NCBI RefSeq assembly: GCF_027925145.1
Contig: NZ_AP027130.1
Span: 1,116,001 to 1,180,000, forward strand
Length of the DNA: 64,000 bases
Direction: 5' to 3'
Origin: Thermodesulfomicrobium sp. WS
GTDB taxonomy: Bacteria; Desulfobacterota; Desulfovibrionia; Desulfovibrionales; Desulfomicrobiaceae
In this document: piece after piece, positions 1-64,000 of the stretch
Position numbering within the stretch: position 1 is the first letter of the stretch
How the letters are laid out: every line of letters begins with the position of its first letter
The notes under the pieces: generated by a model
What the model saw: only the letters and a program-made list of their open reading frames with translations
What the model was told of the DNA's origin: nothing
Databases searched by the model: none
Program-made: the position numbers and the translations under genes

Positions 1-73
1 TAAGCTCAATGAGCATCACGGTGATGGCGCCGACCAAAAAACCGGCAACCGAATGTTTGGTGATGATGGCCAT
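1..73 (-). CDS. N-terminus of an unknown membrane-associated protein (partial)
   Basis: Only the first 24 codons are inside the window; the gene runs off the left edge. The start ATG (73-71) overlaps the TAA stop of the upstream pseudouridine synthase by one base (TAATG), which suggests translational coupling. The visible N-terminus is hydrophobic after a short MAIITKHS head, as in a membrane anchor or signal sequence. The family cannot be recognised from this fragment. Confidence 0.5.
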   Translation of the reverse strand, partial: MAIITKHSVAGFLVGAITVMLIEL

Positions 74-810
74 TACTTCCTCGTGGAACTGTTGGGTGAG
101 ACCAGGGCAGCGATTTCGTCGGCACTCAAATGGCGCCAGGAGCCGGGCGGTAAGTCCCCGAGGCGCACGGCGTCTACTCCTACTCGCCGAAGGCGCAGGA
201 TGACAAGCCCAAGGTCTCGGCACATGCGGCGGATCTGGCGGTTGACCCCCTGGCGCAGGGTCATGGTGAGGAGGGTATTGGGGCCTTGGCGTTGGGCAGA
301 GACCTCCACCGGACGCAGGCGCTCTCCCTCGGCCAGGCGCATGCCGTGGCGCATGGTCTCCAGGGCGGCGGCAGGGACCTTGCCGCGCACCAGCACTTGG
401 TAGCGTTTGGAATGCTCGAAGCGGGGGTGGGTGAGGCGCAGGGCAAGATCACCGTCGGTGGTGAGCAGCAGCAGCCCCTCGGACATGACGTCCAGTCGGC
501 CCACGGGAAAGAGGCGGCGGGAGGTGAGCTCCGGCGGCAGAAGATCGAGGACCGTGGGCCGACCCTGGGGATCGCGGGCTGTGGTGACCACCCCCACGGG
601 CTTGTGGAGTACGATGACCACGTGCTGTTGCGGCAGCTCCAACGGCCGACCATCAAGGGTGACGGTGTCGGCGGGCAAAACCCGCCGGCCCGGCTCGCGG
701 CAGACGTCGCCGTTGACCATCACCCGGCCGGCAAAGATGAGCTCGTCCGCCCCCCTGCGGGAAGCTGCCCCGGCGGCGGCCAAGAAACGGTTGAGGCGCA
801 GTGCTTCCAT
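73..810 (-). CDS. rluB: RsuA/RluB-family pseudouridine synthase
   Basis: Converts a specific uridine of ribosomal RNA to pseudouridine; RluB acts on 23S rRNA helix 80. The 245-residue protein has an N-terminal S4 RNA-binding domain (about residues 4-50, LRLNRFLAAAG then RVMVNG) and the catalytic block GRLDVMSEGLLLLTTDG, with the nucleophilic Asp near residue 107. Near the C-terminus is NRQIRRMC, typical of the family. The start at 810 is one of three closely spaced ATGs (837, 822, 810); none has a strong Shine-Dalgarno, and 810 fits family N-termini best. It is divergent from valS. The split between RluB, RluE and RsuA substrate is not provable from sequence alone. Confidence 0.88.
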   Translation of the reverse strand: MEALRLNRFLAAAGAASRRGADELIFAGRVMVNGDVCREPGRRVLPADTVTLDGRPLELPQQHVVIVLHKPVGVVTTARDPQGRPTVLDLLPPELTSRRLFPVGRLDVMSEGLLLLTTDGDLALRLTHPRFEHSKRYQVLVRGKVPAAALETMRHGMRLAEGERLRPVEVSAQRQGPNTLLTMTLRQGVNRQIRRMCRDLGLVILRLRRVGVDAVRLGDLPPGSWRHLSADEIAALVSPNSSTRK

Positions 811-994
811 GACCGAAGCCATAGAGCGCAGCGGCATGGGGGGCAAGTGGAGGCGTGGCGTCTTGCCTTGATTTTTCCCCCCCCTGCCGGTAGGCGTGGA
901 CGGCTTGCGCGGCGATCGCTCCGCGCCATCCGACGACCAGTGGCGGGCGCGTATTGGTGCTCGTGATCCTGGTTCCATCAAGGAGAATGACCTC

Positions 995-3667
995 ATGTCC
1001 ACCACAGAGCTTGCCAAGGGCTACGAGCCTGCTGGCGTGGAAGCGCGCTGGCGCGCCTTTTGGGAGGAGTCGCGCGCCTTTACTCCAGACGTGGAGCGCG
1101 CGTGCTCCGCGAAAGCATCCAATTATTCCATCGTCATCCCGCCGCCCAACGTCACGGGGGCCCTGCATATGGGCCATGCCCTCAATATCACGCTGCAGGA
1201 CATCCTCTGCCGCCACATGCGTCAGCGAGGAAAAAACGTGCTCTGGATTCCCGGCACGGACCACGCCGGCATCGCCACGCAGAACGTGGTGGAGCGGCGT
1301 CTGCTCGCTGAAGGCGTGCGCCGCGAAGACCTGGGACGGGAGGAATTCGTGCGCCGGGTGTGGCAGTGGAAGGAGGAGTACGGCGGCCGTATCCTCAACC
1401 AGATCCGTCGCCTTGGCGCGAGCGTGGACTGGACGCGGGAGCGCTTCACCATGGACGAGGGGCTTTCCCAGGCCGTGCGCGAGGTCTTCGTGCGCCTCTA
1501 CGAGGAAGGTCTGGTGTATCGAGGCAAATATTTGGTCAATTGGTGTCCGCGCTGCCATACCGCCCTGGCCGATGACGAAGTGGAATACGCGCCAGCCCGG
1601 TCCACCCTGTACCATCTCCGCTATCCCTTGGCTGAAGGCGACGGCTTTGTGACCATCGCCACGGTGCGGCCGGAGACCATGCTCGGCGACACGGCCGTGG
1701 CCGTGCACCCAGAGGATGAACGCTACCAGCACCTGATCGGCAAAAAGGTGCGCCTGCCGCTGGTGGACCGCCTGATCCCCATCATCGCCGACGCCTACGT
1801 GGACCCGGAATTCGGGACCGGGTGCCTCAAGGTCACACCAGGCCATGACATGAACGACTGGGAACTCGGCCGCAAGCACGGCCTGGAGATCGTGAGCGTC
1901 ATCGACGATCATGGCCGCATGAACGCTAGTGTCCCTGAGGCCTATCAGGGGCTTTCCGCCCAGGAGTGCCGGGCGCGGGTGGTGGAAGACTTGCGGGCCA
2001 TGGGCCTGGTGGCCGCCCAAGAGCCTTACGAAAACAAGGTGTCGCAATGCTATCGGTGCAAGACGGTCATTGAGCCGTACGTGTCCGAGCAATGGTTCGT
2101 GGCGGTGAAGCCGCTTGCCGCCAAGGCGCGGGCCGCGGTGGAAGACGGCCGCACCCAGATCTTTCCCGAGTCCTGGACCAAGACGTATTTCCATTGGCTG
2201 GACAATATTCGCGATTGGTGCATCTCGCGCCAATTGTGGTGGGGACACCGCATCCCGGTATGGACGTGCGCGGCGTGCGGCGAGGTCATCGTATCCCGGG
2301 AAGACCCCACGGCCTGCCGCTGCGGCAGCACGGACTTGCAGCAGGACGAGGACGTGCTCGACACCTGGTTCTCTTCGGCTTTGTGGCCGTTTTCCACCAT
2401 GGGCTGGCCGGAGAAGACCCCGGAGCTTACCGCGTTCTACCCCACCTCCATTTTGGTCACTGGCTTTGACATCCTCTTTTTCTGGGTGGCGCGGATGATG
2501 ATGATGGGACTGCACTTCATGAATGAAGTGCCGTTCCATGACGTCTATATCCATGCCTTGGTGCGCGATGAGCATGGCAAGAAGATGTCTAAGTCCACGG
2601 GCAATGTCATCGATCCCTTGGAGATGATCGACAAATACGGGTGCGACGCCCTGCGGTTCACCTTGGCGTCTTTTGCGGCCATGGGGCGTGACATCAAGCT
2701 TTCCGAAGCGCGCATCGAAGGCTACCGGCACTTCATCAATAAAATATGGAACGCCGCCCGGTTCACCTTGATGCATGTGGACGGGACGGAGCCAGAATTT
2801 GCCCCGGACAAGTCACTTTCTTTGCCGCATCGATGGATTTTGCATCGACTGGAGATACTCAAGAAAGAGTTTTGCGAGCATATCGATGCATACCGGTTCA
2901 ATGATGCGGCCCAGAGCATCTACACGTTTATCTGGCATGAGTTCTGTGATTGGTACCTGGAGCTCATCAAGCCGGAGTTGCAATCCGACGACGCGCAAGT
3001 TCGCGGCATGGCCCGTTCCTGCCTGCGGCAGGTGCTTGCTGAGACCCTGATGGTGGCGCATCCGCTCATCCCCTTTGTCACCCAGGAGATCTGGAGCGCT
3101 CTGCCTGTGTTCGACATGGAAGACTTGGCCCTGCGTCCCTATCCCGAGGCTCGGCCGCAGTGTCTGGACTCAGAGGCGCAGGCGCAGATGACCCTGGTGC
3201 AAGGGGTGATTACTGCGGTGCGCACCATCCGGGCCGAGCTCGGCATTGCGCCGGCGGCCTGGCTTTCGGTGTTGGTGCGGGCTGAGGGCGCGGATGCGGC
3301 GCTCATTGAGGCGCAGGAGCGCGCCATCCAGACCTTGGCCCGGGTACGAGACGTGACCGTGGACGCCGCTGTGGTCCCGCCCAAGGTGTGCGCCTCGGCG
3401 GTGGTGGCGGGGTGTGAGGTCTTCGTGCCTTTGTCCGGGGTGGTGGACTTTGCCGCGGAAATCGCTCGTCTGACCAAGGAACTCGCCAAGCTGGAAAAAG
3501 AGCTCGCTGCCGTGACCAAGAAACTTGCCAACGCGGCGTTTCGGGCCAACGCCCCGGCAGAGGTGGTGGCCAAGGAAGAAGCCAAGGCCGCGGAATGGAG
3601 CGCCAAGCAGGAAGCCCTGCTGGCCATGCGGCAGCGTCTGGAAACTTTTGCCCAGGAGGAAGGCTGA
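995..3667 (+). CDS. valS: Valyl-tRNA synthetase
   Basis: Charges tRNA-Val with valine and edits mischarged threonine; cytoplasmic class Ia synthetase. The 890-residue protein shows the HMGH signature at residues 58-61 after PPPNVTGAL, the KMSKS loop at 530-534, a CP1 editing insertion between them and a C-terminal Lys/Glu/Ala-rich coiled coil (about 820-890) that contacts the tRNA. Length is normal for bacterial ValRS. The ATG at 995 follows AAGGAG at 980-985 with good spacing; an upstream in-frame extension lacks a ribosome site. The stop TGA shares its last base with the ATG of cobA-hemD. The 184-base divergent spacer toward rluB (811-994) must hold promoters for both directions, but I see no clear -35/-10 pair and no T-box. 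Confidence 0.97.
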   Translation: MSTTELAKGYEPAGVEARWRAFWEESRAFTPDVERACSAKASNYSIVIPPPNVTGALHMGHALNITLQDILCRHMRQRGKNVLWIPGTDHAGIATQNVVERRLLAEGVRREDLGREEFVRRVWQWKEEYGGRILNQIRRLGASVDWTRERFTMDEGLSQAVREVFVRLYEEGLVYRGKYLVNWCPRCHTALADDEVEYAPARSTLYHLRYPLAEGDGFVTIATVRPETMLGDTAVAVHPEDERYQHLIGKKVRLPLVDRLIPIIADAYVDPEFGTGCLKVTPGHDMNDWELGRKHGLEIVSVIDDHGRMNASVPEAYQGLSAQECRARVVEDLRAMGLVAAQEPYENKVSQCYRCKTVIEPYVSEQWFVAVKPLAAKARAAVEDGRTQIFPESWTKTYFHWLDNIRDWCISRQLWWGHRIPVWTCAACGEVIVSREDPTACRCGSTDLQQDEDVLDTWFSSALWPFSTMGWPEKTPELTAFYPTSILVTGFDILFFWVARMMMMGLHFMNEVPFHDVYIHALVRDEHGKKMSKSTGNVIDPLEMIDKYGCDALRFTLASFAAMGRDIKLSEARIEGYRHFINKIWNAARFTLMHVDGTEPEFAPDKSLSLPHRWILHRLEILKKEFCEHIDAYRFNDAAQSIYTFIWHEFCDWYLELIKPELQSDDAQVRGMARSCLRQVLAETLMVAHPLIPFVTQEIWSALPVFDMEDLALRPYPEARPQCLDSEAQAQMTLVQGVITAVRTIRAELGIAPAAWLSVLVRAEGADAALIEAQERAIQTLARVRDVTVDAAVVPPKVCASAVVAGCEVFVPLSGVVDFAAEIARLTKELAKLEKELAAVTKKLANAAFRANAPAEVVAKEEAKAAEWSAKQEALLAMRQRLETFAQEEG

Positions 3668-5181
3668 TGGCCAAGGCGTATCTCATCGGCGCGGGTCCAG
3701 GGGACCCGGGCCTGATTACGGTCAAGGGGCAGCGGCTGCTCGCCGAGGCGGACGTGGTCATCTACGACTATCTCGCCAGTCCCGAGCTCTTGGCCGTGTG
3801 CCGCGAGGATGCCGAGCGCATCTACGTGGGCAAGAAGGGCGGGGATCACACCCTGCCGCAGGAGGAGATCAATGCCCTCATCGTGGCCAAGGTGCGGGAA
3901 GGCAAGAACGTCGCCCGGCTGAAAGGCGGAGACCCGTACATTTTTGGCCGCGGCGCGGAAGAGGCGGAGGAGCTCTTGGCCGCAGGCCTTGAGTTCGAGG
4001 TGGTGCCTGGGGTGACGTCTGCCGTGGCGGGGCCTGCGTATGCGGGCATTCCGCTCACGCATCGCAAGTACGCCTCCTCGGTGTCCTTCATCACGGGGCA
4101 CGAAGACCCCACCAAGCCGGATTCGGCCCACAACTGGCAGGCCTTGGCCACGGGGACCAGCACCCTATGCTTTTTCATGGGCGTCAAAAATTTGCCCTAT
4201 ATCACCGAACAGCTCATGAAGCATGGCATGCGTCCGGACATGCCGGCAGCCTTGGTGCGTTGGGGCACCACGCCGCGGCATCGCTCCTGGGTATCCACGG
4301 TGGCCAAGATCGCCGAAGTGGCGGCACGGGAGAAGATCCAAGCCCCATCCATGCTGGTGGTGGGGGAAGTCGTGCGCCTGCGGGACACCCTCAATTGGTT
4401 CGAGCGCCAGCCCTTGTTGGGCAAGGGGGTGGTCATCACCCGGGCGCGGGAGCAGGCCAGCGATCTCAAGGAGCAATTACAGCGGCAGGGGGCTTTTTGC
4501 CACGAGTTTCCCACCATCGCGGTGCGCCCGTGCTGGGATACCCCGCAGACCCGGGAGACCATCGCCCATCTGGCGGACTTTGGCTGGGTGGTGTTCACCT
4601 CGGTCAACGGCGTGCGCGCCTTTTGGGACGCCTTGGCTGCATGCGGCCGCGATAGCCGCGTCTTGGCAGGATGCCAGGTGGCGGCCATCGGTCCGGCCAC
4701 GGCGCAGGAACTGACGCAGCGGGGGATTGTCCCGGATTTCGTGCCCGAGCGTTTTGTGGCGGAATCGGCCCTGGAAGGGCTTTTGGCCCGCGGCGCGGGC
4801 TCTGGGGCGGTGCTCATCCCCCGGGCGCGGGTGGCGCGGGACGTGCTTCCACAGGGCCTCTCTCAGGCCGGGGCGCGGGTGGAAGTGCTCCCCATGTACG
4901 AGACCCATTTGGCTGAGGCGGATGCGGCCTCCACGCTGGAACTCTTGCGCGAAGGCATGCTCCATTACGTGACCTTCACCAGCTCTTCCACGGTAGAGAA
5001 CTTTTTCGCTCTCCTGGCGCCGGAAGTGCTGCGGCCGTTCGTGGATCAAGGCTTGCGGCTGGCGTGTATCGGGCCGGTGACCGCGGCCACCTTGGAGCGG
5101 TTTGGATTTTCCGCCCATGTGCAGCCGCGCGACTACACCATCCCGGCCCTGGTGCAGGCATTGCTGGAGGACGCCGCGTGA
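3667..5181 (+). CDS. cobA-hemD: Fused uroporphyrinogen-III C-methyltransferase / uroporphyrinogen-III synthase
   Basis: Bifunctional tetrapyrrole enzyme of 504 residues. Residues about 1-245 form a SAM-dependent uroporphyrinogen-III methyltransferase (GAGPGDPGLITVKG glycine loop near the N-terminus, RLKGGDPYIFGRG), giving precorrin-2 for cobalamin, siroheme and heme. Residues about 250-504 form the uroporphyrinogen-III synthase that closes and inverts ring D. The fusion is known in Desulfovibrio and other anaerobes. The ATG overlaps the valS stop by one base, and the stop overlaps the GTG of purN. High demand fits an organism making siroheme for sulfite reductase, cobalamin and many c-type hemes. 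Confidence 0.95.
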   Translation: MAKAYLIGAGPGDPGLITVKGQRLLAEADVVIYDYLASPELLAVCREDAERIYVGKKGGDHTLPQEEINALIVAKVREGKNVARLKGGDPYIFGRGAEEAEELLAAGLEFEVVPGVTSAVAGPAYAGIPLTHRKYASSVSFITGHEDPTKPDSAHNWQALATGTSTLCFFMGVKNLPYITEQLMKHGMRPDMPAALVRWGTTPRHRSWVSTVAKIAEVAAREKIQAPSMLVVGEVVRLRDTLNWFERQPLLGKGVVITRAREQASDLKEQLQRQGAFCHEFPTIAVRPCWDTPQTRETIAHLADFGWVVFTSVNGVRAFWDALAACGRDSRVLAGCQVAAIGPATAQELTQRGIVPDFVPERFVAESALEGLLARGAGSGAVLIPRARVARDVLPQGLSQAGARVEVLPMYETHLAEADAASTLELLREGMLHYVTFTSSSTVENFFALLAPEVLRPFVDQGLRLACIGPVTAATLERFGFSAHVQPRDYTIPALVQALLEDAA

Positions 5182-5864
5182 GGCTCGGGGTTTTGGTTTC
5201 CGGCTCCGGCTCCAACCTGCAGGCCATCCTCGACCGGGTGCAGGCAGGCCATGTGCCCGGGACCACGGTGGCATTGGTGCTTGCCAACGACCCGGCGGCA
5301 TACGGATTGACGCGGGCGCGGAACGCCGGAGTGCCCACGGCCTGTGTGGACCACCGCGGATTTTCCTCGCGGCAGGACTTTGATGCGGAGCTGGTGCGTC
5401 GCCTGGTGGACGCTGGCGTGGATACCGTGGCCCTGGCCGGGTTTATGCGCATCCTCACTCCGGTCTTTTTGGAGGCCTTTGCGGGTCGGGTGCTCAATAT
5501 CCATCCTGCCATCCTGCCGGCCTTTCCTGGGGTCCACGCCCAAGGCCAGCAGGCGGACTACGGCGTGCGCCTGGCGGGGTGCACGGTGCATTTCGTGGAT
5601 GAACACATGGACCACGGCCCCATCATCATTCAGGCCGCAGTACCGGCCACCCCGCAGGATACGGCCCAGAGCCTTGGGGAGCGGATCCTGGCCTTGGAGC
5701 ATCGTATTTATCCGCAAGCATTGGCCTGGCTGGCTTCGGGCCGCATCACGGTGCGTGGCCGCCAGGTGGAGGTCGCCGGGGCAGACTACGCTGGAGGCGG
5801 GCGGTACTGGACGGTTCCGGCCTTGGAGCCGCCCTTTGACGAGCAATTGCGCGCAGTGCCGTGA
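5178..5864 (+). CDS. purN: Phosphoribosylglycinamide formyltransferase
   Basis: Transfers the formyl group from 10-formyltetrahydrofolate to GAR in de novo purine synthesis. The 228-residue protein begins with the phosphate loop LVSGSGSN, carries the catalytic block NIHPAILPAFPGVHA (Asn and His) and the Asp-containing HFVDEHMDHGPII. The start is a GTG (5178-5180) overlapping the TGA of cobA-hemD (GTGA); no ATG lies upstream of the GSGSN loop, so the GTG is needed to include the first strand. A C-terminal tail of about 25 residues exceeds the shortest family members. Confidence 0.94.
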   Translation: MRLGVLVSGSGSNLQAILDRVQAGHVPGTTVALVLANDPAAYGLTRARNAGVPTACVDHRGFSSRQDFDAELVRRLVDAGVDTVALAGFMRILTPVFLEAFAGRVLNIHPAILPAFPGVHAQGQQADYGVRLAGCTVHFVDEHMDHGPIIIQAAVPATPQDTAQSLGERILALEHRIYPQALAWLASGRITVRGRQVEVAGADYAGGGRYWTVPALEPPFDEQLRAVP

Positions 5865-5907
5865 CCTCTTCGGCGTGGCGCGGCCTATGCGGTGACGGAG
5901 GAATGCC

Positions 5908-6453
5908 ATGGGATTTCATCTGCAAATCACGGATGCGGAAAAGGCGGCGTGTAAGGCGTTGGCGCGCCATGCCATTGCCCAGCGGCTGGGGCGGGACGCA
6001 CCCCGGCCCGACACCAGTTCGCCGCTTTTTTCCCAACACTACGGGGCATTTGTGACCTTGAAGCGCCATGGCCAATTGCGTGGCTGCATCGGCAACGTGA
6101 GCGCCGCAGGCCCCCTGGCCGAGACCATCGAACGCATGGCCCAGGCCGCGGCCTTCGAGGACCCGCGCTTTGCGCCGGTGGAGGCCGCGGAATGGGAGTC
6201 TTTGGAGATCGAAATCTCCATCCTCGGGCCCGTCACCCTGTGCCCGGATCCCAACTTGGTGGAAGTGGGGCGCCACGGTCTCATCGTGCGCCGAGGTTTC
6301 CATTCGGGATTGCTTCTGCCGCAGGTGGCGGTGGAATGGGGGTGGGACCGGGAGACCTTTTTGGATCACACCTGCCTCAAGGCCGGGCTTCCGCGCGGGT
6401 GCTGGAAAAAGCCGAAAGTGGAGCTCTGGTGGTTCGAGGCCGTGGTCTTTTGA
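5908..6453 (+). CDS. AMMECR1-domain protein
   Basis: A 181-residue single-domain member of the AMMECR1 family, defined by the invariant LRGCIGN segment (around residue 51) and an IEISILGP strand. In many prokaryotes it belongs to the AmmeMemoRadiSam gene set with a Memo protein and a radical SAM enzyme, of unknown function; neither partner is in this window. The ATG follows GGAGGA about 8 bases upstream. It lies 43 bases after purN and is probably in the same transcript, which ends at the hairpin at 6482-6513. Family call is secure; biochemical role is unknown. Confidence 0.85.
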   Translation: MGFHLQITDAEKAACKALARHAIAQRLGRDAPRPDTSSPLFSQHYGAFVTLKRHGQLRGCIGNVSAAGPLAETIERMAQAAAFEDPRFAPVEAAEWESLEIEISILGPVTLCPDPNLVEVGRHGLIVRRGFHSGLLLPQVAVEWGWDRETFLDHTCLKAGLPRGCWKKPKVELWWFEAVVF

Positions 6454-6481
6454 CCGTGTCGGTGCCTCTGGCCGAGAAAGT

Positions 6482-6513
6482 CGCGCCCGCTGTCATGGCG
6501 GGCGCGCTGTTTT
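6482..6513 (+). terminator. Rho-independent terminator after the AMMECR1 gene
   Basis: A perfect 9-bp GC stem (CGCGCCCGC, 6482-6490; GCGGGCGCG, 6498-6506) with a 7-base loop is followed by CTGTTTT. It sits between the convergent AMMECR1 gene and pgeF. Confidence 0.8.
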
Positions 6514-6533
6514 GGGGAAGGCCGGGGGGTGCT

Positions 6534-7289
6534 TTAGTGCGTGGCGGCAGGCTTTTTCCAGATGATCCCTGCTTGCCGGCCCGTGGTGGGGGCGCGCCGG
6601 TAGGAGAAGAAGAGAGGTGAGGAGGCGGTGCAGAGATCAATGCTGAAGATCTGCCGTCCCGGGACGCCGGCGGCCATGAGCTGGTCGCGGGTGAGCTGCC
6701 AGAGGTTGACCCGGCAGGTGGCAGGATCGAAATAGCGGCGGAACATAGGGTCCCATTCCTTTTCGAAGTGGACGAATTCGCTGGCCCCGGGCCCAAGGCT
6801 TGGGCCGCGTACGGCCAGGACCTCGCTGGGGTCGAGGCCGTAGGTGCTGCAAAAGGCGCGCACCCCGTGCAGGGGAAAGGCCGCGACGTTCCCCCGCCAG
6901 CCGCAGTGCAGGGCGGCGAGGAAGCGGCCTTGGGTGTCGGTCATCAGGATGGGCTGGCAGTCTGCGGTCTTGATGACCAGGGCCACGCCCTCCTCGTCGG
7001 TCATGAGCCCGTCGGCTTCGCGGCTGCTCCCGGTTTCCGTGGCGTCCGTGCCGTCATCGGACACAACGGCGATGCCGTGTACCTGCCGGAGCTCCTGCCA
7101 GCGGGAAAAGCCCAAGGCATGGCGCAGCGCCCAGCGGTTGGCGCGTACACTTTGGGCGTCGTCGCCCACGTCGAACGAGAGATTGGCCTCGGCATAGGGC
7201 GAACGGCTTACTCCTCCACGGCAGGTGGTGAAGGCGACGCCGATGTGGGGCAGTCCTGGGAAGTGGAAGTCGAGGAAGACTGGGGGCAT
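6534..7289 (-). CDS. pgeF: Peptidoglycan editing factor / purine nucleoside phosphorylase (YfiH/LACC1 family)
   Basis: A 251-residue cytoplasmic Cu-oxidase_4 family protein. Family members include purine nucleoside phosphorylases/adenosine deaminases and E. coli PgeF, which removes misassembled muropeptide precursors. Zn ligands are visible in VHGIAVV, IKTADCQPI and ALHCGWRGN. The ATG at 7289 has GGAG upstream, and its first residues (FPGLPHIGVAFTTCRGGVS) are the conserved family start, so the N-terminus is real even though it overlaps the preceding cyclo-ligase gene by 82 bases in another frame. Confidence 0.9.
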   Translation of the reverse strand: MPPVFLDFHFPGLPHIGVAFTTCRGGVSRSPYAEANLSFDVGDDAQSVRANRWALRHALGFSRWQELRQVHGIAVVSDDGTDATETGSSREADGLMTDEEGVALVIKTADCQPILMTDTQGRFLAALHCGWRGNVAAFPLHGVRAFCSTYGLDPSEVLAVRGPSLGPGASEFVHFEKEWDPMFRRYFDPATCRVNLWQLTRDQLMAAGVPGRQIFSIDLCTASSPLFFSYRRAPTTGRQAGIIWKKPAATH

Positions 7290-7867
7290 GGGAAGATCTC
7301 CACGGTGCGGGTGGGGGTGAGGATGCAGCGCACGGGCTGATCCCAGGGTTCTGTGGGAAGAAGATCCACAAGCTGAAAGTCATAGGCAAGGCCCATGCTG
7401 CAGACTTGAGGATGCGCGGCCAGGTAGCGATCGTAAAAGCCGCCGCCGTAGCCCAGACGAAAGCCCCGAATATCGAAGGCCAGTCCAGGGACCAGCACCC
7501 AGTCCGGGACATCGGAGGCTGGCGCGGCGCGGCCGGGGTCTGGCTCGAGGATGCCGAAGCTCCCGGGGACGAGGTCTTCGGCGGCAGTCACATGAAACCA
7601 GTCCATGGCCCCGGGGCATTGGGCGCGGCAGCGGGGGGCGAGGACCTGGACGCCACGCTGCCAGAGGGCGTGGATGATGGGCCAGGTGTCCAGCTCGCCG
7701 CGAAACGGGATGTACACGGCGACTGCGCCCGGCAGGGGCTGCGCGAGGAGGCGTGTGCACAGATCCCTGCCCGCCTGGTGGCGCTCGGCTTCGGAAAGGG
7801 CGAGGCGCCGTGCGTGCATGGCGTGGCGTATCTGGGTGCGCAGGCTTGCGTTTTCCGGACCGGACAT
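7208..7867 (-). CDS. ygfA: 5-formyltetrahydrofolate cyclo-ligase
   Basis: ATP-dependent conversion of 5-formyl-THF to 5,10-methenyl-THF in folate one-carbon metabolism. The 219-residue protein has a basic N-terminal helix (LRTQIRHAMHARRLAL), VYIPFRGELDT, and the signature GYGGGFYDRYLA. The ATG at 7867 follows GAGGAT. The natural end of family homologs is near the VRCILTPTRTVEIFP stretch; here the frame continues about 27 low-complexity Ser/Pro residues into pgeF before the stop at 7208, so the tail is probably non-conserved. Confidence 0.92.
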   Translation of the reverse strand: MSGPENASLRTQIRHAMHARRLALSEAERHQAGRDLCTRLLAQPLPGAVAVYIPFRGELDTWPIIHALWQRGVQVLAPRCRAQCPGAMDWFHVTAAEDLVPGSFGILEPDPGRAAPASDVPDWVLVPGLAFDIRGFRLGYGGGFYDRYLAAHPQVCSMGLAYDFQLVDLLPTEPWDQPVRCILTPTRTVEIFPCPQSSSTSTSQDCPTSASPSPPAVEE

Positions 7868-7952
7868 GCAAAGATCCTCAAAAATTCGTCGTGCGGACTC
7901 CGGATAGGAAGACAGCCTTCCCCTGTCCAGTGCGAGCCGCTGTGGAGGATGC

Positions 7953-8633
7953 ATGGAAAAGCTTTGGTGGATTGTGGTCGGCGACGTGCATGAAAATCTG
8001 GCCGTGGTGGATGCCATCCCGGAATTGGATCAGGCGGCGGCGGTCATCATCAGCGGGGATTTGACCAACATGGGCGGCAAGGAAGCCGGCCGCCGGGTGT
8101 TGGACGCCTTCTTGCGTCGGAACCCCCATGTCTTGGCGCAGATCGGCAATATGGACACCGCCCAGGTGGCTACCGAGCTCGACAGCCGGGGGATCAACAT
8201 CCACCGCCAGGTACGGGAGCTTGCCCCGGGCGTGGGGCTTGCGGCGGTGGGGTACTCTACCCGCACTCCGTTTGGCACTCCCTCGGAGGTGGATGAAGCG
8301 ACCATGGCGGCGTGGGCCCGGGAAGCCCTGGAAGCCGCGGCAGCGCGTTTTGCCCACGTACTCTTCGTGGTCCACACCCCGCCGCATGCCACGGTCACCG
8401 ATCGTCTTGCCAGTGGAGTTTCGGTGGGCAGCCCCGGGGTGCGCGCCGCCATCGAGGCCTTTGCCCCGGAGGTGGTGGTAACCGGCCATATCCACGAGGG
8501 CCGAGGAGAAGACTGGATTGGTCCCAGCCATATCCTCAACCCCGGTGCCTTTGGCCAGGGCGGCTACGTGCGGGTATGGCTTACCCCAGAGGGGCTTCGG
8601 GCCTCCTTGGGACAGGCAGGGAGGCGGCCATGA
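7953..8633 (+). CDS. Calcineurin-like metallophosphoesterase
   Basis: A 226-residue two-metal phosphoesterase. Metal-binding motifs appear in order: GDVHEN (residue about 10), SGDLTN (about 34), GNMD (about 67), HTPP (about 145) and TGHIHEG (about 180). The substrate is unknown; the size fits YfcE- or MJ0936-type phosphodiesterases. It is divergent from the cyclo-ligase gene across 85 bases and overlaps the exonuclease III gene by ATGA, placing it first in a four-gene run with xth, tetR and rtcB. Confidence 0.88.
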   Translation: MEKLWWIVVGDVHENLAVVDAIPELDQAAAVIISGDLTNMGGKEAGRRVLDAFLRRNPHVLAQIGNMDTAQVATELDSRGINIHRQVRELAPGVGLAAVGYSTRTPFGTPSEVDEATMAAWAREALEAAAARFAHVLFVVHTPPHATVTDRLASGVSVGSPGVRAAIEAFAPEVVVTGHIHEGRGEDWIGPSHILNPGAFGQGGYVRVWLTPEGLRASLGQAGRRP

Positions 8634-9403
8634 ACCTCAAGTTTTATTCCTGGAACGTCAATGGCTTTCGCTCCGTCATCACCAAGGGATTTTGGGACTG
8701 GTTCGCCCAAGCGGACGCGGACGTGGTCTTTTTGCAAGAGGTCAAGGCCGATCCAACGCAGGTGCTCGATGCTGAACGACAGGTTTCCGGCTACCAATGC
8801 ATTTGGAATGCCGCAGCCCGGAAGGGGTATTCGGGGACTGCGTGCTATACCCGCATGGAACCGCAAGCGGTGCGTTTGGACCTGCCTGACCCCAGGTTTC
8901 GCGACGAAGGGCGTCTCATCGAGTTGGAGTTTCCCTGGTTCACGCTTTTCGGGGTGTACTTTCCCAACGGCCAGATGAGTCCGGAACGCCTGCAGTACAA
9001 ACTCGACTACTACGATGCCTTCTTGGCGTACGTCGAGGAGGTGCGGGCGAAAAAGCCGGTCATCGTCTGCGGGGACTTCAATACCGCGCACCAGGAGATC
9101 GATCTCAAGAACCCCAAACAAAACGAGAACCGTTCCGGGTTTTTGCCCGTGGAGCGCGCCTGGATCGATCGCTTCATCGCCCACGGTTACGTGGACACCT
9201 TCCGCGCCCTGCATCCTGATGCCCGCGACGCCTATTCCTGGTGGAGCTTCCGTTTCGGTGCCCGTCGTCGCAACGCAGGGTGGCGTATCGACTATTTCTT
9301 CGTGTCCGAAGAACTGATGCCCATGGTGCGCCGTGCCTGGATCGAGCCGGAGGTCATGGGTTCGGACCATTGTCCGGTGGGCCTGGAGGTCGAGGTGTCA
9401 TGA
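8630..9403 (+). CDS. xth: Exodeoxyribonuclease III
   Basis: AP endonuclease and 3'-5' exonuclease of base excision repair. The 257-residue endonuclease/exonuclease/phosphatase fold shows the metal Glu in FLQEVKA (about 34), the GDFNTAHQEIDL active-site block and the terminal GSDHCPV with catalytic Asp-His. ATG overlaps the TGA of the phosphoesterase gene (ATGA) and has GGGAGG just upstream. The stop overlaps the TetR gene start in the same way. Confidence 0.95.
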   Translation: MNLKFYSWNVNGFRSVITKGFWDWFAQADADVVFLQEVKADPTQVLDAERQVSGYQCIWNAAARKGYSGTACYTRMEPQAVRLDLPDPRFRDEGRLIELEFPWFTLFGVYFPNGQMSPERLQYKLDYYDAFLAYVEEVRAKKPVIVCGDFNTAHQEIDLKNPKQNENRSGFLPVERAWIDRFIAHGYVDTFRALHPDARDAYSWWSFRFGARRRNAGWRIDYFFVSEELMPMVRRAWIEPEVMGSDHCPVGLEVEVS

Positions 9404-10023
9404 GCGCGTCGCGGATGCCGGATTCCCCCATGGAGGGCACGGCGCGCAAACGGGCCATCATCCGCGCTGCCCAGCGTCTCTTTGCGCGGCATGGCTACGC
9501 GAGGACCACCATCCGCATGATCTCCCGCGAGGCGCAGGTGGCCTTTGGCCTGGTGGCCCATCATTTCGGCAATAAGGAAAACGTCTTTCTTGCCGCCGGG
9601 GCCGCGCTCATCGACGAGGTGCTTGCCTTCATCCGCGCGCGCTCGCCTGAAGTTGCCACCGGCGCCAAGGCGCTGGAGTGCTTTGTGGGACTGTACTTCA
9701 CGTTTACCCAAGAGCACCGCGACATCTTCCCCACGCTCATCCGCTGCTCTCCCTTTAGTGACGACAACCCAGGGCTTGATCGCCAGCGCATTGGCCGCAA
9801 GTTTCAGGAGCTCATCGCCGAGATCGAGTCCTTGGTGCGCCGGGGGCAGGCCGATGGGAGCCTGATGGTGGATGCCGATCCCCACGCCATGGCGCTTTTC
9901 GTGTACGCGGCCATGGTGGGGGCGGTGCGTACCGTGTTCTTGGCCGGGTTTGCCGACGCCACCTTTTTTGACGCGGCCCGAAGTTTCATCCTGCGCGCCG
10001 CCGGTGCTCGTGAGGACATCTGA
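9400..10023 (+). CDS. TetR/AcrR-family transcriptional regulator
   Basis: A 207-residue regulator with an N-terminal TetR helix-turn-helix (about residues 13-60: AAQRLFARHGYARTTIRMI, then HHFGNKENVF). The C-terminal half is an all-helical ligand/dimerisation domain without recognisable ligand residues. It overlaps xth by ATGA and ends one base before the rtcB ATG, so it is translated with them. This may make it an autoregulator or regulator of an RNA/DNA repair run. The target is unknown. Confidence 0.88.
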   Translation: MSASRMPDSPMEGTARKRAIIRAAQRLFARHGYARTTIRMISREAQVAFGLVAHHFGNKENVFLAAGAALIDEVLAFIRARSPEVATGAKALECFVGLYFTFTQEHRDIFPTLIRCSPFSDDNPGLDRQRIGRKFQELIAEIESLVRRGQADGSLMVDADPHAMALFVYAAMVGAVRTVFLAGFADATFFDAARSFILRAAGAREDI

Positions 10024-10024
10024 T

Positions 10025-11242
10025 ATGGGCCGGCGCCGTCGTACGTCGCAAAAGGCTGGCAAACCTCGCCCCAGCAAAGCGCCCTCCCAGCCGTGGGTCC
10101 CGCATGCGGCCCCGTGGAGCGCTGTGGGCCGTGACCTCGACCCCGAGGCCGTGGCCCAGATGGAGGCGGCCTGCACGCTGCCCGTGGCGGTGCGGGGCGC
10201 GCTTCTGCCCGATGCCCACGTGGGGTACGGGCTTCCCATCGGCGGGGTGCTGGCGGTGCGCGGGGCGGTGATCCCCTATGGCGTGGGGATGGATATCGCC
10301 TGCCGCATGCGTCTCTCGGTGCTGGACTATCCGGTGGCGGCTGTGGAGCAGGAGCAGGAACGGTTGGCGGGTATTCTGCTCCAGTACACCCGCTTTGGCG
10401 TAGGTGCGCACATGGATCCGCCGCTGGTGCATCCGGTGATGGACCGGGACTGGAACGTGTCTGCAGTCACGCGACAGCACAAGGACCTGGCCTGGCGGCA
10501 GCTCGGCACCAGCGGTGCGGGCAACCATTTTGTGGAATGGGGGGTGGTGGAGCTCGCCGAGCCTCTGGGTCCGTTGGCGCCAGGTCGGTATCTGGGGCTC
10601 TTGTCCCATAGCGGCAGCCGCGGCGTGGGCGGCGAGGTGGCGCGGTTCTATTCGGCCCTTGCCCGCAGCCTGCACCCGGAACTCCCGGGGCATGTGGCCC
10701 AGCTCGCCTGGCTGGATCTCATGCGCGAGGAGGGGCAGGAATATTGGGCGGCCATGGAACTCATGGGCCATTACAGCGCCGCCAACCACGAACTCATCCA
10801 CCAGCGGGTGGCCGCGGCTTTGGGGGCGCAGGCCGTTTTTGTGGTGGAAAATCACCACAACTTCGCTTGGAGGGAAGACGTGGACGCAGAACGCCTGGTG
10901 GTGCACCGCAAAGGGGCGACCCCGGCGCGGCCAGGAATGCTCGGCGTCATCCCCGGGACCATGATCCATCCGGCATACGTGGTGGAGGGCTTGGGTGCAC
11001 GGCAGACGCTGTACTCCGCGTCCCATGGCGCAGGACGCTCTTTGGGCCGCAAGGAGGCCCTGCGTCGGTTTTCGCGCCGACAGCTGGACGACGTGGTCCG
11101 CCGGGCCGGGGTGCTGCTCCTTGGTGGGGGCGTGGACGAGATCCCGCTGGCCTATAAGGATATCCAGGAGGTTATGGCCGTGCAGCAGGATGTGGTCCGC
11201 GTCCGGGCAGTGTTTTTTCCGCGCATTGTGCGCATGGCATGA
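10025..11242 (+). CDS. rtcB: RtcB-family RNA-splicing ligase
   Basis: Joins 2',3'-cyclic phosphate (or 3'-phosphate) RNA ends to 5'-OH ends using GTP and Mn. The 405-residue protein keeps all family active-site blocks: MDIAC (metal Asp/Cys), AGNHF (Asn-His), SHSGSRG, VHRKGAT and the guanylylated His in SASHGAGR. A basic N-terminal tail of about 25 residues may contact RNA. It follows tetR at 1 base with GAGGA before the ATG. No archease gene or RtcR regulator is nearby. It lies just upstream of the tRNA-Asp gene. Confidence 0.92.
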   Translation: MGRRRRTSQKAGKPRPSKAPSQPWVPHAAPWSAVGRDLDPEAVAQMEAACTLPVAVRGALLPDAHVGYGLPIGGVLAVRGAVIPYGVGMDIACRMRLSVLDYPVAAVEQEQERLAGILLQYTRFGVGAHMDPPLVHPVMDRDWNVSAVTRQHKDLAWRQLGTSGAGNHFVEWGVVELAEPLGPLAPGRYLGLLSHSGSRGVGGEVARFYSALARSLHPELPGHVAQLAWLDLMREEGQEYWAAMELMGHYSAANHELIHQRVAAALGAQAVFVVENHHNFAWREDVDAERLVVHRKGATPARPGMLGVIPGTMIHPAYVVEGLGARQTLYSASHGAGRSLGRKEALRRFSRRQLDDVVRRAGVLLLGGGVDEIPLAYKDIQEVMAVQQDVVRVRAVFFPRIVRMA

Positions 11243-11279
11243 CACCGGTATTTCCGGCAAACGCGGGCGAAAAAAGTTG

Positions 11280-11308
11280 TTGACAGCTGGAGGGCATATC
11301 CCTAAAGA
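11280..11308 (+). promoter_or_regulatory. Putative sigma-70 promoter of tRNA-Asp
   Basis: A perfect -35 TTGACA (11280-11285) is followed after 17 bases by TAAAGA (11303-11308), a weak -10. Transcription would start about 30 bases before the mature tRNA. Visual call only. Confidence 0.5.
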
Positions 11309-11347
11309 CCGACTTCGCGCTGCGGGGCACTGCTCCAAAGCCACAGC

Positions 11348-11424
<77 letters not shown>

Positions 11425-11433
11425 CTGGAAGAT

Positions 11434-11465
11434 AACGGTTCAGAGGTTCTCTGGACCGTTTTTTT
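11434..11465 (+). terminator. Rho-independent terminator of tRNA-Asp
   Basis: AACGGTTCAGAGG pairs imperfectly with TCTCTGGACCGTT (an AACGGT/ACCGTT outer stem and a CAGA/TCTG inner stem) and is followed by an unbroken T run. Confidence 0.85.
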
Positions 11466-11533
11466 ATGGCGTTTCCGTGCTGCCGGGTGGTTCGGGGCTG
11501 CAGCAATGGCCAGGGCGGCGCAACCGGTGGTCG

Positions 11534-12526
11534 TTACGTGGGGGAAGTTGTGGCCGCATGTGTTTCCGGCGGCTCATGGTGGCAGTCCTCGCGCACCAGT
11601 TCCACGCGGTCCCGCCCCAACGCCTTGGCCCGGTAGAGGGCTTCGTCGGCCCGGCGCAGCAGACGGTCCTGGGTATCGTCAGGGCGCAGACGGGCAATGC
11701 CCATACTCACGGTGATGACCGTGTGGGGATCCAGGATACGCGCCGTACGCATGGCCTCACCCAAGCGCTCGGCCACATGCAGGGCCTCGTTTTCTGTGGT
11801 GTGCGGCAGCAGCACGAGGAATTCTTCTCCTCCCATACGCACCGCCAAGTCTTCCTTACGGCAGGAATTTTTGAGGAGAGTGGCGAAATGCTGGAGTACG
11901 CGGTCGCCAGCCTCGTGCCCAAAGGAGTCGTTGATCTTTTTGAAGTGGTCCAAATCCGCCATGAGCACACACAGCGGGGAATTGTGGCGGCGGGCCAAAG
12001 AGATTGCTTCGTCGAAACGCTCGAGAAAATACCGGCGGTTGGCCAAACCGGTGAGGGGATCGGTGCGGCTCAAGACTTCGATGTGCGCTTTGGCCTCTTC
12101 CAGTTCGCGGTTTTTCTTGGCGAGATCGCGGCCAATGTTCACCAACTCGTTGGTGAGGGAAGTCATGGTCTGAAGAATGGCCTCGTTGGCCGTGCCGATG
12201 CGTTCGGCCAGGAGCACCGTGCCGTCGGTATAGTGCCAGCACATCATTTTGAAGAGATACATGGAGCCTCGAAGTTTGACCACCTGGGGCAGCGGTGCGC
12301 CGTTTACCATTTCAGCCAAGGACTCGAACTGCTCGCCCAGGGGGGTGATGAAGATCTCCGTCACCAGGGTGCCAATGGGACGTTCGTCCTTGTGGAGCAG
12401 GCGCATGAGGGCGAGGTTGCATGCCTTGACTGTGCCTTCGCGGTCGGCGTGGATGAGCACCACGGCGTCCGAATGTTCGAGGAATTGCTGCAACATCGGC
12501 AGCCACGGCGGTGTGGGTTCGTTCAT
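11534..12526 (-). CDS. PAS-like / GGDEF diguanylate cyclase
   Basis: Predicted cytoplasmic enzyme making c-di-GMP from two GTP. The 330-residue protein has an N-terminal PAS-like sensor (about 1-110), a coiled-coil linker (about 115-155, AKKNRELEEAKAHIEVL) and a complete GGDEF domain (about 160-315) starting at SRTDPLTGLANRRYF. The active site is GGEEF, and RKED lies five residues before it, so the allosteric product-inhibition site is intact. The ATG overlaps the TGA of the B12-binding gene, which ties the two together. It is the last gene of the cluster with the histidine kinase and response regulator. Confidence 0.92.
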   Translation of the reverse strand: MNEPTPPWLPMLQQFLEHSDAVVLIHADREGTVKACNLALMRLLHKDERPIGTLVTEIFITPLGEQFESLAEMVNGAPLPQVVKLRGSMYLFKMMCWHYTDGTVLLAERIGTANEAILQTMTSLTNELVNIGRDLAKKNRELEEAKAHIEVLSRTDPLTGLANRRYFLERFDEAISLARRHNSPLCVLMADLDHFKKINDSFGHEAGDRVLQHFATLLKNSCRKEDLAVRMGGEEFLVLLPHTTENEALHVAERLGEAMRTARILDPHTVITVSMGIARLRPDDTQDRLLRRADEALYRAKALGRDRVELVREDCHHEPPETHAATTSPT

Positions 12527-13629
12527 GGCTCCCTCTTGGAACGCAAGAGTTCTAGGGCCACGTCTCGGGCCGCACTGCAGGAGGGGGCAAAGGCATCGGC
12601 ACCGAGCGTGTGGGCGATTTCCGGGTCATGGAGCAAGGCCTGTCCGCCGACGAGGATGCGGATGCACGCGGTTTCCGGGTCCCGGCGCAGGTCAGCGATG
12701 GTGCGATGGGCTGCCTCCAGGTTGAAGGGCATGGCCACGGAAAGGCACAGCAAATCGGGTTGGGTGCGGCGCACGAATTCTTCCAAGTCCTGGCGAGGCG
12801 TGTTCGCCCCGAGGTAGTGGACGTTCCAGCCATCGCTCTCCAGCGCCATGGCCACCATCCAGGCGCCGATTTCGTGAAATTCGTTGGCGGCGGCGCTGAC
12901 CACTGCTGTGCCCCGGCGAAGCTCTGGAGGAGCGAAACTTGCGGCCGGGATGCTTGCCAGGATGCGGGCGACGATGGCTGAGGCCAGGTGTTCCTGGGCC
13001 ACGGTGATGGTGCCGTTTTCCCAGTGCGCGCCCACGGTGTAGAGGGCAGGCTGGAGCACTTGGATAAAGAACTCCAGCATGGAGTCGGCATCGTGCACCC
13101 ATTGGCGGACGTAGCTCAGACAGGCCACCACATCCCCGGCCATGATGGCCCGGGTAAAATCGGCGCAGGTGGGCTTCCATTTCGGGTCTTCGGGTTCCGG
13201 TGTGGGGCTGGGCCGTTGGGACTCCGCGATGGTTGTCTCGTGCCGGTCGAGCATCCATTGGTACACGGCGAGAATGCCGTCCACCGGAGGCGGCAGGATA
13301 CGGCTGATGGCGTTTATCCAGGTTTCCAACTCCACCCGGAAATACGCGTAGGCGACGCCCTGGTTGTGGTAGGCGCGATACACCCACGGGAGGGTTTTGC
13401 GCAGGAGCACGAAATTGCCCAAACGCAAGACCGTGGCCATGAAGGCGGCATGGTTGCGATGATTGGCGGCGATGGTTTCTCTGGGGCAATCATGCAGGAG
13501 ATCCATCAGGTCGGTTCGTGCAAAGAGAGCGGTATTGACGGCTTCCACCAAGGCGCTCGTATGCTGGGCATAATTTTCGGCCTGTTCTTGAGGCACCGGC
13601 GCGGGCAATGGATCTTGGGGCGCACACAT
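12523..13629 (-). CDS. B12-binding sensor protein (CarH-like cobalamin module)
   Basis: A 368-residue protein with no catalytic domain. Residues about 1-135 form a helical region I do not recognise. Residues about 150-225 are a B12-binding-2 four-helix cap and about 240-365 a Rossmann cobalamin domain. The cap has W203, then nine residues, then E213-H214: the Wx9EH signature of CarH photoreceptors that hold adenosylcobalamin. The lower axial ligand site is E250-x-H252-x-x-G. The residue after the Trp is Glu rather than the His used by Thermus CarH for its light adduct, so light sensing is unproven. No DNA-binding domain is present; output is probably by protein contact, plausibly with the overlapping diguanylate cyclase. 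Confidence 0.75.
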   Translation of the reverse strand: MCAPQDPLPAPVPQEQAENYAQHTSALVEAVNTALFARTDLMDLLHDCPRETIAANHRNHAAFMATVLRLGNFVLLRKTLPWVYRAYHNQGVAYAYFRVELETWINAISRILPPPVDGILAVYQWMLDRHETTIAESQRPSPTPEPEDPKWKPTCADFTRAIMAGDVVACLSYVRQWVHDADSMLEFFIQVLQPALYTVGAHWENGTITVAQEHLASAIVARILASIPAASFAPPELRRGTAVVSAAANEFHEIGAWMVAMALESDGWNVHYLGANTPRQDLEEFVRRTQPDLLCLSVAMPFNLEAAHRTIADLRRDPETACIRILVGGQALLHDPEIAHTLGADAFAPSCSAARDVALELLRSKREP

Positions 13630-13658
13630 AGTAGAGACCTCCGTAAGGGAACTCTACT
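13630..13658 (-). promoter_or_regulatory. Hairpin enclosing the Shine-Dalgarno of the B12-sensor gene
   Basis: A perfect 7-bp inverted repeat (AGTAGAG at 13658-13652, CTCTACT at 13636-13630 on the minus strand) encloses a 15-base loop that contains GGAGGT, and the stem ends directly at the ATG. It could modulate ribosome access. It could also be a DNA operator. Confidence 0.5.
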
Positions 13659-13761
13659 CCAATGCATGGAGAGAGCAAGAGGAAACCGACACATTGCCAG
13701 CCCTGGCCATCTCTTCCGAACGCCTGCGTTGGGGTGCATTGGCCGTGAGAGGAACATGGCC

Positions 13762-14889
13762 TTAAGGCATGGGGCAGCGTGGCGAGGCATCTTCCTTGGG
13801 CCGTAAAACCGCGATGGGCTCGCGGATGCCCAAGACCTGGGCAAATTGGAAACGTTCGATGGCTGCTTGCGAGATGGTTTGACCTTTGCGCATGAGGGTT
13901 TGCCCTTGAGCGGTGACCACCGGCTCGGCGAGCACCATGCCTGCGCGAAGCTCGGCGATGGGAAGCCGCTCTACCTGCTGGCCTGCTTGAGCCACGAGAT
14001 ACCATTGGAGCGCACCAACGATGCGGGGATCATATATTTCAGGATGCTGGCGCATGTGCTCCACTATGTGTTCTTCGTGGCCGCGGTTGGCGGCATCGGT
14101 GTAGTCCAAGGCCACTTTGAGGATGCGCGCTCCCAAACAGGGATTTTTTTCCAGCGGCGCTTCTTGGTCCGCCACCATCTCGGAGATCTCTTCCAGGCGG
14201 GGGAGGTTGCGGAGCACATTGGCGGCAATGGCCGGGTGCATGAGGAAGATTTGCTCTTCCTCCGGGGACAAGGTTTCTCCGGCCAAGCGGCGCTCCAAGA
14301 TGTCCTGAGGCAGGGACAGACAGCCGATTTGGCTGAGCATGGCCGCAAGTTCGTACTTCCAGAGCGCTTCTGCGCCGAGGAATTTGGCCATGGCCACGAT
14401 CAGCGCCTTGGCGCGTTCCCCCCGTCCATAAGCCGTAGGATTGGCCAACTCCAAGAGCTCGGACATGATCTGCACGCAGCCGCGCAGCGTGCCGTGGAGG
14501 AGCTGCTTTTCTGCCACCAGGAGCCGGTGCTGTTCCAGGGCGTCGGTGAGGGCGCGCGTGAGGGCGTCCGGGGGGCAGGGCTTGAGGAGAAAGCGGAATA
14601 CGGCCCCACGGTTCACGGCTTTCATGGCGTTGTCGATGTCCGCGTAGCCGGTGAGCATGATGCGTACCGTCTGTGGCCAGCGGTTTTTGACCACCTCCAG
14701 GAGTTCGGCGCCGCTCATGTTGGGCATGCGCATGTCCGCCACGACGACGGCAAATTCTGCGGCTTCGAGTTTTTTGAGGGCGGACTTTGGCCCTTCGGCG
14801 GTGTCTATGTCGAATTTGCCGCGCAGGTTGCGCTGGAAGGTGTCGAGAACGAACTTTTCGTCGTCCACAAATAAAATCCGTTCGGGCAT
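13762..14889 (-). CDS. Response regulator with degenerate HD-GYP/HDOD-like output domain
   Basis: A 375-residue two-component protein. Residues 1-125 form a receiver with acidic pocket D9/D10, phospho-acceptor D52 (VADMRMPNMSG), T80 and K103. Residues about 130-305 resemble an HD-GYP c-di-GMP phosphodiesterase (RpfG type), but the HD pair is replaced (AAMLSQIGCLSLPQDIL) and the HHE/GYP segment is not recognisable, so it is probably catalytically dead and acts by binding. A C-terminal domain (about 315-360, LRAGMVLAEPVV) is common in such proteins. It lies between the kinase and the B12-sensor genes and is likely phosphorylated by that kinase. Confidence 0.8.
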   Translation of the reverse strand: MPERILFVDDEKFVLDTFQRNLRGKFDIDTAEGPKSALKKLEAAEFAVVVADMRMPNMSGAELLEVVKNRWPQTVRIMLTGYADIDNAMKAVNRGAVFRFLLKPCPPDALTRALTDALEQHRLLVAEKQLLHGTLRGCVQIMSELLELANPTAYGRGERAKALIVAMAKFLGAEALWKYELAAMLSQIGCLSLPQDILERRLAGETLSPEEEQIFLMHPAIAANVLRNLPRLEEISEMVADQEAPLEKNPCLGARILKVALDYTDAANRGHEEHIVEHMRQHPEIYDPRIVGALQWYLVAQAGQQVERLPIAELRAGMVLAEPVVTAQGQTLMRKGQTISQAAIERFQFAQVLGIREPIAVLRPKEDASPRCPMP

Positions 14890-14976
14890 GGGGATACTCC
14901 GTTCGCTTGAAAGAGGTCCTGCGTGAGGCCGGCGGACAGTCCCTCGAGGGGCCGCCGATTATGGCGTGCGGGCCCT

Positions 14977-16515
14977 TCAAGGGGCGGCATCTTCTTCCGG
15001 CTCTGGGGGCCGCGGCAGGAAGATGGTAAATCGGGCCCCTTTGCCTGGGGAGCTGGTGCAGCGGAGCTCGCCGTTGTGGCCTTGGGCGATGATGCGCTGG
15101 GCGATGAAGAGTCCCTGGCCGGTACCTTCCCCCACAGGCTTGGTGGTGAAAAAGGGTTCGAAGATGCGCTGCCGCACGGCTTCGTCCATGCCAGGGCCGT
15201 TGTCTTCGATATGGATCTCCACGCCGCCGGGCACGGTTTGGGTTGCCACGCGGATGCGACCTGGAGTTTCTTGGTTGGGTGAGGCCGCGATGGCCTGCGC
15301 GGCGTTGACGATAATGTTGACAAGGACTTGCGTGATTTCTTGCGGGGCACAGGACACGGGGGGAAGCGATGGATCGAGGTCGGTGGTGAGCTCGGCCACG
15401 TATTTCCAGCTATTGCGCGTGAGCACCGTGGCGTGCTCGATCAGTGCATTGAGATCGGTGCGTTGATGCTCTCTGCCCGGGTGCGAGAAGCGGCGCATGG
15501 AATCCACGATATGGGTGATACGCTTGAGTCCTTCGTCCATCTGCGCCAGGACCGTGGGCATTTCTTTAAGAAAGGCAAGAACATCTTCCGGCGGTTGCGG
15601 GACGGTGCGGACCCATTCGTCAATGGCGGTGCAGGCATCCCGGAGATACCACAGGTTGCCTTGAATATACTGGATGGGCGAGCTGATTTCGTGGGCGATG
15701 CCTGCGGCCAGCTGTCCAATGGCCTCCAGTTTCTGGTTTTGGAGCATCTGGGTCTCGAGGATCTTGCGTTCGCTGATATCGACGATGATCCCTTCGAGGC
15801 GGCTTTTTTCTCCTTCCGGATCATGGAGTATCTGGGCGCTCACCAGACCATGAAAATGACTCCCATCGCGGCGTCGGAAAAGGATTTCCTTGTGCTGGAC
15901 CGATCCGTTGGTGCGTAACGCTTCGAGGAGGGCTGCGCGGTCTTCAGGGCGGGCATAGAGTTGGGTCGCGATGTCCTGCACTTCGGCGAGCATGGCTTGC
16001 GCGCTTGGGTAGCCGAAGATCCGGGCCATGCTGGGGTTGACCGTGAGCAGTCGGCCGTCCGGGGTAGACTGGAAGATGGCCTCGAAGGCATTGTTCACTA
16101 TCGCCGCGTACTTGTGTTCGACCATCTCCATGGTGGCTTTGAACCGTTCCAGTTGGGTGACGTCCCGGAGCACGCAGAGGTGCCCGCGTCGCTCTCCTGG
16201 TGCACCGGTGATCGCCGTGCGGGTGACGATGAAGCATCCAGGGATAGCCGGAAAAGAGGTGGGAGCGGTTTGGGGATGGCTAGGCAGAGGCAGCAAGCAC
16301 CAAGAGCACCCCAAGAGTTCGGCGCATGGTCTGCCGAGAATATCCTGCAATGGCAGGCGCAAAAGGCGACTCATGGCCACATTGGCCCAGCGCACCCGGC
16401 CTTCGGCGTCGGTCTCGAAGATCACATCCGGGATGGCATCGAAGATGCGTTCGAGGTCCGTCTTGGTGGCGGCAAGCCCTTTTTCCGGGGCATGGGCTTT
16501 GGGGGACGTGTTCAT
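14977..16515 (-). CDS. Cytoplasmic PAS-PAS sensor histidine kinase
   Basis: A 512-residue kinase without membrane segments. PAS1 is at about 17-125 (FDAIPDVIFETDAEGRVRWAN) and contains several Cys (C64, C70, C73), PAS2 at about 130-255 (PDGRLLTVNPSMARIFGY) with PAC, HisKA with the phospho-His H275 in GIAHEISSP, and HATPase_c with N box (NIIVNAAQAI), G1 (DNGPGMD) and G2 (GTGQGLFIA). It probably phosphorylates the response regulator 87 bases downstream. An intrinsic terminator ends only 6 bases before its ATG, so it either has no leader or relies on readthrough from apbE. Confidence 0.9.
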   Translation of the reverse strand: MNTSPKAHAPEKGLAATKTDLERIFDAIPDVIFETDAEGRVRWANVAMSRLLRLPLQDILGRPCAELLGCSWCLLPLPSHPQTAPTSFPAIPGCFIVTRTAITGAPGERRGHLCVLRDVTQLERFKATMEMVEHKYAAIVNNAFEAIFQSTPDGRLLTVNPSMARIFGYPSAQAMLAEVQDIATQLYARPEDRAALLEALRTNGSVQHKEILFRRRDGSHFHGLVSAQILHDPEGEKSRLEGIIVDISERKILETQMLQNQKLEAIGQLAAGIAHEISSPIQYIQGNLWYLRDACTAIDEWVRTVPQPPEDVLAFLKEMPTVLAQMDEGLKRITHIVDSMRRFSHPGREHQRTDLNALIEHATVLTRNSWKYVAELTTDLDPSLPPVSCAPQEITQVLVNIIVNAAQAIAASPNQETPGRIRVATQTVPGGVEIHIEDNGPGMDEAVRQRIFEPFFTTKPVGEGTGQGLFIAQRIIAQGHNGELRCTSSPGKGARFTIFLPRPPEPEEDAAP

Positions 16516-16521
16516 GGCATG

Positions 16522-16543
16522 AAAAAGCCGCCCGGGGGGCGGC
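16522..16543 (-). terminator. Rho-independent terminator of the rnf-apbE operon
   Basis: On the minus strand GCCGCCC, a 3-base loop and GGGCGGC are followed by TTTTT. It lies after the apbE stop and directly before the histidine kinase start. Confidence 0.85.
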
Positions 16544-16557
16544 GTGGAAAGAGTTTT

Positions 16558-17556
16558 TTAGGCCGGCCAGCCAGGGGATGCGAGGCACCCTCCGCTGGCG
16601 GTCACCAGGAAGCAGGCGCATCCCGGAAGACTTGCGATCAGGCGCAGGGCCTCGCGTGGCGGCATGAGGGAAAGGGCCGTGGCCAGACCGTCCGCCTGCA
16701 TGACGGTGGGCGCGATCACCGAGACACTGCGCACATGCTGGGGAGAGCGGCCGGAGCGCGGGTCCAGCAGGTGGTGGGTCGTGGCCCCCACCGGGTGCTC
16801 GTAGCCTCCGGAGGTGGCCACCGCGCCGTCGCGCAGGGGGATGGTGGTGGGGTACTGGCCGCGTTTCTCCGGATCCTCGATGGCCACCACCCAAGGCCGG
16901 CCGGAGGCATGTCCCTCTGGGGAGCCTTGGGCCCGGATATCGCCGCCGGCGTCCACGAGGAAGTGGGCGATGCCGTGCGCGCGCAGGGTTTGGGCCGCCG
17001 CGTCGGCGATATAGCCTTTGGCCACGCCGTCCAGGGTGATGGCCATGTCTTGAGCGAGCGCAAGATGGCCGCCTGCCATGCGGATTCGTCCACTGTCCAC
17101 AAGGGCCAAGGCCTCTCGGAGGTCTGCGGGGTCGGGGTTTGCCTGGGTGCGCTCCAAGAGGTCGAGGACCGGGGCGATGGTCATATCAAAGCGCCCGGCC
17201 GTGGCCTTATGGAGCTCGAGACCATATTCCATGACGGTCTGGAGTTCCCCAGGAATGTCGTGCAGCTGTCCGTGGGCGTTGAGCGCCGAAAGGGGGGTGC
17301 GGGGATTGTAGCGGCTCAGTATCCCATCGAGACGGTTGATGGTGGCGAATGCCGCATCCATCGCTTCCTGGGCCTGGTGGGCTGAAGGGGCGACCGCAGT
17401 GATGCCCACGATGGTTCCGAGCAGGAGGCGCTCCTCCTGGAGCGATGGCAGTCCTGCCGCAGCACAAGGCAGCGCGCGCAGTATTGGTGCTCCAGCCGTG
17501 GCCGCAGTGCAGGCCGCAAGGAGCTGGAGGGCTTGGCGACGATTCATGGTGCGCAT
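16558..17556 (-). CDS. apbE: FAD:protein FMN transferase
   Basis: Attaches FMN covalently to Thr in target proteins such as RnfG. The 332-residue protein carries the ApbE blocks LDGVAKGYIAD and FLVDAGGDI and a final TADGLATAL-like segment (MQADGLATALSLM). The N-terminus contains a twin-arginine-like NRRQALQLL and a lipobox-like LLAAC, so it is exported, by Tat and/or as a lipoprotein. The ATG at 17556 has GGAG at good spacing. It is the last gene of the rnf operon, where its substrate is encoded. Confidence 0.93.
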   Translation of the reverse strand: MRTMNRRQALQLLAACTAATAGAPILRALPCAAAGLPSLQEERLLLGTIVGITAVAPSAHQAQEAMDAAFATINRLDGILSRYNPRTPLSALNAHGQLHDIPGELQTVMEYGLELHKATAGRFDMTIAPVLDLLERTQANPDPADLREALALVDSGRIRMAGGHLALAQDMAITLDGVAKGYIADAAAQTLRAHGIAHFLVDAGGDIRAQGSPEGHASGRPWVVAIEDPEKRGQYPTTIPLRDGAVATSGGYEHPVGATTHHLLDPRSGRSPQHVRSVSVIAPTVMQADGLATALSLMPPREALRLIASLPGCACFLVTASGGCLASPGWPA

Positions 17557-17566
17557 GGTGCTTCTC

Positions 17567-18448
17567 CTACGCGTTGAGGTCCACCACGTGGGTTTCTTCC
17601 GGAATATGGGCGGGTTCGGTCTCCGGGGGGGCGGAGACGGTCTCGGGCTGGAGGCAACGCAAAATCGAGCGGGGGCACGTGGTCACGCAGATCTCTTCAC
17701 AGGAGGGACCGTAGGCCAGGCAGGCTTTGTGGTCGATGACGATGCGGTTGTCCTCGATGGCGATGGCCTTGGCCGGACACTTTTTCACACAGGCCCCGCA
17801 GCTGATGCACCCTGCCTCGCACACATCCTTGACGGCCTTGCCCTTGTCCTTGGAGGAGCAAAAGACCATGACCCGCGCCCGGCGGGGGATGAGTTCCAAG
17901 ATGCCGTTGGGGCAGGTGCGCACGCAGGTGCCGCAACTGGTGCATTTGGCAGGGGAAATGTGCACCAGGTGGTCTTCGATCCACATGGCGTCGAAGGGGC
18001 AGGCGCGCACGCAGTCCCCAAAGCCGATGCAGGAGTACCGGCAGGCATCAGGGCCACCGTCGAGCAGTTTCGCCCCGGCACAGGTGGTGGCGCCGGCGTA
18101 ATCGTACTTGTGGGCCACCTTGCCTTCCACTTTGACGCAGCGGCGGAAGGCCACCATAGGCTCCACTTCTCCGGCGGCCTTGCCGGTGAGTTCCGCCACC
18201 CGCTTGGCCACGTCCGGACCTCCGGCGCAGCAGCGGTTGGGGGGGACGTTGGGATCGTTGAGCACTGCCGTAGCATAGGCCTCGCACCCGGCGAAGCCGC
18301 ACCCACCGCAATTGGCCCCAGGCAGGGCCTCGGTGACCACCTCAATGCGAGGGTCTTCTTCCACGGCCAAAAGCCGCGAGGCCACCGAAAGGATACTGGC
18401 GGAGACAAAGCCCAGGCCGAACAAGGTGACGACGGATTCAGCAATCAT
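17567..18448 (-). CDS. rnfB: Rnf complex ferredoxin subunit RnfB
   Basis: Electron-input subunit of the membrane Rnf complex (ferredoxin:NAD oxidoreductase coupled to ion transport). The 293 residues begin with one membrane helix, followed by the 4Fe-4S four-Cys domain (GANCGGCGFAGC about residue 45) and several ferredoxin clusters (CRYSCIGFGDCVRACP, CTSCGTCVRTCP, CISCGACVKKCP). A further C-terminal CxxxxxxxCEEICxxxCP run suggests an additional site. It sits between rnfA and apbE. Confidence 0.95.
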   Translation of the reverse strand: MIAESVVTLFGLGFVSASILSVASRLLAVEEDPRIEVVTEALPGANCGGCGFAGCEAYATAVLNDPNVPPNRCCAGGPDVAKRVAELTGKAAGEVEPMVAFRRCVKVEGKVAHKYDYAGATTCAGAKLLDGGPDACRYSCIGFGDCVRACPFDAMWIEDHLVHISPAKCTSCGTCVRTCPNGILELIPRRARVMVFCSSKDKGKAVKDVCEAGCISCGACVKKCPAKAIAIEDNRIVIDHKACLAYGPSCEEICVTTCPRSILRCLQPETVSAPPETEPAHIPEETHVVDLNA

Positions 18449-18463
18449 GCGATGCTCCTGGGG

Positions 18464-19039
18464 TTAGGCGATCATACCTTTGAAGGCCAAGAAGGCGAGG
18501 GACATGATCCCCGCCATGACCAGACCACTGGGCACGCCCTGCATGGAGCGCGGCAGACGTGTCACCACAAAGCGCTCCCGAATGCCGGCCATGAGCACAA
18601 TGGCCAAAAGGAAGCCCAGAGATGCGGCGATGGAGTAGAGAAAGGACGTCCAGAGGTCGAACTCTTTGCGCTGCACCAAGATGGCCACACCGAGCACTGC
18701 ACAGTTGGTGGTGATGAGCGGGAGATAGATCCCCAAGCTCTTGTAGAGAGGAGGAACCATCTTTTTGAGGAACATCTCCACGAACTGGACGAGTGCTGCA
18801 ATCACCAGAATGAAGATGATTGTCTGGAGATATCCCAGTTGGAACGGGTTCATGATGTACTTTTGGATGAGGAAGGTAATGACGGTCGCCAGCACAATGA
18901 CGAAGAGTACGGCTGCACCCATGCCGATAGCGACGCTCTTTTCCTTGGAGCATCCAAGATACGGGCAATTGCCCAAATACTGCGCCAAGAGGATATTGTT
19001 GACGAAGATGGCGGAGATGAAGAGCAGAAAGATGTCCAT
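18464..19039 (-). CDS. rnfA: Rnf complex membrane subunit RnfA
   Basis: A 191-residue protein with six membrane helices, paralogous to RnfE. The conserved Cys segments are present (GNCPYLGCSK near residue 24 and ITTNCAVLG near 110); in the complex RnfA and RnfE share an intramembrane Fe-S cluster. Homologous to NqrE. Gaps to rnfE and rnfB are about 15 bases. Confidence 0.96.
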   Translation of the reverse strand: MDIFLLFISAIFVNNILLAQYLGNCPYLGCSKEKSVAIGMGAAVLFVIVLATVITFLIQKYIMNPFQLGYLQTIIFILVIAALVQFVEMFLKKMVPPLYKSLGIYLPLITTNCAVLGVAILVQRKEFDLWTSFLYSIAASLGFLLAIVLMAGIRERFVVTRLPRSMQGVPSGLVMAGIMSLAFLAFKGMIA

Positions 19040-19054
19040 ACGATGCTCCTTGCC

Positions 19055-19771
19055 TTAGGCCTTGGCGCCCAAGCGTTCCAAGCGTTTTTGGGCGGCGATC
19101 TCGTCCATTTTCTTACATGCCATGCAGCCTTTGCATCCGGCATCGAGATTGGGATCCACCTCTAAGCCTTTGCGTTTGGCCTGCCAGATGGTGAGGAAAT
19201 TCATGCCTGCCAGGATGAGTCCGAGGCAGACAAAGGCGCCGGGTGCCTGCACCATGAAAGTGAAGGGGTCAAAGCTCGGCCCGAACACGTGGTGACCAAA
19301 CCAGGTGCCTGCGCCGAAGATTTCCCGCAGGCTGCCGAGAAAGGTGAGCGACAGGGTGAAGCCGATGCCCATGCCCAATCCATCGGCCAGGGCCAGATGG
19401 GGCGGGTTCTTGGCGGCAAAGGCCTCGGCGCGGCCGAGGATGATGCAGTTGACCACGATGAGCGGCACGAAGATGCCGAGCTGTTGGTAGAGGGGGTAGG
19501 CAAAGGCCTGCATGAGCATCTCCACGGCCACCACCAGGGAAGCGGCGATGGCAATGAAGCAGGCGATACGCACCTTTTTGGGGATGATGGAGCGCACGAG
19601 GGAAATCAGCACATTGGAGAGGGCAAGCACAAAGATGACCGCCGCGCCCATGCCGAGGCCGTTTTCGGCGCTGGTGGTCACCGCCAGGGTGGGGCACAGG
19701 CCGAGCACCAGGCGAAAGGGCGGAATTTCTTTCCAGAGACCTTTGGTGAATTCGGAGGTTATGGAGCCCAT
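19055..19771 (-). CDS. rnfE: Rnf complex membrane subunit RnfE with CxxCxxC tail
   Basis: A 238-residue integral membrane subunit, partner of RnfA, with the conserved Cys segments LGLCPTLAVT (about 28) and VNCIILGRAEA. The ATG at 19771 has AGGAAG upstream; an open extension further upstream lies inside rnfG and is a shadow. After the last helix is a soluble tail containing C213, C216 and C219 (GCKGCMACKK), which I do not know from canonical RnfE or NqrD and which could bind metal or Fe-S. Confidence 0.93.
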   Translation of the reverse strand: MGSITSEFTKGLWKEIPPFRLVLGLCPTLAVTTSAENGLGMGAAVIFVLALSNVLISLVRSIIPKKVRIACFIAIAASLVVAVEMLMQAFAYPLYQQLGIFVPLIVVNCIILGRAEAFAAKNPPHLALADGLGMGIGFTLSLTFLGSLREIFGAGTWFGHHVFGPSFDPFTFMVQAPGAFVCLGLILAGMNFLTIWQAKRKGLEVDPNLDAGCKGCMACKKMDEIAAQKRLERLGAKA

Positions 19772-19781
19772 AGCGTACTTC

Positions 19782-20369
19782 CTATTGCCAGGTGGTTTTG
19801 ATGGAATCTTTGAGCGCAGCGTACCAGCCGGCGACCTGTTTGACGGCTTCCGTGGCCCCGATGGACGAGTAGGTAGCGCCGGAAATGGCGTCGATGTCTC
19901 CACCTTCTTTTTTGAGCTTGGCCTTTTCGAGGAGCCGCCCTTTGAACTGCTTGGTAAAGCTGGGCTCAGCCACTCGGGAGCCGATGCCCGGGGTTTCCTT
20001 GTGGGTGGTGATGCTGATGCCCACGACTTTGTCGGTCGTGGTGTCGATACCGACGATGACATTGACGTCACCACCATACCCCTTGCCTGCACCTTCCATG
20101 GCGATGGCCTGCAGCTTCCCGTTTTTCATGACCGGGAACACCAAGAGTTCCTCGTTGGGACCGCCGCCGGGCTTGGCGAATTTTTTCCGGTCAGCGATGG
20201 GATCGTTGGCGGCATCGAAGAAGACTTGCTGGATGGCGGGTTTTTGTACGTAAGTGAGAACCTGCTCTTCAATGATGGGCGAGGTCCACACCTTGAGGCC
20301 CGAAAGGACAAATCCCGCCAGGCCGGTGATTGCCGACAGCACGACGATCATGCGGACAATTTCCATCAT
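19782..20369 (-). CDS. rnfG: Rnf complex flavoprotein subunit RnfG
   Basis: Periplasmic FMN-carrying subunit, 195 residues: one N-terminal membrane helix (about 5-25) followed by an FMN-binding domain. The ApbE target motif is DAISGATYSS with flavinylated Thr predicted at T166. Homologous to NqrC. ApbE is encoded in the same operon. Confidence 0.94.
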   Translation of the reverse strand: MMEIVRMIVVLSAITGLAGFVLSGLKVWTSPIIEEQVLTYVQKPAIQQVFFDAANDPIADRKKFAKPGGGPNEELLVFPVMKNGKLQAIAMEGAGKGYGGDVNVIVGIDTTTDKVVGISITTHKETPGIGSRVAEPSFTKQFKGRLLEKAKLKKEGGDIDAISGATYSSIGATEAVKQVAGWYAALKDSIKTTWQ

Positions 20370-20374
20370 GGCGT

Positions 20375-21328
20375 CTACCTCCCGCCAAAGGGCTTGGGTT
20401 GGATGAGGTCAAGGAGCGGGGTGCAGAGATTGGCCAGGAGCACCGCAAAGGGCGTCCCATCCGGGTAGATGCCATACACCCGGATGAGGATGGTGAGCGC
20501 GCCCGCCATGAGGCCAAAAAGTATCATGGGAATGCGAAACACCGGTGAGGCCGAGGGATAGGGGAGGAGAAAAAAGGCGGTGAATATCGTGGTGCCGGCA
20601 AGGAGATGGAAGAGGGGCGCGGCATAGAGCTGGGGATCGATGAGCCAATAGATGAGGGCAGTGCCGAACACCCCGGCGAGGTACGAGATCGGGATGTACC
20701 AGCGGATCTGCCCCATGCAGAGAAGTGCCACGCCTGCCGCCAGCACCAAGCCTGTCTGGGAGGCGCCGAGGGCACCGAGATTTTGGCCGAAAACGAGGCT
20801 GGAAAGAGAGATGCCCGAGATGGCCTCCACCCCGAAATATTTCAGCTCACTGAGCGGCTCCACCAGGTCCCAGCGCAGCAGCATGCCGTTGAGATCCATA
20901 TACCCAGGCCAGGAGACGGTGAGCACACACCAGCCCACCGCCGGGGCGCATACCGGGCTGCCGCCAAAACCCCCAAAGACCATGCGGCCGAGGATGATGG
21001 TCACTGCGCTGCCCACCACCACCAGCCACCACGGGGCGGTGGCGGGCAGCAGAAAGGCCAGGAGGATGCCGTCGGCCAGGGCGGTAAAGTCATGGGCCGA
21101 CGGAGACTGATCCATGAGGCGCTGGATGAGGGCTTCGGTGATGACCGCGGTCAGTCCGGCCAAGGCCAGGACCGTCACGGCATCGTAGCCGAAGCGGAAG
21201 ACACCCAGAAGGGCTGCAGGCACCAAGGCCACAAGCAGCCGATACATGTCGCCGGTCACGGTCCTGCCCGAGTGCCAGAAGGGCGGCGCCGTGACGGTAT
21301 GCAGAGAAGGGGATTGCTGGCTGACCAT
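20375..21328 (-). CDS. rnfD: Rnf complex membrane subunit RnfD
   Basis: A 317-residue NqrB/RnfD family protein with about nine membrane helices, part of the ion channel. The ATG at 21328 has GAGGAA upstream. Where most RnfD proteins have a covalent-FMN motif (S-[AG]-A-T-P-L), this one reads DLVEPLSELK at residues 154-163, so the flavinylated Thr appears replaced by Glu. The rest of the subunit looks intact (GGFGGSPVCAPAVG in place of the usual GG-N-NPA loop). Confidence 0.92.
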   Translation of the reverse strand: MVSQQSPSLHTVTAPPFWHSGRTVTGDMYRLLVALVPAALLGVFRFGYDAVTVLALAGLTAVITEALIQRLMDQSPSAHDFTALADGILLAFLLPATAPWWLVVVGSAVTIILGRMVFGGFGGSPVCAPAVGWCVLTVSWPGYMDLNGMLLRWDLVEPLSELKYFGVEAISGISLSSLVFGQNLGALGASQTGLVLAAGVALLCMGQIRWYIPISYLAGVFGTALIYWLIDPQLYAAPLFHLLAGTTIFTAFFLLPYPSASPVFRIPMILFGLMAGALTILIRVYGIYPDGTPFAVLLANLCTPLLDLIQPKPFGGR

Positions 21329-21350
21329 GCGCTGTTCCTCGCTGGAGTTG

Positions 21351-22541
21351 CTATTCGTCCTGCAGCCTGCAGGTGGCCACAAAGGCGTCCTGTTCTTCCA
21401 ATTTGTGCTTGGCCAGGCGGATATACTGGAGCACTGGCCGGTTGGCTGGGCACACATAGGTGCACAGGCCGCACTCCAAGCACGCCGCAATATGTCGAGG
21501 CCGGGTTTCTTCAAAGAGGGCGAACTCGGCATAGCGGGAAAGCATGCCCGGCTGGATACGCGCGGGGCACACGAGGACACATTCTCCGCAATTGATGCAC
21601 GGATTGGAGCCTACCTGGGGGTAGCGTCCTGGGGGAACGATGGTGATGGCCGTGCAGTTCTCCGGCATACCGATATCCAGCGAACTGATGGCTTCGCCGG
21701 TCATGGGGCCGCCCAAGGCCACCGTGGCCCCGGCCGGGACCTGCACGCCGAGGGCTGCGAGCACCTCCGCGATGGGCATGCCCGTGGGGACGCGCACGGC
21801 ATGGCCTTCCACGGTGAGCACTGCTTCGGTGAGCGGCAGGCCCGTGGTGGCCACGCGTCCCACCCGGTACAGATCTGCCACCGAGATGACGTCCGTGGCC
21901 TCGGGATTTTCCGAGCCCGTGGCGGTCACGGCAGCAAGGGCGTCCAGGGTGAAGGGATAGTCCGGATCCGTTTCCACCACATGGGCACCGTGGAGGCCAT
22001 ACCCCGAGCCGCGGGCGACCACGAGGTGGACATTGCCCGGGCGGATGGCCCGCTCCAGCAGGTTGATGCCTGCATCCAAGGTGGCGCGCTCGTCCCGCAA
22101 GAGCTGTTCGCTCACAAAGACCCCGGGTTCGGGGTTGAGACCATTGACCACCAAGGTCCGGGAGGGGTGGAACCGGAAAGTGTCGATGCCCATCTCCCGA
22201 AGCCAACGCACCAGGGCTTCGTCGGCAAGGCTTTTGGGGTCTGCACGCCCTGGCCGCTCCGGCGCAGGGGATTCTTTGCCTTCGGCCGGGGCAGGAATGG
22301 GTCCAAGGACGATGGCATCCGGCAGAATGTCCTCCACCATGCCGTCGATGGTGGCATGGACGAAACCCACGCCGAAGGGGCCAGAAGACGTCGTTTCGGC
22401 GAGGACCTGTCCCTTGCCCACCACTTGCTTTTTCTTCACCACGGGTGAGTGTCCTGGGGCCAGGGCGATGCGCACCCGCTGGGGATCGGGGAGGCTCCGG
22501 ATGCTGTCCGAAAGGGAAGCTGCAGTACTGAGTTTCTTCAT
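21351..22541 (-). CDS. rnfC: Rnf complex NADH/Fe-S subunit RnfC
   Basis: Peripheral cytoplasmic subunit of 396 residues carrying flavin/NADH-binding regions related to NuoF, a SLBB-type region (about 240-290) and two 4Fe-4S motifs, CINCGECVLVCP and CLECGLCTYVCP, in the last 75 residues. In the G-rich segment ARGSGYGLHG the typical NADH loop is altered relative to NuoF-like GGEExxL, so the physiological partner could be a carrier other than NAD; that is inference. It follows the decaheme cytochrome gene at 6 bases. Confidence 0.92.
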   Translation of the reverse strand: MKKLSTAASLSDSIRSLPDPQRVRIALAPGHSPVVKKKQVVGKGQVLAETTSSGPFGVGFVHATIDGMVEDILPDAIVLGPIPAPAEGKESPAPERPGRADPKSLADEALVRWLREMGIDTFRFHPSRTLVVNGLNPEPGVFVSEQLLRDERATLDAGINLLERAIRPGNVHLVVARGSGYGLHGAHVVETDPDYPFTLDALAAVTATGSENPEATDVISVADLYRVGRVATTGLPLTEAVLTVEGHAVRVPTGMPIAEVLAALGVQVPAGATVALGGPMTGEAISSLDIGMPENCTAITIVPPGRYPQVGSNPCINCGECVLVCPARIQPGMLSRYAEFALFEETRPRHIAACLECGLCTYVCPANRPVLQYIRLAKHKLEEQDAFVATCRLQDE

Positions 22542-22547
22542 GCCGTC

Positions 22548-23297
22548 CTACCTGGTATGACAACGTTTGCAGGACTTATCGCCAAAGGGGCCTTTGCCCG
22601 CCTGTTCATGGCATTGCATGCACTGCCCATGAAAGGACTCCATGCGCGCCGGCATGGGGATGGCGTCGGATTCGTAATGGCACGAGGCGCACGGGGGCTG
22701 CTTGGCCTCGCTCGTTCCTGGCAGGAAGTTGTGGCACGAGGCGCATCCTGCCATTTTTTGACCATACATGTCCTCATGACAGGACTGGCAGCGGGTGTGC
22801 ACGGCATCCCGCAGGGCCGGCGTGGCGCCATCCGCCGCAGGACCATGGCAGTTTTTGCAGGCTTGCGGCTCGGCCTCGATGTCCGGGCTATGGTGACAGT
22901 CGGTACATGCAGCGGCATAGCTTTGGGCATGGGTGTCGTGGTCGTACTTGATGGTCCCCATCTCTGCATGGTGGCACTTGGTGCAGCTTTCTTTGGGTAG
23001 CGTGCGCTGGTGCTCGGCAGAGAAGGTGGTGTTGAATTCCGTGGCATGACAGCTGCCGCACGGCAGGGGATCTTTTTGGGTGACCGTCATGTCATGGTGA
23101 CATGCCGCGCAATCTTTACCCATGGTTTTGACGTAATCGATGTGGCGCGAGTGGGTAAAGACAACAGATCCACCTTTATTTTCCAGCCGTAAGCGGACTG
23201 GAATTTCGTTGGATGGTGCCTGACGGGCAAAATTGCCCACAAGAACGAGGACAAAAACGCCGCATACAATGCTGATGGGAAGATAGCGCTTGTTCAA
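22548..23297 (-). CDS. Decaheme c-type cytochrome of the rnf operon
   Basis: Membrane-anchored periplasmic electron carrier with ten CxxCH heme sites (CAACH, CGSCH, CTKCH, CTDCH, CKNCH, CQSCH, two CASCH, CMQCH, CKRCH). I choose a TTG start at 23297 because it follows AAGGA at 7 bases and gives a standard N-terminus (NKRYLPISIV) leading into one helix; 249 residues. A longer frame to 23384 would include a Cys-rich head lying over a hairpin. Multiheme cytochrome genes heading rnf operons are known in Desulfovibrio and in acetogenic or methanogenic relatives (MmcA), where they connect Rnf to periplasmic redox pools. Confidence 0.9.
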   Translation of the reverse strand: MNKRYLPISIVCGVFVLVLVGNFARQAPSNEIPVRLRLENKGGSVVFTHSRHIDYVKTMGKDCAACHHDMTVTQKDPLPCGSCHATEFNTTFSAEHQRTLPKESCTKCHHAEMGTIKYDHDTHAQSYAAACTDCHHSPDIEAEPQACKNCHGPAADGATPALRDAVHTRCQSCHEDMYGQKMAGCASCHNFLPGTSEAKQPPCASCHYESDAIPMPARMESFHGQCMQCHEQAGKGPFGDKSCKRCHTR

Positions 23298-23365
23298 AGC
23301 TGTGTCCTTGTGTTCCGGTTTGACAAAAAAATGGACTTTTGCCTTCCGAAATTCATTTTTTCCGC

Positions 23366-23393
23366 AAAAAATACAAACCTTCAAAAGAAGGTT
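23366..23393 (-). terminator. Intrinsic-terminator-like hairpin upstream of the cytochrome-rnf operon
   Basis: On the minus strand AACCTTC, loop TTTT, GAAGGTT is followed by TGTATTTTTT. The stem is only 7 bp and AT-rich. It may end lipoprotein-gene transcripts or act as an attenuator in the leader of the cytochrome gene. The remaining sequence between here and 23544 contains one more hairpin (23511-23538, CTGTGCCG/CGGCACAG) without a T run. Confidence 0.45.
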
Positions 23394-23543
23394 GCAGGTC
23401 GTCTATCCAAGAAGGAATTGGATGTAAAGGGGGTTTTTGAAAAAAAATGAGGGATGCCTTGGAAGGGGGAGGCGAGAAGTCGATTATCGTTTGGTTTTTT
23501 GCAAGAGGAGCTGTGCCGACCCTCGAGGACCGGCACAGGCGGT

Positions 23544-23999
23544 TTAGTTCATGAGCACCCACTGCCCATAGGCATTGCGGCAGGCCTTGGTATGGATGGT
23601 TTCTGGTCGGCCGGAGGCGTCCTGGCCGGTGAGGGTGAAATCGCGGCAGATATCGTTGTTGGGAGCGGTGTAGGCCGGGGCAGGGGTCATTTGGTAGGCG
23701 CGACCGGTATCCGGGTTGACCCAGGACGTGGCCTGGCCGGAAGGCGAGCGCTCCAGGGCCGTGGAGATCTGCTGCCGGTCGTACTTATCCAGCTCATTGC
23801 CCACGATGTAGCCAAGGAGCGTCCCCACGGCAGCGCCGATGAGGGCGTTTTGGCCGCGTTTGTTCTTGGGGCCCAATTGGCCGCCTACGGCAGCACCGCC
23901 CAGGCCGCCGATGACCGCCCCGGTTTGTCCTTTGGTGGCGCAGCCCGAGGGCAGGGCGAGCACGGCTGCCATGAAGAGTATTCCCAGTGTCTTGTGCAT
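23544..23999 (-). CDS. Glycine-zipper outer membrane lipoprotein (17 kDa antigen-like)
   Basis: A 151-residue lipoprotein: signal peptide MHKTLGILFMAAVLALPSG with lipobox ending at C20, then a glycine-zipper membrane motif (about 25-70: GAVIGGLGGAAVGG and ALIGAAVGTLLGYIVG), then a small soluble domain with a Cys pair (CRDF...ACRN). The fold resembles the rickettsial 17 kDa surface antigen family. The ATG has GGAGGT upstream. Function is unknown; envelope integrity is the usual guess. Confidence 0.8.
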   Translation of the reverse strand: MHKTLGILFMAAVLALPSGCATKGQTGAVIGGLGGAAVGGQLGPKNKRGQNALIGAAVGTLLGYIVGNELDKYDRQQISTALERSPSGQATSWVNPDTGRAYQMTPAPAYTAPNNDICRDFTLTGQDASGRPETIHTKACRNAYGQWVLMN

Positions 24000-24036
24000 G
24001 ATGACCTCCATGTTCGGGTGACAGACGGGCCGATTG

Positions 24037-25815
24037 CTAAACTGCGGCGTCCTGGTTGGCAACGGCCCGGGGGAAGGCCAGGATAAAGGTCGCCCCTGCG
24101 CCGGGTTCGCTGTCCACGCAAATGCTGCCGCCGAGAAGCCGTATAATCCCCGAGGCGACCCCGAGCCCTATCCCGCTGCCGCCGTGCTCGCGGTTGAGTT
24201 CCATGTTCGCTTGGGTGAAGGGGACAAAGATGGTGTCGAGCAGATGCGGGTCGATGCCTGGGCCGGTGTCGTGCACGGCGATGTACCATCCGGTGCCGTG
24301 GGTCCAGGACTCGAGGCGTACCGTGCCGCGGGGCGTGAACTTGATGGCGTTGTTGACCACATGGAGCAGGGCCTTGCGCACCAGGGTGGCGTCGCACTCC
24401 ACATGGGTTGCCCCGGCGTGGGGCGGGGCTTCCCAGGAGAGCCCCCTGCTTCGGGCTTGAGGCTCGGCGATTTGGATGATGGGCGAAAGGATGGTCATGA
24501 CCGGGTGGACGGCTGGGGATGGTTGGATGGCCGTTCCTTCCAGCGCTGCCAGATCAAGGATGTCGTTGAGCAGGGTGAGTAGTGCCCGGGCCGCATTCTG
24601 GGCCGCCTCGGTCATGGGTTTTTGTTTGGCCGGGGAATCCAGGTGCGGCAAGATTTGCAGCGCCCCCAGGATGTGGCCGAGGGGGGTGCGCAGTTCGTGG
24701 CTCATGACGGCCAGAAAGCGCGCCTTGGACCGGGCCGCGGCCTCTGCAGCCTCTTTGGCGTGGATGAGGTCTGCCTCCAGGCGCTTCTGGGCCGAGATGT
24801 CGATGAGCGCCTCCACGAGCACGTGCTTGCCCGCCAGGGTGGCAGGGACCGCGGCCTTGAGCACCGGCACGCTGCGTCCGGTGAAGGTGGTAATCGCGAG
24901 GTCAGAAGGTTGCGGCGGGATTCCGTCAAGGATGGGGCAGAACGGGGTGGCGCACTGGGTGCAGATGGTTTTTTTGCAGTCGTGGCCGATGACCTGGTCG
25001 GCCGTGGCTTCGAGCATCTCCAGGAGCTTGGGGTTGGCGGAGCGCACGGTGCGCTCTGTGGCATCCACCACAGCAACGCCCACAGGAAGGTTGTCGAGGA
25101 TGGTGCGCAGGGAGGCCTCTTGCTCGGCCAGGGTGGTGTGCGCCTCCTGAAGGGCCGTGAGGTGGTCGCGGTACATGCCGCGCACCGTGAATCCCACCGG
25201 CACGGCCAGGGCGAGAAACGCCGTGGCAACACCCAGGGTGATGAGCAGATGCCGGGTGGTGAATGCCTCGATACGGGAGATATCGATGTCCGCGCAGGCC
25301 AAATAGGGCTGGCCGCCGGGGCTTACTTCCGTGCGGCAAAAGGAGCGAAACCGCCCCCACTCGTCGCGGTATTCGTGGGTTGCGTTGCTGCGCTGGGCCA
25401 AGGCCTGGGTGAATGCCTCGGGAATTTCCTGGTAGGGATAGAAATACCAGGACAGGCGTTCCTTGGCCTCTTCTTCGGACACGCTCGGGGCGGTAAAGAC
25501 GTATTCGCCGCTCTCTGTGCGGATCACCGTGTACACCCAAGTCAGGCCCAAGGCCTCCTTGAGGGCATTGAATTTGCGCCGGTTCTCCAGTTCTTCTTCC
25601 AAAGAGATGCTGGTCGGGGTGCGGGCGCGGTCATGGAAATCCGGGGCCAAGAGGTCCTTGAGGGTGCTGGTGGCAGCCAGGAGTTTTTGGTCCAGCTGCT
25701 TGGTAAAATTTTCTGTTTCCAGAGAATACCACGCCCAGGAGAGCGCAGAGACAATGGCGGCGTAACCAACGAAAATAATCAGGAGCCGGAAGACGGCGCG
25801 GCGGGTGGGGGACAT
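24037..25815 (-). CDS. Membrane sensor histidine kinase with Cys-rich PAS domain
   Basis: A 592-residue kinase: membrane helix (about 8-28), periplasmic sensor (about 30-185), second helix (about 190-212), PAS (about 235-355), HisKA with phospho-His in VMSHELRTPLGH, and HATPase_c with NNAIKF, DTGPGID and GSGIGLG. The PAS domain holds a Cys cluster (CKKTICTQCATPFCP) that could bind metal or Fe-S, or sense redox. ATGs at 25845 and 25815 both have purine-rich sites; GGAGGT favours 25815. No response regulator is adjacent. It is divergent from the oligosaccharyltransferase gene across 144 bases. Confidence 0.9.
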   Translation of the reverse strand: MSPTRRAVFRLLIIFVGYAAIVSALSWAWYSLETENFTKQLDQKLLAATSTLKDLLAPDFHDRARTPTSISLEEELENRRKFNALKEALGLTWVYTVIRTESGEYVFTAPSVSEEEAKERLSWYFYPYQEIPEAFTQALAQRSNATHEYRDEWGRFRSFCRTEVSPGGQPYLACADIDISRIEAFTTRHLLITLGVATAFLALAVPVGFTVRGMYRDHLTALQEAHTTLAEQEASLRTILDNLPVGVAVVDATERTVRSANPKLLEMLEATADQVIGHDCKKTICTQCATPFCPILDGIPPQPSDLAITTFTGRSVPVLKAAVPATLAGKHVLVEALIDISAQKRLEADLIHAKEAAEAAARSKARFLAVMSHELRTPLGHILGALQILPHLDSPAKQKPMTEAAQNAARALLTLLNDILDLAALEGTAIQPSPAVHPVMTILSPIIQIAEPQARSRGLSWEAPPHAGATHVECDATLVRKALLHVVNNAIKFTPRGTVRLESWTHGTGWYIAVHDTGPGIDPHLLDTIFVPFTQANMELNREHGGSGIGLGVASGIIRLLGGSICVDSEPGAGATFILAFPRAVANQDAAV

Positions 25816-25959
25816 ACGACCTCCTGATGGCGTGGAAATCGGCATCGGCAATACCTCAAAAAAAATATCTTTCCAAGTGGCGTGCGTCCGGTTGAAGCTT
25901 GTGGCGTCTCCGGTTAGGGGACGCGATGTTGTTGATTCTCGGAGTGTGGAGTTGGTGTG

Positions 25960-28125
25960 ATGCCGTTGCCTTGCATTCTCGCGAAAATTCGATCTTCCTC
26001 GGCGGCCGCGGACCGGGCCGTCCCCCGGTCCGTGGTGGAGTTGTCTGCCCGTGGAGAGCTGTGGTTTGCCCTCATCCTTTCCCTGGCCATCGGCGTCGTT
26101 ATTCGGATGACGGAGTTTCCCTTGTGGATGACGCCGCACTTATGGGTGGGGGATGAGCCGCTCATGGCCACCCACGATGCCTATGCCTGGCTTGCCGGGG
26201 CCAAAGGCATCGGCGGCTACGTGCACACCTGGTTGGCGCGTGGCATTGCCGCCATCCATACCCTTACGGGTTTGCCTTTGGGGGTTATCGGATTTTGGCT
26301 GCCGGTGGTGGTGACGCCCATCACCTGTGTGCCGGTGTGCTGGCTTGCCTTCCGCTTGGGCGTGCCCGAGGCCGGGGCCTTGGCTGGGGTGATGGCAGGC
26401 ACCAGCCTTGGATTCTTGGTCCGCACTCGCATCGGCTTTTGCGACACGGATATTCTTTCCTTGTTTTTTCCCACCCTGGTGGCGGCCCTGTGCGCCGTGT
26501 GGCTGCAGGGGGCTCTTGGCGAGCGTTGGGGCGGGCGCTTGCGTGCGCTGCGGCACGAGATGGTCTGGCCGGTGGTGGTGGGTGTTGCGGGGATGCTCAG
26601 CCGCGGGTTTTACCCGCAAAGCGGCACGATTATTCTGGCGGTATTGGGGGGAGCCGCACTTCTTGTGGCCGTATGCGGGCGGAGGGAGCTTTGGCCTCAG
26701 GCTTTTTTGGCGCTGTTGGCCATGTTTTGTCTCATGTTTTTCGATCTTTGGGGGCTGGTGCCTGGGGGGCTGGCCGTGGCGGCCATGGCCCAGACCGGCC
26801 CTCGGCGCCTTGAACTTTTGTGGGCGGCAGTGGTGGCTGCGCTTGTGGCGGCGTATTTTTCCGACTTTGCCGGAGTGCTCCATGACTACGCCCTGCGCGC
26901 ATCCATGTTTACCAAGAATTCCTCGGTGGACAGCATCGCCTCGGATACCTTGAAGTTGCCCTCCGTGACGCAGAGCATCCGGGAGGCCCAAAATCTCGAT
27001 TGGTGGGGCATGATGGAGCGCGTGGCGGGCCGGGGGTGGCTGTTTGTGGTCTCTTCGCTGGGCTTTGCCTTGGCCCTTTGGCGCTGGCCCGTATTGGGGG
27101 TGTTTGCGCCGTTTTGGGGCCTTGGCGTGGCCAGCGTCTGGCTGGGGAATCGTTTTTCCATGTATGGCGGCGTTCCAGCAGGCATCGGCCTCGCCTTTGC
27201 CGTGGCCTGGGGAGTGCGGCGCTTGACTGCACGCCAAGGGCGGCGCTGGATTGCCCAGCTCGTCTTGAGCTGTTTTGCCTTGTGGCCCGCAGCGGACGTC
27301 ATGCGGCAGGTGGTCCCCATACCGGTGATTCCCAAGGTCTTTGCCGAAACATATCTGCAGCTGCGGCAGATTACCCCGCCGGACGCCCGGCTTTGGCAAT
27401 GGTGGGACTATGGCTATGCCGCACAGTATTTTGCGGAGCGCATGAGCTTTGGCGACGGCGGCCTGCACGATGGGCCGTGGCTCTTCCCCTTGGCGCGGGT
27501 GCACATGACGAACTCCCCGCGCGAGGCCGCGCAAATCATGAAGTTCGTCACCCAGAGCCAGCTTGCGGCCACCAACGGCAGCGCCATGACCGACCCGGTT
27601 ATCGGTTTTCGCAAACTCGGCCCCCAAGGTACCAAGGAGTTTTTGCGTCGCCTGGCCCGTGAAGACCTCTCCTGGGACCCGCTTCCCGAGCAGTACCTGG
27701 TGGTCACGTGGGAGAACATGCGTATCGCGGGATGGATTTCCTTCTTCGGCCATTGGGATGTGGAGACCGGCGTCAGTGCCCCAGCCATACTCCAACCCAT
27801 TGCCGGGAAAACGGATATCGACACCCAGGCAGGGTTGCTCATGAATGGCGGCCGCACCTTTGCCTTGGAGAAGCTTTTCTTCGTGGGACCGCCGCCGCGG
27901 CAGATGGCGTGGAATGCGGGATCTGGATTCAACGCCATTGTCAATGAAGCGGCCAATTCCATCCACATCGCAGACAACCGCGCCTTTGGCTCCATGATGG
28001 TGCAGCTCTTGATTGGAGATCCAGCGGCAGCGGCGCCGTATTTGGAATTGGTGGTGGACCGCTACCCTTGGGTGCGGGTGTACCGCGTGCGCCAGGCAGG
28101 GGTGCTGGGCGGAGTGTCCCAGTGA
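25960..28125 (+). CDS. pglB: STT3/PglB-type oligosaccharyltransferase
   Basis: Membrane enzyme that transfers a lipid-linked glycan to Asn in N-x-S/T sequons on the periplasmic side. The 722-residue protein has about 11-13 helices (35-460), a catalytic acidic motif in THDAYAW (D73), a second acidic FCDTDIL, the external-loop SVT-containing PSVTQSIREAQ, and the periplasmic WWDYG acceptor-binding motif at residues 481-485. Family knowledge: a Desulfovibrio PglB was shown to have relaxed glycan specificity. No glycosyltransferase or flippase genes are nearby, so it is an orphan. The ATG at 25960 follows GGAG; a GTG codon precedes it. Confidence 0.9.
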   Translation: MPLPCILAKIRSSSAAADRAVPRSVVELSARGELWFALILSLAIGVVIRMTEFPLWMTPHLWVGDEPLMATHDAYAWLAGAKGIGGYVHTWLARGIAAIHTLTGLPLGVIGFWLPVVVTPITCVPVCWLAFRLGVPEAGALAGVMAGTSLGFLVRTRIGFCDTDILSLFFPTLVAALCAVWLQGALGERWGGRLRALRHEMVWPVVVGVAGMLSRGFYPQSGTIILAVLGGAALLVAVCGRRELWPQAFLALLAMFCLMFFDLWGLVPGGLAVAAMAQTGPRRLELLWAAVVAALVAAYFSDFAGVLHDYALRASMFTKNSSVDSIASDTLKLPSVTQSIREAQNLDWWGMMERVAGRGWLFVVSSLGFALALWRWPVLGVFAPFWGLGVASVWLGNRFSMYGGVPAGIGLAFAVAWGVRRLTARQGRRWIAQLVLSCFALWPAADVMRQVVPIPVIPKVFAETYLQLRQITPPDARLWQWWDYGYAAQYFAERMSFGDGGLHDGPWLFPLARVHMTNSPREAAQIMKFVTQSQLAATNGSAMTDPVIGFRKLGPQGTKEFLRRLAREDLSWDPLPEQYLVVTWENMRIAGWISFFGHWDVETGVSAPAILQPIAGKTDIDTQAGLLMNGGRTFALEKLFFVGPPPRQMAWNAGSGFNAIVNEAANSIHIADNRAFGSMMVQLLIGDPAAAAPYLELVVDRYPWVRVYRVRQAGVLGGVSQ

Positions 28126-28157
28126 TGTGTTTGTGGTCGTGAGAGTACGGAGAGGAT

Positions 28158-28559
28158 ATGCTTGAAGCCATCAGTACCGATGCCGCGCCTGCGGCGGTGG
28201 GGCCGTACAGCCAGGCCATCCAGGCAGGAACGCTGCTTTTCCTCAGTGGGCAATTGGGGATCGACCCTGCCAGTGGCCGTCTTGTGGAGGGATTTGCCGC
28301 CCAGGCCCGGCAGGCGCTTGCCAACATGGCGGCCATTTTGCGCGCCGCCGGGGCGGGCCTTGAGCAAGTGGCAAGCGTGGATGTCTTTGTGACCAACCTG
28401 GAGTGGTTTGCCGAGTTCAACGCCGTATATGCCCAGTTCTTTGGGGAGCACCGTCCGGCCCGGGCCGTGGTTGGGGTGGCGGCCCTACCTTTGGGGGCGT
28501 TGGTGGAGGTCCGCGCCGTAGCCGTCATGGACGCCGGCCAAGGAGGTCCGCATGCCTAA
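28158..28559 (+). CDS. ridA: RidA/YjgF-family enamine/imine deaminase
   Basis: Hydrolyses reactive 2-aminoacrylate and related enamines released by PLP enzymes. The 133-residue protein shows the family start APAAVGPYSQAI, the FLSGQLGIDP strand and the active-site Arg in VEVRAVAV. The ATG follows GGAGAGGAT. It overlaps the following LOG-family gene by 8 bases. Confidence 0.94.
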   Translation: MLEAISTDAAPAAVGPYSQAIQAGTLLFLSGQLGIDPASGRLVEGFAAQARQALANMAAILRAAGAGLEQVASVDVFVTNLEWFAEFNAVYAQFFGEHRPARAVVGVAALPLGALVEVRAVAVMDAGQGGPHA

Positions 28560-29442
28560 GCTTTCCCGCCGTTTTGGGGTGTTTCCTTCCGCCCATGAAG
28601 ACGCCCGTTCGGCCACCTTGCACGTGGACTGCCCGCAGACGGCATCGCCGTCCTATCGCCTTGCCTTTCAGGACCAGGAGTTTTTGCTGCGCGAAGAGCT
28701 GCGGCCGGTACGTCTCCAGCTTGAACTCCTCAAGCCGGAGCTCATCTTGCAGGAGCAGGGGATCGAGGCCACGGTGGTGGTGTATGGCAGTGCCCGCCTC
28801 CTGGATCCAGAAGCCGCGGCGCTGCGTCTGGAAAAGGTACTCGAGGCGCTCAAGAAAAACCCCGACGACCTGCTCCTGCGCCAGGAACTCTCCCGGGCGC
28901 GAACCGCCGTCACCTATGCCCATTTTTATGAAGAAGCCCGAAAGCTTGGCCGGTTGGTATCGGAAAAGGGCAGGGATCGCGGGCTGGTGGTCATCACCGG
29001 CGGTGGCGGCGGCATCATGGCCGCGGCCAATCAGGGCGCCCATGACGTCGGCGCCAAGAGCATTGGCATGAATATCGTGCTCCCCTTTGAGCAGCACCCC
29101 AACCCGTACATCACCCCTGAATTGTGCTTCCAATTCCACTATTTTGCCATCCGCAAGATGCACCTGCTCATGCGCGCCAAGGCCTTGGTGGCCTTTCCCG
29201 GCGGATTTGGCACCTTGGATGAACTCTTCGAGGCCCTCACCTTGATCCAGACCCGCAAGGTGCGGCCCATGCCGGTACTCCTTTTCGGCAAGCGCTTTTG
29301 GACCAAGGTCATTCACTTCGAGGCCTTGGTGGATGCAGGCACCATCAATCCCGAGGACGTGCGGCTTTTTCGGTACGTGAGCAGCGCCGAAGAGGCCTGG
29401 GAGATCATTGCTGCGTCCCTGGAAGTCCACGCCGCGCCGTGA
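28552..29442 (+). CDS. LOG-family protein (cytokinin riboside monophosphate phosphoribohydrolase-like)
   Basis: A 296-residue Rossmann-fold protein with the defining motif PGGFGTLDE (about residue 217) and the phosphate loop TGGGGGIMAAAN. Family enzymes release bases from nucleoside monophosphates; YgdH/PpnN of E. coli is a nucleosidase related to it. This protein has an N-terminal extension of about 75 residues before VVVYGSAR, with an ELxxELxL helix, so it is closer to long-form TIGR00730 members. It overlaps ridA and converges on the lipoprotein gene at 29405 with a 38-base overlap. Confidence 0.87.
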   Translation: MPKLSRRFGVFPSAHEDARSATLHVDCPQTASPSYRLAFQDQEFLLREELRPVRLQLELLKPELILQEQGIEATVVVYGSARLLDPEAAALRLEKVLEALKKNPDDLLLRQELSRARTAVTYAHFYEEARKLGRLVSEKGRDRGLVVITGGGGGIMAAANQGAHDVGAKSIGMNIVLPFEQHPNPYITPELCFQFHYFAIRKMHLLMRAKALVAFPGGFGTLDELFEALTLIQTRKVRPMPVLLFGKRFWTKVIHFEALVDAGTINPEDVRLFRYVSSAEEAWEIIAASLEVHAAP

Positions 29443-30037
29443 TGGCGGCCTGCACATCGGCCTGCACGCGGGCGGAGAGGCGGGCCATGGCCGCGCTCAT
29501 GGCCTGAGCCATGCCGTCTCCTGTCGGGCTGGGGCAGGGTTCGACTTCGTCGTAGCGGCGCTGAAAGACCACGGCCTGGGCCAAGGGGGCCCGGGCATCC
29601 ACCAGGGTGAGGGTGATGCCGAGGCGCGCTTCGTCTGCGTGCGCACTTTGGCGTTTACTCCACTCTTCCACCATACCTTCCAGGATGAAATCCGAGGGGA
29701 GGTATGCCCCAGCCTCCACCACCGCAGTGTAGACACCGCTTGCTGTAAAGTCCCGGCGCAAGAAATCTGCGGCAAGCTCCGAGGGCAGGGCGCGCCAGCG
29801 TTCCAACGGGATGTCGCTGCGGGAAAAAGGCCGGCTTGCCACCAGGGCGGGCGTGCGCAGTTCCGGGGCGATGCCGAAGTGGGCCACGCGGAGGATGGCA
29901 GGCACGCGCGCAAGGTCCTGGGATGGGGGGGCGTACTCCAGGGTGTGGAGGCGAAACTGCGGCACCGGCGCGCTGGCGCAGGCGCCAAGGAAAAGCCCGA
30001 GGCAGAGGGTGCAGAGCAGAGGCAGCATGCGCATCAT
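29405..30037 (-). CDS. ABC-type transport auxiliary lipoprotein (PqiC/Mla-linked)
   Basis: A 210-residue periplasmic lipoprotein: signal peptide with lipobox LGAC (Cys about 20), then an ABC-type transport auxiliary domain (FRLHTLEY, VVEAGAYLPSDFILEGMVEEW). It is encoded after mlaEFD with an ATGA overlap on mlaD, a common arrangement in which the lipoprotein links the inner-membrane transporter to the outer membrane. Tandem ATGs at 30037 and 30034 share the GGAGGA site. Confidence 0.85.
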   Translation of the reverse strand: MMRMLPLLCTLCLGLFLGACASAPVPQFRLHTLEYAPPSQDLARVPAILRVAHFGIAPELRTPALVASRPFSRSDIPLERWRALPSELAADFLRRDFTASGVYTAVVEAGAYLPSDFILEGMVEEWSKRQSAHADEARLGITLTLVDARAPLAQAVVFQRRYDEVEPCPSPTGDGMAQAMSAAMARLSARVQADVQAAITARRGLPGTQQ

Positions 30038-31056
30038 GGTTCCTCCGTGGCGCGCAAAGGTTGGGGCGGGGCGGAGAAGAAGAGCAGAGACGGTTGGTCT
30101 TTGAGGTGCGCGGAAAGGAGTTCCAGATTGGCGGCCGTGCGTTCGAGAGATTCCAGGGTCGTGAGGAGTCGCTCGGTCCCTTGCCGGGCGCCGGCCCCCA
30201 CACCGGTGATGGTGCCTTGGGTATGATCCAAGATGGCGGAAAGGGTTTGGGCGCTCTCGGCCATGGCCGCAAGACCGGTGTCCACATGCGGGCGGTTGGC
30301 GGCCACCAGGGCGCGGAGATCGCGAGTCAGCGCGCCAAGCTCGGCGACTTGGGCTTGCGCGGCCTCTGCCGCCCCGCGCATGGCCCGGGCGGCGTGGCTC
30401 ACGTCATCCGTGAGGCGGGTGAGTTTTTCGCGCGAGAGGGCGTGGCGGACGTCGGCCACCAGGGCCAGGGTTTCGTTGGCGATATCCCCGATGCGCGCTG
30501 CTTTGAGGGTGCCGTCCATGGTCTGCAGGACACCGAGGGTTTGGCGGGAGATGCCGGCGAAATCCACGGATTGGATCTGTTTGGTGATGGTGTCGATTTC
30601 CTGGAAGAGCTTTTTGATGTCCGACGGCCGCGAGGCCACCAGCGGCAGCGGCGGGGTGAAGGAGAGCTTGGGCGAGAGGTCCGGCTCGTGGGGCGGGCGT
30701 GTATTGAGCTCCACAAACATGGCCCCGGTGATCCCCACGTTGGAGAGGGTGGCGACCATGTTTTCCCGCTGTGCTTCCATGTTGTGGATGTGTTCTTTGG
30801 AGATGGTGAGCTCCACGGCGATGAGGCGGCCGTCCGGAGCGATGCGGATGGCACTCACCCGACCCACGGGTACGCCGCGGTATTTGACCGGAGAGTCTAC
30901 GGAGAGCCCTTGGACCGATTCGTCGAAGTAGGTGACGAACACGGTGCCGCGGTCCAGGATGGAGCTTGCGCCAAGCCAAATGATGACCGCGGTGGCCAGC
31001 GCGATGCCGATGGTCATAAAGAGACCTACCGCCACGTGGACGGAATGGGTTTTCAT
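30034..31056 (-). CDS. mlaD: MCE/MlaD-family lipid transport protein
   Basis: A 340-residue periplasmic lipid-binding protein anchored by one N-terminal helix (about 8-28). The MCE domain spans about 38-120 (YFDESVQGLSVDSPVKYRGVPVG). A long helical, coiled-coil-prone C-terminal region (about 150-320) is rich in Ala/Thr and could form a tunnel or needle, as in PqiB/YebT-like proteins. It overlaps mlaF by ATGA. Confidence 0.92.
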   Translation of the reverse strand: MKTHSVHVAVGLFMTIGIALATAVIIWLGASSILDRGTVFVTYFDESVQGLSVDSPVKYRGVPVGRVSAIRIAPDGRLIAVELTISKEHIHNMEAQRENMVATLSNVGITGAMFVELNTRPPHEPDLSPKLSFTPPLPLVASRPSDIKKLFQEIDTITKQIQSVDFAGISRQTLGVLQTMDGTLKAARIGDIANETLALVADVRHALSREKLTRLTDDVSHAARAMRGAAEAAQAQVAELGALTRDLRALVAANRPHVDTGLAAMAESAQTLSAILDHTQGTITGVGAGARQGTERLLTTLESLERTAANLELLSAHLKDQPSLLFFSAPPQPLRATEEP

Positions 31057-31811
31057 GGCGCATCCTCCAGAGGGGTGCGGTGGAAGAAGTGGTCCACAAA
31101 GGGATGGGGAGGGTGATCCCGCAGCAGGTGCGGGTCCCCTTGGGCCACGATGGATTGGGTTTCTTTGTGCAGCACGATGACGCGGTGAGCGACGCTGAGG
31201 ATGGAGGGGAGCTCATGGCTCACCAGCACCACGGTGGTGCCGAGGCTCTGGTTGAGGCGCGTGATGAGGGCGTCCAACTCCGCCGAGGTGATGGGGTCGA
31301 GCCCGGCGGAAGGCTCATCGAGAAAGAGGATGTCTGGATCCAGCGCCAGGGCCCGGGCAATGGCCGCGCGTTTGCGCATGCCGCCGGAGATCTCTTCGGG
31401 GAGAAAATGTTCAAACCCGGAGAGCCCCACATGGGCAAGTTTGAGGCGGGCCAGATCCCAGGCCAGGTCTTCAGGTACGCCCGCCCCTTCGGTAAGCGGC
31501 AGCAGGATGTTTTCCGCTAAGGTAAGCGAGGAGAGGAGCGCACCGCCCTGATACATGACGCCCATGCGGGCAAGGATGCGTCCGTAGCTCGCCGCATCGT
31601 CCGGGTCGAGGACGTCGCCGGCGATGGTGATGTTCCCGGCCAGGGGACGCACCAGGCCCATGAGGACGCGCATAAGGGTGGACTTGCCGCAGCCGCTCCC
31701 TCCAAGGATGGCGAAGACCTCGCCGCGGTGCACGGTAAAGGAGGCATCCCGCAGCAGGATGCGGCTGCCAAAGCCCATGGTGAGATTGCGGACCTCGATG
31801 ATGGGCGCCAT
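31053..31811 (-). CDS. mlaF: Mla-type ABC transporter ATPase
   Basis: A 252-residue ABC ATPase of the phospholipid trafficking system: Walker A GGSGCGKST (about 35), signature ISGGMRKRAAIARAL, Walker B ILFLDEPSAGLDP and switch His in LVSHE. It starts 2 bases after mlaE and overlaps mlaD by ATGA, so stoichiometric expression is likely. Confidence 0.95.
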   Translation of the reverse strand: MAPIIEVRNLTMGFGSRILLRDASFTVHRGEVFAILGGSGCGKSTLMRVLMGLVRPLAGNITIAGDVLDPDDAASYGRILARMGVMYQGGALLSSLTLAENILLPLTEGAGVPEDLAWDLARLKLAHVGLSGFEHFLPEEISGGMRKRAAIARALALDPDILFLDEPSAGLDPITSAELDALITRLNQSLGTTVVLVSHELPSILSVAHRVIVLHKETQSIVAQGDPHLLRDHPPHPFVDHFFHRTPLEDAP

Positions 31812-31812
31812 C

Positions 31813-32955
31813 TTATCTCCAGTACCGCAGGATTACGGCCAGTACCGAATCCACGAAGATGATGAGAAAGATGCTCGTCACCACAGCGGAGGTGGTGGCG
31901 CGGCCCACGCTTTCCGCCCCGCCGCGCACGGCAAAGCCGCGGTGGCAGCCCACCAGGGCGATGAGGATGGCAAAGAGTCCGCTTTTGAAAAATCCCCAGA
32001 CCACGTCGAACAAGGCCAGGGTGCGGAAGGTCTGCTGCATGTACGCCGTGGGCGTGAGGTCGAGCATGAATACCCCCACCACCAGGCCGCCGGCAATGGC
32101 GAAGGCGTTGGCGTAGAGCGCCAGGAGCGGCACCACCAAGGCCGAGGCCACGAGCTTGGGCAGCACCAAAAAACGTACCGGATCAAAACCCATGGTGATG
32201 AGGGCGTCCACTTCTTCGGAAACGCGCATGGTGCCGATCTCCGCGGCGAAGGCCGAGCCGGATCGGCCTGCCACCACGATGGCGGTCATGATGGGGCCCA
32301 GTTCCCGCACCATGGCCAAGGCCACCAGGGAGGCCACATAGATGTTGGCCCCGAATTGGGCGAGTTGCACTGCGGACATGAAGGCCATGATGAGGCCCAA
32401 AAGAAAGCCGATGAGCCCCACGATGGGCACGGCGTCCACACCCACGGAGCGCATGGCCGCGACGGTGTCCCTGGCGCGCAGCCTCGTGGGGTGGCGAAGC
32501 ACGCCGACAAGACAAAGACACACCTCCCCCAGAAATGACGCATGGTCCAGACAGGTGCGGGCAATTTCCAGGGTTTTGCGGCCAAAGCGGGCCAAGAGTC
32601 CTTCGCGTGTCGCGGCGTTGGGTTCGGTAAGCGGCACGGAGAGCACCGCTATGGCCGCTTCGAGGCGGGGGGCGTAGGTGACGGACATCCCTCGGGCTTG
32701 GGCGGCACGGCCCAGGGCACGGGCCAGGGCCACGGCGGTATCTGCTGGCGGGCAATCAGTCTCGGGGCGCGCGGAGGGGGCGTCGGGGCAGGAGGGCGAG
32801 AGTTCTTGCAGAAGGATATGGATCTGGTGCGTGGTTGTCCCGCAATGGGAGAGGATCTCCTGGGCGATGGCAGCCAGCCTGGCCACGGGAATATTGGGTG
32901 GCAGCAACACGACAAGACCGTCGCTTGTGGACTCCAGGCGATAGGCAGTGGTCAT
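31813..32955 (-). CDS. mlaE: Mla-type ABC permease with N-terminal STAS-like domain
   Basis: A 380-residue protein. Residues about 1-120 form a STAS-like soluble domain, and about 140-380 the MlaE permease with 5-6 helices and the conserved IVAGRSGSAFAAEIGTMRVSEEVDAL coupling-helix region. The STAS fusion replaces a separate MlaB. It is the first gene of the Mla operon and is divergent from the unknown exported protein at 33181. Confidence 0.92.
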   Translation of the reverse strand: MTTAYRLESTSDGLVVLLPPNIPVARLAAIAQEILSHCGTTTHQIHILLQELSPSCPDAPSARPETDCPPADTAVALARALGRAAQARGMSVTYAPRLEAAIAVLSVPLTEPNAATREGLLARFGRKTLEIARTCLDHASFLGEVCLCLVGVLRHPTRLRARDTVAAMRSVGVDAVPIVGLIGFLLGLIMAFMSAVQLAQFGANIYVASLVALAMVRELGPIMTAIVVAGRSGSAFAAEIGTMRVSEEVDALITMGFDPVRFLVLPKLVASALVVPLLALYANAFAIAGGLVVGVFMLDLTPTAYMQQTFRTLALFDVVWGFFKSGLFAILIALVGCHRGFAVRGGAESVGRATTSAVVTSIFLIIFVDSVLAVILRYWR

Positions 32956-33136
32956 GGGGCGGCGCCTACTTCAAAGGAGCGCTGCCGTCCACTTTCCGGC
33001 CTCGGGGTGGCGTGGGCTTGGGCACATCCATTGTGGTGCTTGGGAAAAACGCGCCGTGTTCCATCTCGAACTTCCCGTAAGGCCAGGCTGTTTCTGCCCC
33101 TTGAGTTCGCCTTCGGGCTGTGGAAGGAGGACTGCG

Positions 33137-33153
33137 CCCTGCCATGGGCAGGG
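33137..33153. promoter_or_regulatory. Perfect palindrome upstream of the 33181 gene
   Basis: CCCTGCC, ATG, GGCAGGG forms a 7-bp inverted repeat immediately before GATAAT (33154-33159), a -10-like hexamer 21 bases before the gene. It is a possible operator or leader hairpin. The 225-base divergent region 32956-33180 otherwise shows no recognisable gene. Confidence 0.3.
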
Positions 33154-33180
33154 ATAATCTTGAGAGAGGAGTACCTTCCA

Positions 33181-34290
33181 ATGCGTTGGTGGATTGGTAT
33201 CATATTGATTTGTTGGGGACGCATTGCCTGGGGCGCGCCGCAGGAGCTCGATCTGTCCGTCCAGGCTCGCCAAGCCGTGGAGCAGCTGCTCGTGCTGCCA
33301 GCGGCCGAGACTTCGCCGGCCCCGGAAGCGGTGGCGGAAATGGTGCGCTTGGTGCGTTCGCTCCCCGACGACAGCGCCTTTGCATTGCCCAAGCGTGGAG
33401 AGATCTCGGGAGCAGTCTCCGTGTTCACCGTCAACGCCCCGTTTTCCCGGGTGGTGCCGTATGCCTACCATCCGGACGTGCCGTCGTACGCCACCATGCC
33501 GTCGTCCATTCGGTTTCAGGAGTGGACCACGGAGGCGGCCAAGGAGGGGATGCGGCAGTTGGTCAGCGATCTGGGCACCCCACGGGTGGTGCATGGCATC
33601 GAGCGGGAGGTCATCTCCCCCAATTTGGATACCGGCGGATATTATGAGTATATGCAGCACCGGGCCGTGGCCGTGAGTTCGGTTTCCGGAGATCCGGTAC
33701 TTATTTCCGTGGCCTGCCAGGAGCAGCCGTCGTCCGTGGGCAAACGCGGCCTTGTGGTGGGTGAGGACCGCGACTGGAATTACCTCTTTTCCAATACCGT
33801 GGGCCTGGGCGGCCTTTTGGGATGGGTGAAATCCTATATGTACGAAGGGTGTTCCATCGCGGTGTTCGTGCCCGAGGGCGACCGCACCCGGGTGGCTTCC
33901 TTCAAGTGGCTGCGGGCAGGATGGGCGGGGATCAACATGGTGAAGCCCGAACACATCCTGGCGGGCATGCGGCGGTTTGCCGTGGATTTTCGCGCGGTTT
34001 TGGAGTCCCCAAGGCTCCCGCTGCTTGCAGAAGCCATCGCGTTGGCCAAGAAGGTGCGCGCCTTGTCCTCGGACCGCTTGCAGTCCTTGGCGCAGGGCGC
34101 GCTTTCTGCCATGCAGGCCCAGGTGCGCGATCAAACGTTCGCGGCATTGTTGGAAAGCGGAAAATACCGCCACAGCCTCTCGCGCGACGAGCTGGTACGG
34201 CTGGCCTTTTTGGAAATTTGGAAGTGCCGGCTGGGCCGGGCATCGCATACGGCGGACTGCTCAGACGCTGTCCTTGCCGCTTGTCCGTAA
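33181..34290 (+). CDS. Unknown exported protein
   Basis: A 369-residue protein I cannot assign. A signal peptide (WWIGIILICWGRIAWGA, cleavage near residue 19) indicates a periplasmic location. The central part (about 90-260) is mixed alpha/beta with conserved-looking segments (GGYYEYMQHRAVAVSS, VGLGGLLGWVKSYMYEGC), and the C-terminal 110 residues are helical with two Cys pairs at the end. The ATG has GGAG about 10 bases upstream. It is not clearly linked to the Mla operon, from which it is divergent. Confidence 0.7.
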   Translation: MRWWIGIILICWGRIAWGAPQELDLSVQARQAVEQLLVLPAAETSPAPEAVAEMVRLVRSLPDDSAFALPKRGEISGAVSVFTVNAPFSRVVPYAYHPDVPSYATMPSSIRFQEWTTEAAKEGMRQLVSDLGTPRVVHGIEREVISPNLDTGGYYEYMQHRAVAVSSVSGDPVLISVACQEQPSSVGKRGLVVGEDRDWNYLFSNTVGLGGLLGWVKSYMYEGCSIAVFVPEGDRTRVASFKWLRAGWAGINMVKPEHILAGMRRFAVDFRAVLESPRLPLLAEAIALAKKVRALSSDRLQSLAQGALSAMQAQVRDQTFAALLESGKYRHSLSRDELVRLAFLEIWKCRLGRASHTADCSDAVLAACP

Positions 34291-34323
34291 GCGCCAAACC
34301 GGATGCAGCGCCTACGGGGCCCC

Positions 34324-35241
34324 TTATCCGCCGAGGCGCTCGAGGATGCTCGGCACTGGGGTGAGGATGTTCCAGCCCGGGACGTAGTGACTTGCGCCTT
34401 CGGCAACGGCCAAGGCCAGGAGGACAATGGCCCCGAGCCCTGCGGCCCAGAGAGCAACCATGACGAGTTTGTGGCGCATGGGATGCTCGGCGCGGGCAAG
34501 GACGAGTCCCATGAGGGCGCAGCAGGCAAGCAGTCCTGCCGCCGCTACCGCCGGGAAGAAGAGCGGGGGCAGAAAGAGGTTGGCAGTCTTATGATAGGCG
34601 AGAACGACCCAGGCCATCCCTGCGGCGAGGAGCACGGCGGTGCCGGCAACCCACCTTCCCAGCACCTGCGCGCTATAGCGGTAGTAGTCCCGTCCCCAGT
34701 CGTCGGCGTTTCGGCGCAGCACGAGATACAGCGGGCCGCAACAACTGGCGCCAAAAAGGGCCGCCACGGGCCAGAGACTGGCCAGGGCCCAGGGGATGGC
34801 TTCAGGGATGGCGCCGCTCACCAAGAGGATGCCGCCCCAATACCCGTACTTGAGGCACATGTTGGCAGCACACCCTAAGACGATATGCAACCCTCGGCGC
34901 TGGCGGGCAAGGTTCCAGGTGAGCGCCCAGGCCATGGTAAGGCAGGAGCCGGCGGCAGCCAGGATGATGGTCGTCCACGGGAGCATATCTTCTTGGAACC
35001 GGGGTCCAATGCCCGGCATGGCAGCCCAGAGGATCGCCCCCATGCCCGCCCACACGGCCGGGTGGACCACGAGGGCGAGGCGGCTTTGCTGCTGGGCGAG
35101 CCGGAGCGGCAGCGGCCGTTTGCTCACCGCCGCGGCCAGTTCGCTCACCAGGGCGATGATGGGGGCGCCCCAAAAGAGGGCAGCCGCGAGGACGACGACA
35201 GGAAGAAGCAGGAGAGTCCAGGTGGTGAGGACAACGGTCAT
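34324..35241 (-). CDS. Unknown polytopic membrane protein
   Basis: A 305-residue protein with about eight predicted helices spread over its length and a cytoplasmic-looking RLAQQQSRLAL loop. No motif is recognised. The ATG at 35241 has AAGGA at a suitable distance; an ATG at 35250 is too close to the site. An open frame continues far upstream antisense to the CNNM-like gene but is a shadow. It is divergent from that gene across 90 bases and converges on the unknown exported protein. Confidence 0.72.
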   Translation of the reverse strand: MTVVLTTWTLLLLPVVVLAAALFWGAPIIALVSELAAAVSKRPLPLRLAQQQSRLALVVHPAVWAGMGAILWAAMPGIGPRFQEDMLPWTTIILAAAGSCLTMAWALTWNLARQRRGLHIVLGCAANMCLKYGYWGGILLVSGAIPEAIPWALASLWPVAALFGASCCGPLYLVLRRNADDWGRDYYRYSAQVLGRWVAGTAVLLAAGMAWVVLAYHKTANLFLPPLFFPAVAAAGLLACCALMGLVLARAEHPMRHKLVMVALWAAGLGAIVLLALAVAEGASHYVPGWNILTPVPSILERLGG

Positions 35242-35331
35242 GGCAGGCATCCTTACAGAAAAAGTCGAAGTGCTGGCGGGTCTTGTGCCGCAAAGGCGGC
35301 CGCGGGGCAAGATGGCCCCAAGGAGGCGGGC

Positions 35332-36363
35332 GTGGTGGCATTGGTGATCACGGTGGTCTTGGTGGCGGGGGTGTCCGCATTGTGTTCCTTGGCGGAAGCC
35401 GCCCTGTACGCAGTCCCGTGGAGCTATATCGAAGGACTGCGGCACCAGAAACGTTCGGCGGGAGAGGTGCTCTACCGCCTGCGCACCCATATCGATCGAC
35501 CCATTACCGCGATCTTGACGCTCAATACGGTGGCCAATACCGCAGGCGCGGCCGTGGCTGGGGCCGTGGCCGGAGAAGTGCTCGGGGAGCAATGGCTGTG
35601 GGCTTTTTCCACAGGATTTACCCTGCTCATCCTGCTCCTTTCCGAGGTAGTGCCCAAAACCATCGGCGTGACCCATTGTCGGGCCACGGCTACGGTGCTG
35701 GCACCGTTGGTGGCCGGGCTCACGGTCCTGCTGCGGCCGTGGATTTTTCTCGTGCAAGGGGTCGTGCGCTGGATTCAAGGCGGTAGTCATCACGGACCGC
35801 TGGCCACCGAAGAAGACCTTGTGGCCATGATCCACCTCTCCCGCCAGGCCGGGGTCATTCGCCCGTACGAAGAGTCTTCGTTGCGCAACATCTTGGCCTT
35901 GGACCGCAAGACCGTGGCCGACATCATGACCCCGCGCCTGGTGATCTTTTCGCTCCCGGTGGATTTGACCGTGGATGAGGCTTGGCGTAAGGGCGCCCCG
36001 TGGCCGCATAGTCGGGTACCGGTGTATGCAGGCAGCGATCCCGAAGATATTGTCGGATTGGTATACCGCCGGGAAGTGCTCCAGGCCCTGGCCGAAGACA
36101 AACACCACCTGCCGCTCGTCAACCTCGTCCGGCCGGTGGAGTTCGTGCCGGAAGGAATGCATCTGGACCGTTTGCTCGTCCGCTTCTTGGAAAGCCGCAC
36201 CCATCTTATGGTGGTGCTCGACGAATACGGCGGGGTGTCCGGCGTGGTGAGTCTGGAAGACGTGCTCGAAGAGATTCTCGGCAAGGAAATTGTGGACGAG
36301 ACCGATCAGGTGGCGGACATGCAGGAGCTGGCGCGGCGCCGGCGTAAGGTCCGGCCTTCATGA
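35332..36363 (+). CDS. CNNM/CorC-like membrane protein with DUF21 and CBS pair
   Basis: A 343-residue protein of the hemolysin/CNNM family, associated with Mg/Co homeostasis. DUF21 with four helices spans about 1-180, followed by two CBS domains (about 195-325: DIMTPRLVIFSL and a second containing HLMVVLDEYGGVSGVVSLEDVLEEILG). The usual C-terminal CorC/HlyC domain is absent. The start is a GTG (35332) behind AAGGAGG; a second GTG follows. Its TGA overlaps an upstream ATG of the ccmE frame, making it the first gene of the ccm transcript. Confidence 0.87.
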   Translation: MVALVITVVLVAGVSALCSLAEAALYAVPWSYIEGLRHQKRSAGEVLYRLRTHIDRPITAILTLNTVANTAGAAVAGAVAGEVLGEQWLWAFSTGFTLLILLLSEVVPKTIGVTHCRATATVLAPLVAGLTVLLRPWIFLVQGVVRWIQGGSHHGPLATEEDLVAMIHLSRQAGVIRPYEESSLRNILALDRKTVADIMTPRLVIFSLPVDLTVDEAWRKGAPWPHSRVPVYAGSDPEDIVGLVYRREVLQALAEDKHHLPLVNLVRPVEFVPEGMHLDRLLVRFLESRTHLMVVLDEYGGVSGVVSLEDVLEEILGKEIVDETDQVADMQELARRRRKVRPS

Positions 36364-36371
36364 GGAGAACA

Positions 36372-36809
36372 ATGCTCAAGGCAAGACAAGGATGGATGTA
36401 CGCAGTGGCCTTTGCCCTGGTGGCGGCAGGGGTCGGCTACTTGGTGGTGAGCGGGATTTCTCAGGAAAAGATGTATTTTCTCAATGTCCGTGAGGCGCTG
36501 GCCATGCCTGCCGGCCAGAGCCATCCGGCGCGGCTCTTTGGGCTGGTGCTCGCCGAAGGTCTGGATCGTCCGGCAAGCGGCCTGGGGGCGAATTTCGTGC
36601 TCCAGGACAAAGACGACCCCAGCCAGCGGCTCCTGGTGCGCTATTCGGGTGCCGTTCCAGACACCTTCAAGCCCGGCGTGGAAGTCATTGTGGAGGGCAC
36701 ACTTTCGGGCACGACCTTCGATGCCACGGTGCTCATGACCAAATGCCCATCCAAGTATCAGAAAGATGAACAGGGCCGCATGCGGCCGCCGGGATATACC
36801 GGTTCCTAA
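36372..36809 (+). CDS. ccmE: Cytochrome c maturation heme chaperone CcmE (Cys variant)
   Basis: Membrane-tethered periplasmic heme chaperone of System I. The 145 residues comprise one N-terminal helix and an OB-fold domain (LFGLVLAEGL, NFVLQDKD, LLVRYSGAVPDTFKPG, VIVEGTL). The heme-attachment site is C125-P-S-K-Y129 instead of His-x3-Tyr. This CX3Y form was reported for Desulfovibrio in a Ccm system lacking CcmG and CcmH. ATG 36372 has GAGGAG at good spacing; ATG 36360 overlapping the previous stop is weaker. Confidence 0.95.
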   Translation: MLKARQGWMYAVAFALVAAGVGYLVVSGISQEKMYFLNVREALAMPAGQSHPARLFGLVLAEGLDRPASGLGANFVLQDKDDPSQRLLVRYSGAVPDTFKPGVEVIVEGTLSGTTFDATVLMTKCPSKYQKDEQGRMRPPGYTGS

Positions 36810-36819
36810 TGGAGGTTTC

Positions 36820-38688
36820 ATGCACGCCGTATGCTTTGTGCTCCTTTTCGCCTGTCTGGTGGGCGGGATCTATGTGGCCGTGACCTCGGCCTTGCGCCTT
36901 GCCGCGGGGGAGACGGTCTCTCTCACCGTGCTCGAGCGGTCCCAGACGGCGTTGGCCGCCGTGGCGCTCTTGGTGTCGCTGGTGCTCGTGTACGCCTTGG
37001 CTATTCGGGACTTTTCTTTTGTGTACGTGCGCGACTACACGGACACCTTTTTGCCGCTCTTCTACGCCGTGACCGCGTTTTGGGCGGGCCAGGACGGCTC
37101 GTTTTTGTTCTGGTATGTGGCCCTGGCGGTGATGGGCATGGTGGTCGCCCGCACGGAGGGCTACCGGAGCCTGAGTGAGCCGGGCAAGGTCCTCTTTTGG
37201 CTCTTTTACCTCGCGGTGGAACTCTTTTTTCTCTATGCCTTGACCGGCCCGAGCAATCCGTTTCTGCGTTTGGACCCGGCGCCCAAGCAGGGCAATGGTC
37301 TCAATCCACTGCTGCAAAATCCCGGCATGATCTTCCATCCGCCGCTGCTCTTTTTAGGATACGCGGCCTATACCGTGCCGGCATGCATGGCCGTGGCCGG
37401 AGCCTTGGCCGGGGATCGGGGTTGGATCTTTGCCATGCGCAATTGGAATCTGGCGGCCTGGAGCTTTCTTTCCGCAGGCATCGCTTTGGGGGCCTGGTGG
37501 TCCTACATGGAGCTGGGCTGGGGCGGATACTGGGCCTGGGATCCGGTGGAAAACGCCTCACTCATCCCGTGGCTTGCGGGCACAGCTTTTCTCCATACCG
37601 CGGTGGCGGGGCGCAGTGGTGCCCTTTTTCGCACCAATGTCTTTCTCGCGTGGATCACCGTGCTGTTGTGCTTTTTTGCCACCTTCGTGGTGCGCAGCGG
37701 CATGATCGAGTCGCTGCATGCCTTTGGGGGCAGTCGCATGGGGGTACCGCTTTTGGTGCTGCTGCTCTTGGGGATCGGGTGGACCGTATACGTGACCCTA
37801 CGGACCCCGTCCGGCGCCCCCACCGATGAGACCATCTGGAATCGGCCGGGGATGCTCTTTGTGGCGGCCTGGCTTTTGGTGGGCATGGCGGTGGTCGTAC
37901 TCGTGGGGGTCACCTGGCCGCTTTTGAGCGGTTTGTGGAGTACTTCCACCCAGGGCTTGGGTGCGGACTTTTACAACCGCGCCTGTCTTCCCTTGGGGGC
38001 TGGCCTCATGCTGCTCATGGCCGTGTGTCCTTGGTTTGCCCAGAAGATCGGCATCGCGGACCGGGTGGGCCTTGGGGTGGTGCTCTTTTCCGGACTCTTG
38101 GGCGCGGCTGGGATGCTCCTCGCGGGCTACCGGCATCCTTTGGCCGTGGTCGGCGGCCTTGGCGGTTTCATGACCATTGCCTGCGTGCTCATGGTCTTTG
38201 TGCGTCGCCCCCAATGGTTGCGCTCCCGGGCGCTTCTCGGGGCGTACGGAGTGCACTTGGGCATGGGACTCATTGCCGTGGGGATCGCTTTTTCTGCGGC
38301 CTACAAGACCGAAGTGGAAGTGGAACTCGCCCGCGGCGGGGAGGCCGTTTTGGGGGAGTACCGCTTTGTGTATGAGGAATTGCTCCACGATCACGACGGC
38401 CCGGTGGAGCGCCACACTGCGCGGGTGCGGGTGTGGCGGGACGGTCGCGAGCTTGGCGTCGTGGTGCCAGAAAAGCGCTTGTATCCGAACTTCCGCCAGA
38501 GCTTCGCGGAAGTGTCGGTGATCCCGTCCTTGGGGAGGGAGGTATACGCGAGCCTTCTGGGCTTTGACGAGGCCGAGAAGGCAAGCTTCAAGTTCAGCCT
38601 CCAGCCGTTGGTGAATTGGATTTGGATCGGCTCTACCTTGGCGTGTGTGGCCGCATTCATGGCCATGCGCCGCACGCGGCAGTCATGA
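36820..38688 (+). CDS. ccmF: Cytochrome c heme lyase subunit CcmF
   Basis: Integral membrane heme lyase component of 622 residues with about 14 helices. The heme-handling WWD domain is GWGGYWAWDPVENASLIPW (about residue 228), flanked by conserved His in MIFHPPLLFLGY and HTAVA. A periplasmic domain precedes the last helix. The ATG has GGAGG at 8 bases. The stop overlaps the ccmA start (ATGA). Confidence 0.96.
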   Translation: MHAVCFVLLFACLVGGIYVAVTSALRLAAGETVSLTVLERSQTALAAVALLVSLVLVYALAIRDFSFVYVRDYTDTFLPLFYAVTAFWAGQDGSFLFWYVALAVMGMVVARTEGYRSLSEPGKVLFWLFYLAVELFFLYALTGPSNPFLRLDPAPKQGNGLNPLLQNPGMIFHPPLLFLGYAAYTVPACMAVAGALAGDRGWIFAMRNWNLAAWSFLSAGIALGAWWSYMELGWGGYWAWDPVENASLIPWLAGTAFLHTAVAGRSGALFRTNVFLAWITVLLCFFATFVVRSGMIESLHAFGGSRMGVPLLVLLLLGIGWTVYVTLRTPSGAPTDETIWNRPGMLFVAAWLLVGMAVVVLVGVTWPLLSGLWSTSTQGLGADFYNRACLPLGAGLMLLMAVCPWFAQKIGIADRVGLGVVLFSGLLGAAGMLLAGYRHPLAVVGGLGGFMTIACVLMVFVRRPQWLRSRALLGAYGVHLGMGLIAVGIAFSAAYKTEVEVELARGGEAVLGEYRFVYEELLHDHDGPVERHTARVRVWRDGRELGVVVPEKRLYPNFRQSFAEVSVIPSLGREVYASLLGFDEAEKASFKFSLQPLVNWIWIGSTLACVAAFMAMRRTRQS

Positions 38689-39338
38689 AGCCACTGCTTT
38701 GGGCAGAAGATCTCGCCCACGGCTATGGGGACCGCTGGGTGTTTCAGGGGGTCGGCGTTCGCGTGTGCGCGGGCGAGGTCCTGCTCGTGGTCGGCCCCAA
38801 TGGGGCCGGCAAGTCCACCCTGCTGGCGCTTTTGGCGGGCCTCATGGCGCCGCGCCACGGCGTGGTGCACAGTCAGGTGGGCCCAGAGGCCATGGCCATG
38901 ATGGGCCATGGCACGTACGTGTATGGCTCCTTGACTGCCCTGGAAAACCTGCGCTTTTGGGCTCGGCTGTATGGACTTCCGGCGGACGAATCCACCCTGG
39001 AGGCAGTGCTGGGGCGGGTCGGCCTTGCGCAGTGGGCCATGGAGCCCGCGGGGACGTTTTCTCGGGGCATGGCCCAGCGGTTGTCGCTGGCGCGGGTCAT
39101 TCTGCTCGCCCCGCGCCTGGTGTTTTTGGATGAACCCGCCACTGGGCTGGACATGGCTTCGGTCGCGCTCCTCCACCGAGAGATTCAGTCCCTTCGCCAA
39201 AGCGGCGCGGCCGTGGTGTGGGTGTCGCACGACGTGGCGCGGGATCTTCCCTTGGCGACGTCGGTGCTCCACTTGCGCGGGGGACGCGTCCACTACCTCG
39301 GTCCGGCCGGGGATTTTGCGGGGGAGTCGGTATGCTGA
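38685..39338 (+). CDS. ccmA: Heme exporter ATPase CcmA
   Basis: A 217-residue ABC ATPase: Walker A GPNGAGKST, signature FSRGMAQRLSLARVIL, Walker B LVFLDEPATGLD and switch WVSHD. With CcmB and CcmC it releases holo-CcmE for the lyase. It overlaps ccmF by 4 bases and ccmB by 7. Confidence 0.95.
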   Translation: MKPLLWAEDLAHGYGDRWVFQGVGVRVCAGEVLLVVGPNGAGKSTLLALLAGLMAPRHGVVHSQVGPEAMAMMGHGTYVYGSLTALENLRFWARLYGLPADESTLEAVLGRVGLAQWAMEPAGTFSRGMAQRLSLARVILLAPRLVFLDEPATGLDMASVALLHREIQSLRQSGAAVVWVSHDVARDLPLATSVLHLRGGRVHYLGPAGDFAGESVC

Positions 39339-39988
39339 GGTCCGCTGCGGCGGTCATGGCCAAGGACGCCCGCCTCGTTTTGGCTCGGGGGGCGCATGTG
39401 GCCCAACCGATCCTCTTGGGTCTGCTTTTGGTCTTTGGCTTCAGCCTTTCCGCGCCCCCTGGCGAGCGCTTCAGCCCCCAGGACGCCATGGCTCTTTTTT
39501 GGCTGGCCTCGGTATTTGCGAGTATCTTGCAGAGTTCTACCCTCTTTCGTCTGGAAGAGGAAAACGGCGTGCTCACGGCCTTGCTCCTTGCGCCGATTGC
39601 GCCGCAAAGTTTTTGGCTGGCCAAGGCCGTGGTGGGCTTGGTGCTTCTGGGGGGGTGTCAGCTCGTCTTCTTTCCCGCGGCGGCGGTCTTTTTGGGCGTG
39701 GCCATGGGGAACTGGGAGATGGTGCCCTTGATCCTGGCCGTGGACGTGGGGCTATGCCTTGTGGGCGCGCTTTTGGGGGCGCTCAGCCAAGGGGCACGGG
39801 ACACCCTGCTTACGGTGATCGTATTTCCCTTGCAGATGCCCTTGATCCTTGCCGGCATTCGGGGCGGGGCCATGGTGCTGGCCGGGGAGGCTGGCGTCGG
39901 GCAGTGGCTGGGGCTCGCTTTGGCCTTTGACGCCGTGTTTTTGGGCGTGGCCTTGATCCTCTTTCCTTTTGTTTTGCGAGGTCGGTAG
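39332..39988 (+). CDS. ccmB: Heme exporter permease CcmB
   Basis: A 218-residue CcmB family protein with six helices; typical segments are FSPQDAMALFWLASVFASIL and FRLEEENGVLTALLLAP. It overlaps ccmA by 7 bases and abuts ccmC with no gap. Confidence 0.93.
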   Translation: MLRSAAAVMAKDARLVLARGAHVAQPILLGLLLVFGFSLSAPPGERFSPQDAMALFWLASVFASILQSSTLFRLEEENGVLTALLLAPIAPQSFWLAKAVVGLVLLGGCQLVFFPAAAVFLGVAMGNWEMVPLILAVDVGLCLVGALLGALSQGARDTLLTVIVFPLQMPLILAGIRGGAMVLAGEAGVGQWLGLALAFDAVFLGVALILFPFVLRGR

Positions 39989-40666
39989 ATGGGCCGGTGG
40001 AATCTCGTGGCTGCCGTGGCAGGCGGAGTGGGCCTGGCAGTGGCCCAATGGGCGGTCTGGGTGTATGCGCCGCTGGAGGCGGTCATGGGTGTGGTGCAGA
40101 AGATCTTCTATCTCCACGTGCCCTTGGCCTGGTGGGCGTTTGTGTGCTTTTTCGGGGTGTTTGCGGCAAGCATTGGCGTGCTGTGGAAGAAGAGGGCTTG
40201 GTGTCACGTGCTGGCTGGCGTGCTGGCGGAGGTCGGCGTGCTTTTGGCGGGCCTGGCCTTGGTGACTGGGGCGCTCTGGGGCCGGGCGGCGTGGAACACG
40301 TGGTGGACGTGGGACCCCCGGCTGACCACGACGCTGGTATTGTGGTTCGTGTATGCGGGGTACTTGGCCCTGCGCGCCTCGGATCTTGGAAGCCGCGGCC
40401 CGGTGATCTGTGCGGTGCTGGGCATCGTGGCCTTTGTGGATGTCCCGTTGGTGTTCGTGTCCGCGCGGCTGTGGCGCTCCATCCACCCGGTGGTGCTCGC
40501 CCAAGGCGGTGGAATGGAACCGGAGATGTGGGTTGCCTTGGTGGTCCATGGTCTGGCCTTTGGACTTTTGGTGGCGGCCTTGGTCCTGGCGCGGTTTCGG
40601 CTGGCCATGGTGGCGGCGCGCGTCTCGCGCATCGCCCGTGCCCGGCTGGAGCGCCGCGAAGCCTAG
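39989..40666 (+). CDS. ccmC: Heme delivery protein CcmC
   Basis: A 225-residue protein with six helices and the WWD motif WNTWWTWDPRLTTTL (about residue 106), plus conserved His in FYLHVPLAWW and WRSIHPVV. It loads heme on CcmE. Confidence 0.95.
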   Translation: MGRWNLVAAVAGGVGLAVAQWAVWVYAPLEAVMGVVQKIFYLHVPLAWWAFVCFFGVFAASIGVLWKKRAWCHVLAGVLAEVGVLLAGLALVTGALWGRAAWNTWWTWDPRLTTTLVLWFVYAGYLALRASDLGSRGPVICAVLGIVAFVDVPLVFVSARLWRSIHPVVLAQGGGMEPEMWVALVVHGLAFGLLVAALVLARFRLAMVAARVSRIARARLERREA

Positions 40667-40691
40667 TTCTGGAGCGAGACGAGGAGGTTTT

Positions 40692-40814
40692 ATGGAATAT
40701 GTGGTGCTGGCCCATGGGGCGGTGTGGTTGGCGCTGGCGGCGTACGTCACGGGATTGGTGGTGGCGTTGCGGCGCCTCGAGCAGCGCCTTGCGCGTTTGG
40801 AGCGGCAATCATGA
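40692..40814 (+). CDS. ccmD: Small CcmD-like membrane protein
   Basis: A 40-residue protein: one helix (about 5-26, ending GLVVALRR) followed by a basic LEQRLARLERQ amphipathic tail, the normal layout of CcmD, which releases holo-CcmE from CcmABC. It has a strong GAGGAGG (40681-40687) before the ATG and overlaps the TPR gene by ATGA. Position between ccmC and the TPR gene supports the call. Confidence 0.8.
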   Translation: MEYVVLAHGAVWLALAAYVTGLVVALRRLEQRLARLERQS

Positions 40815-41386
40815 ACCGGGCCGTGGCCATGGGAGGGCGGTTCGCCCTGGCAGTGGCGGTACTCATTGGTTTGGCCGCCTTGGCCTACCGGGTGGAGCAT
40901 CCTTCCATCGTGGTGCATGAAGAGCGGCGCTCCGTGAACCAAGGCATGGGCGATATGGCCGAGGTCTCCGCCCTCATGGAGCGCTTGCAGGCCAACCCCG
41001 AAGACCAGGATGCCATGCGGCATTTGGGCATGCTCTTTATGCAGATGGGCGCTTGGGCGCGGGCCATGAGTTTTTGGGACATGCTCCTTGGCAAGGTCCC
41101 AGAAGACCTGGAAGCCCTCAATCAAAAAGGGGTGTGTTTGTTCCAATTGGGGCGTCATCCGGAGGCTGCGGAGGTCTTTTCCCGCATGCTGCAGGTGGAT
41201 GCCCAAAATCCCCACGCCCACTACAATCTTGGCGTGCTCTATGCCTATTACCTCAACGCCACGGATACGGCCCGTGGGCATTTTGAGGCCGTGGTTCGTG
41301 GTCCCGACGCTCGCTTGGCGGCGCAGGCCAAAGAAGATCTCGCGGCCTTGGGGGCGGAAAACGCTTTGACACCGCAAAGTCGCTGA
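40811..41386 (+). CDS. TPR-repeat protein of the ccm cluster (CcmI/NrfG-like)
   Basis: A 191-residue protein with an N-terminal membrane anchor (about 8-27) and three TPR repeats (about 58-160; AMRHLGMLFMQMGAWARAM, ALNQKGVCLFQLGRHPEAAEVF, AHYNLGVLYAYYL). In System I, CcmI- or NrfG-type TPR domains present apocytochromes. It is the last gene of the ccm run; no CcmG or CcmH lies beside it. Confidence 0.82.
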   Translation: MNRAVAMGGRFALAVAVLIGLAALAYRVEHPSIVVHEERRSVNQGMGDMAEVSALMERLQANPEDQDAMRHLGMLFMQMGAWARAMSFWDMLLGKVPEDLEALNQKGVCLFQLGRHPEAAEVFSRMLQVDAQNPHAHYNLGVLYAYYLNATDTARGHFEAVVRGPDARLAAQAKEDLAALGAENALTPQSR

Positions 41387-41474
41387 TGGTAGAGAAAGCA
41401 AATACCACGGTTTTTCCGCCGTCTTGGCGACGTATGGTTTTCTCCCTAACCTAAATCTGTGCATGGAGGTTCGG

Positions 41475-42434
41475 ATGAAAGGAAAGATTTCCAGTTTCGT
41501 GGTGGCCGGCGGGAAGCAGATCGAGCTCGTGGTGCAGGACGACCAGTGCAAGCCGGAGCTGGCCACCAATGCGGCCACGAAGCTGGTCTCCGACGGCGCC
41601 AAGGTGGTCATCGGTCACATCTGCTCGGGCGCGACCAAGGCGGCGCTGCCCATCTATACCGAAGCCAAGGTGATGGTCATTTCGCCTTCTGCCACCAACC
41701 CCGAGCTTACCCAAAGCGGCCAGTATCCCACCTTCTTCCGTACCATTGCCTCGGACGATGCCCAGGCCAAGCTGGGGGTGGACTTTGCCATTGGCAAGCT
41801 GGGTGCCAAAAAGATCGCTGTGCTGCATGACAAAGGCGACTACGGCAAGGGGTACGCGGAGTTTGCCAAGAAGTTCATCGAGGAGGGCGGCAAGGCGCAG
41901 ATCGTGCTCTTCGAAGGCATCACTCCGGGTGCGGTGGATTACTCTGCCGTGGTGCAGAAGATCCGGCAGTCCGGTGCGGACACGGTGATGTTCGGCGGCT
42001 ACCATCCGGAGGCCTCCAAGCTCGTCTCCCAGATCAAGAAAAAACGTATTGAGGTGCATTTCATCTCCGATGACGGCGTGAAGGATGACACCTTCATCAA
42101 GGTGGCGGGCAAAGATGCCGAGGGTGTCTACGCGTCCGGTCCCAAGGACGTCTCCGGCCTGGCCCTGAACAAGCAGGCCATCGAAGCCCACAAGGCCATG
42201 TTCGGCACGGACCCGGGTGCATTCTTCGACTCCGCCTACGCGGCCATGCTGGCGGCGGTGAACGCGGTGGCCAAGGCGGGCTCCACGGACTTCGACGCCA
42301 TGGCCAAAGTCATGCGCTCGGAGAAGGTGGACACCCCGGTGGGGACGATCAAATTTGATGCCCGTGGCGACGCCGAAGGCGTGGGCTTCTCCATGTATCG
42401 GGTGCAAAACGGCAAGTACGTGGAAATGAAATAG
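41475..42434 (+). CDS. livJ: Branched-chain amino acid ABC transporter binding protein, N-terminally deleted
   Basis: A LivJ/LivK periplasmic binding protein of 319 residues; intact homologs have about 370. The first residues MKGKISSFVVA resemble the start of a signal peptide, but the hydrophobic core, the cleavage site and about 45 mature residues (the first strand and ligand-loop region) are missing, and the sequence jumps to GGKQIELVVQDDQCKPE. From there on it is well conserved (GHICSGATKAALP, SPSATNPELTQSG, FFRTIASDDAQ). The ATG has GGAGG upstream, and no missing segment is found in another frame of 41387-41474. The protein as encoded could not be exported normally. Confidence 0.85.
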   Translation: MKGKISSFVVAGGKQIELVVQDDQCKPELATNAATKLVSDGAKVVIGHICSGATKAALPIYTEAKVMVISPSATNPELTQSGQYPTFFRTIASDDAQAKLGVDFAIGKLGAKKIAVLHDKGDYGKGYAEFAKKFIEEGGKAQIVLFEGITPGAVDYSAVVQKIRQSGADTVMFGGYHPEASKLVSQIKKKRIEVHFISDDGVKDDTFIKVAGKDAEGVYASGPKDVSGLALNKQAIEAHKAMFGTDPGAFFDSAYAAMLAAVNAVAKAGSTDFDAMAKVMRSEKVDTPVGTIKFDARGDAEGVGFSMYRVQNGKYVEMK

Positions 42435-42443
42435 TCGCTTCCT

Positions 42444-42468
42444 GAGGGCGGGAGATACTCCCGCCCTC
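42444..42468 (+). repeat. Strong hairpin between livJ and livH
   Basis: A perfect 11-bp inverted repeat GAGGGCGGGAG / CTCCCGCCCTC with a 3-base loop lies 9 bases after the livJ stop, without a T run. It more likely stabilises the 3' end of livJ mRNA and lowers readthrough into livHMGF than fully terminates. The rest of 42469-42538 is leader, ending with AGGAA before the livH ATG. Confidence 0.75.
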
Positions 42469-42538
42469 CTCATTCTGCTCATCATCCCACGGTGAGCGTT
42501 TTTTCTTCATGTAGCGCTGTTTTTCAGGAAATCTATTC

Positions 42539-43447
42539 ATGGATGTACAATATTTTTTTGAACTCTTTTTGAGCGGACTTACCCGCGGATCCATCTATGC
42601 CCTGATCGCCATTGGGTACACCATGGTGTATGGGATCATTGAACTCATCAACTTCGCGCATGGCGAAATCTACATGATTGGGGCGTTTACAGGCCTTATC
42701 GTTGCGGGAATTTTAGGGACCATGGGATTTCCTCTCCCGGCTATTTTGGTATTGGCGGTGCTGGTCTCCATGATTTATTGCGCGGGGTATGGATATACTA
42801 TCGAAAAGATCGCCTACAAACCGCTCCGTCAAGCGGGCCGACTGTCTCCTTTGATTTCCGCCATCGGTATGTCGCTCTTTTTGCAGAACTATGTCATTTT
42901 GGTGCAGACTTCGGACTTTGTTCCATTCCCGTCCTTGATCCCGGAGTTTGCCTTCCTTGAACCCATCGCCCATATTTTCGCCTCTTCGGATTTTCTCATC
43001 GTCGTGGTGAGCGCGGTGCTCATGGCCGGTCTCACCCTGTTCATCAAGTACACCAAGATGGGCAAAGCCATGCGGGCCACGGCCCAGAATCGCAAGATGG
43101 CCATGCTCCTTGGTGTGGACGCGGATCGGGTGATCTCGGTGACCTTCATCATCGGCTCTGCCCTGGCTGCGGTCGGTGGAGTGCTCATTGCCTCTCATGT
43201 GGGCATGGTGAATTTTGCTGTGGGGTTCCTCGCGGGCATCAAGGCCTTCACTGCAGCGGTGTTGGGTGGCATTGGCTCACTTCCTGGCGCTATGTTGGGA
43301 GGGCTGTTCTTGGGACTCTCCGAGAGTTTTGGCGCGGGATATATTTCCAGCGACTATGAGGACGTCTTTGCCTTTTCGTTGCTGGTGATCTTTCTCATTT
43401 TTCGGCCTTCCGGCATCATGGGCAAGGCCAAGGTGGAAAAAGTATAG
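42539..43447 (+). CDS. livH: Branched-chain amino acid ABC permease LivH
   Basis: A 302-residue inner-membrane permease with about eight helices and the family segments GLTRGSIYALIAIGYTMVYG, INFAHGEIYM and the EAA-like NRKMAMLLGVDADRVI. It starts 104 bases after livJ and 2 bases before livM. Confidence 0.95.
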   Translation: MDVQYFFELFLSGLTRGSIYALIAIGYTMVYGIIELINFAHGEIYMIGAFTGLIVAGILGTMGFPLPAILVLAVLVSMIYCAGYGYTIEKIAYKPLRQAGRLSPLISAIGMSLFLQNYVILVQTSDFVPFPSLIPEFAFLEPIAHIFASSDFLIVVVSAVLMAGLTLFIKYTKMGKAMRATAQNRKMAMLLGVDADRVISVTFIIGSALAAVGGVLIASHVGMVNFAVGFLAGIKAFTAAVLGGIGSLPGAMLGGLFLGLSESFGAGYISSDYEDVFAFSLLVIFLIFRPSGIMGKAKVEKV

Positions 43448-43449
43448 TC

Positions 43450-44664
43450 ATGGTGGCACGTGAATTTCTCAAATCGTTGGGCGTCAGCCTGTGGTTTATG
43501 GTCCTCACCTTTCCTTTGGTGGTGGTGCGGGTAAACACCATTGAGAACACCATTCAATGGCGGTGGGTGAACCTTGCGGTCGTGGGTGTCGGTGCCTTTG
43601 TCCTTTCGGCGCTGTGGCGCTGGGCCCTTGCCCGGCGGGAGAATATGCAGCGCAGTGCCGACGCGCGGGGCGGGCGAGGCGCCCTGCGCCCTTGGGAGTC
43701 TGCGGCATGGGTGCGCCCCTTGGGCGCAGGACTCCTGGTGATTTTCCTGGCGATTCCCTGGTTCGTCTCCACCTATCAGACCAATATCCTCATTTCCTTT
43801 TTTCTCTATGTGATGCTGGGTATTGGGCTCAACATCGTGGTGGGCGTCGCTGGGCTCCTTTTTCTGGGCTACGCGGCCTTTTATGCCATCGGCGCCTACG
43901 CCTACGCCTTGCTCAACCATTATTTCGGGTGGGGATTTTGGACCGTGCTGCCCATCGGGGGCGTGCTCGCCGCTGTGGCTGGTGTGCTGCTTGCCTTTCC
44001 GGTGCTGCGGCTGCGGGGCGACTATCTGGCCATCGTCACCCTCGGTTTTGGGGAGATCGTTCGGCTGGTCTTGGAAAATTGGAGTGCGCTGACAGGCGGT
44101 CCTTCCGGGATTTCCAATATCGATCGCCCTGGGCTCTTTGGTCAGGAAATGACTGTGGCTGGCACCAATATTTACATCTACTATATTGTGTTCGTGGCCG
44201 CAGTGTTGACCCTGGTGGTGGCGGAGCGCCTGAAGGATTCCCGTGTCGGGCGCGCACTGCAAGCATTGCGTGAGGATGAAGTGGCCTGCCAGGCCATGGG
44301 TATCGACCGCGTGACAGTCAAACTCATGGCCTTTGGGTTGGGCACGGCCTGGGCAGGATTTGCGGGCGTCATCTTTGCCGCCAAGACCACATTCATCAAT
44401 CCGGCCAGTTTTACGTTTTTCGAGTCGGCCATCATCCTCTCCATCGTGGTGCTGGGAGGCATGGGATCCAATTGGGGCGTCATTCTCGGCGCCGCGTTTT
44501 TGGTGCTGCTGCCTGAGTATATGCGCGCCTTCTCGGAATACCGGATGATCCTCTTTGCGGCAGCCATGGTCCTCATGATGGTCTTTCGTCCTCAAGGCAT
44601 GATCCCTGCGCGAAGCAAGCAGTACCGCATCGTGGACCGGGAACTTGAGCTGAGTGGAGAGTAG
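43450..44664 (+). CDS. livM: Branched-chain amino acid ABC permease LivM
   Basis: A 404-residue permease, partner of LivH. About 95 residues with two extra helices and an Arg-rich loop precede the conserved core (LNIVVGVAGLLFLGYAAFYAIGAY). The EAA loop is REDEVACQAMGIDRVTVK. The N-terminal extension is typical of proteobacterial LivM. Confidence 0.95.
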   Translation: MVAREFLKSLGVSLWFMVLTFPLVVVRVNTIENTIQWRWVNLAVVGVGAFVLSALWRWALARRENMQRSADARGGRGALRPWESAAWVRPLGAGLLVIFLAIPWFVSTYQTNILISFFLYVMLGIGLNIVVGVAGLLFLGYAAFYAIGAYAYALLNHYFGWGFWTVLPIGGVLAAVAGVLLAFPVLRLRGDYLAIVTLGFGEIVRLVLENWSALTGGPSGISNIDRPGLFGQEMTVAGTNIYIYYIVFVAAVLTLVVAERLKDSRVGRALQALREDEVACQAMGIDRVTVKLMAFGLGTAWAGFAGVIFAAKTTFINPASFTFFESAIILSIVVLGGMGSNWGVILGAAFLVLLPEYMRAFSEYRMILFAAAMVLMMVFRPQGMIPARSKQYRIVDRELELSGE

Positions 44665-44667
44665 TCG

Positions 44668-45448
44668 ATGGAATCGGTTTTGGATGTCCGTTCCGTGTCC
44701 ATGAACTTTGGAGGGCTGCGCGCTTTGAACGACGTGACCGTCGTGGTGCGCGATGGGGAGATCGTCTCCCTCATCGGCCCCAATGGCGCGGGGAAGACCA
44801 CGTTTTTCAATTGTGTGACGAGTATCTACACCCCCACGGAAGGGGAGGTGTATTTCACCCCTAGGGGAAGCGCGCCGGTGCGCATCGGCGGTATGAAACC
44901 CAACGCCGTCACTGCCCTGGGCATGGCCCGTACCTTTCAAAATATCCGCCTGTTCCAGAACATGAGTGTTTTGGAAAACGTCATGGTGGCGCGCCATTGC
45001 CGCACCAAGGCCGGCATCTTTGGCGCGGTGTTCCGGCCAGGCTGGGTGCGCCGGGAAGAGGCGGAGATCGTCGAGAAGAGCTATGCGCTGCTCAAGGCCC
45101 TGGGGCTGCACCGTTGGTACAACGAACTGGCCGCCAACCTCCCGTATGGCCAGCAGCGCCGCCTGGAAATCGCCCGCGCTTTGGCCACCGAACCCCGTCT
45201 GCTTCTGCTCGATGAGCCGGCGGCGGGCATGAACCCCCAGGAGACTGCCGCTCTCAAGGAGTTGGTGCTCCAGATCCGCGATCAATTTGGTCTGACGATT
45301 TTGCTCATCGAGCACGACATGAGTATGGTGATGTCCATTTCGGAACGTATTTACGTCATGGAATATGGCTGCCTCATTGCCGAAGGCACCCCGGAAGCAG
45401 TGAGCCACGACCCCCGGGTCATCAAGGCCTATCTCGGGGAGGTGGAGC

Positions 45449-45456
<8 letters not shown>
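44668..45456 (+). CDS. livG: Branched-chain amino acid ABC ATPase LivG
   Basis: A 262-residue ATPase: Walker A GPNGAGKTT, family segment ARTFQNIRLFQNMSVLENVMV, signature LPYGQQRRLEIARAL, Walker B LLLLDEPAAGMNP and switch EHDM. It overlaps livF by 8 bases. Confidence 0.96.
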
Positions 45457-47633
<2,177 letters not shown>

Positions 47634-47645
47634 CGGGAGCGCGGT

Positions 47646-49187
47646 ATGGACGTGGAGAAAGTTGTCATCGTTGATTTTGGCTCCCAGTATACGCAGCTCA
47701 TTGCCCGGCGGGTGCGGGAAGCAGGGGTCTATTCGGAGATCCATCCGTGCACGATCCCCTTGGCGGAGATCGCCGCCATGCGCCCGGCGGCCATCATCCT
47801 CTCGGGAGGGCCGGCATCGGTCCATGCGCCGGATGCGCCGACCATCGATCCGCACGTCTTCGAGATGGGCGTGCCGGTGCTCGGCATTTGCTACGGCATG
47901 CAGCTCATGGCCAAGCTTTTGGGCGGTCAGGTGGTCCCTTCCACGGACCGGGAATACGGCCGCAGCGAGCTTTCCTTCGCGGCCCCGTGTCCGCTGTGGG
48001 CAGGGATTGAAGAGCAGCCGCTCACGGTGTGGATGTCGCATGGCGATACCGTGCTGCAGATGCCGCCGGGGTTTGTGGTGACCGCCAGCACGCCGTCGGT
48101 GGCGATAGCCTCCATGGCGTGCGTGGAGCGCCGCTTGTATGCCGTGCAGTTTCATCCCGAGGTGGCCCACTCCGAGCGGGGCAGCGACATCCTGCGCAAC
48201 TTCCTCTTCGAGGTGGCGGGGCTTTCGGCCTCCTGGACCATGGCCTCGTTCGTGGAAGAGGCCATCCGTGCGGCCAAAGAGCGCATTGGCGACGCCCAGG
48301 TGGTCTGCGGTCTGTCGGGCGGCATCGACTCCACAGTGGCGGCAGTGCTGCTGTCCCGCGCCATCGGCAAGCATCTGCATTGCATCTTTGTGGACAACGG
48401 GCTTTTGCGCGCCGGGGAAGGGGACGAGGTCATCGGCTATTTGCAGCGCCATTTCGACTTGAATCTCCACTTCGTCCAGGCGCAGGAGACGTTTCTTTCC
48501 CGCCTGGCGGGCGTGGAAGATCCGGAGCGCAAACGCAAGATCATCGGTCATACTTTCATCGAGGTGTTCGAGGCCGAGGCGCGCAAGATCCAAGGCGTGC
48601 GCTTTCTCGCCCAAGGCACCTTGTACCCAGACGTCATTGAATCCGTGAGCTTCAAAGGCCCCTCGGCGGTCATCAAGAGCCATCACAACGTGGGCGGACT
48701 CCCCGAGACCATGGCCTTGGAGCTCGTGGAGCCGCTGCGCGAGCTCTTCAAGGACGAGGTACGCAAGGTGGCTCAGGAGCTGGGGTTGCCGGATTTTCTC
48801 ATTTGGCGGCACCCCTTCCCGGGGCCTGGACTGGCCATCCGCATCATCGGCGAAGTGACTCGGGAGCGCCTGGAGATTTTGCGCCAGGCGGACCGCATCG
48901 TGCAGCACGAGCTTGCGGCCTCCGGTTGGTATTCCAAGGTGTGGCAGGGCTTTGCCGTGCTGCTGCCTTTGAAGACCGTCGGCGTCATGGGGGACGAACG
49001 CACCTACGAGCATGTGGTGGCCTTGCGCATCGTGGATTCCCTGGATGCCATGACTGCGGACTGGACGCGGCTGCCGAGCGAAATCCTGGCGCGTATGTCC
49101 ACGCGCATCATCAACGAGGTCAAGGGCGTCAACCGCGTGGTCTACGACATCTCGTCCAAACCGCCGAGCACCATTGAGTGGGAGTAA
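47646..49187 (+). CDS. guaA: GMP synthase (glutamine-hydrolysing)
   Basis: Converts XMP to GMP. The 513-residue two-domain protein has a class I glutamine amidotransferase (catalytic Cys in GICYGMQ, His-Pro-Glu in FHPEVAHSE), an ATP pyrophosphatase loop GLSGGIDST and the C-terminal dimerisation domain ending KPPSTIEWE. Forms a guaBA pair. Confidence 0.97.
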
Positions 49188-49200
49188 GGGGAGAGCGTCT

Positions 49201-49533
49201 ATGTTTGGCATCGGTTCCACAGAGATCTTGGTCATTTTGTTGGTGGCGCTCATTGTCCTTGGGCCGTCCAAACTGCCGGATGTGGCCAAGTCCATCGGGA
49301 AGGCCTTGGGTGAGTTTCGGCGGGTGACCACCGACGTCAAGCGCACCATCGAGATGGAGGCCGAGGCCGCGGAGCAAAAGGCCAAGGCCGAGGCCGCCCG
49401 CAAAGAGCTTTTCGGGGATGGCAAGGGGCCGCAGCCCGGCACCGCGGGGACGGCAGCCTCGCCTGAGGCCACGACGACGGCTGCAAAGACCCCAGAGGCG
49501 GCGGCGCCAACCACGGAGGATACAACCGCATGA
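49201..49533 (+). CDS. tatB: Sec-independent translocase protein TatA/TatB
   Basis: A 110-residue protein: one N-terminal membrane helix (FGIGSTEILVILLVALIVLGP), hinge Gly-Pro, amphipathic helix (KLPDVAKSIGKALGEFRRV), a charged coiled region and an Ala/Thr-rich tail. The FGIGSTE head with Glu at position 8 favours TatB over TatA. It overlaps tatC by ATGA. Confidence 0.88.
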   Translation: MFGIGSTEILVILLVALIVLGPSKLPDVAKSIGKALGEFRRVTTDVKRTIEMEAEAAEQKAKAEAARKELFGDGKGPQPGTAGTAASPEATTTAAKTPEAAAPTTEDTTA

Positions 49534-50393
49534 GCGAGGGCTTGCGCGTTCCAGAGGACCACGAGCATCGGGACATGGTTGATGGGCCGGCTCCTGAACT
49601 CCCCGAAGATGCGTCATTGACGGAACCCACCGATGACGATGCCGCAAATCCCCATGCGGAAATGACCTTTACCCAACACTTGGAGGAGCTGCGCACGCGG
49701 CTCGTGCGGAGCTTCATTGCCATCGGTGTTGGATTTCTTGCCTGCTACGGCTTTGCCGAGGACCTGTTCCATCTCCTCATGCGGCCGCTTCTGGACGTCC
49801 TTTTGCCCACCGGTGGGACCCTCATCTATACCGCCCTTCCTGAGGCCTTTTTTACCTACGTCAAAACCGCGGCATTGGCGGGGTTTTTCGTGGCAAGCCC
49901 GTATGTATTCTACCAAATGTGGCTCTTTGTGGCGCCAGGACTCTATGAGTCCGAGCGCAAGTATTTGATCCCCATTGCCTTGTTGTCCGCCATATTCTTT
50001 GTCGTGGGGGCGTGTTTTGGGTATTTCGTAGTCTTCCCCTATGGATTTGAGTTTTTTGTGGGCTACGCCACGGATATCGTCAAGCCCATGCCTTCCCTCA
50101 GTGAGTATTTCAGCTTTGCCGTGCAGATGCTCATCGCCTTTGGAGTGATCTTTGAGCTGCCACTGGTGATCTTTTTCCTGGCCCGCCTTGGCGTCGTGAC
50201 GGGCAAATGGCTGCGGCAACAACAGAAATATGCCGTGTTGGTGATCTTTATCGTGGCCGCCATCCTCACCCCGCCCGATGTGGTCTCGCAGCTCCTCATG
50301 GCTGCCCCGTTGCTCGTGCTGTACGAAATTGGCGTTTGGGTGGCGTATCTCTTTGGCACGAAGAAACCTCTCCCTGAGGAGGAGGCCGCATGA
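49530..50393 (+). CDS. tatC: Sec-independent translocase protein TatC
   Basis: Twin-arginine signal receptor with six helices, 287 residues. The conserved HLEELRTRL is at about 50-58 after an acidic, Pro-rich N-terminal extension of about 43 residues. Other family segments are [25 protein letters not shown] and FGVIFELP. It exports folded proteins, such as hydrogenase-type enzymes and possibly ApbE here. It overlaps hisB by ATGA. Confidence 0.95.
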
Positions 50394-50980
50394 GCCGTCA
50401 TGCCAATATCCGCCGTCGCACCACGGAAACCGCTATCGAGGTGGAGCTTTGTCTCGATGGTCAGGGCCGAGCGACGGTTGCCACCGGCTATGCCTTTGCC
50501 GACCATATGCTCACCTTGTGTGCCCATTGGGCGGGGTTTGACCTCGCGGTGCGTGCCGAGGGCGATCTCGCCATTGATGCCCACCATACGGTGGAGGACG
50601 TGGGCTTGTGCTTGGGGGACGCCATGCGGGAGGCCTTGGGCGATCGCATCGGTATCGCCCGGGTAGGAGCGGCCTTCGTCCCCATGGATGAGGCCCTGGC
50701 GCGGGTAGTGGTGGATTTTTCCGGTCGGCCCTACCTGGTGGTGCGGGGGATGGAGATATTGCCGCCCATGGTCGCGGGCGAAGAGGCCGACTTGTGGCGG
50801 GAGTTTTGGAAGAGCTTTGCCGTTCGGGCCGGCTGCAATCTGCATGTGGAACTCTGTTACGGCACCAATGCCCATCATGTGCTGGAAGCCGCCTTCAAGG
50901 CCATGGGCCTTGCCCTGCGGCAGGCCGTGCGGCCGGAGCGCTCCGGCGTGCTGAGTACCAAGGGAGGGTTGGACGTATGA
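50390..50980 (+). CDS. hisB: Imidazoleglycerol-phosphate dehydratase
   Basis: Sixth step of histidine synthesis. The 196-residue protein has Mn-binding motifs [30 protein letters not shown] and [12 protein letters not shown], and ends TKGGLDV. Monofunctional form without the phosphatase domain. It overlaps the next lipoprotein gene by ATGA. Confidence 0.95.
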
Positions 50981-51603
50981 AAAAGATCTTGGTTCTTTTG
51001 GGCATGATTCTCCTTGCCGCCTGCGCTCCCAGGGTCACCATGCCGCCCATGCCGGAGACTGCCCGCATGGCAGTGGCGGCTCCGGTGCTCCCGCAGGCGG
51101 ATTGGGAGCTTTTGGCCGGGGTGCTGCCCCAAGAAAAGGTCGTCCTGCGCGCCGAGGACCGGGCTGCGCTCACCCAGATCCTTCTCGATGAGGCGGCCAA
51201 GCGTCCGCGCCCGGTGATTGCGCCGCAGGTGGTTGCAGGATGTGCGGAGCAGGTGTTGGCACAGACCACGGAAGGCCGTCGCCTGGATGCCGTGCGCTAC
51301 TGGCAGGAGGTGGGGCGCTGCGCGGAGGCGGACTTCGTGCTCGTGCCTTTTGTGCTCTTTTGGGAGGACCGTATTGGTGGTGAGTGGGGTGTTGAGCGGC
51401 CCGCCCACGTGATTCTGGACCTCTATGTGGTGGAGACCGCCTCAGGTGCGGTGCGGCGTTTCCACTACGAGGAAGAGCAGCGCGGACTGGTGGAGAACCT
51501 TTTCTTGGCGGGAAAGTTTGCCCGCCGTCAGGGCCGGTGGCTTTCTGCCGGGGAGTTGGCGCGGGAGGCCGTGGCACAAGGATTTCGCGAATTGGGGCTG
51601 TAA
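50977..51603 (+). CDS. Unknown lipoprotein
   Basis: A 208-residue protein with a clear lipoprotein signal ([15 protein letters not shown], Cys 16). The mature part contains two Cys in VAGCAEQVL and [11 protein letters not shown], then [14 protein letters not shown] and [16 protein letters not shown] strands and [10 protein letters not shown]. This resembles periplasmic proteins with a GNA1162/CsgG-like beta fold, but I cannot assign a family. It is inserted between hisB and hisA with tight coupling, so it is co-expressed with histidine biosynthesis genes. Confidence 0.78.
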
Positions 51604-51612
51604 GGGGTTGGC

Positions 51613-52368
51613 ATGATTGTTTTTCCTGCGGTGGACATCAAGGACGGCCGCTGCGTGCGCCTGCGCCAGGGGGAGGCCCATCAGGTGACGGTCTTTGGCG
51701 AAGACCCGGTGGCCATGGCGCTCCATTGGCAAGACCAGGGGGCGCGTTGGCTCCATGTGGTGGATTTGGATGGGGCGTTCAGCGGCGAGCCCCGCAACCG
51801 GGACCTCATCGCCCGGTTGTGTGCGGCGGTGTCCATCCCTGTGCAGCTCGGCGGCGGCATCCGCAGCCGGGAAGTGGCCCAGGCCTATTTCGATGCCGGG
51901 GTCACGCGGCTCATCATCGGTACCATCGCCCTGGAGGACCCGGAGCTTTTCGCCGCCCTTTGCGCGGCATTTCCCGGACGTATCGGGGTCTCCTTGGACG
52001 CCCGCGACGGTCGGCTCAAGACCAAGGGCTGGGTGGCGGATGCCGGGCTCACGGTGGAGGATGTGCTCCCCCGCCTCGAGGCGGCGGGGGCGGCCTTCGT
52101 GGTGTACACCGATATCAGTCGCGACGGCATGGGAAGCGGTGTAGACCCGTCGTGCTATGCACGGCTGCTTTCCCTGACGCGCCTGCCGGTCATCGCTGCC
52201 GGCGGGGTGACGACATTGGTTGATATTCAGCGGTTGTATCCCTTGTGCGCCCAGGGGCTTCAGGGCGCGGTCACCGGCAAGGCCATCTATACAGGTACTC
52301 TTGACCTCGCGGAAGTCATGGCCTGGATCGCCGCCCAGGAAAGCGCTGGCGAATCCTCGCCGCAGTAG
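51613..52368 (+). CDS. hisA: ProFAR isomerase
   Basis: Amadori isomerisation in histidine synthesis. The 251-residue TIM barrel has catalytic Asp in [14 protein letters not shown] and in [12 protein letters not shown], and phosphate loops LGGGIRS and AAGGVTT. It is the last gene of the run; the 93-base gap to the convergent ferredoxin gene shows no T-tailed terminator. Confidence 0.95.
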
Positions 52369-52461
52369 GGGCTGATGGCGCTCTCAATGCGTGCGGCGCC
52401 ACCTCGCTGCCCTGGCCGATCCAGGCGTCGAGGCAGTAGGCGGCTGATGGCGCCTGAGATG

Positions 52462-53796
52462 CTAGATGCGTGCGACTGCCAGGAACACGGCGTGCAGGCT
52501 CGCCGCCAGGCAGGTGAAGGCCAGGCGGGCTGTCTTGGGGGCGAGACCAAGATAGGCGTATTCCATGGCCCCGTGAGGGCAGGCGCGCACGCAGTCGCCG
52601 CAGAGGCTGCACGGGAGCCCGGGCCGGCCTTTTTTGAGGTCCTGAATGCTCAGCGCGTTGTAGCGGCAGGTGGGAAGGCAGCGGCCGCAACGGGTGCAGG
52701 CGGTGGTGATGCGCAGGCGCCAGGGAAGCAGGCGCCCCATCAGATTGGCCACCAGTCCCATGGGGCACCAGAGGGTGCAATGCACCATGGTGCCGAGACG
52801 CCGGGAGGCCAGCACCATGACCGCTACGCCGCCGACGCCAAAAAGACCTGCCCCAAGAAGCGCGGTGCTCGTGGCAGCGCCGCTGGCGCGCAGCACTGCC
52901 GGGACGAGTATCGTGAGCACCAAGATTCCCATCCGTGCTTTGGGGGCCCAGGCCGGAAGTCGGCGTGGCCGTTGGGGCCCCAGGCGCGCCATGGTGTGGT
53001 CCCAGGCGCCGATGTAGCAGAGGTGGCTGCACCAGGCCGGCCCCACGAGCAGGATGCTTGCGCCAAAAAGAAGCAGCATGAAGATCCCGTGGCCCCGATA
53101 GATCGGGCCGGCGAGGATGAGCGCAGGGATGGGCAGGTGCAGCGCGCCGGTCATGAGGAAGATGCCCCATCCCGCAAGTCCCAAGAAGAGTTGTCCAAAG
53201 AACACCAGGCTGAAAAGGGCCCAAATGCGGGCACGAAGCATGGACCCTCGTGGTCCGAGCAGGCCGCCGGTGACCCAGGCCGCATAGAGGCCGAAGGCCA
53301 CTTCCCACCAGGGGGCTGAGCCCGGCAGGAACCGCTCCCCCAAAAGGAGCGGCATGGGGGCCTTGGCCTGTGCGACGCGAAGGGTTCCCCACACCAGGAC
53401 AAAGGCGAAGGTTTTCGTCCATGCCGGGCCGTCCAGGGGGCCGAAGTCGTCGCCGGCGCGGGTGCGGGCAGCGCTGAAGGCCGCCGCGACGAAGGCAAGG
53501 CTCACGCTACCCATGATGAGGATAAGCCGCAGCCACGGAAGGTTTTGAGCAGCGCGCATCAAGGCGAACTCCACGCCCAAGTGGGCCCAGAAGACGCCTC
53601 CTGCGGCAAAAAGCAGGAGCGCCAAGGGGCGCGGCAGCAGGCGCGGCGCGAGGGCCGCGGCAAGGCCCAGGGTGGCGCATGCCGCTGCCTGGCCGGGGGC
53701 GTTCCAGCGCAGGAAGTGGGCGGCGGTCAGGAGGGCGAGCCCAAGGCTGAGGACGCGCAGCCCCATGGAGGGGAAGGAAGAAGTGTGCGCCTGCAT
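52462..53796 (-). CDS. NapH/YccM-like membrane polyferredoxin
   Basis: A membrane Fe-S protein of about 444 residues with some ten helices, the NapH-type Cys motifs (PAWCSHLCYIGAWDH near 260 and CTLWCPMG near 345), and two C-terminal 4Fe-4S motifs CTRCGRCLPTC and CSLCGDCVRACP. Such proteins pass electrons from the quinone pool to periplasmic reductases. No reductase gene is adjacent. ATG 53796 has no clear ribosome site; ATG 53766 and a TTG at 53844 are alternatives. A TTTGAC-N4-GTCAAA box lies upstream. Confidence 0.83.
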   Translation of the reverse strand: MQAHTSSFPSMGLRVLSLGLALLTAAHFLRWNAPGQAAACATLGLAAALAPRLLPRPLALLLFAAGGVFWAHLGVEFALMRAAQNLPWLRLILIMGSVSLAFVAAAFSAARTRAGDDFGPLDGPAWTKTFAFVLVWGTLRVAQAKAPMPLLLGERFLPGSAPWWEVAFGLYAAWVTGGLLGPRGSMLRARIWALFSLVFFGQLFLGLAGWGIFLMTGALHLPIPALILAGPIYRGHGIFMLLLFGASILLVGPAWCSHLCYIGAWDHTMARLGPQRPRRLPAWAPKARMGILVLTILVPAVLRASGAATSTALLGAGLFGVGGVAVMVLASRRLGTMVHCTLWCPMGLVANLMGRLLPWRLRITTACTRCGRCLPTCRYNALSIQDLKKGRPGLPCSLCGDCVRACPHGAMEYAYLGLAPKTARLAFTCLAASLHAVFLAVARI

Positions 53797-53829
53797 GAGG
53801 GGCTGATGCGTGCTTCTCCGTATTTTGCC

Positions 53830-53845
53830 TTTGACGCAGGTCAAA
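53830..53845. promoter_or_regulatory. FNR/Crp-family-type operator
   Basis: TTTGAC, GCAG, GTCAAA is a perfect 6-bp inverted repeat with a 4-base spacer, close to the FNR half-site spacing and to the TTGAC-N4-GTCAA pattern attributed to HcpR-type regulators in anaerobes. It lies 33 bases before the chosen start of the NapH-like gene and 12 bases after the end of the gene at 53858. Confidence 0.55.
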
Positions 53846-53857
53846 AACGGTGGCGTT

Positions 53858-54316
53858 TCATCCCCGGCGGCGTTGCCGGGGAAGCAGGGTCATGCGCCAA
53901 AAGGCAGGGCGCAGCAGGGTGCGTGGGTCCTGGCGGATACTGTCCGGGATGAGGTGGTACGCCCGGTATCCACGGCTGCGCAGCATGTCCCAGGCCGCTT
54001 CGAGATGGCCGGTCTTGCGGGCGGCCAGAAGCGCCGCATCCCGCTGGCAGCGGGAGCCCAGCATGGGGGTGAGGATGCGGGGGCGAAAGCCGTAGCGCTC
54101 CAGCATCCGGCGCAGGCGCAGATATTCGTGGTAGCGGCACAGGGCGTCGGCCTGGCATAGGAGCACCACCCACCCTGCCGCGGCCGCGAGCAGGGGGCGC
54201 AGCAGGGCGCTGGCTTCACTGAGCCAAACATCGATCCCCAGACCCAAGGCCATGGTCTTGATGGTCGTCAGATGCGGCAGGGGCGCTGCGCGCAGGTAAT
54301 CCATGACGCTAGACAT
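53858..54316 (-). CDS. Unknown small protein with a hydrophobic segment
   Basis: A protein of about 152 residues (ATG 54316, or 54304 for 148) with one membrane-like segment (about 35-55, LLRPLLAAAAGWVVLLCQ) and a basic C-terminal half (YLRLRRMLERYGFRPRILTP, SRCQRDAALLAARKTGHLEAA, FWRMTLLPRQRRR). No family recognised. The start lacks an obvious ribosome site. It precedes the NapH-like gene and is divergent from the globin-coupled cyclase. Confidence 0.6.
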   Translation of the reverse strand: MSSVMDYLRAAPLPHLTTIKTMALGLGIDVWLSEASALLRPLLAAAAGWVVLLCQADALCRYHEYLRLRRMLERYGFRPRILTPMLGSRCQRDAALLAARKTGHLEAAWDMLRSRGYRAYHLIPDSIRQDPRTLLRPAFWRMTLLPRQRRRG

Positions 54317-54403
54317 GCCCGGGATCTGCGTTGGGAGTCCGCGGCGTGTCAAGACAGCACATGCCGATGCATGAGGGGATGTGGATTGCCTCTTGGAAAG
54401 ATT

Positions 54404-54415
54404 TTTCGTACGAAA
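54404..54415. promoter_or_regulatory. 12-base palindrome upstream of the globin-coupled cyclase
   Basis: TTTCGTACGAAA is a perfect self-complementary site 43 bases before the start codon in the 142-base divergent region 54317-54458. Possible operator; no regulator can be named. Confidence 0.3.
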
Positions 54416-54458
54416 TATCCGCTCCATCATTTTGGGAGGGCAATATCGGAGGACATTG

Positions 54459-55472
54459 ATGAGTCTTTCCACCGTTGCGGCGACCATTGCTGCGCATCTT
54501 GAGCTCACTCCCTACTCCCTTGCCGAGAGATTGCGGTTTTTACGCCTGGGACCCGAAGATGCCCAGGCGTTGCAGTCCATACATGATCAGATGGGGGCAA
54601 TTCCTCCGCGTCTTGCCGATGCCTTCTATGGCCATCTCCTTTCTTTCGCCGGGCCGAGGCGCTTTCTGGAGTTGCCCGAGACCTTGGATCGCCTCAAGCG
54701 CAAGCAGGCGAAGCATTTTGCCTCCATGCTGTTGGGGCCGTGGGACATGGAGTATGCGCTTCGCCGTTTGGAAGTGGGATATGTGCACTATATCATCGGC
54801 GTGGAACCGGCATGGTATGTGGGCGCATTTTCGCATTACCTTTTGACGCTTCAAGAGCTGGTGCGGCCGCTGTGCACGCAGGAGTCCTGCGTGGATGTCG
54901 TTCACGATGCCCTGACCAAGGTGGTGCTTCTGGACATGACCTTGGGGCTCGAGGCCTATCATTATGGCAAGTACATGCAGATCCAGAAGCTCGAGCACCT
55001 GGCGCTTACCGATGGGCTCACGGGGCTGCGCAACCGCCGTGCCCTGGATCGCGTGGCCCGTGGCGGCCAACTGGCTTCCGGGGCGGTGCTTTTCGTAGAC
55101 ATCGATCATTTCAAGGCCGTCAACGACCAGCATGGCCACGCCGCAGGTGATGCCGTGCTCCAGGCGCTGGCGGCCCGCTTGCAGGAGTATTTGCGCGCCA
55201 CGGATGCGATCTTTCGCTACGGGGGTGAAGAATATCTGGTGGTGCTGCCCAATGCGGACCGTGCCGGGGCGGCGCAAACCGCCGAGAAGTTGCGCCGCGC
55301 CGTGGCCGAGACCCCACTGGCGGGTATTCCCTGCACCGTGAGTGTGGGCGGGGCGGTCGTGCGCTCCGGGGAAGACTTTTGGCAGGCCGTGCGACGGGCG
55401 GATCAGGCCATGTATGTGGCCAAGAAAAGTGGCCGCAACCGGGTGGTGATCGATGCCGACTCAGAGCCTTGA
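54459..55472 (+). CDS. Globin-coupled diguanylate cyclase
   Basis: Predicted heme-based gas sensor (O2 or NO) controlling c-di-GMP synthesis. The 337-residue protein has a globin sensor domain at about 10-165, with a B10-type Tyr (Y57 in AFYGHLL) and proximal His H110 in VGYVHYIIGVEPAWY, then a GGDEF domain at about 175-330. The active site is GGEEY (255-259), with the inhibitory site RATD at 246-249. The ATG has CGGAGGA upstream. Related proteins: HemDGC of Desulfotalea and DosC of E. coli. No middle PAS-like domain is present, so the sensor is joined almost directly to the cyclase. Confidence 0.93.
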   Translation: MSLSTVAATIAAHLELTPYSLAERLRFLRLGPEDAQALQSIHDQMGAIPPRLADAFYGHLLSFAGPRRFLELPETLDRLKRKQAKHFASMLLGPWDMEYALRRLEVGYVHYIIGVEPAWYVGAFSHYLLTLQELVRPLCTQESCVDVVHDALTKVVLLDMTLGLEAYHYGKYMQIQKLEHLALTDGLTGLRNRRALDRVARGGQLASGAVLFVDIDHFKAVNDQHGHAAGDAVLQALAARLQEYLRATDAIFRYGGEEYLVVLPNADRAGAAQTAEKLRRAVAETPLAGIPCTVSVGGAVVRSGEDFWQAVRRADQAMYVAKKSGRNRVVIDADSEP

Positions 55473-55601
55473 GGTATTCGATGGTGTCAGGTCCGGGGGA
55501 TGCCCGGCCGCAACTGGGTGGAGATCGATGCCAGGGAAGAGCGCTGCCGGTTTCTCTGGGCGGATGCGCCAGCGCATTGGCGTGAGGCGGAAGGAGATGG
55601 C

Positions 55602-57584
55602 ATGAGCGCGATGGGGTTTCTTGCTCATGGGGCCGGGCTTTTTGGGATCGCCTGCCTGCTTTTGCTGGTGGGGCACCGGTTGCGGGTGCCCCCGGTGGTG
55701 GCCATGCTCGTGGCGGGGGTGCTGGCAGGCCCCCACGGTATGGGATGGATCGCCGATGCCCATGAAGTCGAGGTCTTTGCGGAGCTCGGCGTTATTCTGC
55801 TCCTTTTTGTCATTGGCCTGGAACTGTCCTTGGATGAGGTACGCCGTTTTGCCCGGCTGATTTTCGTGGGTGGGGCGGTGTACGTGGGGCTGTGCCTTGC
55901 CCTGGTGGAAGTTGTCCTCTGGGTGCTGCCCATCACGTGGACCAAGGCCTTGTTGGTTGGGTTCTTGGTGGCCCTTTCCAGCACCGCCATCGTGCTCAAG
56001 GCATTGGGAGAGAGTGCCCAGATGAGCGCTCCGCACGGCCGCATCGTGATCGGCACCCTGCTTTTTCAAGATATTGCCGTAGCACCCATGATGCTCGCCA
56101 TCCCTTTGCTCGCCGGTCTTGGGGAGGATCCAGGACAGGCGCTGTTGGGCGTGGGCATCAAAACCCTGGCAGTGGGGGGCTTGGTCCTGGTGGGCGGCCG
56201 TTTTGTGGTGCGCTGGCTCTTGGTGCGGGTGGCGGCGGTGCGCAGCCGCGAGCTTTTGCTCTTGACCGTGCTTGCCCTGTGCTTGGGCATTGCTTGGATC
56301 ACGGGGTATTTGGGCCTGTCGCTTTCGCTTGGGGCGTTTTTGGCGGGTTTGGTGGTGAGCGACTCCGAGGTGAGCCACTCGGTGGTGGATGCCATCGTGC
56401 CCTTCCGGGACGTCTTTACCAGCGTGTTTTTCATGTCCGTGGGCATGCTTTTCGATCCGCGGATGTTTGGTGCTTCGTGGCCGTTCATCCTCGGGCTGCT
56501 GGGGGCGCTTGCCGTCATCAAGGTGACGGTGGGGTGCGTGGCCGGGGTGTGTCTGCGCTATCCGCTGCGTACCGCCTTGCTGGCAGGTTTGGCCCTTTTT
56601 CAGATCGGGGAGTTCTCCTTCGTGCTCGCAGGCATCGGCATGCAGCACGGGCTTCTGGAAACCGCCGAATTTCAGATCTTCCTTTCCGTGGCCATCCTGT
56701 CCATGGCCGTCACTCCCACACTCATTGCCTGGCTGCCTCGTTTGGGGGCGCGGTTGACGGCCATGCCCGGAGGCGTCCCCAGCGCCTCGGAGCCCAAGGC
56801 CATGCTGCGTGATCATCTTATCATCGCGGGCTATGGCGTCGGTGGTCGCTATGTGGCCCAGGTGGCCCAAGAATCCGGCATCCCCTACGTGGTCTTGGAG
56901 ATGAACCCCGAGACCGTGCGCCGGGAGCGCGCCCATGGAGTGCCCATCGCCTTTGGAGATGTCACCCAGCCGGCGGTGCTTTCCCATTGGAACATCGAGC
57001 ACGCCCGGGCCATGGCCATCCTCGTGTCCGATCCGGCGGCGGTACAGCGGGCCGTGATGGTGGCCCGACAGCTGCATCCCGGCCTGCATCTTGTGGTGCG
57101 TACCCGCTATGTCGCGGAAATCGAAACTCTTTTGGCGGCAGGGGCCCAGGATGTGGTGGTGGAGGAATACGAGTCGGCCATCGAGGTCCTGGTGCGGGTG
57201 CTCGCCGCCTATATGGTGCCTCTCGACGACATCGCCCGGTTGGAGCGCCGGTTTCGGGCCCAGGGCTACGCCGATCTGCGCGCCCCGCAACGCCTTGCCC
57301 CCTCGTGCCCTGTGGGGGGCGTGTGTTCTACCTTGGACGTCACGGCCGTGCGCGTGGAGCCTGGATCGTTTGTGGAGGGGAGCACCCTGGCGGAGAGTGC
57401 CTTGCGGCAGCGCCATGGCGTGACCGTGGCGGCGGTGCGCCGGGGGCAGGAGGACATTCTGGCGCCTGGGGCGGATTGGCGGTTTGCCGTCGGGGATGTG
57501 GTGTATTTGGTGGGGAGTCTTGAGGCCGTAAGCGGGGCAGTGGCGCTTTTTCGCGGCCAGGGAGGAAAAGATGCTGCTCATTGA
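55602..57584 (+). CDS. CPA2 monovalent cation:proton antiporter with TrkA domains
   Basis: A 660-residue KefB/YbaL-like transporter. A Na/H exchanger domain with about 12-13 helices spans 1-385 (LLLFVIGLELSLDEVRRF, VALSSTAIVLKALGE, LFQDIAVAPMMLAIP). A TrkA-N nucleotide-binding domain (about 400-520, IIAGYGVGGRYVA) and a C-terminal TrkA-C domain (about 570-655) follow. Likely exports K or Na in exchange for protons under redox control. ATG 55602 follows AAGGAG; an in-frame ATG at 55500 would add 34 residues. It overlaps the small zinc-ribbon gene by 14 bases. Confidence 0.9.
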   Translation: MSAMGFLAHGAGLFGIACLLLLVGHRLRVPPVVAMLVAGVLAGPHGMGWIADAHEVEVFAELGVILLLFVIGLELSLDEVRRFARLIFVGGAVYVGLCLALVEVVLWVLPITWTKALLVGFLVALSSTAIVLKALGESAQMSAPHGRIVIGTLLFQDIAVAPMMLAIPLLAGLGEDPGQALLGVGIKTLAVGGLVLVGGRFVVRWLLVRVAAVRSRELLLLTVLALCLGIAWITGYLGLSLSLGAFLAGLVVSDSEVSHSVVDAIVPFRDVFTSVFFMSVGMLFDPRMFGASWPFILGLLGALAVIKVTVGCVAGVCLRYPLRTALLAGLALFQIGEFSFVLAGIGMQHGLLETAEFQIFLSVAILSMAVTPTLIAWLPRLGARLTAMPGGVPSASEPKAMLRDHLIIAGYGVGGRYVAQVAQESGIPYVVLEMNPETVRRERAHGVPIAFGDVTQPAVLSHWNIEHARAMAILVSDPAAVQRAVMVARQLHPGLHLVVRTRYVAEIETLLAAGAQDVVVEEYESAIEVLVRVLAAYMVPLDDIARLERRFRAQGYADLRAPQRLAPSCPVGGVCSTLDVTAVRVEPGSFVEGSTLAESALRQRHGVTVAAVRRGQEDILAPGADWRFAVGDVVYLVGSLEAVSGAVALFRGQGGKDAAH

Positions 57585-57801
57585 GATGCTGCGCCAGCTT
57601 TTTTCCAAGAAGGAGGTTTCGTGCCCTGCCTGTGGCGCCTTGCTGCCGCGGGAGGCGCAGCGGTGCCCTCGCTGCGGCAGGCAGGTCGCGGTGCCGCGGG
57701 CGCGTCCCCAATCGTCCGTCAGTGGGGGGCGCGGGGATGTGGGCTCCTCCCAAGCCCCTTCGGGTGCAGCCACGCATGGTCCTGGGGATCCCAGGCATTG
57801 A
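57571..57801 (+). CDS. Small double-CxxC zinc-ribbon protein
   Basis: A 76-residue protein with an N-terminal amphipathic helix (LLIEMLRQLFSKK) and one zinc ribbon formed by CPAC and CPRC (residues about 18-36), then a disordered Gly/Ser/Pro tail. The ATG lies inside the antiporter gene behind GGAGGA. It resembles the ribbons at the ends of the SPFH-cluster proteins encoded convergently. Function is unknown. Confidence 0.65.
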   Translation: MLLIEMLRQLFSKKEVSCPACGALLPREAQRCPRCGRQVAVPRARPQSSVSGGRGDVGSSQAPSGAATHGPGDPRH

Positions 57802-57815
57802 TGCAGTTAGTGTCG

Positions 57816-57839
57816 GCAGGGCAGACGCATTTGCCCTGC
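57816..57839. repeat. Intergenic hairpin between convergent zinc-ribbon genes
   Basis: GCAGGGCA and TGCCCTGC form a perfect 8-bp stem with an 8-base loop. There is no T run on either side. It may act as a weak bidirectional terminator or processing site. Confidence 0.45.
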
Positions 57840-57879
57840 GCTTGTGAGGAACCGTGGCCCAAAGAGGGCAAACGGAGCG

Positions 57880-59079
57880 CTAGAGACTCCGCGCCCAGGT
57901 GAGGGCCGAGACAGGCAGGGCGAAGTTGAGGTCCAGCTGGAGGAGCTCGGTGGGCGTGCGCACAAAGGGCAGGTATTCCACGGCGTAGGCGACCGGTTGG
58001 ATGCGGCCGCCGCGGATGTGCTCCAGGAGGCGTTTGCGGGCGGGAGACAAGGCCACCAGGACCACGGCCAGGATGCGCGCCGCCTCCTGCGGTGCGAGGG
58101 TGACCGGGAACAGGGGGTCTTGGGGCAAGGTGGGCAGCGGCTCTGCGGCGAGGGGGCTGAGCGTTGCCTGTTGGGTGAGCTGGGTGAAGAGTTCCGGCCG
58201 GATCTTGAACGCCGGGATGCGGAACTGGAAGGCGCGGGAGCGCATCCACGGCTGCACCACCCGGGGAAGGCCGGCAAGCTCCACCAGATCGGCCCAGGTT
58301 TGGAGCGAAAATCCCGTGGTGCGCACCTCCATGGACCAGAAGGGGAGCCACACATCCACGGTTTCTTCGGCGCGGGGCGCGAAGCGTGCCGTGCAGGGCA
58401 CGACGCCCTGGGCGGTCACTTCCCATACTGTTTGGCAATGGTGGCAGATCTGCACGCGGCTTGCGGCGTCCCCGGCCAGTTCAAAGGCACATTGGGGGCA
58501 GAGGGCGGCCTGGAAGGAGAGGGTTGGGGTGTAGCTTTGCTTGGGAGATGCAAGGACTTCGGGGACAGGCCCCAGGTCGTCGCCGGAGATTCCGTCCACC
58601 AGTCGGCCGTTTTGGGCGGTGACCGGTAAGAACACCAGCGAGGTGGATTCCGCCAGGCAGGCGCTGATGCGCCCCTCACCTGCGGTCTGTGCGCGGCGCA
58701 GGGCCGAGGCGCTGGCCGTGGGGGCGAGGAAGACTCCTGGGGTGTGGGGCTCCACGAAGCGCAGTGTCATGGCCTGGGGCCGCAGTCCCAGGGTGGCAGG
58801 AGTATTGGGGACTTGGTGCGCGGCCAAGGAGGCGTCGAAGAGGCGGCCGCGCACCCCGGGGATGTCCGCGGAGAGCACGATGCCGCGCAGCCGCCAGTAA
58901 GGGAGGTAGACTGCGGTCTCGGCATCCGTGTGTGCAGGAAGATACAGCGCAGGGGCGCCGCCATGGACGATGGCGAGCCGCGCCCGGCAAAACGGGCAGT
59001 CGAAAAGGGCGGCGGTGTCCGCAAGCTCCACGGGCGCCCCGCATTGGGGGCAGGCATGTTCCAAGGCCCCTGGGGTCAT
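57880..59079 (-). CDS. Unknown protein with two zinc ribbons
   Basis: A 399-residue protein with no clear membrane helix. An N-terminal ribbon (CPQC about 10-13, CPFC about 28-31) and a second ribbon in the middle (CPQC about 194-197, CHHC about 213-216) flank beta-rich segments (VYLPYWRLRGIVL and VDVWLPFWSMEVR) that look like a repeated module, each following a ribbon. It overlaps the PPC-domain gene by ATGA and belongs to the operon led by the SPFH gene. I do not recognise a named family. Confidence 0.75.
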   Translation of the reverse strand: MTPGALEHACPQCGAPVELADTAALFDCPFCRARLAIVHGGAPALYLPAHTDAETAVYLPYWRLRGIVLSADIPGVRGRLFDASLAAHQVPNTPATLGLRPQAMTLRFVEPHTPGVFLAPTASASALRRAQTAGEGRISACLAESTSLVFLPVTAQNGRLVDGISGDDLGPVPEVLASPKQSYTPTLSFQAALCPQCAFELAGDAASRVQICHHCQTVWEVTAQGVVPCTARFAPRAEETVDVWLPFWSMEVRTTGFSLQTWADLVELAGLPRVVQPWMRSRAFQFRIPAFKIRPELFTQLTQQATLSPLAAEPLPTLPQDPLFPVTLAPQEAARILAVVLVALSPARKRLLEHIRGGRIQPVAYAVEYLPFVRTPTELLQLDLNFALPVSALTWARSL

Positions 59080-59525
59080 GCGCCGGCATCCACGCGCAAA
59101 AGAGCGAGACCTGAGGCAGGGTCAAACTCGCGTCGCGCTGGGGTCCCCACGATTTCCAGAAGAATGGCCTCCAGCACCACGAACGTGGCCGAGTCCTTGC
59201 GCAGGCAGCCGACGGTGACGGTGTCTTTTTTGCCCAAGGCCATGTGGAGATGTACCTTGGGCTCGTCGTGATCCCAAAAGATGGTCCCTGTGGCCACGCA
59301 TTCGTGGCTTTCCGCCACCTGCCGCCAGATGGGTTCCGGCGGCATCTGGGCGTCGTCCTGCGGGCCCACCACTACGGCCCCTTGGCGCACGCCGCCCACC
59401 AGATGGATCACTGCGGCGCGGATGTTTTCCCGCCGGGCGATGTCCGTGAGACCGGCGAGGATGTCGTCGTGGTCTTCGAATCGGGCCACCACCACGCGGC
59501 CCACGTGTCCGATGGCATATTGCAT
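59076..59525 (-). CDS. PPC/DUF296-domain protein
   Basis: A 149-residue member of the plants-and-prokaryotes-conserved (DUF296) domain family: VVVARFEDHDDILAGL, AAVIHLVGGVRQG, and the His-rich VHLHMALGKKD typical of the metal site in bacterial homologs. Bacterial PPC proteins are trimers of unknown function. The ATG has GAGGAGGA upstream. It is coupled to the zinc-ribbon gene downstream and 12 bases after the SPFH gene. Confidence 0.85.
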   Translation of the reverse strand: MQYAIGHVGRVVVARFEDHDDILAGLTDIARRENIRAAVIHLVGGVRQGAVVVGPQDDAQMPPEPIWRQVAESHECVATGTIFWDHDEPKVHLHMALGKKDTVTVGCLRKDSATFVVLEAILLEIVGTPARREFDPASGLALLRVDAGA

Positions 59526-59537
59526 CGTCTCCTCCTC

Positions 59538-60689
59538 TCAAGACTGCAGGCGTTCGCCGCAATGGTTGCAGAAACGGGCATCCGGCAGGTTCTCGCCGCC
59601 ACAATGGCCGCAGCGCTGGCTTTGGGGGGGCTGGGTCTCCACCTTTTCCCCGCAGCGTGGGCAGAACCGGGCCCCCGGGGTGAGGTTTTTGCCGCAGTGG
59701 GCGCATTGGGTAAATACCACCAATTGGTGCCCGCAGGCCGGGCAGAAGCGGTCTTCCGGTCGGATGGGGGCGTGGCATTCCGGGCAGCTGAGGGCCGGGG
59801 AGCTTGAGGGCGCTTGCGGGACGCCCTGGGGCTGCTGCAGGGCTGCGCCCATGCATTGCGCCATGAGGGACGGCATCATGAAGCCTATGCCCATGCCCAT
59901 GGATTCGCCCGCACTCCCCTGGTTTTGCGCCGCCTTTTCCAGGGCGGCGGCGGCCTTGAGCTGCATGTAGCGGTTCATGTCGCCGAACATGCCGAGCTTG
60001 GTGCGGTCGTCCATGGCCTTTTGCACTTCGGGCGGCGGGGTGACGGCATTGATGAAGAGCTGATCGAGGGCCAGGCCGAAGCGGGCGAAGTCTTGGCGCA
60101 GGCGCTGGGTGAGCCCTTCGGACCACTCGTCGTAGCGGCCGGGGAGTTCCAGAATGGTCTTGAGCTCCTCACCCATGAAGTCGTTGAAACGCGAGACGAT
60201 GACCCGGCCCAGGTAGTCGGCCACATCGGTGACGCCGAAAGAAGGCATGGTGCCTACCAGAGAGTTGATGAAGAGCAGCGGCTGCACCACCTGGATGTTG
60301 AATACCCCGTAGGCGCGCAGGCGGATGAGGCCGAATTCGGTGTCCTTGAAGGCCACGGGCTCGCGGGTGCCCCAGCGCAGGTTGGGAAAGATGCGGGTGG
60401 AGACGATGTAGGCCTCGGCGCGCAAGGGGCTCGTCAGGCCCCAGGGGATGCCCATGATCTTGTTGAGGATGGGGATGTTGGCGGTCTTCAGGGTATGGCG
60501 GCCGGGATCGAAGACGTGCACCGCCTTGCCGTTGTAGAAAAAGACGCCGCGTTGGGATTCGCGCACGATGAGCTGGGCGCCGAACTTGATCTCTCCCGAG
60601 CCTTCCTGGGGGAAGCGGCGGGCGATGTCCTGGCCCGTGTCGTCCATCCATTCGATGAGTTCCAGAAACACCACATTGTTGGTCCCCAT
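59538..60689 (-). CDS. SPFH-domain protein with C-terminal zinc ribbons
   Basis: A 383-residue protein of the YdjI/virion-core-like SPFH group. The SPFH/band-7 domain spans about 30-240 (QLIVRESQRGVFFYNGK, VFDPGRHTL, LRAYGVFNIQV). A helical segment (about 240-265) and Met/Gly-rich linker follow, then three tandem zinc ribbons in the last 90 residues (CPEC/CPAC, CAHC/CPRC, CGHC/CNHC). There is no membrane helix, so it may oligomerise on membranes peripherally. It is first in a three-gene operon with the PPC and two-ribbon proteins and is divergent from pyrR. GAGGA precedes the ATG. Confidence 0.88.
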   Translation of the reverse strand: MGTNNVVFLELIEWMDDTGQDIARRFPQEGSGEIKFGAQLIVRESQRGVFFYNGKAVHVFDPGRHTLKTANIPILNKIMGIPWGLTSPLRAEAYIVSTRIFPNLRWGTREPVAFKDTEFGLIRLRAYGVFNIQVVQPLLFINSLVGTMPSFGVTDVADYLGRVIVSRFNDFMGEELKTILELPGRYDEWSEGLTQRLRQDFARFGLALDQLFINAVTPPPEVQKAMDDRTKLGMFGDMNRYMQLKAAAALEKAAQNQGSAGESMGMGIGFMMPSLMAQCMGAALQQPQGVPQAPSSSPALSCPECHAPIRPEDRFCPACGHQLVVFTQCAHCGKNLTPGARFCPRCGEKVETQPPQSQRCGHCGGENLPDARFCNHCGERLQS

Positions 60690-60759
60690 GGTATCCTCCG
60701 TGGCAGTTGCCTCTTGTCAGGGGAGAGCCTTGCCTCTAAGCCCCTTGCCAGGAGGCGGT

Positions 60760-61290
60760 ATGCGAAAAATTTTGATGACAGCTCAAGAGATGGCCCGCAC
60801 TTTGGAACGCTTGGCCTACCAGATCCTGGAACACGTGGACCCTGCGGATTTGGCCCTGGTGGGTGTGCAGCGGCGCGGTGTGGACTTGGCTGCGCGCTTG
60901 GCCCGGATCCTGTCGGCCAAAAGCGGTGTTCCAGTGCCCTGCGGGGAGCTCGACATCAACCTCTACCGGGACGACTGGACCACCACCGAGGCAGCGCCGT
61001 CCATCAACGCCACCCACATCGATTTTCCCTTGGAAGACAAGATCGTCGTGCTGGTGGACGACGTGCTCTTTACCGGCCGCACCACCCGCGCCGCCCTGGA
61101 GGCGCTGCTGGATTTCGGCCGGCCCCGGGCGGTGAAGCTTGCGGTGTTGGTGGACCGCGGTCACCGCGAACTCCCCATCCACGCCGATTGGGTGGGCAAG
61201 CGTTTGGACACGGCGCGGCGGGAGCAGGTGAACGTGCTCACGGCCGAGCGTGACGGCGAAGACATGGTGCTTTTGGAGCAAGCCCCGTAG
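60760..61290 (+). CDS. pyrR: PyrR bifunctional pyrimidine regulator / uracil phosphoribosyltransferase
   Basis: A 176-residue PRTase-fold protein with the PRPP loop VVLVDDVLFTGRTTRAAL (about residue 93) and the N-terminal LALVGVQRRGVDLA. In Gram-positives it binds pyr mRNA and regulates attenuation; outside them the RNA-binding role is less certain. GGAGG precedes the ATG. No pyr biosynthesis gene is adjacent. Confidence 0.9.
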   Translation: MRKILMTAQEMARTLERLAYQILEHVDPADLALVGVQRRGVDLAARLARILSAKSGVPVPCGELDINLYRDDWTTTEAAPSINATHIDFPLEDKIVVLVDDVLFTGRTTRAALEALLDFGRPRAVKLAVLVDRGHRELPIHADWVGKRLDTARREQVNVLTAERDGEDMVLLEQAP

Positions 61291-61314
61291 GCGGAGCGCC
61301 GCCGGGCTTGCTCC
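61275..61314. terminator. Bidirectional hairpin between pyrR and dapA
   Basis: GGAGCAAGCCC (61275-61285) and GGGCTTGCTCC (61304-61314) form a perfect 11-bp stem with an inner GGCG/CGCC pairing, overlapping the pyrR stop. It lacks a long T run but lies exactly between convergent genes. Confidence 0.65.
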
Positions 61315-61322
61315 TGCGCGTT

Positions 61323-62201
61323 TCATAGCAGTCCTTTCTCGGCGAGAAAGTCGCGCATCTGGCCTGTGTGGGCCTCGTTCATGGGCACCAAGGGCAGGCG
61401 CAATTCCAATTGGATCTTGCCCATCATGGAGAGGGCCGTCTTCACCGGGATGGGGTTGGTCTCCAGGAACATCATGCGCGCGTAGGCCGCCAGCTCAAAG
61501 TGGTAGCTACGGGCCTGGGCGATGTCCCCCCGCTGCCAGGCGGTGCACAGCCCACTCATCTTGGCGGGCACCACGTTGGACACCACGGAGATGACCCCGC
61601 ACCCGCCGATGGAGAGAAGCGGCAGCACGGTGAAGTCATCGCCGGAGAGCACCTGAAAATCCGGGCCGCACAGTTCGAGCACCTGGGAGACCTGGTTGAG
61701 GTCGCCGGTGGCCTCCTTGATGCCGATGACTTCCGGGATATCCTTGGCCAGACGGGCCACGGTGGCAGGCAGCAGGTTGGTAGCGGTACGGCCGGGCACG
61801 TTGTAGAGTACGTAAGGCATGGGCACTTCCTGGGCGATACGCCGGAAGTGCTGGTAGAGGCCTTCTTGGGTGGGTTTGTTGTAGTACGGGGTGATGAGCA
61901 GCGCCCCATCGGCCCCGGCCTCCTTGGCGAAGCGGGCCAGTTCCACGGCCTCGGTAGTGTTGTTGGATCCGGCTCCCGCGAGCACCGGCACCCGGCCGCG
62001 CACCTGCTCCACGCAGATGCGGATGACCCGCTTGTGTTCCTCGTGACTCAAGGTGGCGGATTCGCCGGTGGTGCCGCAGGGGACCACGCCATGGATGCCC
62101 TGCTCGATCTGCCATTCGATGAGGTTCCGGTAGGCCTCTTCGTCGACGCGGCCCTGGGAAAACGGCGTGACCAGGGCGGTGAACGCTCCTTTGAATTCCA
62201 T
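61323..62201 (-). CDS. dapA: 4-hydroxy-tetrahydrodipicolinate synthase
   Basis: Condenses pyruvate with aspartate semialdehyde in lysine/diaminopimelate synthesis. The 292-residue TIM barrel has GTTGES (about 44), catalytic Tyr in YNVPGRTATNL (about 133) and Schiff-base Lys in VIGIKEATGD (about 161). ATG 62201 has GGGAGG upstream. It follows dapF by 33 bases. Confidence 0.97.
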   Translation of the reverse strand: MEFKGAFTALVTPFSQGRVDEEAYRNLIEWQIEQGIHGVVPCGTTGESATLSHEEHKRVIRICVEQVRGRVPVLAGAGSNNTTEAVELARFAKEAGADGALLITPYYNKPTQEGLYQHFRRIAQEVPMPYVLYNVPGRTATNLLPATVARLAKDIPEVIGIKEATGDLNQVSQVLELCGPDFQVLSGDDFTVLPLLSIGGCGVISVVSNVVPAKMSGLCTAWQRGDIAQARSYHFELAAYARMMFLETNPIPVKTALSMMGKIQLELRLPLVPMNEAHTGQMRDFLAEKGLL

Positions 62202-62234
62202 GTTCCTGCCTCCCTTTGGCACGTGGGGTTGGGG

Positions 62235-63053
62235 TTATGGCGTGGGCGGTGCGGGCAGCTCCCCGCGAAAGACAAAGACCGCCTTGCCTCGGAGTTGGAG
62301 TTGGGTGCCGCGCACCGTGACACCGAGCTCCTCGCCCCCGGAGGTGGTGAGGCGCACGGCTTCGTCGGTCAGCCCCAAGGCATGGGCCACCGCGGCCGTG
62401 GCTGCCGCGCCGGTGCCGCAGGCGTAGGTCTCGGCCTCCACACCGCGCTCGTACGTGCGGAGGAGCAGCCGTCCTCGATCGATCACTTGGGCGAAGTTGG
62501 CGTTGGTGCCGGCCGGGGCGAAGGCCGGGTGGAAACGCAGGGCGCGGCCCATGCGGGCCACGTCCACCGCCGCCACATCGGGGACCAAAACCACGGCGTG
62601 GGGAACGCCGGTGTTGGCAAAGTGGACCGTTACGGTCGTGCCGTCCACGTCAAGGGCCATGTCCAGTTGCAGGTCTCTAAGCTCAGTGAGCTGCACCTGC
62701 ACTTCATCGGTTTCGGCAAAGACCTGGGCGCGCACCGGACCGGCGTCGGTGGCCAAGGTCAACGTGGCCGGTGCCATGCCCAGCCGGTGGGCCAAGGCCG
62801 CGGCGCAGCGCGAGCCATTGCCGCACATCTCCGCCCGGGAGCCGTCGGCATTGAAGAAATGCCAGCGGACGTCGGCACCCGCGTCTGCCGGCTCCAGGAC
62901 GATGAGCCCGTCGGCGCCCACGGAAAAGGCGCGCCGACACAGGGCCTTGGCCCAGAGGGGCATGACTTCGGGGGACAATGCCAGCTCGCGGTTGTCCAGG
63001 AGGATGAAGTCATTGCCGCTGCCATGCATCTTATAAAAGGGGATCGTCTTCAT
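62235..63053 (-). CDS. dapF: Diaminopimelate epimerase
   Basis: PLP-independent epimerisation of LL- to meso-diaminopimelate. The 272-residue protein has both catalytic Cys: MCGNGSRC (about 76) and YACGTGAAAT (about 220), plus the N-terminal FYKMHGSGNDF. It forms a dapF-dapA pair, 68 bases downstream of the putative selenoprotein gene. Confidence 0.96.
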   Translation of the reverse strand: MKTIPFYKMHGSGNDFILLDNRELALSPEVMPLWAKALCRRAFSVGADGLIVLEPADAGADVRWHFFNADGSRAEMCGNGSRCAAALAHRLGMAPATLTLATDAGPVRAQVFAETDEVQVQLTELRDLQLDMALDVDGTTVTVHFANTGVPHAVVLVPDVAAVDVARMGRALRFHPAFAPAGTNANFAQVIDRGRLLLRTYERGVEAETYACGTGAAATAAVAHALGLTDEAVRLTTSGGEELGVTVRGTQLQLRGKAVFVFRGELPAPPTP

Positions 63054-63121
63054 GAGTGCCTCTGGCAGGAGGGGTTAGAGGAAAAAGGAAAGAAAAACAA
63101 GGGACGGGACGCCCTGATTGA

Positions 63122-63934
63122 TTACGGCGCGGTGACGATTGCGGTGATCTCTGGGTCGTCTGCCACGAAGTGGGTGAGGGGGATGGCCGTGGCGGAAATG
63201 TTGTCTCCGGGCCGCCAGGTGGCCTTGGTCCCTGCAGGCGGAAACTTCTGGATGCGGATTTCTCCCACGGTCTTGCCGTCAGCGTAGGGACGCATCCACA
63301 CGGTAGCACCGTTGCCGACGAAAAGTCCGCCGGAACCAGGACCCGGCCCTGCGCCCAGCAGGATATCCAGGGCCTCGGGATGGGCCGTGAGCCAGGCCTC
63401 TTCCGCATCCGCCCCCCAGGCAGACACCCCGATGACCACCCCGGCCTTTTGGCGTGCCGCTTGGGCCATGCGGAAGGTGGCGTCGCCACGGCGGTCCGTT
63501 TCCGGCATTGCCGGAAACAGGATGATGGCGAGGGTGCCCTCGGGAGTCGTGTGCAAGGAGAGCGTGGGAGCGGCCCCAAACACCTGGCGGGAGAGGTCTG
63601 CCTTGGCGGCGCCGAGGGCCTCGTCTTCGGTGGGCGTGACGGCCACGAGGTCGTAGTCCAGGCGCGCAAATGCCTGGGCAAGACGGCGCAGATGCGCTGG
63701 CTCTGGAGCGCTTTCACCCAAGAATTCATGCGCTCCGGCGATGCGCACGGCATCGGGGCGCTCGTGAAAGATGGTGGCCCGCCGGGCCAGCCCGCCGAGG
63801 GTATGTCCCCCTCAAACCGGGCAGGGCAGGGCCTGGCCGCGGGTCTCGGCGGTGTAGAGGAGGGTTGTCTCCCCGTGGGCGGCAGAGCCCAGACAGACAA
63901 GGGCCGAGAGCAGAAGCAGGATGCGGGTGATCAT
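63122..63934 (-). CDS. UshA-like secreted protein, probable selenoprotein (TGA at 63814-63812)
   Basis: Read through one in-frame TGA, this gives a 270-residue protein: signal peptide (ITRILLLLSALVCLGSAAHG), then LLYTAETRGQALPCPV-Sec-GGHTLGGLARRA, then a 5'-nucleotidase (UshA N-domain)-like region (VRIAGAHEFLGESAPE, GVSAWGADAEEAWLTAHPEALDILLGAGPG). Codon 41 is TGA in a CPxU context, where family relatives, as I recall them, have CPxC. The reading frame stays open for 229 codons after it. The start ATG overlaps the stop of the upstream gene (ATGA), which fixes the true N-terminus. Canonical metal residues of UshA are poorly kept, so a redox rather than phosphatase role is possible. If selenocysteine is not inserted, this is a pseudogene. 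Confidence 0.7.
63778..63799 (-). promoter_or_regulatory. SECIS-like hairpin downstream of the TGA codon
   Basis: In the mRNA, bases +13 to +34 after UGA pair as CUCG/CGGG, one G-G mismatch, CGGG/CCCG around a 4-base CUGG loop (6 bases if the closing G-C opens, which would put G first). The loop lies about 21 bases after UGA, within the 16-37 base range known for bacterial SECIS elements. The G-C richness of the region makes chance folding possible. Confidence 0.4.
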
Positions 63935-64000
63935 GGTTGGCTCGGAAAGGGTTTGAGGATGGGAGAGCGGGCAATGAGCTCCTGCAGGCGCTCACGCCTG
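63931..64000 (-). CDS. C-terminal end of an unknown gene (partial)
   Basis: The last 22 codons of a gene entering from the right edge, ending in RSPILKPFPSQP and TGA (63933-63931), which overlaps the ATG of the putative selenoprotein gene. There is too little to identify. Confidence 0.5.
   Translation of the reverse strand, partial: RRERLQELIARSPILKPFPSQP

Follow-up and report, generated by a model that had tools for sequence, protein, structure and literature searches.

What signal feeds the diguanylate cyclase that is encoded beside a cobalamin-binding protein in Thermodesulfomicrobium sp. WS, and do the two neighbouring signalling genes belong to the same unit? In the window, the whole 64,000-nucleotide stretch of DNA that was analysed, ORF and domain searches placed genes for a kinase, a response regulator, a B12 protein and a GGDEF protein at 11534-16515, all on the - strand, as the original prediction had it. 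The locus contains the following features.

14977-16515, - strand: soluble PAS-PAS histidine kinase, 512 aa (ORF, domain search, hydropathy)
13762-14889, - strand: response regulator, REC plus degenerate HD_5 output, 375 aa (ORF and domain search)
12523-13629, - strand: predicted globin-cobalamin sensor, 368 aa, photocobilin-like with the domain order reversed, B12-binding_2 and B12-binding domains
13216..13596, - strand: predicted N-terminal globin-fold domain, aa 12-138, photoglobin/phycobiliprotein-like, without a Pfam name (AF2, VIA)
12934..13185, - strand: four-helix B12 cap, aa 149-232; W203 and E213-H214 sit above the expected adenosyl site (PF02607)
12541..12915, - strand: Rossmann B12-binding domain, aa 239-363, lower-ligand motif E250-x-H252 (PF02310)
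12523..12526, - strand: ATGA in which the sensor stop codon and the cyclase start codon overlap (sequence)
11534..12526, - strand: diguanylate cyclase partner (GGDEF), 330 aa (ORF and domain search)
12077..12505, - strand: partner front, PAS-like domain and coiled coil, found beside cobalamin sensors and joined to several types of output
11606..12064, - strand: GGDEF domain, active site GGEEF, inhibitory site RxxD (domain match E 1.9e-49; motifs by reading)
16527..16543, - strand: terminator-like hairpin, lying between the kinase gene and apbE (consensus match only)

We propose, with a probability of roughly 0.57, that the B12 and GGDEF genes encode a two-protein switch in which a globin-cobalamin light sensor acts on a separate cyclase. 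Several earlier statements about the individual proteins hold: the kinase is a cytoplasmic PAS-PAS protein, all four proteins lacking a membrane-helix-type hydrophobic stretch (maximum KD19 1.69); the domain search finds no DNA-binding domain in the B12 protein; an ATGA at 12523-12526 is shared by the B12 and GGDEF genes; and the catalytic (GGEEF) and inhibitory (RxxD) sites of the cyclase read as intact. An Rfam search for an upstream riboswitch matched only tRNA in the window, and a promoter-consensus scan, which says little for this organism, found 0 sites against 1.1 expected.

The structures nearest to the B12 half are the photocobilins 8j2w, 8j2x and 8j2y (Z 25.3, 25.0 and 25.0; rmsd 1.8-2.2 over 205-211 residues), followed by a methylamine corrinoid protein (Z 23.1), MetH (22.4) and CarH (at most 19.8). 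Pattern searches gave 57 loci, 45 with globin and B12 domains in one gene, including one that spans two reading frames (L089) and a short one (L095), 4 with split genes (L096, L097, L099, L100) and 8 fragments or lone domains (L098, L101, L103-L108); one locus stops at a contig edge (L094), and two near-identical loci come from one bin (L060, L067). The CarH AdoCbl site, W131, E141, H142 and H177 (PMC11796333), is matched here by W203, E213, H214 and H252. In the alignment of relatives, W203 and E213 are kept in 41/41 sequences and H214 in 40/41, as are H252 (41/41) and E250 (40/41) of the lower-ligand motif; none of W203, E213, H214 and H252 figured in the locus-search patterns. Three of the four SignatureFinder motifs for light-responsive cobalamin-binding domains (GxxW, EH, GxxH, GxxxP) are present; counting against light, the GxxH position reads N249-E-F-H252, with N at 249 in 36 of 41 relatives and G in 2. 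The W...EH and E/DxH residues of the photocobilins AbDPcob and SasPcob are likewise found. The protein shares with CarH/LitR (5c8a, 5c8d) the AdoCbl cap, the Rossmann domain and the W/E/H/H site, but differs from them in lacking a MerR DNA-binding domain, in its enzyme output and in having E instead of His after the site Trp. Together, these comparisons indicate that the C-terminal half is probably a CarH/photocobilin-type AdoCbl module. In favour of the switch, a CobA/CobO/BtuR adenosyltransferase is encoded in the organism's own genome; against it, searches for both adenosyltransferase families came up empty in 12 of the 46 carrier genomes, including six purple sulfur bacteria and G026, which is 99% complete.

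The original prediction called this protein a stand-alone CarH-type protein, which proved wrong: a separate globin-fold domain, predicted with confidence (AF2 pLDDT 95.0), spans residues about 12-138. By VIA comparison, from which we read the family assignment, this domain resembles smURFP (Z 13.8), the DosC globin (13.2), allophycocyanins (about 13), the photocobilin globin of 8j2x (12.3; rmsd 3.1, 119 aligned) and RsbR (11.8); Foldseek gave no match at E <= 0.001 (best E 0.021). A sequence-profile search of the PDB returned no relative and no photocobilin, with one chance match at E 0.29, so the globin claim is carried by the fold comparison. N56, H57, H60, W82, Y87, Y96 and Y123 are invariant in the alignment of relatives, an invariance partly forced for the first five, which sit inside the locus-search patterns. 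Asp270 of SasPcob holds the biliverdin pyrroles; by the aligned ranges of the VIA comparison it would fall near residues 56-61 (N56-H57-x-x-H60). Heme oxygenase was not found in 39 of the 46 genomes with the sensor gene, including the window's own complete genome, and HugZ-type heme degradation (PF10615) in none of the 46, absence counts from MAGs being weak and completeness known for just 7 of these genomes. Given the heme oxygenase result, the globin domain may work without a bilin.

The same two proteins could instead read the amount of cobalamin or its upper ligand (AdoCbl against hydroxo- or methylcobalamin), the cyclase reporting B12 status, which we consider unlikely. Many carriers are sulfate-reducer and sediment bins, and many, judged by their titles, come from sediment or groundwater with no obvious light exposure; the dearth of heme oxygenase leaves no obvious second chromophore; and CarH H132, a contributor to the light state of CarH, is not matched here, position 204 being E in 41/41 relatives. 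In the alignments, however, photocobilins likewise have no His following the site Trp, yet they respond to light, and the complete set of adenosyl-pocket residues, together with the occurrence of the pair in purple sulfur phototrophs (eight loci), argues for light as the likely signal.

Improbable, in our view, is a redox or gas switch in which cobalamin is structural or tuning and the globin domain senses haem, some other tetrapyrrole or a gas. Haem sensors such as DosC fit the domain about as well as phycobiliproteins do, seven of its residues are invariant, and a bilin supply was not found in most carrier genomes. The search patterns, however, partly built in that invariance, and in the four split-gene relatives globin, B12 and partner lie side by side as separate genes, so the B12 protein stays in the set.

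Support for the two-protein light switch extends to the gene that follows the sensor. A partner with a PAS-like and coiled-coil front comes next in 41/44 testable loci, that is, in 39 of the 40 full-length loci having a next ORF plus L089 and L095, and carriers of the pair span about ten phylum labels. Partner outputs are GGDEF in 26/39, a CxxC...CxxC mini-domain in 10/39 and a histidine kinase in 3/39; RxxD is present in all 26 GGDEF partners of relatives. Across the sensor tree the output class, assigned by eye, switched at least six times. Among 395 genomes of the phylum, searched at E cut-offs of 1e-3 for the globin domain and 1e-12 for the partner front, the globin domain occurs in 16, the front in 18 and both in 14. 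With the window's genome excluded, the front is found in 13/15 globin genomes against 4/379 others (Fisher p 3e-19), and the two lie within 1.2 kb of each other in 12 of the 13. Exceptions are three loci with a sensor and no partner (L065, L068, L083), a weak globin-B12 ORF with no partner front nearby (L135, in G169) and a globin domain without a partner-front match (G478). Globin-free partner fronts have a B12 module nearby in L131, L133 and L134 and partly in L130. The partner is split across two reading frames in L061 and L070, and none of 135 loci had sensor and partner front combined in a single ORF. These sequence comparisons support a deeply conserved tie between sensor and cyclase. 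Highly improbable is a reading of the protein as an ordinary methyl carrier of the corrinoid type with the cyclase an unrelated neighbour: the partner is conserved and co-occurring, and the nearest fold is a photocobilin. Distant matches to MtgC/MtbC/MetH profiles favour that reading, but every NCBIfam match lies far below its cut-off.

Only close relatives have the other two genes next to the pair. The regulator lies near the NosR family (219 bits against a cut-off of 400). Active HD-GYP enzymes carry HDxGK at the HD motif position; here the metal-binding motif is lost (AAMLSQIGCLSLP at residue 182), bearing out the predicted dead output. Its orthologue adjoins the pair in G008 (58%), with a more distant one in L083; kinases related to 14977-16515 lie upstream of the pair in G008 and G015, the latter having no such regulator. 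Both other genomes of the genus that were searched, G001 and G002 (83-85% complete), lack the sensor gene. Six genomes of the order have an intact sensor gene; kinase and regulator both adjoin it only in G000 and G008, and we dropped them from the core. Of the proposed four-gene cluster, the B12-GGDEF order, kept by orthologues elsewhere, survives, while the kinase and regulator part does not; the suggested redox input is backed by no specific feature.

In the switch that we propose, the sensor would hold base-off AdoCbl in the dark with H252 as lower ligand, and W203, E213 and H214 would pack about the adenosyl group. Light would break the Co-C bond and release the adenosyl group, and its loss may shift the helical cap and the dimer interface. 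We infer that the partner's PAS-like/coiled-coil front receives this change through direct contact, and that the GGDEF domain would then make c-di-GMP at a different rate; if AbDPcob is a guide, activity would be low in the dark and high in light. The kinase and the dead-HD response regulator may form a lineage-specific second input.

A route from AdoCbl and light to a diguanylate cyclase is already known, which removes the claim of an undescribed route and leaves the cobalamin-to-cyclase reading standing on the AdoCbl contact residues and the conserved cyclase tie. The photocobilin paper reports that light lifts the cyclase turnover of the fused AbDPcob more than 10-fold, that separated photocobilins act in trans on AbDGC, and that photocobilin groups with the B12 domain N- or C-terminal have been named (Nat Commun 2024, PMC10979010). 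AbDPcob and SasPcob share with our system a CarH-type AdoCbl module, a globin and the link to a diguanylate cyclase. They differ in that here the globin, recognised within the same protein by fold, comes first and the B12 module second, and heme oxygenase was not found in most carriers; the cyclase, moreover, is encoded by a gene apart and carries a front of its own. Schneider et al. in 2022, a study mentioned in PMC10151467 and PMC10979010, reportedly described photoglobin-B12 proteins, globin-B12 fusions like ours, as a predicted light-sensing bundle in signal transduction. Myxococcales BBAG-2 globins, as described in PMC10151467 (PNAS 2023), adjoin B12-binding genes, as in our split-gene relatives (L040, L041, L096, L097, L099, L100), and differ in accompanying heme oxygenase and binding biliverdin. 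What seems new is the arrangement of separate sensor and partner, of which the searched, openly licensed literature gave no description.

More broadly, and tentatively, as something just short of an even bet, we suggest a widespread modular system of a globin-cobalamin light sensor, a dedicated receptor front and exchanged outputs, with a bilin-free globin in the majority of hosts, which include many anaerobes. With sensor and effector separate, their coupling can be measured directly in vitro, and since most hosts apparently lack heme oxygenase, it can be tested whether photoglobin domains always need a bilin. If our reading is true, the receptor domain, being exchangeable, would offer green-light optogenetics a ready-made part, and B12 photoreception leading to c-di-GMP would be a modular system beyond a few fusion proteins, common to sulfate reducers, purple sulfur bacteria and others, some without a known light response.

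The four signalling genes lie on one strand, with the end of the cobalamin-protein gene and the start of the GGDEF gene sharing ATGA.

Between apbE and the kinase gene: terminator-like hairpin, by consensus match only
14977-16515, minus strand: soluble PAS-PAS histidine kinase
13762-14889, minus strand: response regulator, REC with a degenerate HD_5 output
12523-13629, minus strand: cobalamin protein (the sensor), in which Pfam names residues 156-345 only
11534-12526, minus strand: GGDEF protein (the partner)

As the hairpin parts the kinase gene from apbE, its consensus match suggests that the set is probably not merely the tail of the upstream genes. Directly upstream on the same strand are apbE (PF02424) and, by eye, rnf-like genes (16558-20092; a ferredoxin-like protein at 17567-18448, membrane proteins at 18464-19039 and on), and a GC-rich hairpin with a T-run about 12 bases ahead of the kinase ATG leaves scant space for a promoter. 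At the other end, tRNA-Asp (11348-11424, plus strand) points at the 3′ end of the GGDEF gene, and a long palindrome with a T-run (11434-11460) may terminate transcription from both sides.

An AlphaFold2 model of the whole cobalamin protein, built from 41 homologues, is confident (pLDDT 94.4, pTM 0.89). Its B12 half is matched best by photocobilins (Z 25.3, rmsd 1.8, 205 residues), with methionine synthase and CarH ranking below. Whereas the original prediction took the protein for a stand-alone CarH-type module, its N-terminal 150 residues, modelled separately (pLDDT 95.0), form an additional domain whose predicted globin fold is firm. The top matches of this half are the bilin-binding smURFP (Z 13.8), phycobiliproteins and the DosC globin (13.2), followed by the photocobilin globin (12.3) and RsbR (11.8); since matches up to 1 Z apart count as tied and helical folds easily attain such values, a bilin type is no more than likely. 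The full-length relatives conserve the residues by which CarH and photocobilins hold AdoCbl (W203, E213 and H252 in 41/41, H214 and E250 in 40/41). The published light signature (PMC11796333) includes a GxxH element, where this protein has N-x-x-H, so a strict signature search would overlook the sensor family.

Among the 61 nearest genomes, six carry an intact sensor gene (G000, G008, G015, G023, G026 and G059) and G058 has a contig-end fragment. A related GGDEF gene follows in all six, bearing out this part of the proposed gene order; the kinase and response regulator do not share this conservation, both adjoining the pair in G008 (regulator 58%) and a related kinase alone in G015, and are a local addition. 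The G008 and G015 kinases (L032 2533-5421; L033 10750-13617) have several hundred residues more than the window kinase, some of them N-terminal, possibly an additional sensor domain.

A wide scan of 84,980 species genomes gave 57 loci; in 45 a single gene encodes both globin and B12 domains, and 44 of these have a testable next gene. The partner front, a PAS-like domain and coiled coil, is encoded there in 41 of the 44 (39/40 full-length loci plus L089 and L095) and was not found in L065, L068 and L083. By reading, 33/39 partners have an in-frame start no later than the final base of the sensor's stop codon. NCBI phylum labels include Thermodesulfobacteriota, Pseudomonadota, Myxococcota, Spirochaetota, Fibrobacterota, Planctomycetota, Thermomicrobiota, Bacillota, Fermentibacterota and Delongiibacteriota, although individual labels may be wrong because most rows are MAGs. 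Sensor and partner are a real, deeply conserved signalling pair. In L083, a spirochaete bin, relatives of the window's kinase (29%) and of its regulator (35%, over almost the full length) lie 5 kb on (15315-18409).

The front has a weak Pfam match in the window (PAS_8, 17.4 bits, below cut-off) and one above its own cut-off in L081 (PAS_4, 24.3 bits); after this PAS-like part comes a coiled coil with the pattern LNNELxxLxRELxKKNRELE. Its outputs are GGDEF in 26/39, a CxxC...CxxC mini-domain in 10/39 (nine by pattern, L061 by eye) and histidine kinase in 3/39 (L053, L076, L081). The RxxD inhibitory site is present in each of the 26 GGDEF partners, of which 24 have GGEEF and two GGEEL. The output class switches at least six times on the sensor tree, so sensor and front remain together while the output is swapped.

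The small C-terminal domain in place of GGDEF, of the type IPICxxCKxIRDDxGYWxxLExYIxxHSxAxFSHGICPxC, occurs downstream of the sensor gene in L056, L059, L061, L062, L063, L066, L070, L077, L080, L095 and L102; it resembles a zinc ribbon and had no clear Pfam match among the partners scanned. By eye, about 740 bases between sensor and front in L071 (10056-10830) encode an apparent MEDS-type domain fused ahead of the PAS-like/GGDEF partner, and a KaiC-like ATPase gene (P-loop GDAGAGKT) follows the pair in a Desulfohalobiaceae bin (L079/L035, 2437-4143), a possible link to clock-like control.

In a sample of 395 genomes from the phylum, 16 contain the globin domain, 18 the front and 14 both. With the window's genome left out, the front is present in 13/15 globin genomes vs 4/379 others (Fisher p 3e-19), the two lying at most 1.2 kb apart on one contig in 12/13 (exception G432, 29 kb). 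Seven places were inspected: four fronts without a globin match (G124, G174, G237, G316), G432, a second front of G035, and G169. A B12 module lies near the front in L131, L133 and L134 and partly in L130; none was found near it in L129 and L132, and L135 (G169) has a weak globin-B12 ORF and no front. Elsewhere the globin is a separate gene beside B12 module and partner (L040, L041, L096, L097, L099, L100). The unit thus appears to consist of a B12 module and its partner, the globin being either fused or separate.

The adenosyltransferase found in the window's genome is of the CobA/CobO/BtuR type; a search there for a PduO-type enzyme gave none. Among 46 genomes with the sensor gene, 30 have the former, and of the 16 that do not, 4 have the latter; neither was found in 12, which speaks against AdoCbl in those hosts unless search or assembly missed the enzymes. 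Heme oxygenase (PF01126) was detected in 7/46, including five purple sulfur bacteria; the complete window genome gave no match, and PF10615 was found in 0/46, making bilin unlikely as a putative second chromophore for most hosts.

According to PMC10979010, photocobilins combine B12 and globin domains, with groups carrying the B12 domain at either end; light raises turnover of the fused cyclase AbDPcob >10-fold, and isolated photocobilins act in trans on its cyclase domain. The class of mechanism is therefore already known, and the route from AdoCbl or light to c-di-GMP is not undescribed as first proposed. The window system differs in its reversed domain order, in a naturally separate sensor and cyclase encoded by a conserved overlapping gene pair, in a dedicated front whose outputs are exchangeable, and in hosts mostly without detected heme oxygenase. 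A literature search of openly licensed papers found no description of the two-gene arrangement. The sensor-partner pair is a new form within the photocobilin kind, with light most likely its putative input.

What the first reader, a model, noticed from the sequence alone, without database searches (positions are those of the whole stretch)
63122..63934. Likely selenoprotein: UshA-like secreted protein with in-frame TGA in a CPxU motif
From ATG 63934 the frame encodes a good signal peptide and continues through one TGA (63814-63812) into 229 further open codons with clear UshA-like content. The TGA sits at the second position of a CPxC-like motif, CPV-U-GG, followed by LGGLARRA. The ATG is locked to the previous gene by an ATGA overlap, so the part before the TGA is genuinely translated and an annotation starting after the TGA would lose the signal peptide. 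Desulfovibrio species generally encode the Sec machinery (selenoprotein formate dehydrogenases). A secreted UshA-fold protein with a redox CPxU would be a poorly described selenoprotein class.
Basis: partly seen in the sequence, partly recalled or inferred. Interest (0 to 1): 0.85.

Follow-up and report, generated by a model that had tools for sequence, protein, structure and literature searches.

The report
Secreted UshA-fold selenoprotein, known family
This gene reads one of its UGA stop codons as selenocysteine and makes an exported protein whose fold is that of a phosphatase but whose metal-binding active site has been lost; the family is already catalogued, but its function is unknown.

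Summary
Window 63934-63122 (-) encodes a 270-residue exported protein with an in-frame TGA at 63814-63812 (codon 41, in PCPV-U-GG). It matches a curated family over its full length, NCBIfam NF049981 'UshA-like (seleno)protein family 2' (234 bits, cut-off 140), also listed as a CxxU selenoprotein in a 2026 review. So it is not a new class. In 101 relatives, codon 41 is TGA in 91 and TGC in 10, never anything else. The genome has selA, selB, selC and selD. Relatives with only Cys at this site mostly lack selA; this switch is seen within three genera, including the window's own. A hairpin 28 nt after the UGA is kept by synonymous codon choice in TGA members but not in Cys members: the SECIS, lying inside conserved ARRA codons. 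The predicted fold is the SoxB/UshA/CD73 catalytic domain, but its metal-binding motifs are replaced. Most likely mechanism: an exported former metallophosphatase that works by selenol chemistry, with Sec41 as the reactive residue and Cys38 as its usual partner. Three members have lost Cys38 yet keep UGA and hairpin. The substrate is unknown.

The parts
63122..63934 (-). UshA-like selenoprotein, family 2 (NF049981): 270 residues with Sec41
   Evidence: Translation with TGA=U; NF049981 at 233.9 bits against a cut-off of 140; single copy in the genome
63812..63814 (-). In-frame TGA = Sec41
   Evidence: TGA in 91 and TGC in 10 of 101 relatives examined
63872..63934 (-). N-terminal signal peptide (MITRILLLLSALVCLGSAAHG), read by eye, no predictor run
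   Evidence: Sequence; a hydrophobic N-terminus is seen in most relatives
63806..63826 (-). Conserved motif P-C-P-V-U-G-G (Cys38 to Sec41, CxxU)
   Evidence: P37 and position 41 invariant, C38 nearly so, in the alignment; Cys38 absent in L072, L081, L082
63773..63792 (-). SECIS hairpin: apical loop GGC at 63783-63781, 28 nt after the UGA, in the codons of GLARRA
   Evidence: Fold; synonymous-codon test and TGC control
63796..63814 (-). Small hairpin that includes the UGA itself (role uncertain)
   Evidence: Predicted in the same fold; several relatives show it
63931..64000 (-). 3' end of the upstream MinD/FlhG-type ATPase gene, overlapping the start codon (ATGA)
   Evidence: L002:9931-10740; minD_arch 120 bits, minD_bact 100 bits, both below cut-off
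62235..63053 (-). dapF, downstream neighbour
   Evidence: TIGR00652 at 251 bits; found near the gene in 25 of 102 loci, some with short flanks
61323..62201 (-). dapA, second downstream neighbour
   Evidence: TIGR00674 at 364 bits; neighbour in 77 of 102 loci

Best explanation
The gene is a true selenoprotein gene. During translation the UGA at codon 41 is read by Sec-tRNA and SelB, guided by a hairpin whose GGC apical loop starts 28 nt after the UGA and which is written in the codons of the conserved LARRA segment (decoding genes present: shown; decoding itself: inferred). The product is exported (inferred from the signal peptide). It has the catalytic-domain fold of the UshA/CD73/SoxB metallophosphoesterases (predicted), but the residues that bind the two metals there are replaced (shown by alignment), so it is very unlikely to be a phosphatase. 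Sec41 lies in the loop after the first strand, just past the former DxH metal motif, so Sec probably took over the old active-site position (inferred). The most likely activity is thiol/selenol redox chemistry in the periplasm, with Sec41 as the attacking residue and Cys38 as the usual resolving partner (inferred). The natural substrate is unknown. The confidence given is for the selenoprotein reading; the redox step alone I would put at about 0.6.
For: Full-length match to NF049981. In 101 relatives codon 41 is TGA in 91 and TGC in 10; 47 of the 59 genera searched hold the family. Own genome: selB 374 bits, tRNA-Sec 79 bits, selA 618 bits, selD 351 bits with its own TGA. The Sec/Cys state follows selA: in genomes at least 90% complete, selA is present in 18 of 18 with a TGA copy against 2 of 9 with only Cys, p = 4e-5; the switch recurs within genera g1, g35 and g58. 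Hairpin stem 6.7 bp in 88 TGA members against 2.2 expected from synonymous codons (0 of 300 shuffles reach it), still 6.15 against 1.9 in 40 divergent representatives (0 of 500), and no clear excess in Cys members. Fold: SoxB Z 20.0 over 238 residues at 3.2 A, CD73 Z 18.6, UshA Z 17.6. Metal motifs lost: DxH became ExR here and mostly NxY/NxF in the family, GNHE is absent, SHxG became SxWG, GGHxH became GxGxG. L072, L081, L082 lost Cys38 but kept UGA and a 6-bp hairpin.
Against: No experimental evidence of decoding or of activity. Rfam has no matching SECIS model here, and bSECISearch was not available. The hairpin of the window alone is not exceptionally stable (z -1.1); the case rests on the family. 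The model is unsure exactly in the Sec loop (pLDDT under 50 at 33-46). Three Cys-only genomes (genus g18) keep selA. Redox activity is inferred from Sec/Cys exchange alone.
Confidence: 0.93

Rival explanations
1. The TGA is a real stop and the gene is a degraded pseudogene, or the downstream part starts at GTG 63748.
For: A GTG-started ORF of 208 codons exists after the TGA.
Against: The same single TGA is present at the same codon in 91 relatives, many of them in complete genomes, and the codons before and after it are conserved. The GTG start would lose the signal peptide and the conserved PCPxU and GGLARR motifs.
Confidence: 0.02
2. The TGA is a sequencing error for TGC or TGG.
For: A relative in the same genus has TGC here (L059).
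Against: 91 relatives have TGA; the SECIS hairpin is present next to it; the TGC relative has no detectable selA (that genome is 85% complete), as expected for a true Sec-to-Cys change.
Confidence: 0.01
3. It is a selenoprotein, but the protein is a binding or sulfur/selenium-carrying protein rather than a redox enzyme.
For: All metal ligands are lost; the best structural match is SoxB, which acts on a sulfur atom held on the Cys of a carrier protein (function from general knowledge); sulfate reducers handle many sulfur species; Cys38 is dispensable in some members.
Against: No partner gene is conserved nearby that would point to such a role; neighbours are prfB, GGDEF, MinD-type, HU, dapF, dapA.
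Confidence: 0.3
4. It is a metal-dependent phosphatase or nucleotidase with a selenol added.
For: Fold and family name.
Against: The DxH, GNHE, SHxG and GGHxH ligand positions are replaced in the window protein and in nearly all relatives.
Confidence: 0.04

Closest known systems
NCBIfam NF049981, UshA-like (seleno)protein family 2 (reference WP_420705249.1 in PMC13188914, motif CxxU)
   Same: Full-length match above the curated cut-off; same CxxU motif
   Different: Nothing important; three relatives (not the window) lack the Cys of CxxU, so the motif given for the family is not universal
NCBIfam NF041198, UshA-like (seleno)protein, PCGU motif (COG0737; CxU; PMC2398784, PMC9312934)
   Same: N-terminal 52 residues match (28.7 bits), with Sec in the same region
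   Different: Sec spacing is CxU not CxxU; the model is 519 positions long; whole-protein score far below its cut-off of 275
SoxB thiosulfohydrolase, UshA, CD73 5'-nucleotidase (catalytic domain)
   Same: Predicted fold (Z 17 to 20 over about 240 residues) and, for 5'-nucleotidases, the GG(L/V)ARR segment
   Different: Metal ligands lost; no C-terminal substrate-binding domain; CPxU present after strand 1

Membership tests
NF049981 UshA-like (seleno)protein family 2 | Whole-protein score above the curated cut-off (140 bits) | tested here: met
   233.9 bits over positions 2-261 of 262
NF049981 UshA-like (seleno)protein family 2 | CxxU motif, Sec encoded by TGA | tested here: met
   CPVU, TGA at codon 41; motif as tabulated in PMC13188914
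Bacterial selenoprotein | selA, selB, selC, selD in the genome | tested here: met
Bacterial selenoprotein | Cys homologues aligned at the TGA | tested here: met
   10 TGC, 91 TGA, no other codon
Bacterial selenoprotein | SECIS hairpin shortly after the UGA with G in the apical loop | tested here: met
   Loop GGC 28 nt after the UGA; synonymous selection in TGA members only. The conserved G of the apical loop is mentioned in PMC1794560; the spacing rule is from general knowledge
Bacterial selenoprotein | Selenium incorporated in the protein | not testable with these tools
   Needs 75Se labelling or mass spectrometry
NF041198 UshA-like PCGU selenoprotein | Score above the curated cut-off (275 bits) | tested here: not met
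   28.7 bits
UshA/5'-nucleotidase metallophosphatases | Catalytic-domain fold | tested here: met
   Predicted model: UshA Z 17.6, CD73 18.6, SoxB 20.0
UshA/5'-nucleotidase metallophosphatases | Dinuclear metal ligands (DxH, GNHE/D, SHxG, GGHxH) | tested here: not met
   Replaced in the window and the family

The most novel reading that the evidence does not exclude
A metallophosphatase fold lost both metals and was rebuilt into a periplasmic selenol enzyme of sulfate-reducing bacteria. Sec replaces the metal centre as the reactive group, and its partner Cys can move elsewhere in the protein.
Probability: 0.45. Interest if true: 0.6.

Novelty: already known. Interest (0 to 1): 0.35.

Why it matters
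The family is catalogued but has no assigned function, and it is widespread: 186 of 348 genomes of the class searched. Three points found here may be useful: the loss of the phosphatase metal ligands, a SECIS written into the codons of a conserved protein motif, and repeated Sec/Cys exchange that follows presence of selA within single genera. Together they make a clean system for asking why bacteria keep Sec in one protein. Gene callers that stop at UGA lose the signal peptide and the key motif.

Tried and rejected
Rfam gave no SECIS match. Pfam gave nothing useful; the zinc-ribbon hit (E 0.17) is probably noise from the C-P-x-C spacing. Papers of 2006 and 2007 that list Desulfovibrio selenoproteins do not mention this family in the passages found. 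Pseudogene, sequencing error and metal-dependent phosphatase were considered and rejected on the evidence given above.

Full report
What is in the sequence. On the minus strand, ATG at 63934 opens a frame that runs through one TGA (63814-63812) to TAA at 63124-63122, giving 270 residues: a signal peptide, then TTLLYTAETRGQALPCPV-U-GGHTLGGLARRATIF and the rest of one domain. The gene upstream, a 269-residue MinD/FlhG-type ATPase, ends with TGA at 63933-63931, so the start codon overlaps it as ATGA. The genome is one contig of 2.36 Mb, rated 100% complete, and holds this gene once.

Family. The read-through protein matches NCBIfam NF049981 'UshA-like (seleno)protein family 2' over its full length at 233.9 bits against a cut-off of 140, and weakly, in its N-terminus only, the sister family NF041198 (PCGU motif). 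Family 2 is listed as a CxxU selenoprotein, taken from GenBank annotation, in a 2026 review (PMC13188914); a UshA-like CxU selenoprotein, the sister family, was reported from ocean metagenomes in 2008 (PMC2398784). So the selenoprotein class is already catalogued, without a function.

Is the TGA selenocysteine? Of 348 genomes in the class, 186 carry the family, in 47 of 59 genera. I read 101 of these genes: codon 41 is TGA in 91 and TGC in 10, with no other codon. The own genome has selB (374 bits), tRNA-Sec (79 bits), selA (618 bits) and selD (351 bits, itself with an in-frame TGA). Cys-only members sit mainly in genomes without selA: among genomes at least 90% complete, selA is found in 18 of 18 with a TGA copy and in 2 of 9 with only Cys copies, p = 4e-5; over all tested genomes 23 of 28 against 3 of 15. 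These genomes are related, so the p-value overstates independence, but the same switch is seen inside three genera: g1 (the window's own; L059/G022 has PCPVCGG and no selA), g35 (four TGA, three of them with selA; eight Cys, none with a full selA) and g58 (G340 against G341). Absence of selA in a draft genome can be a gap in the assembly; the five TGA genomes without selA are all under 90% complete.

SECIS. The RNA after the UGA folds into a hairpin with apical loop GGC starting 28 nt after the UGA. It is written in the codons of the conserved ARRA segment, so I tested it against synonymous codons only. In 88 TGA members the stem averages 6.7 bp against 2.2 expected (0 of 300 shuffles reach it), and in 40 divergent representatives 6.15 against 1.9 (0 of 500); Cys members show no clear excess (2.8 against 2.0, reached by 34 of 300; 1.3 against 2.2 in three divergent representatives). 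The loop begins with G in every TGA member (GGC 65, GGA 11, GUC 11, GAC 1). This is selection on the RNA on top of the protein, and only where the UGA needs it.

Anatomy and fold. The AlphaFold model (pLDDT 75.7, pTM 0.77, eight sequences) matches the catalytic domain of SoxB (Z 20.0, 238 residues, 3.2 A), CD73 (18.6) and UshA (17.6). A profile of the family also finds 5'-nucleotidases by sequence (E 6e-5). In the alignment with Thermus 5'-nucleotidase 2z1a and snake-venom 5'-nucleotidase the metal motif DTH becomes ETR here and mostly NTY or NTF in the family, GNHE is gone, SHxG becomes SxWG and the GGHxH region becomes GxGxG. Strictly or nearly strictly conserved instead are P37, C38, Sec/Cys41, G47-G48, R51-R52, E70, E178, G194, G196, R215 and G220. 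The Sec loop itself (33-46) is poorly predicted, so its exact position is inferred from its place after strand 1.

Cys38 is not essential. Two members in genus g3 (L081, L082) and one in g22 (L072) have lost Cys38 but keep the UGA and a 6-bp hairpin; L081 and L082 have a Cys next to the conserved Asp that matches D190, and one near the C-terminus. This suggests that Sec is the reactive residue and that the partner Cys can be supplied from elsewhere.

Neighbourhood. The order prfB - GGDEF - MinD-type - HU - ushA2 - (dapF) - dapA is kept in most loci: MinD-type in 88 and dapA in 77 of 102, several of which have short flanks. The window genome lacks the HU gene at this place. The neighbours do not point to a function.

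Most likely mechanism. A selenoprotein exported to the periplasm, derived from a metallophosphoesterase that lost its metals, working by selenol/thiol chemistry at Sec41. Shown: conservation, decoding genes, SECIS selection, loss of metal ligands. Inferred: decoding in the cell, export, redox role. A carrier role for sulfur or selenium species remains possible, given that SoxB is the nearest fold.

Verdict.

Noticed in passing
L100, L101, L105: In genus g54 a Cys form and a Sec form of this family lie in tandem, the Cys copy first.
   Followed up: partly
L081, L082, L072: Members that lost Cys38 of CxxU but keep UGA and hairpin; L081 and L082 carry a Cys beside the conserved Asp190 and another near the C-terminus.
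   Followed up: partly
L121 (own genome, C1:151464-152387): selD of this genome also carries an in-frame TGA, so it is probably a selenoprotein itself.
   Followed up: no
window 63931-63934 and L002:9931-10740: The HU gene that usually sits between the MinD-type gene and the selenoprotein gene in related genera is missing in this genome.
   Followed up: partly
L131: A second, Cys-type member (ACPTCGQYSEGGLDRR) elsewhere in genome G174.
   Followed up: partly
L102, L103, L104 (G065, G064, G066): Genus g18 has only Cys forms but keeps selA, so the Cys form there cannot be explained by loss of the Sec machinery.
   Followed up: partly
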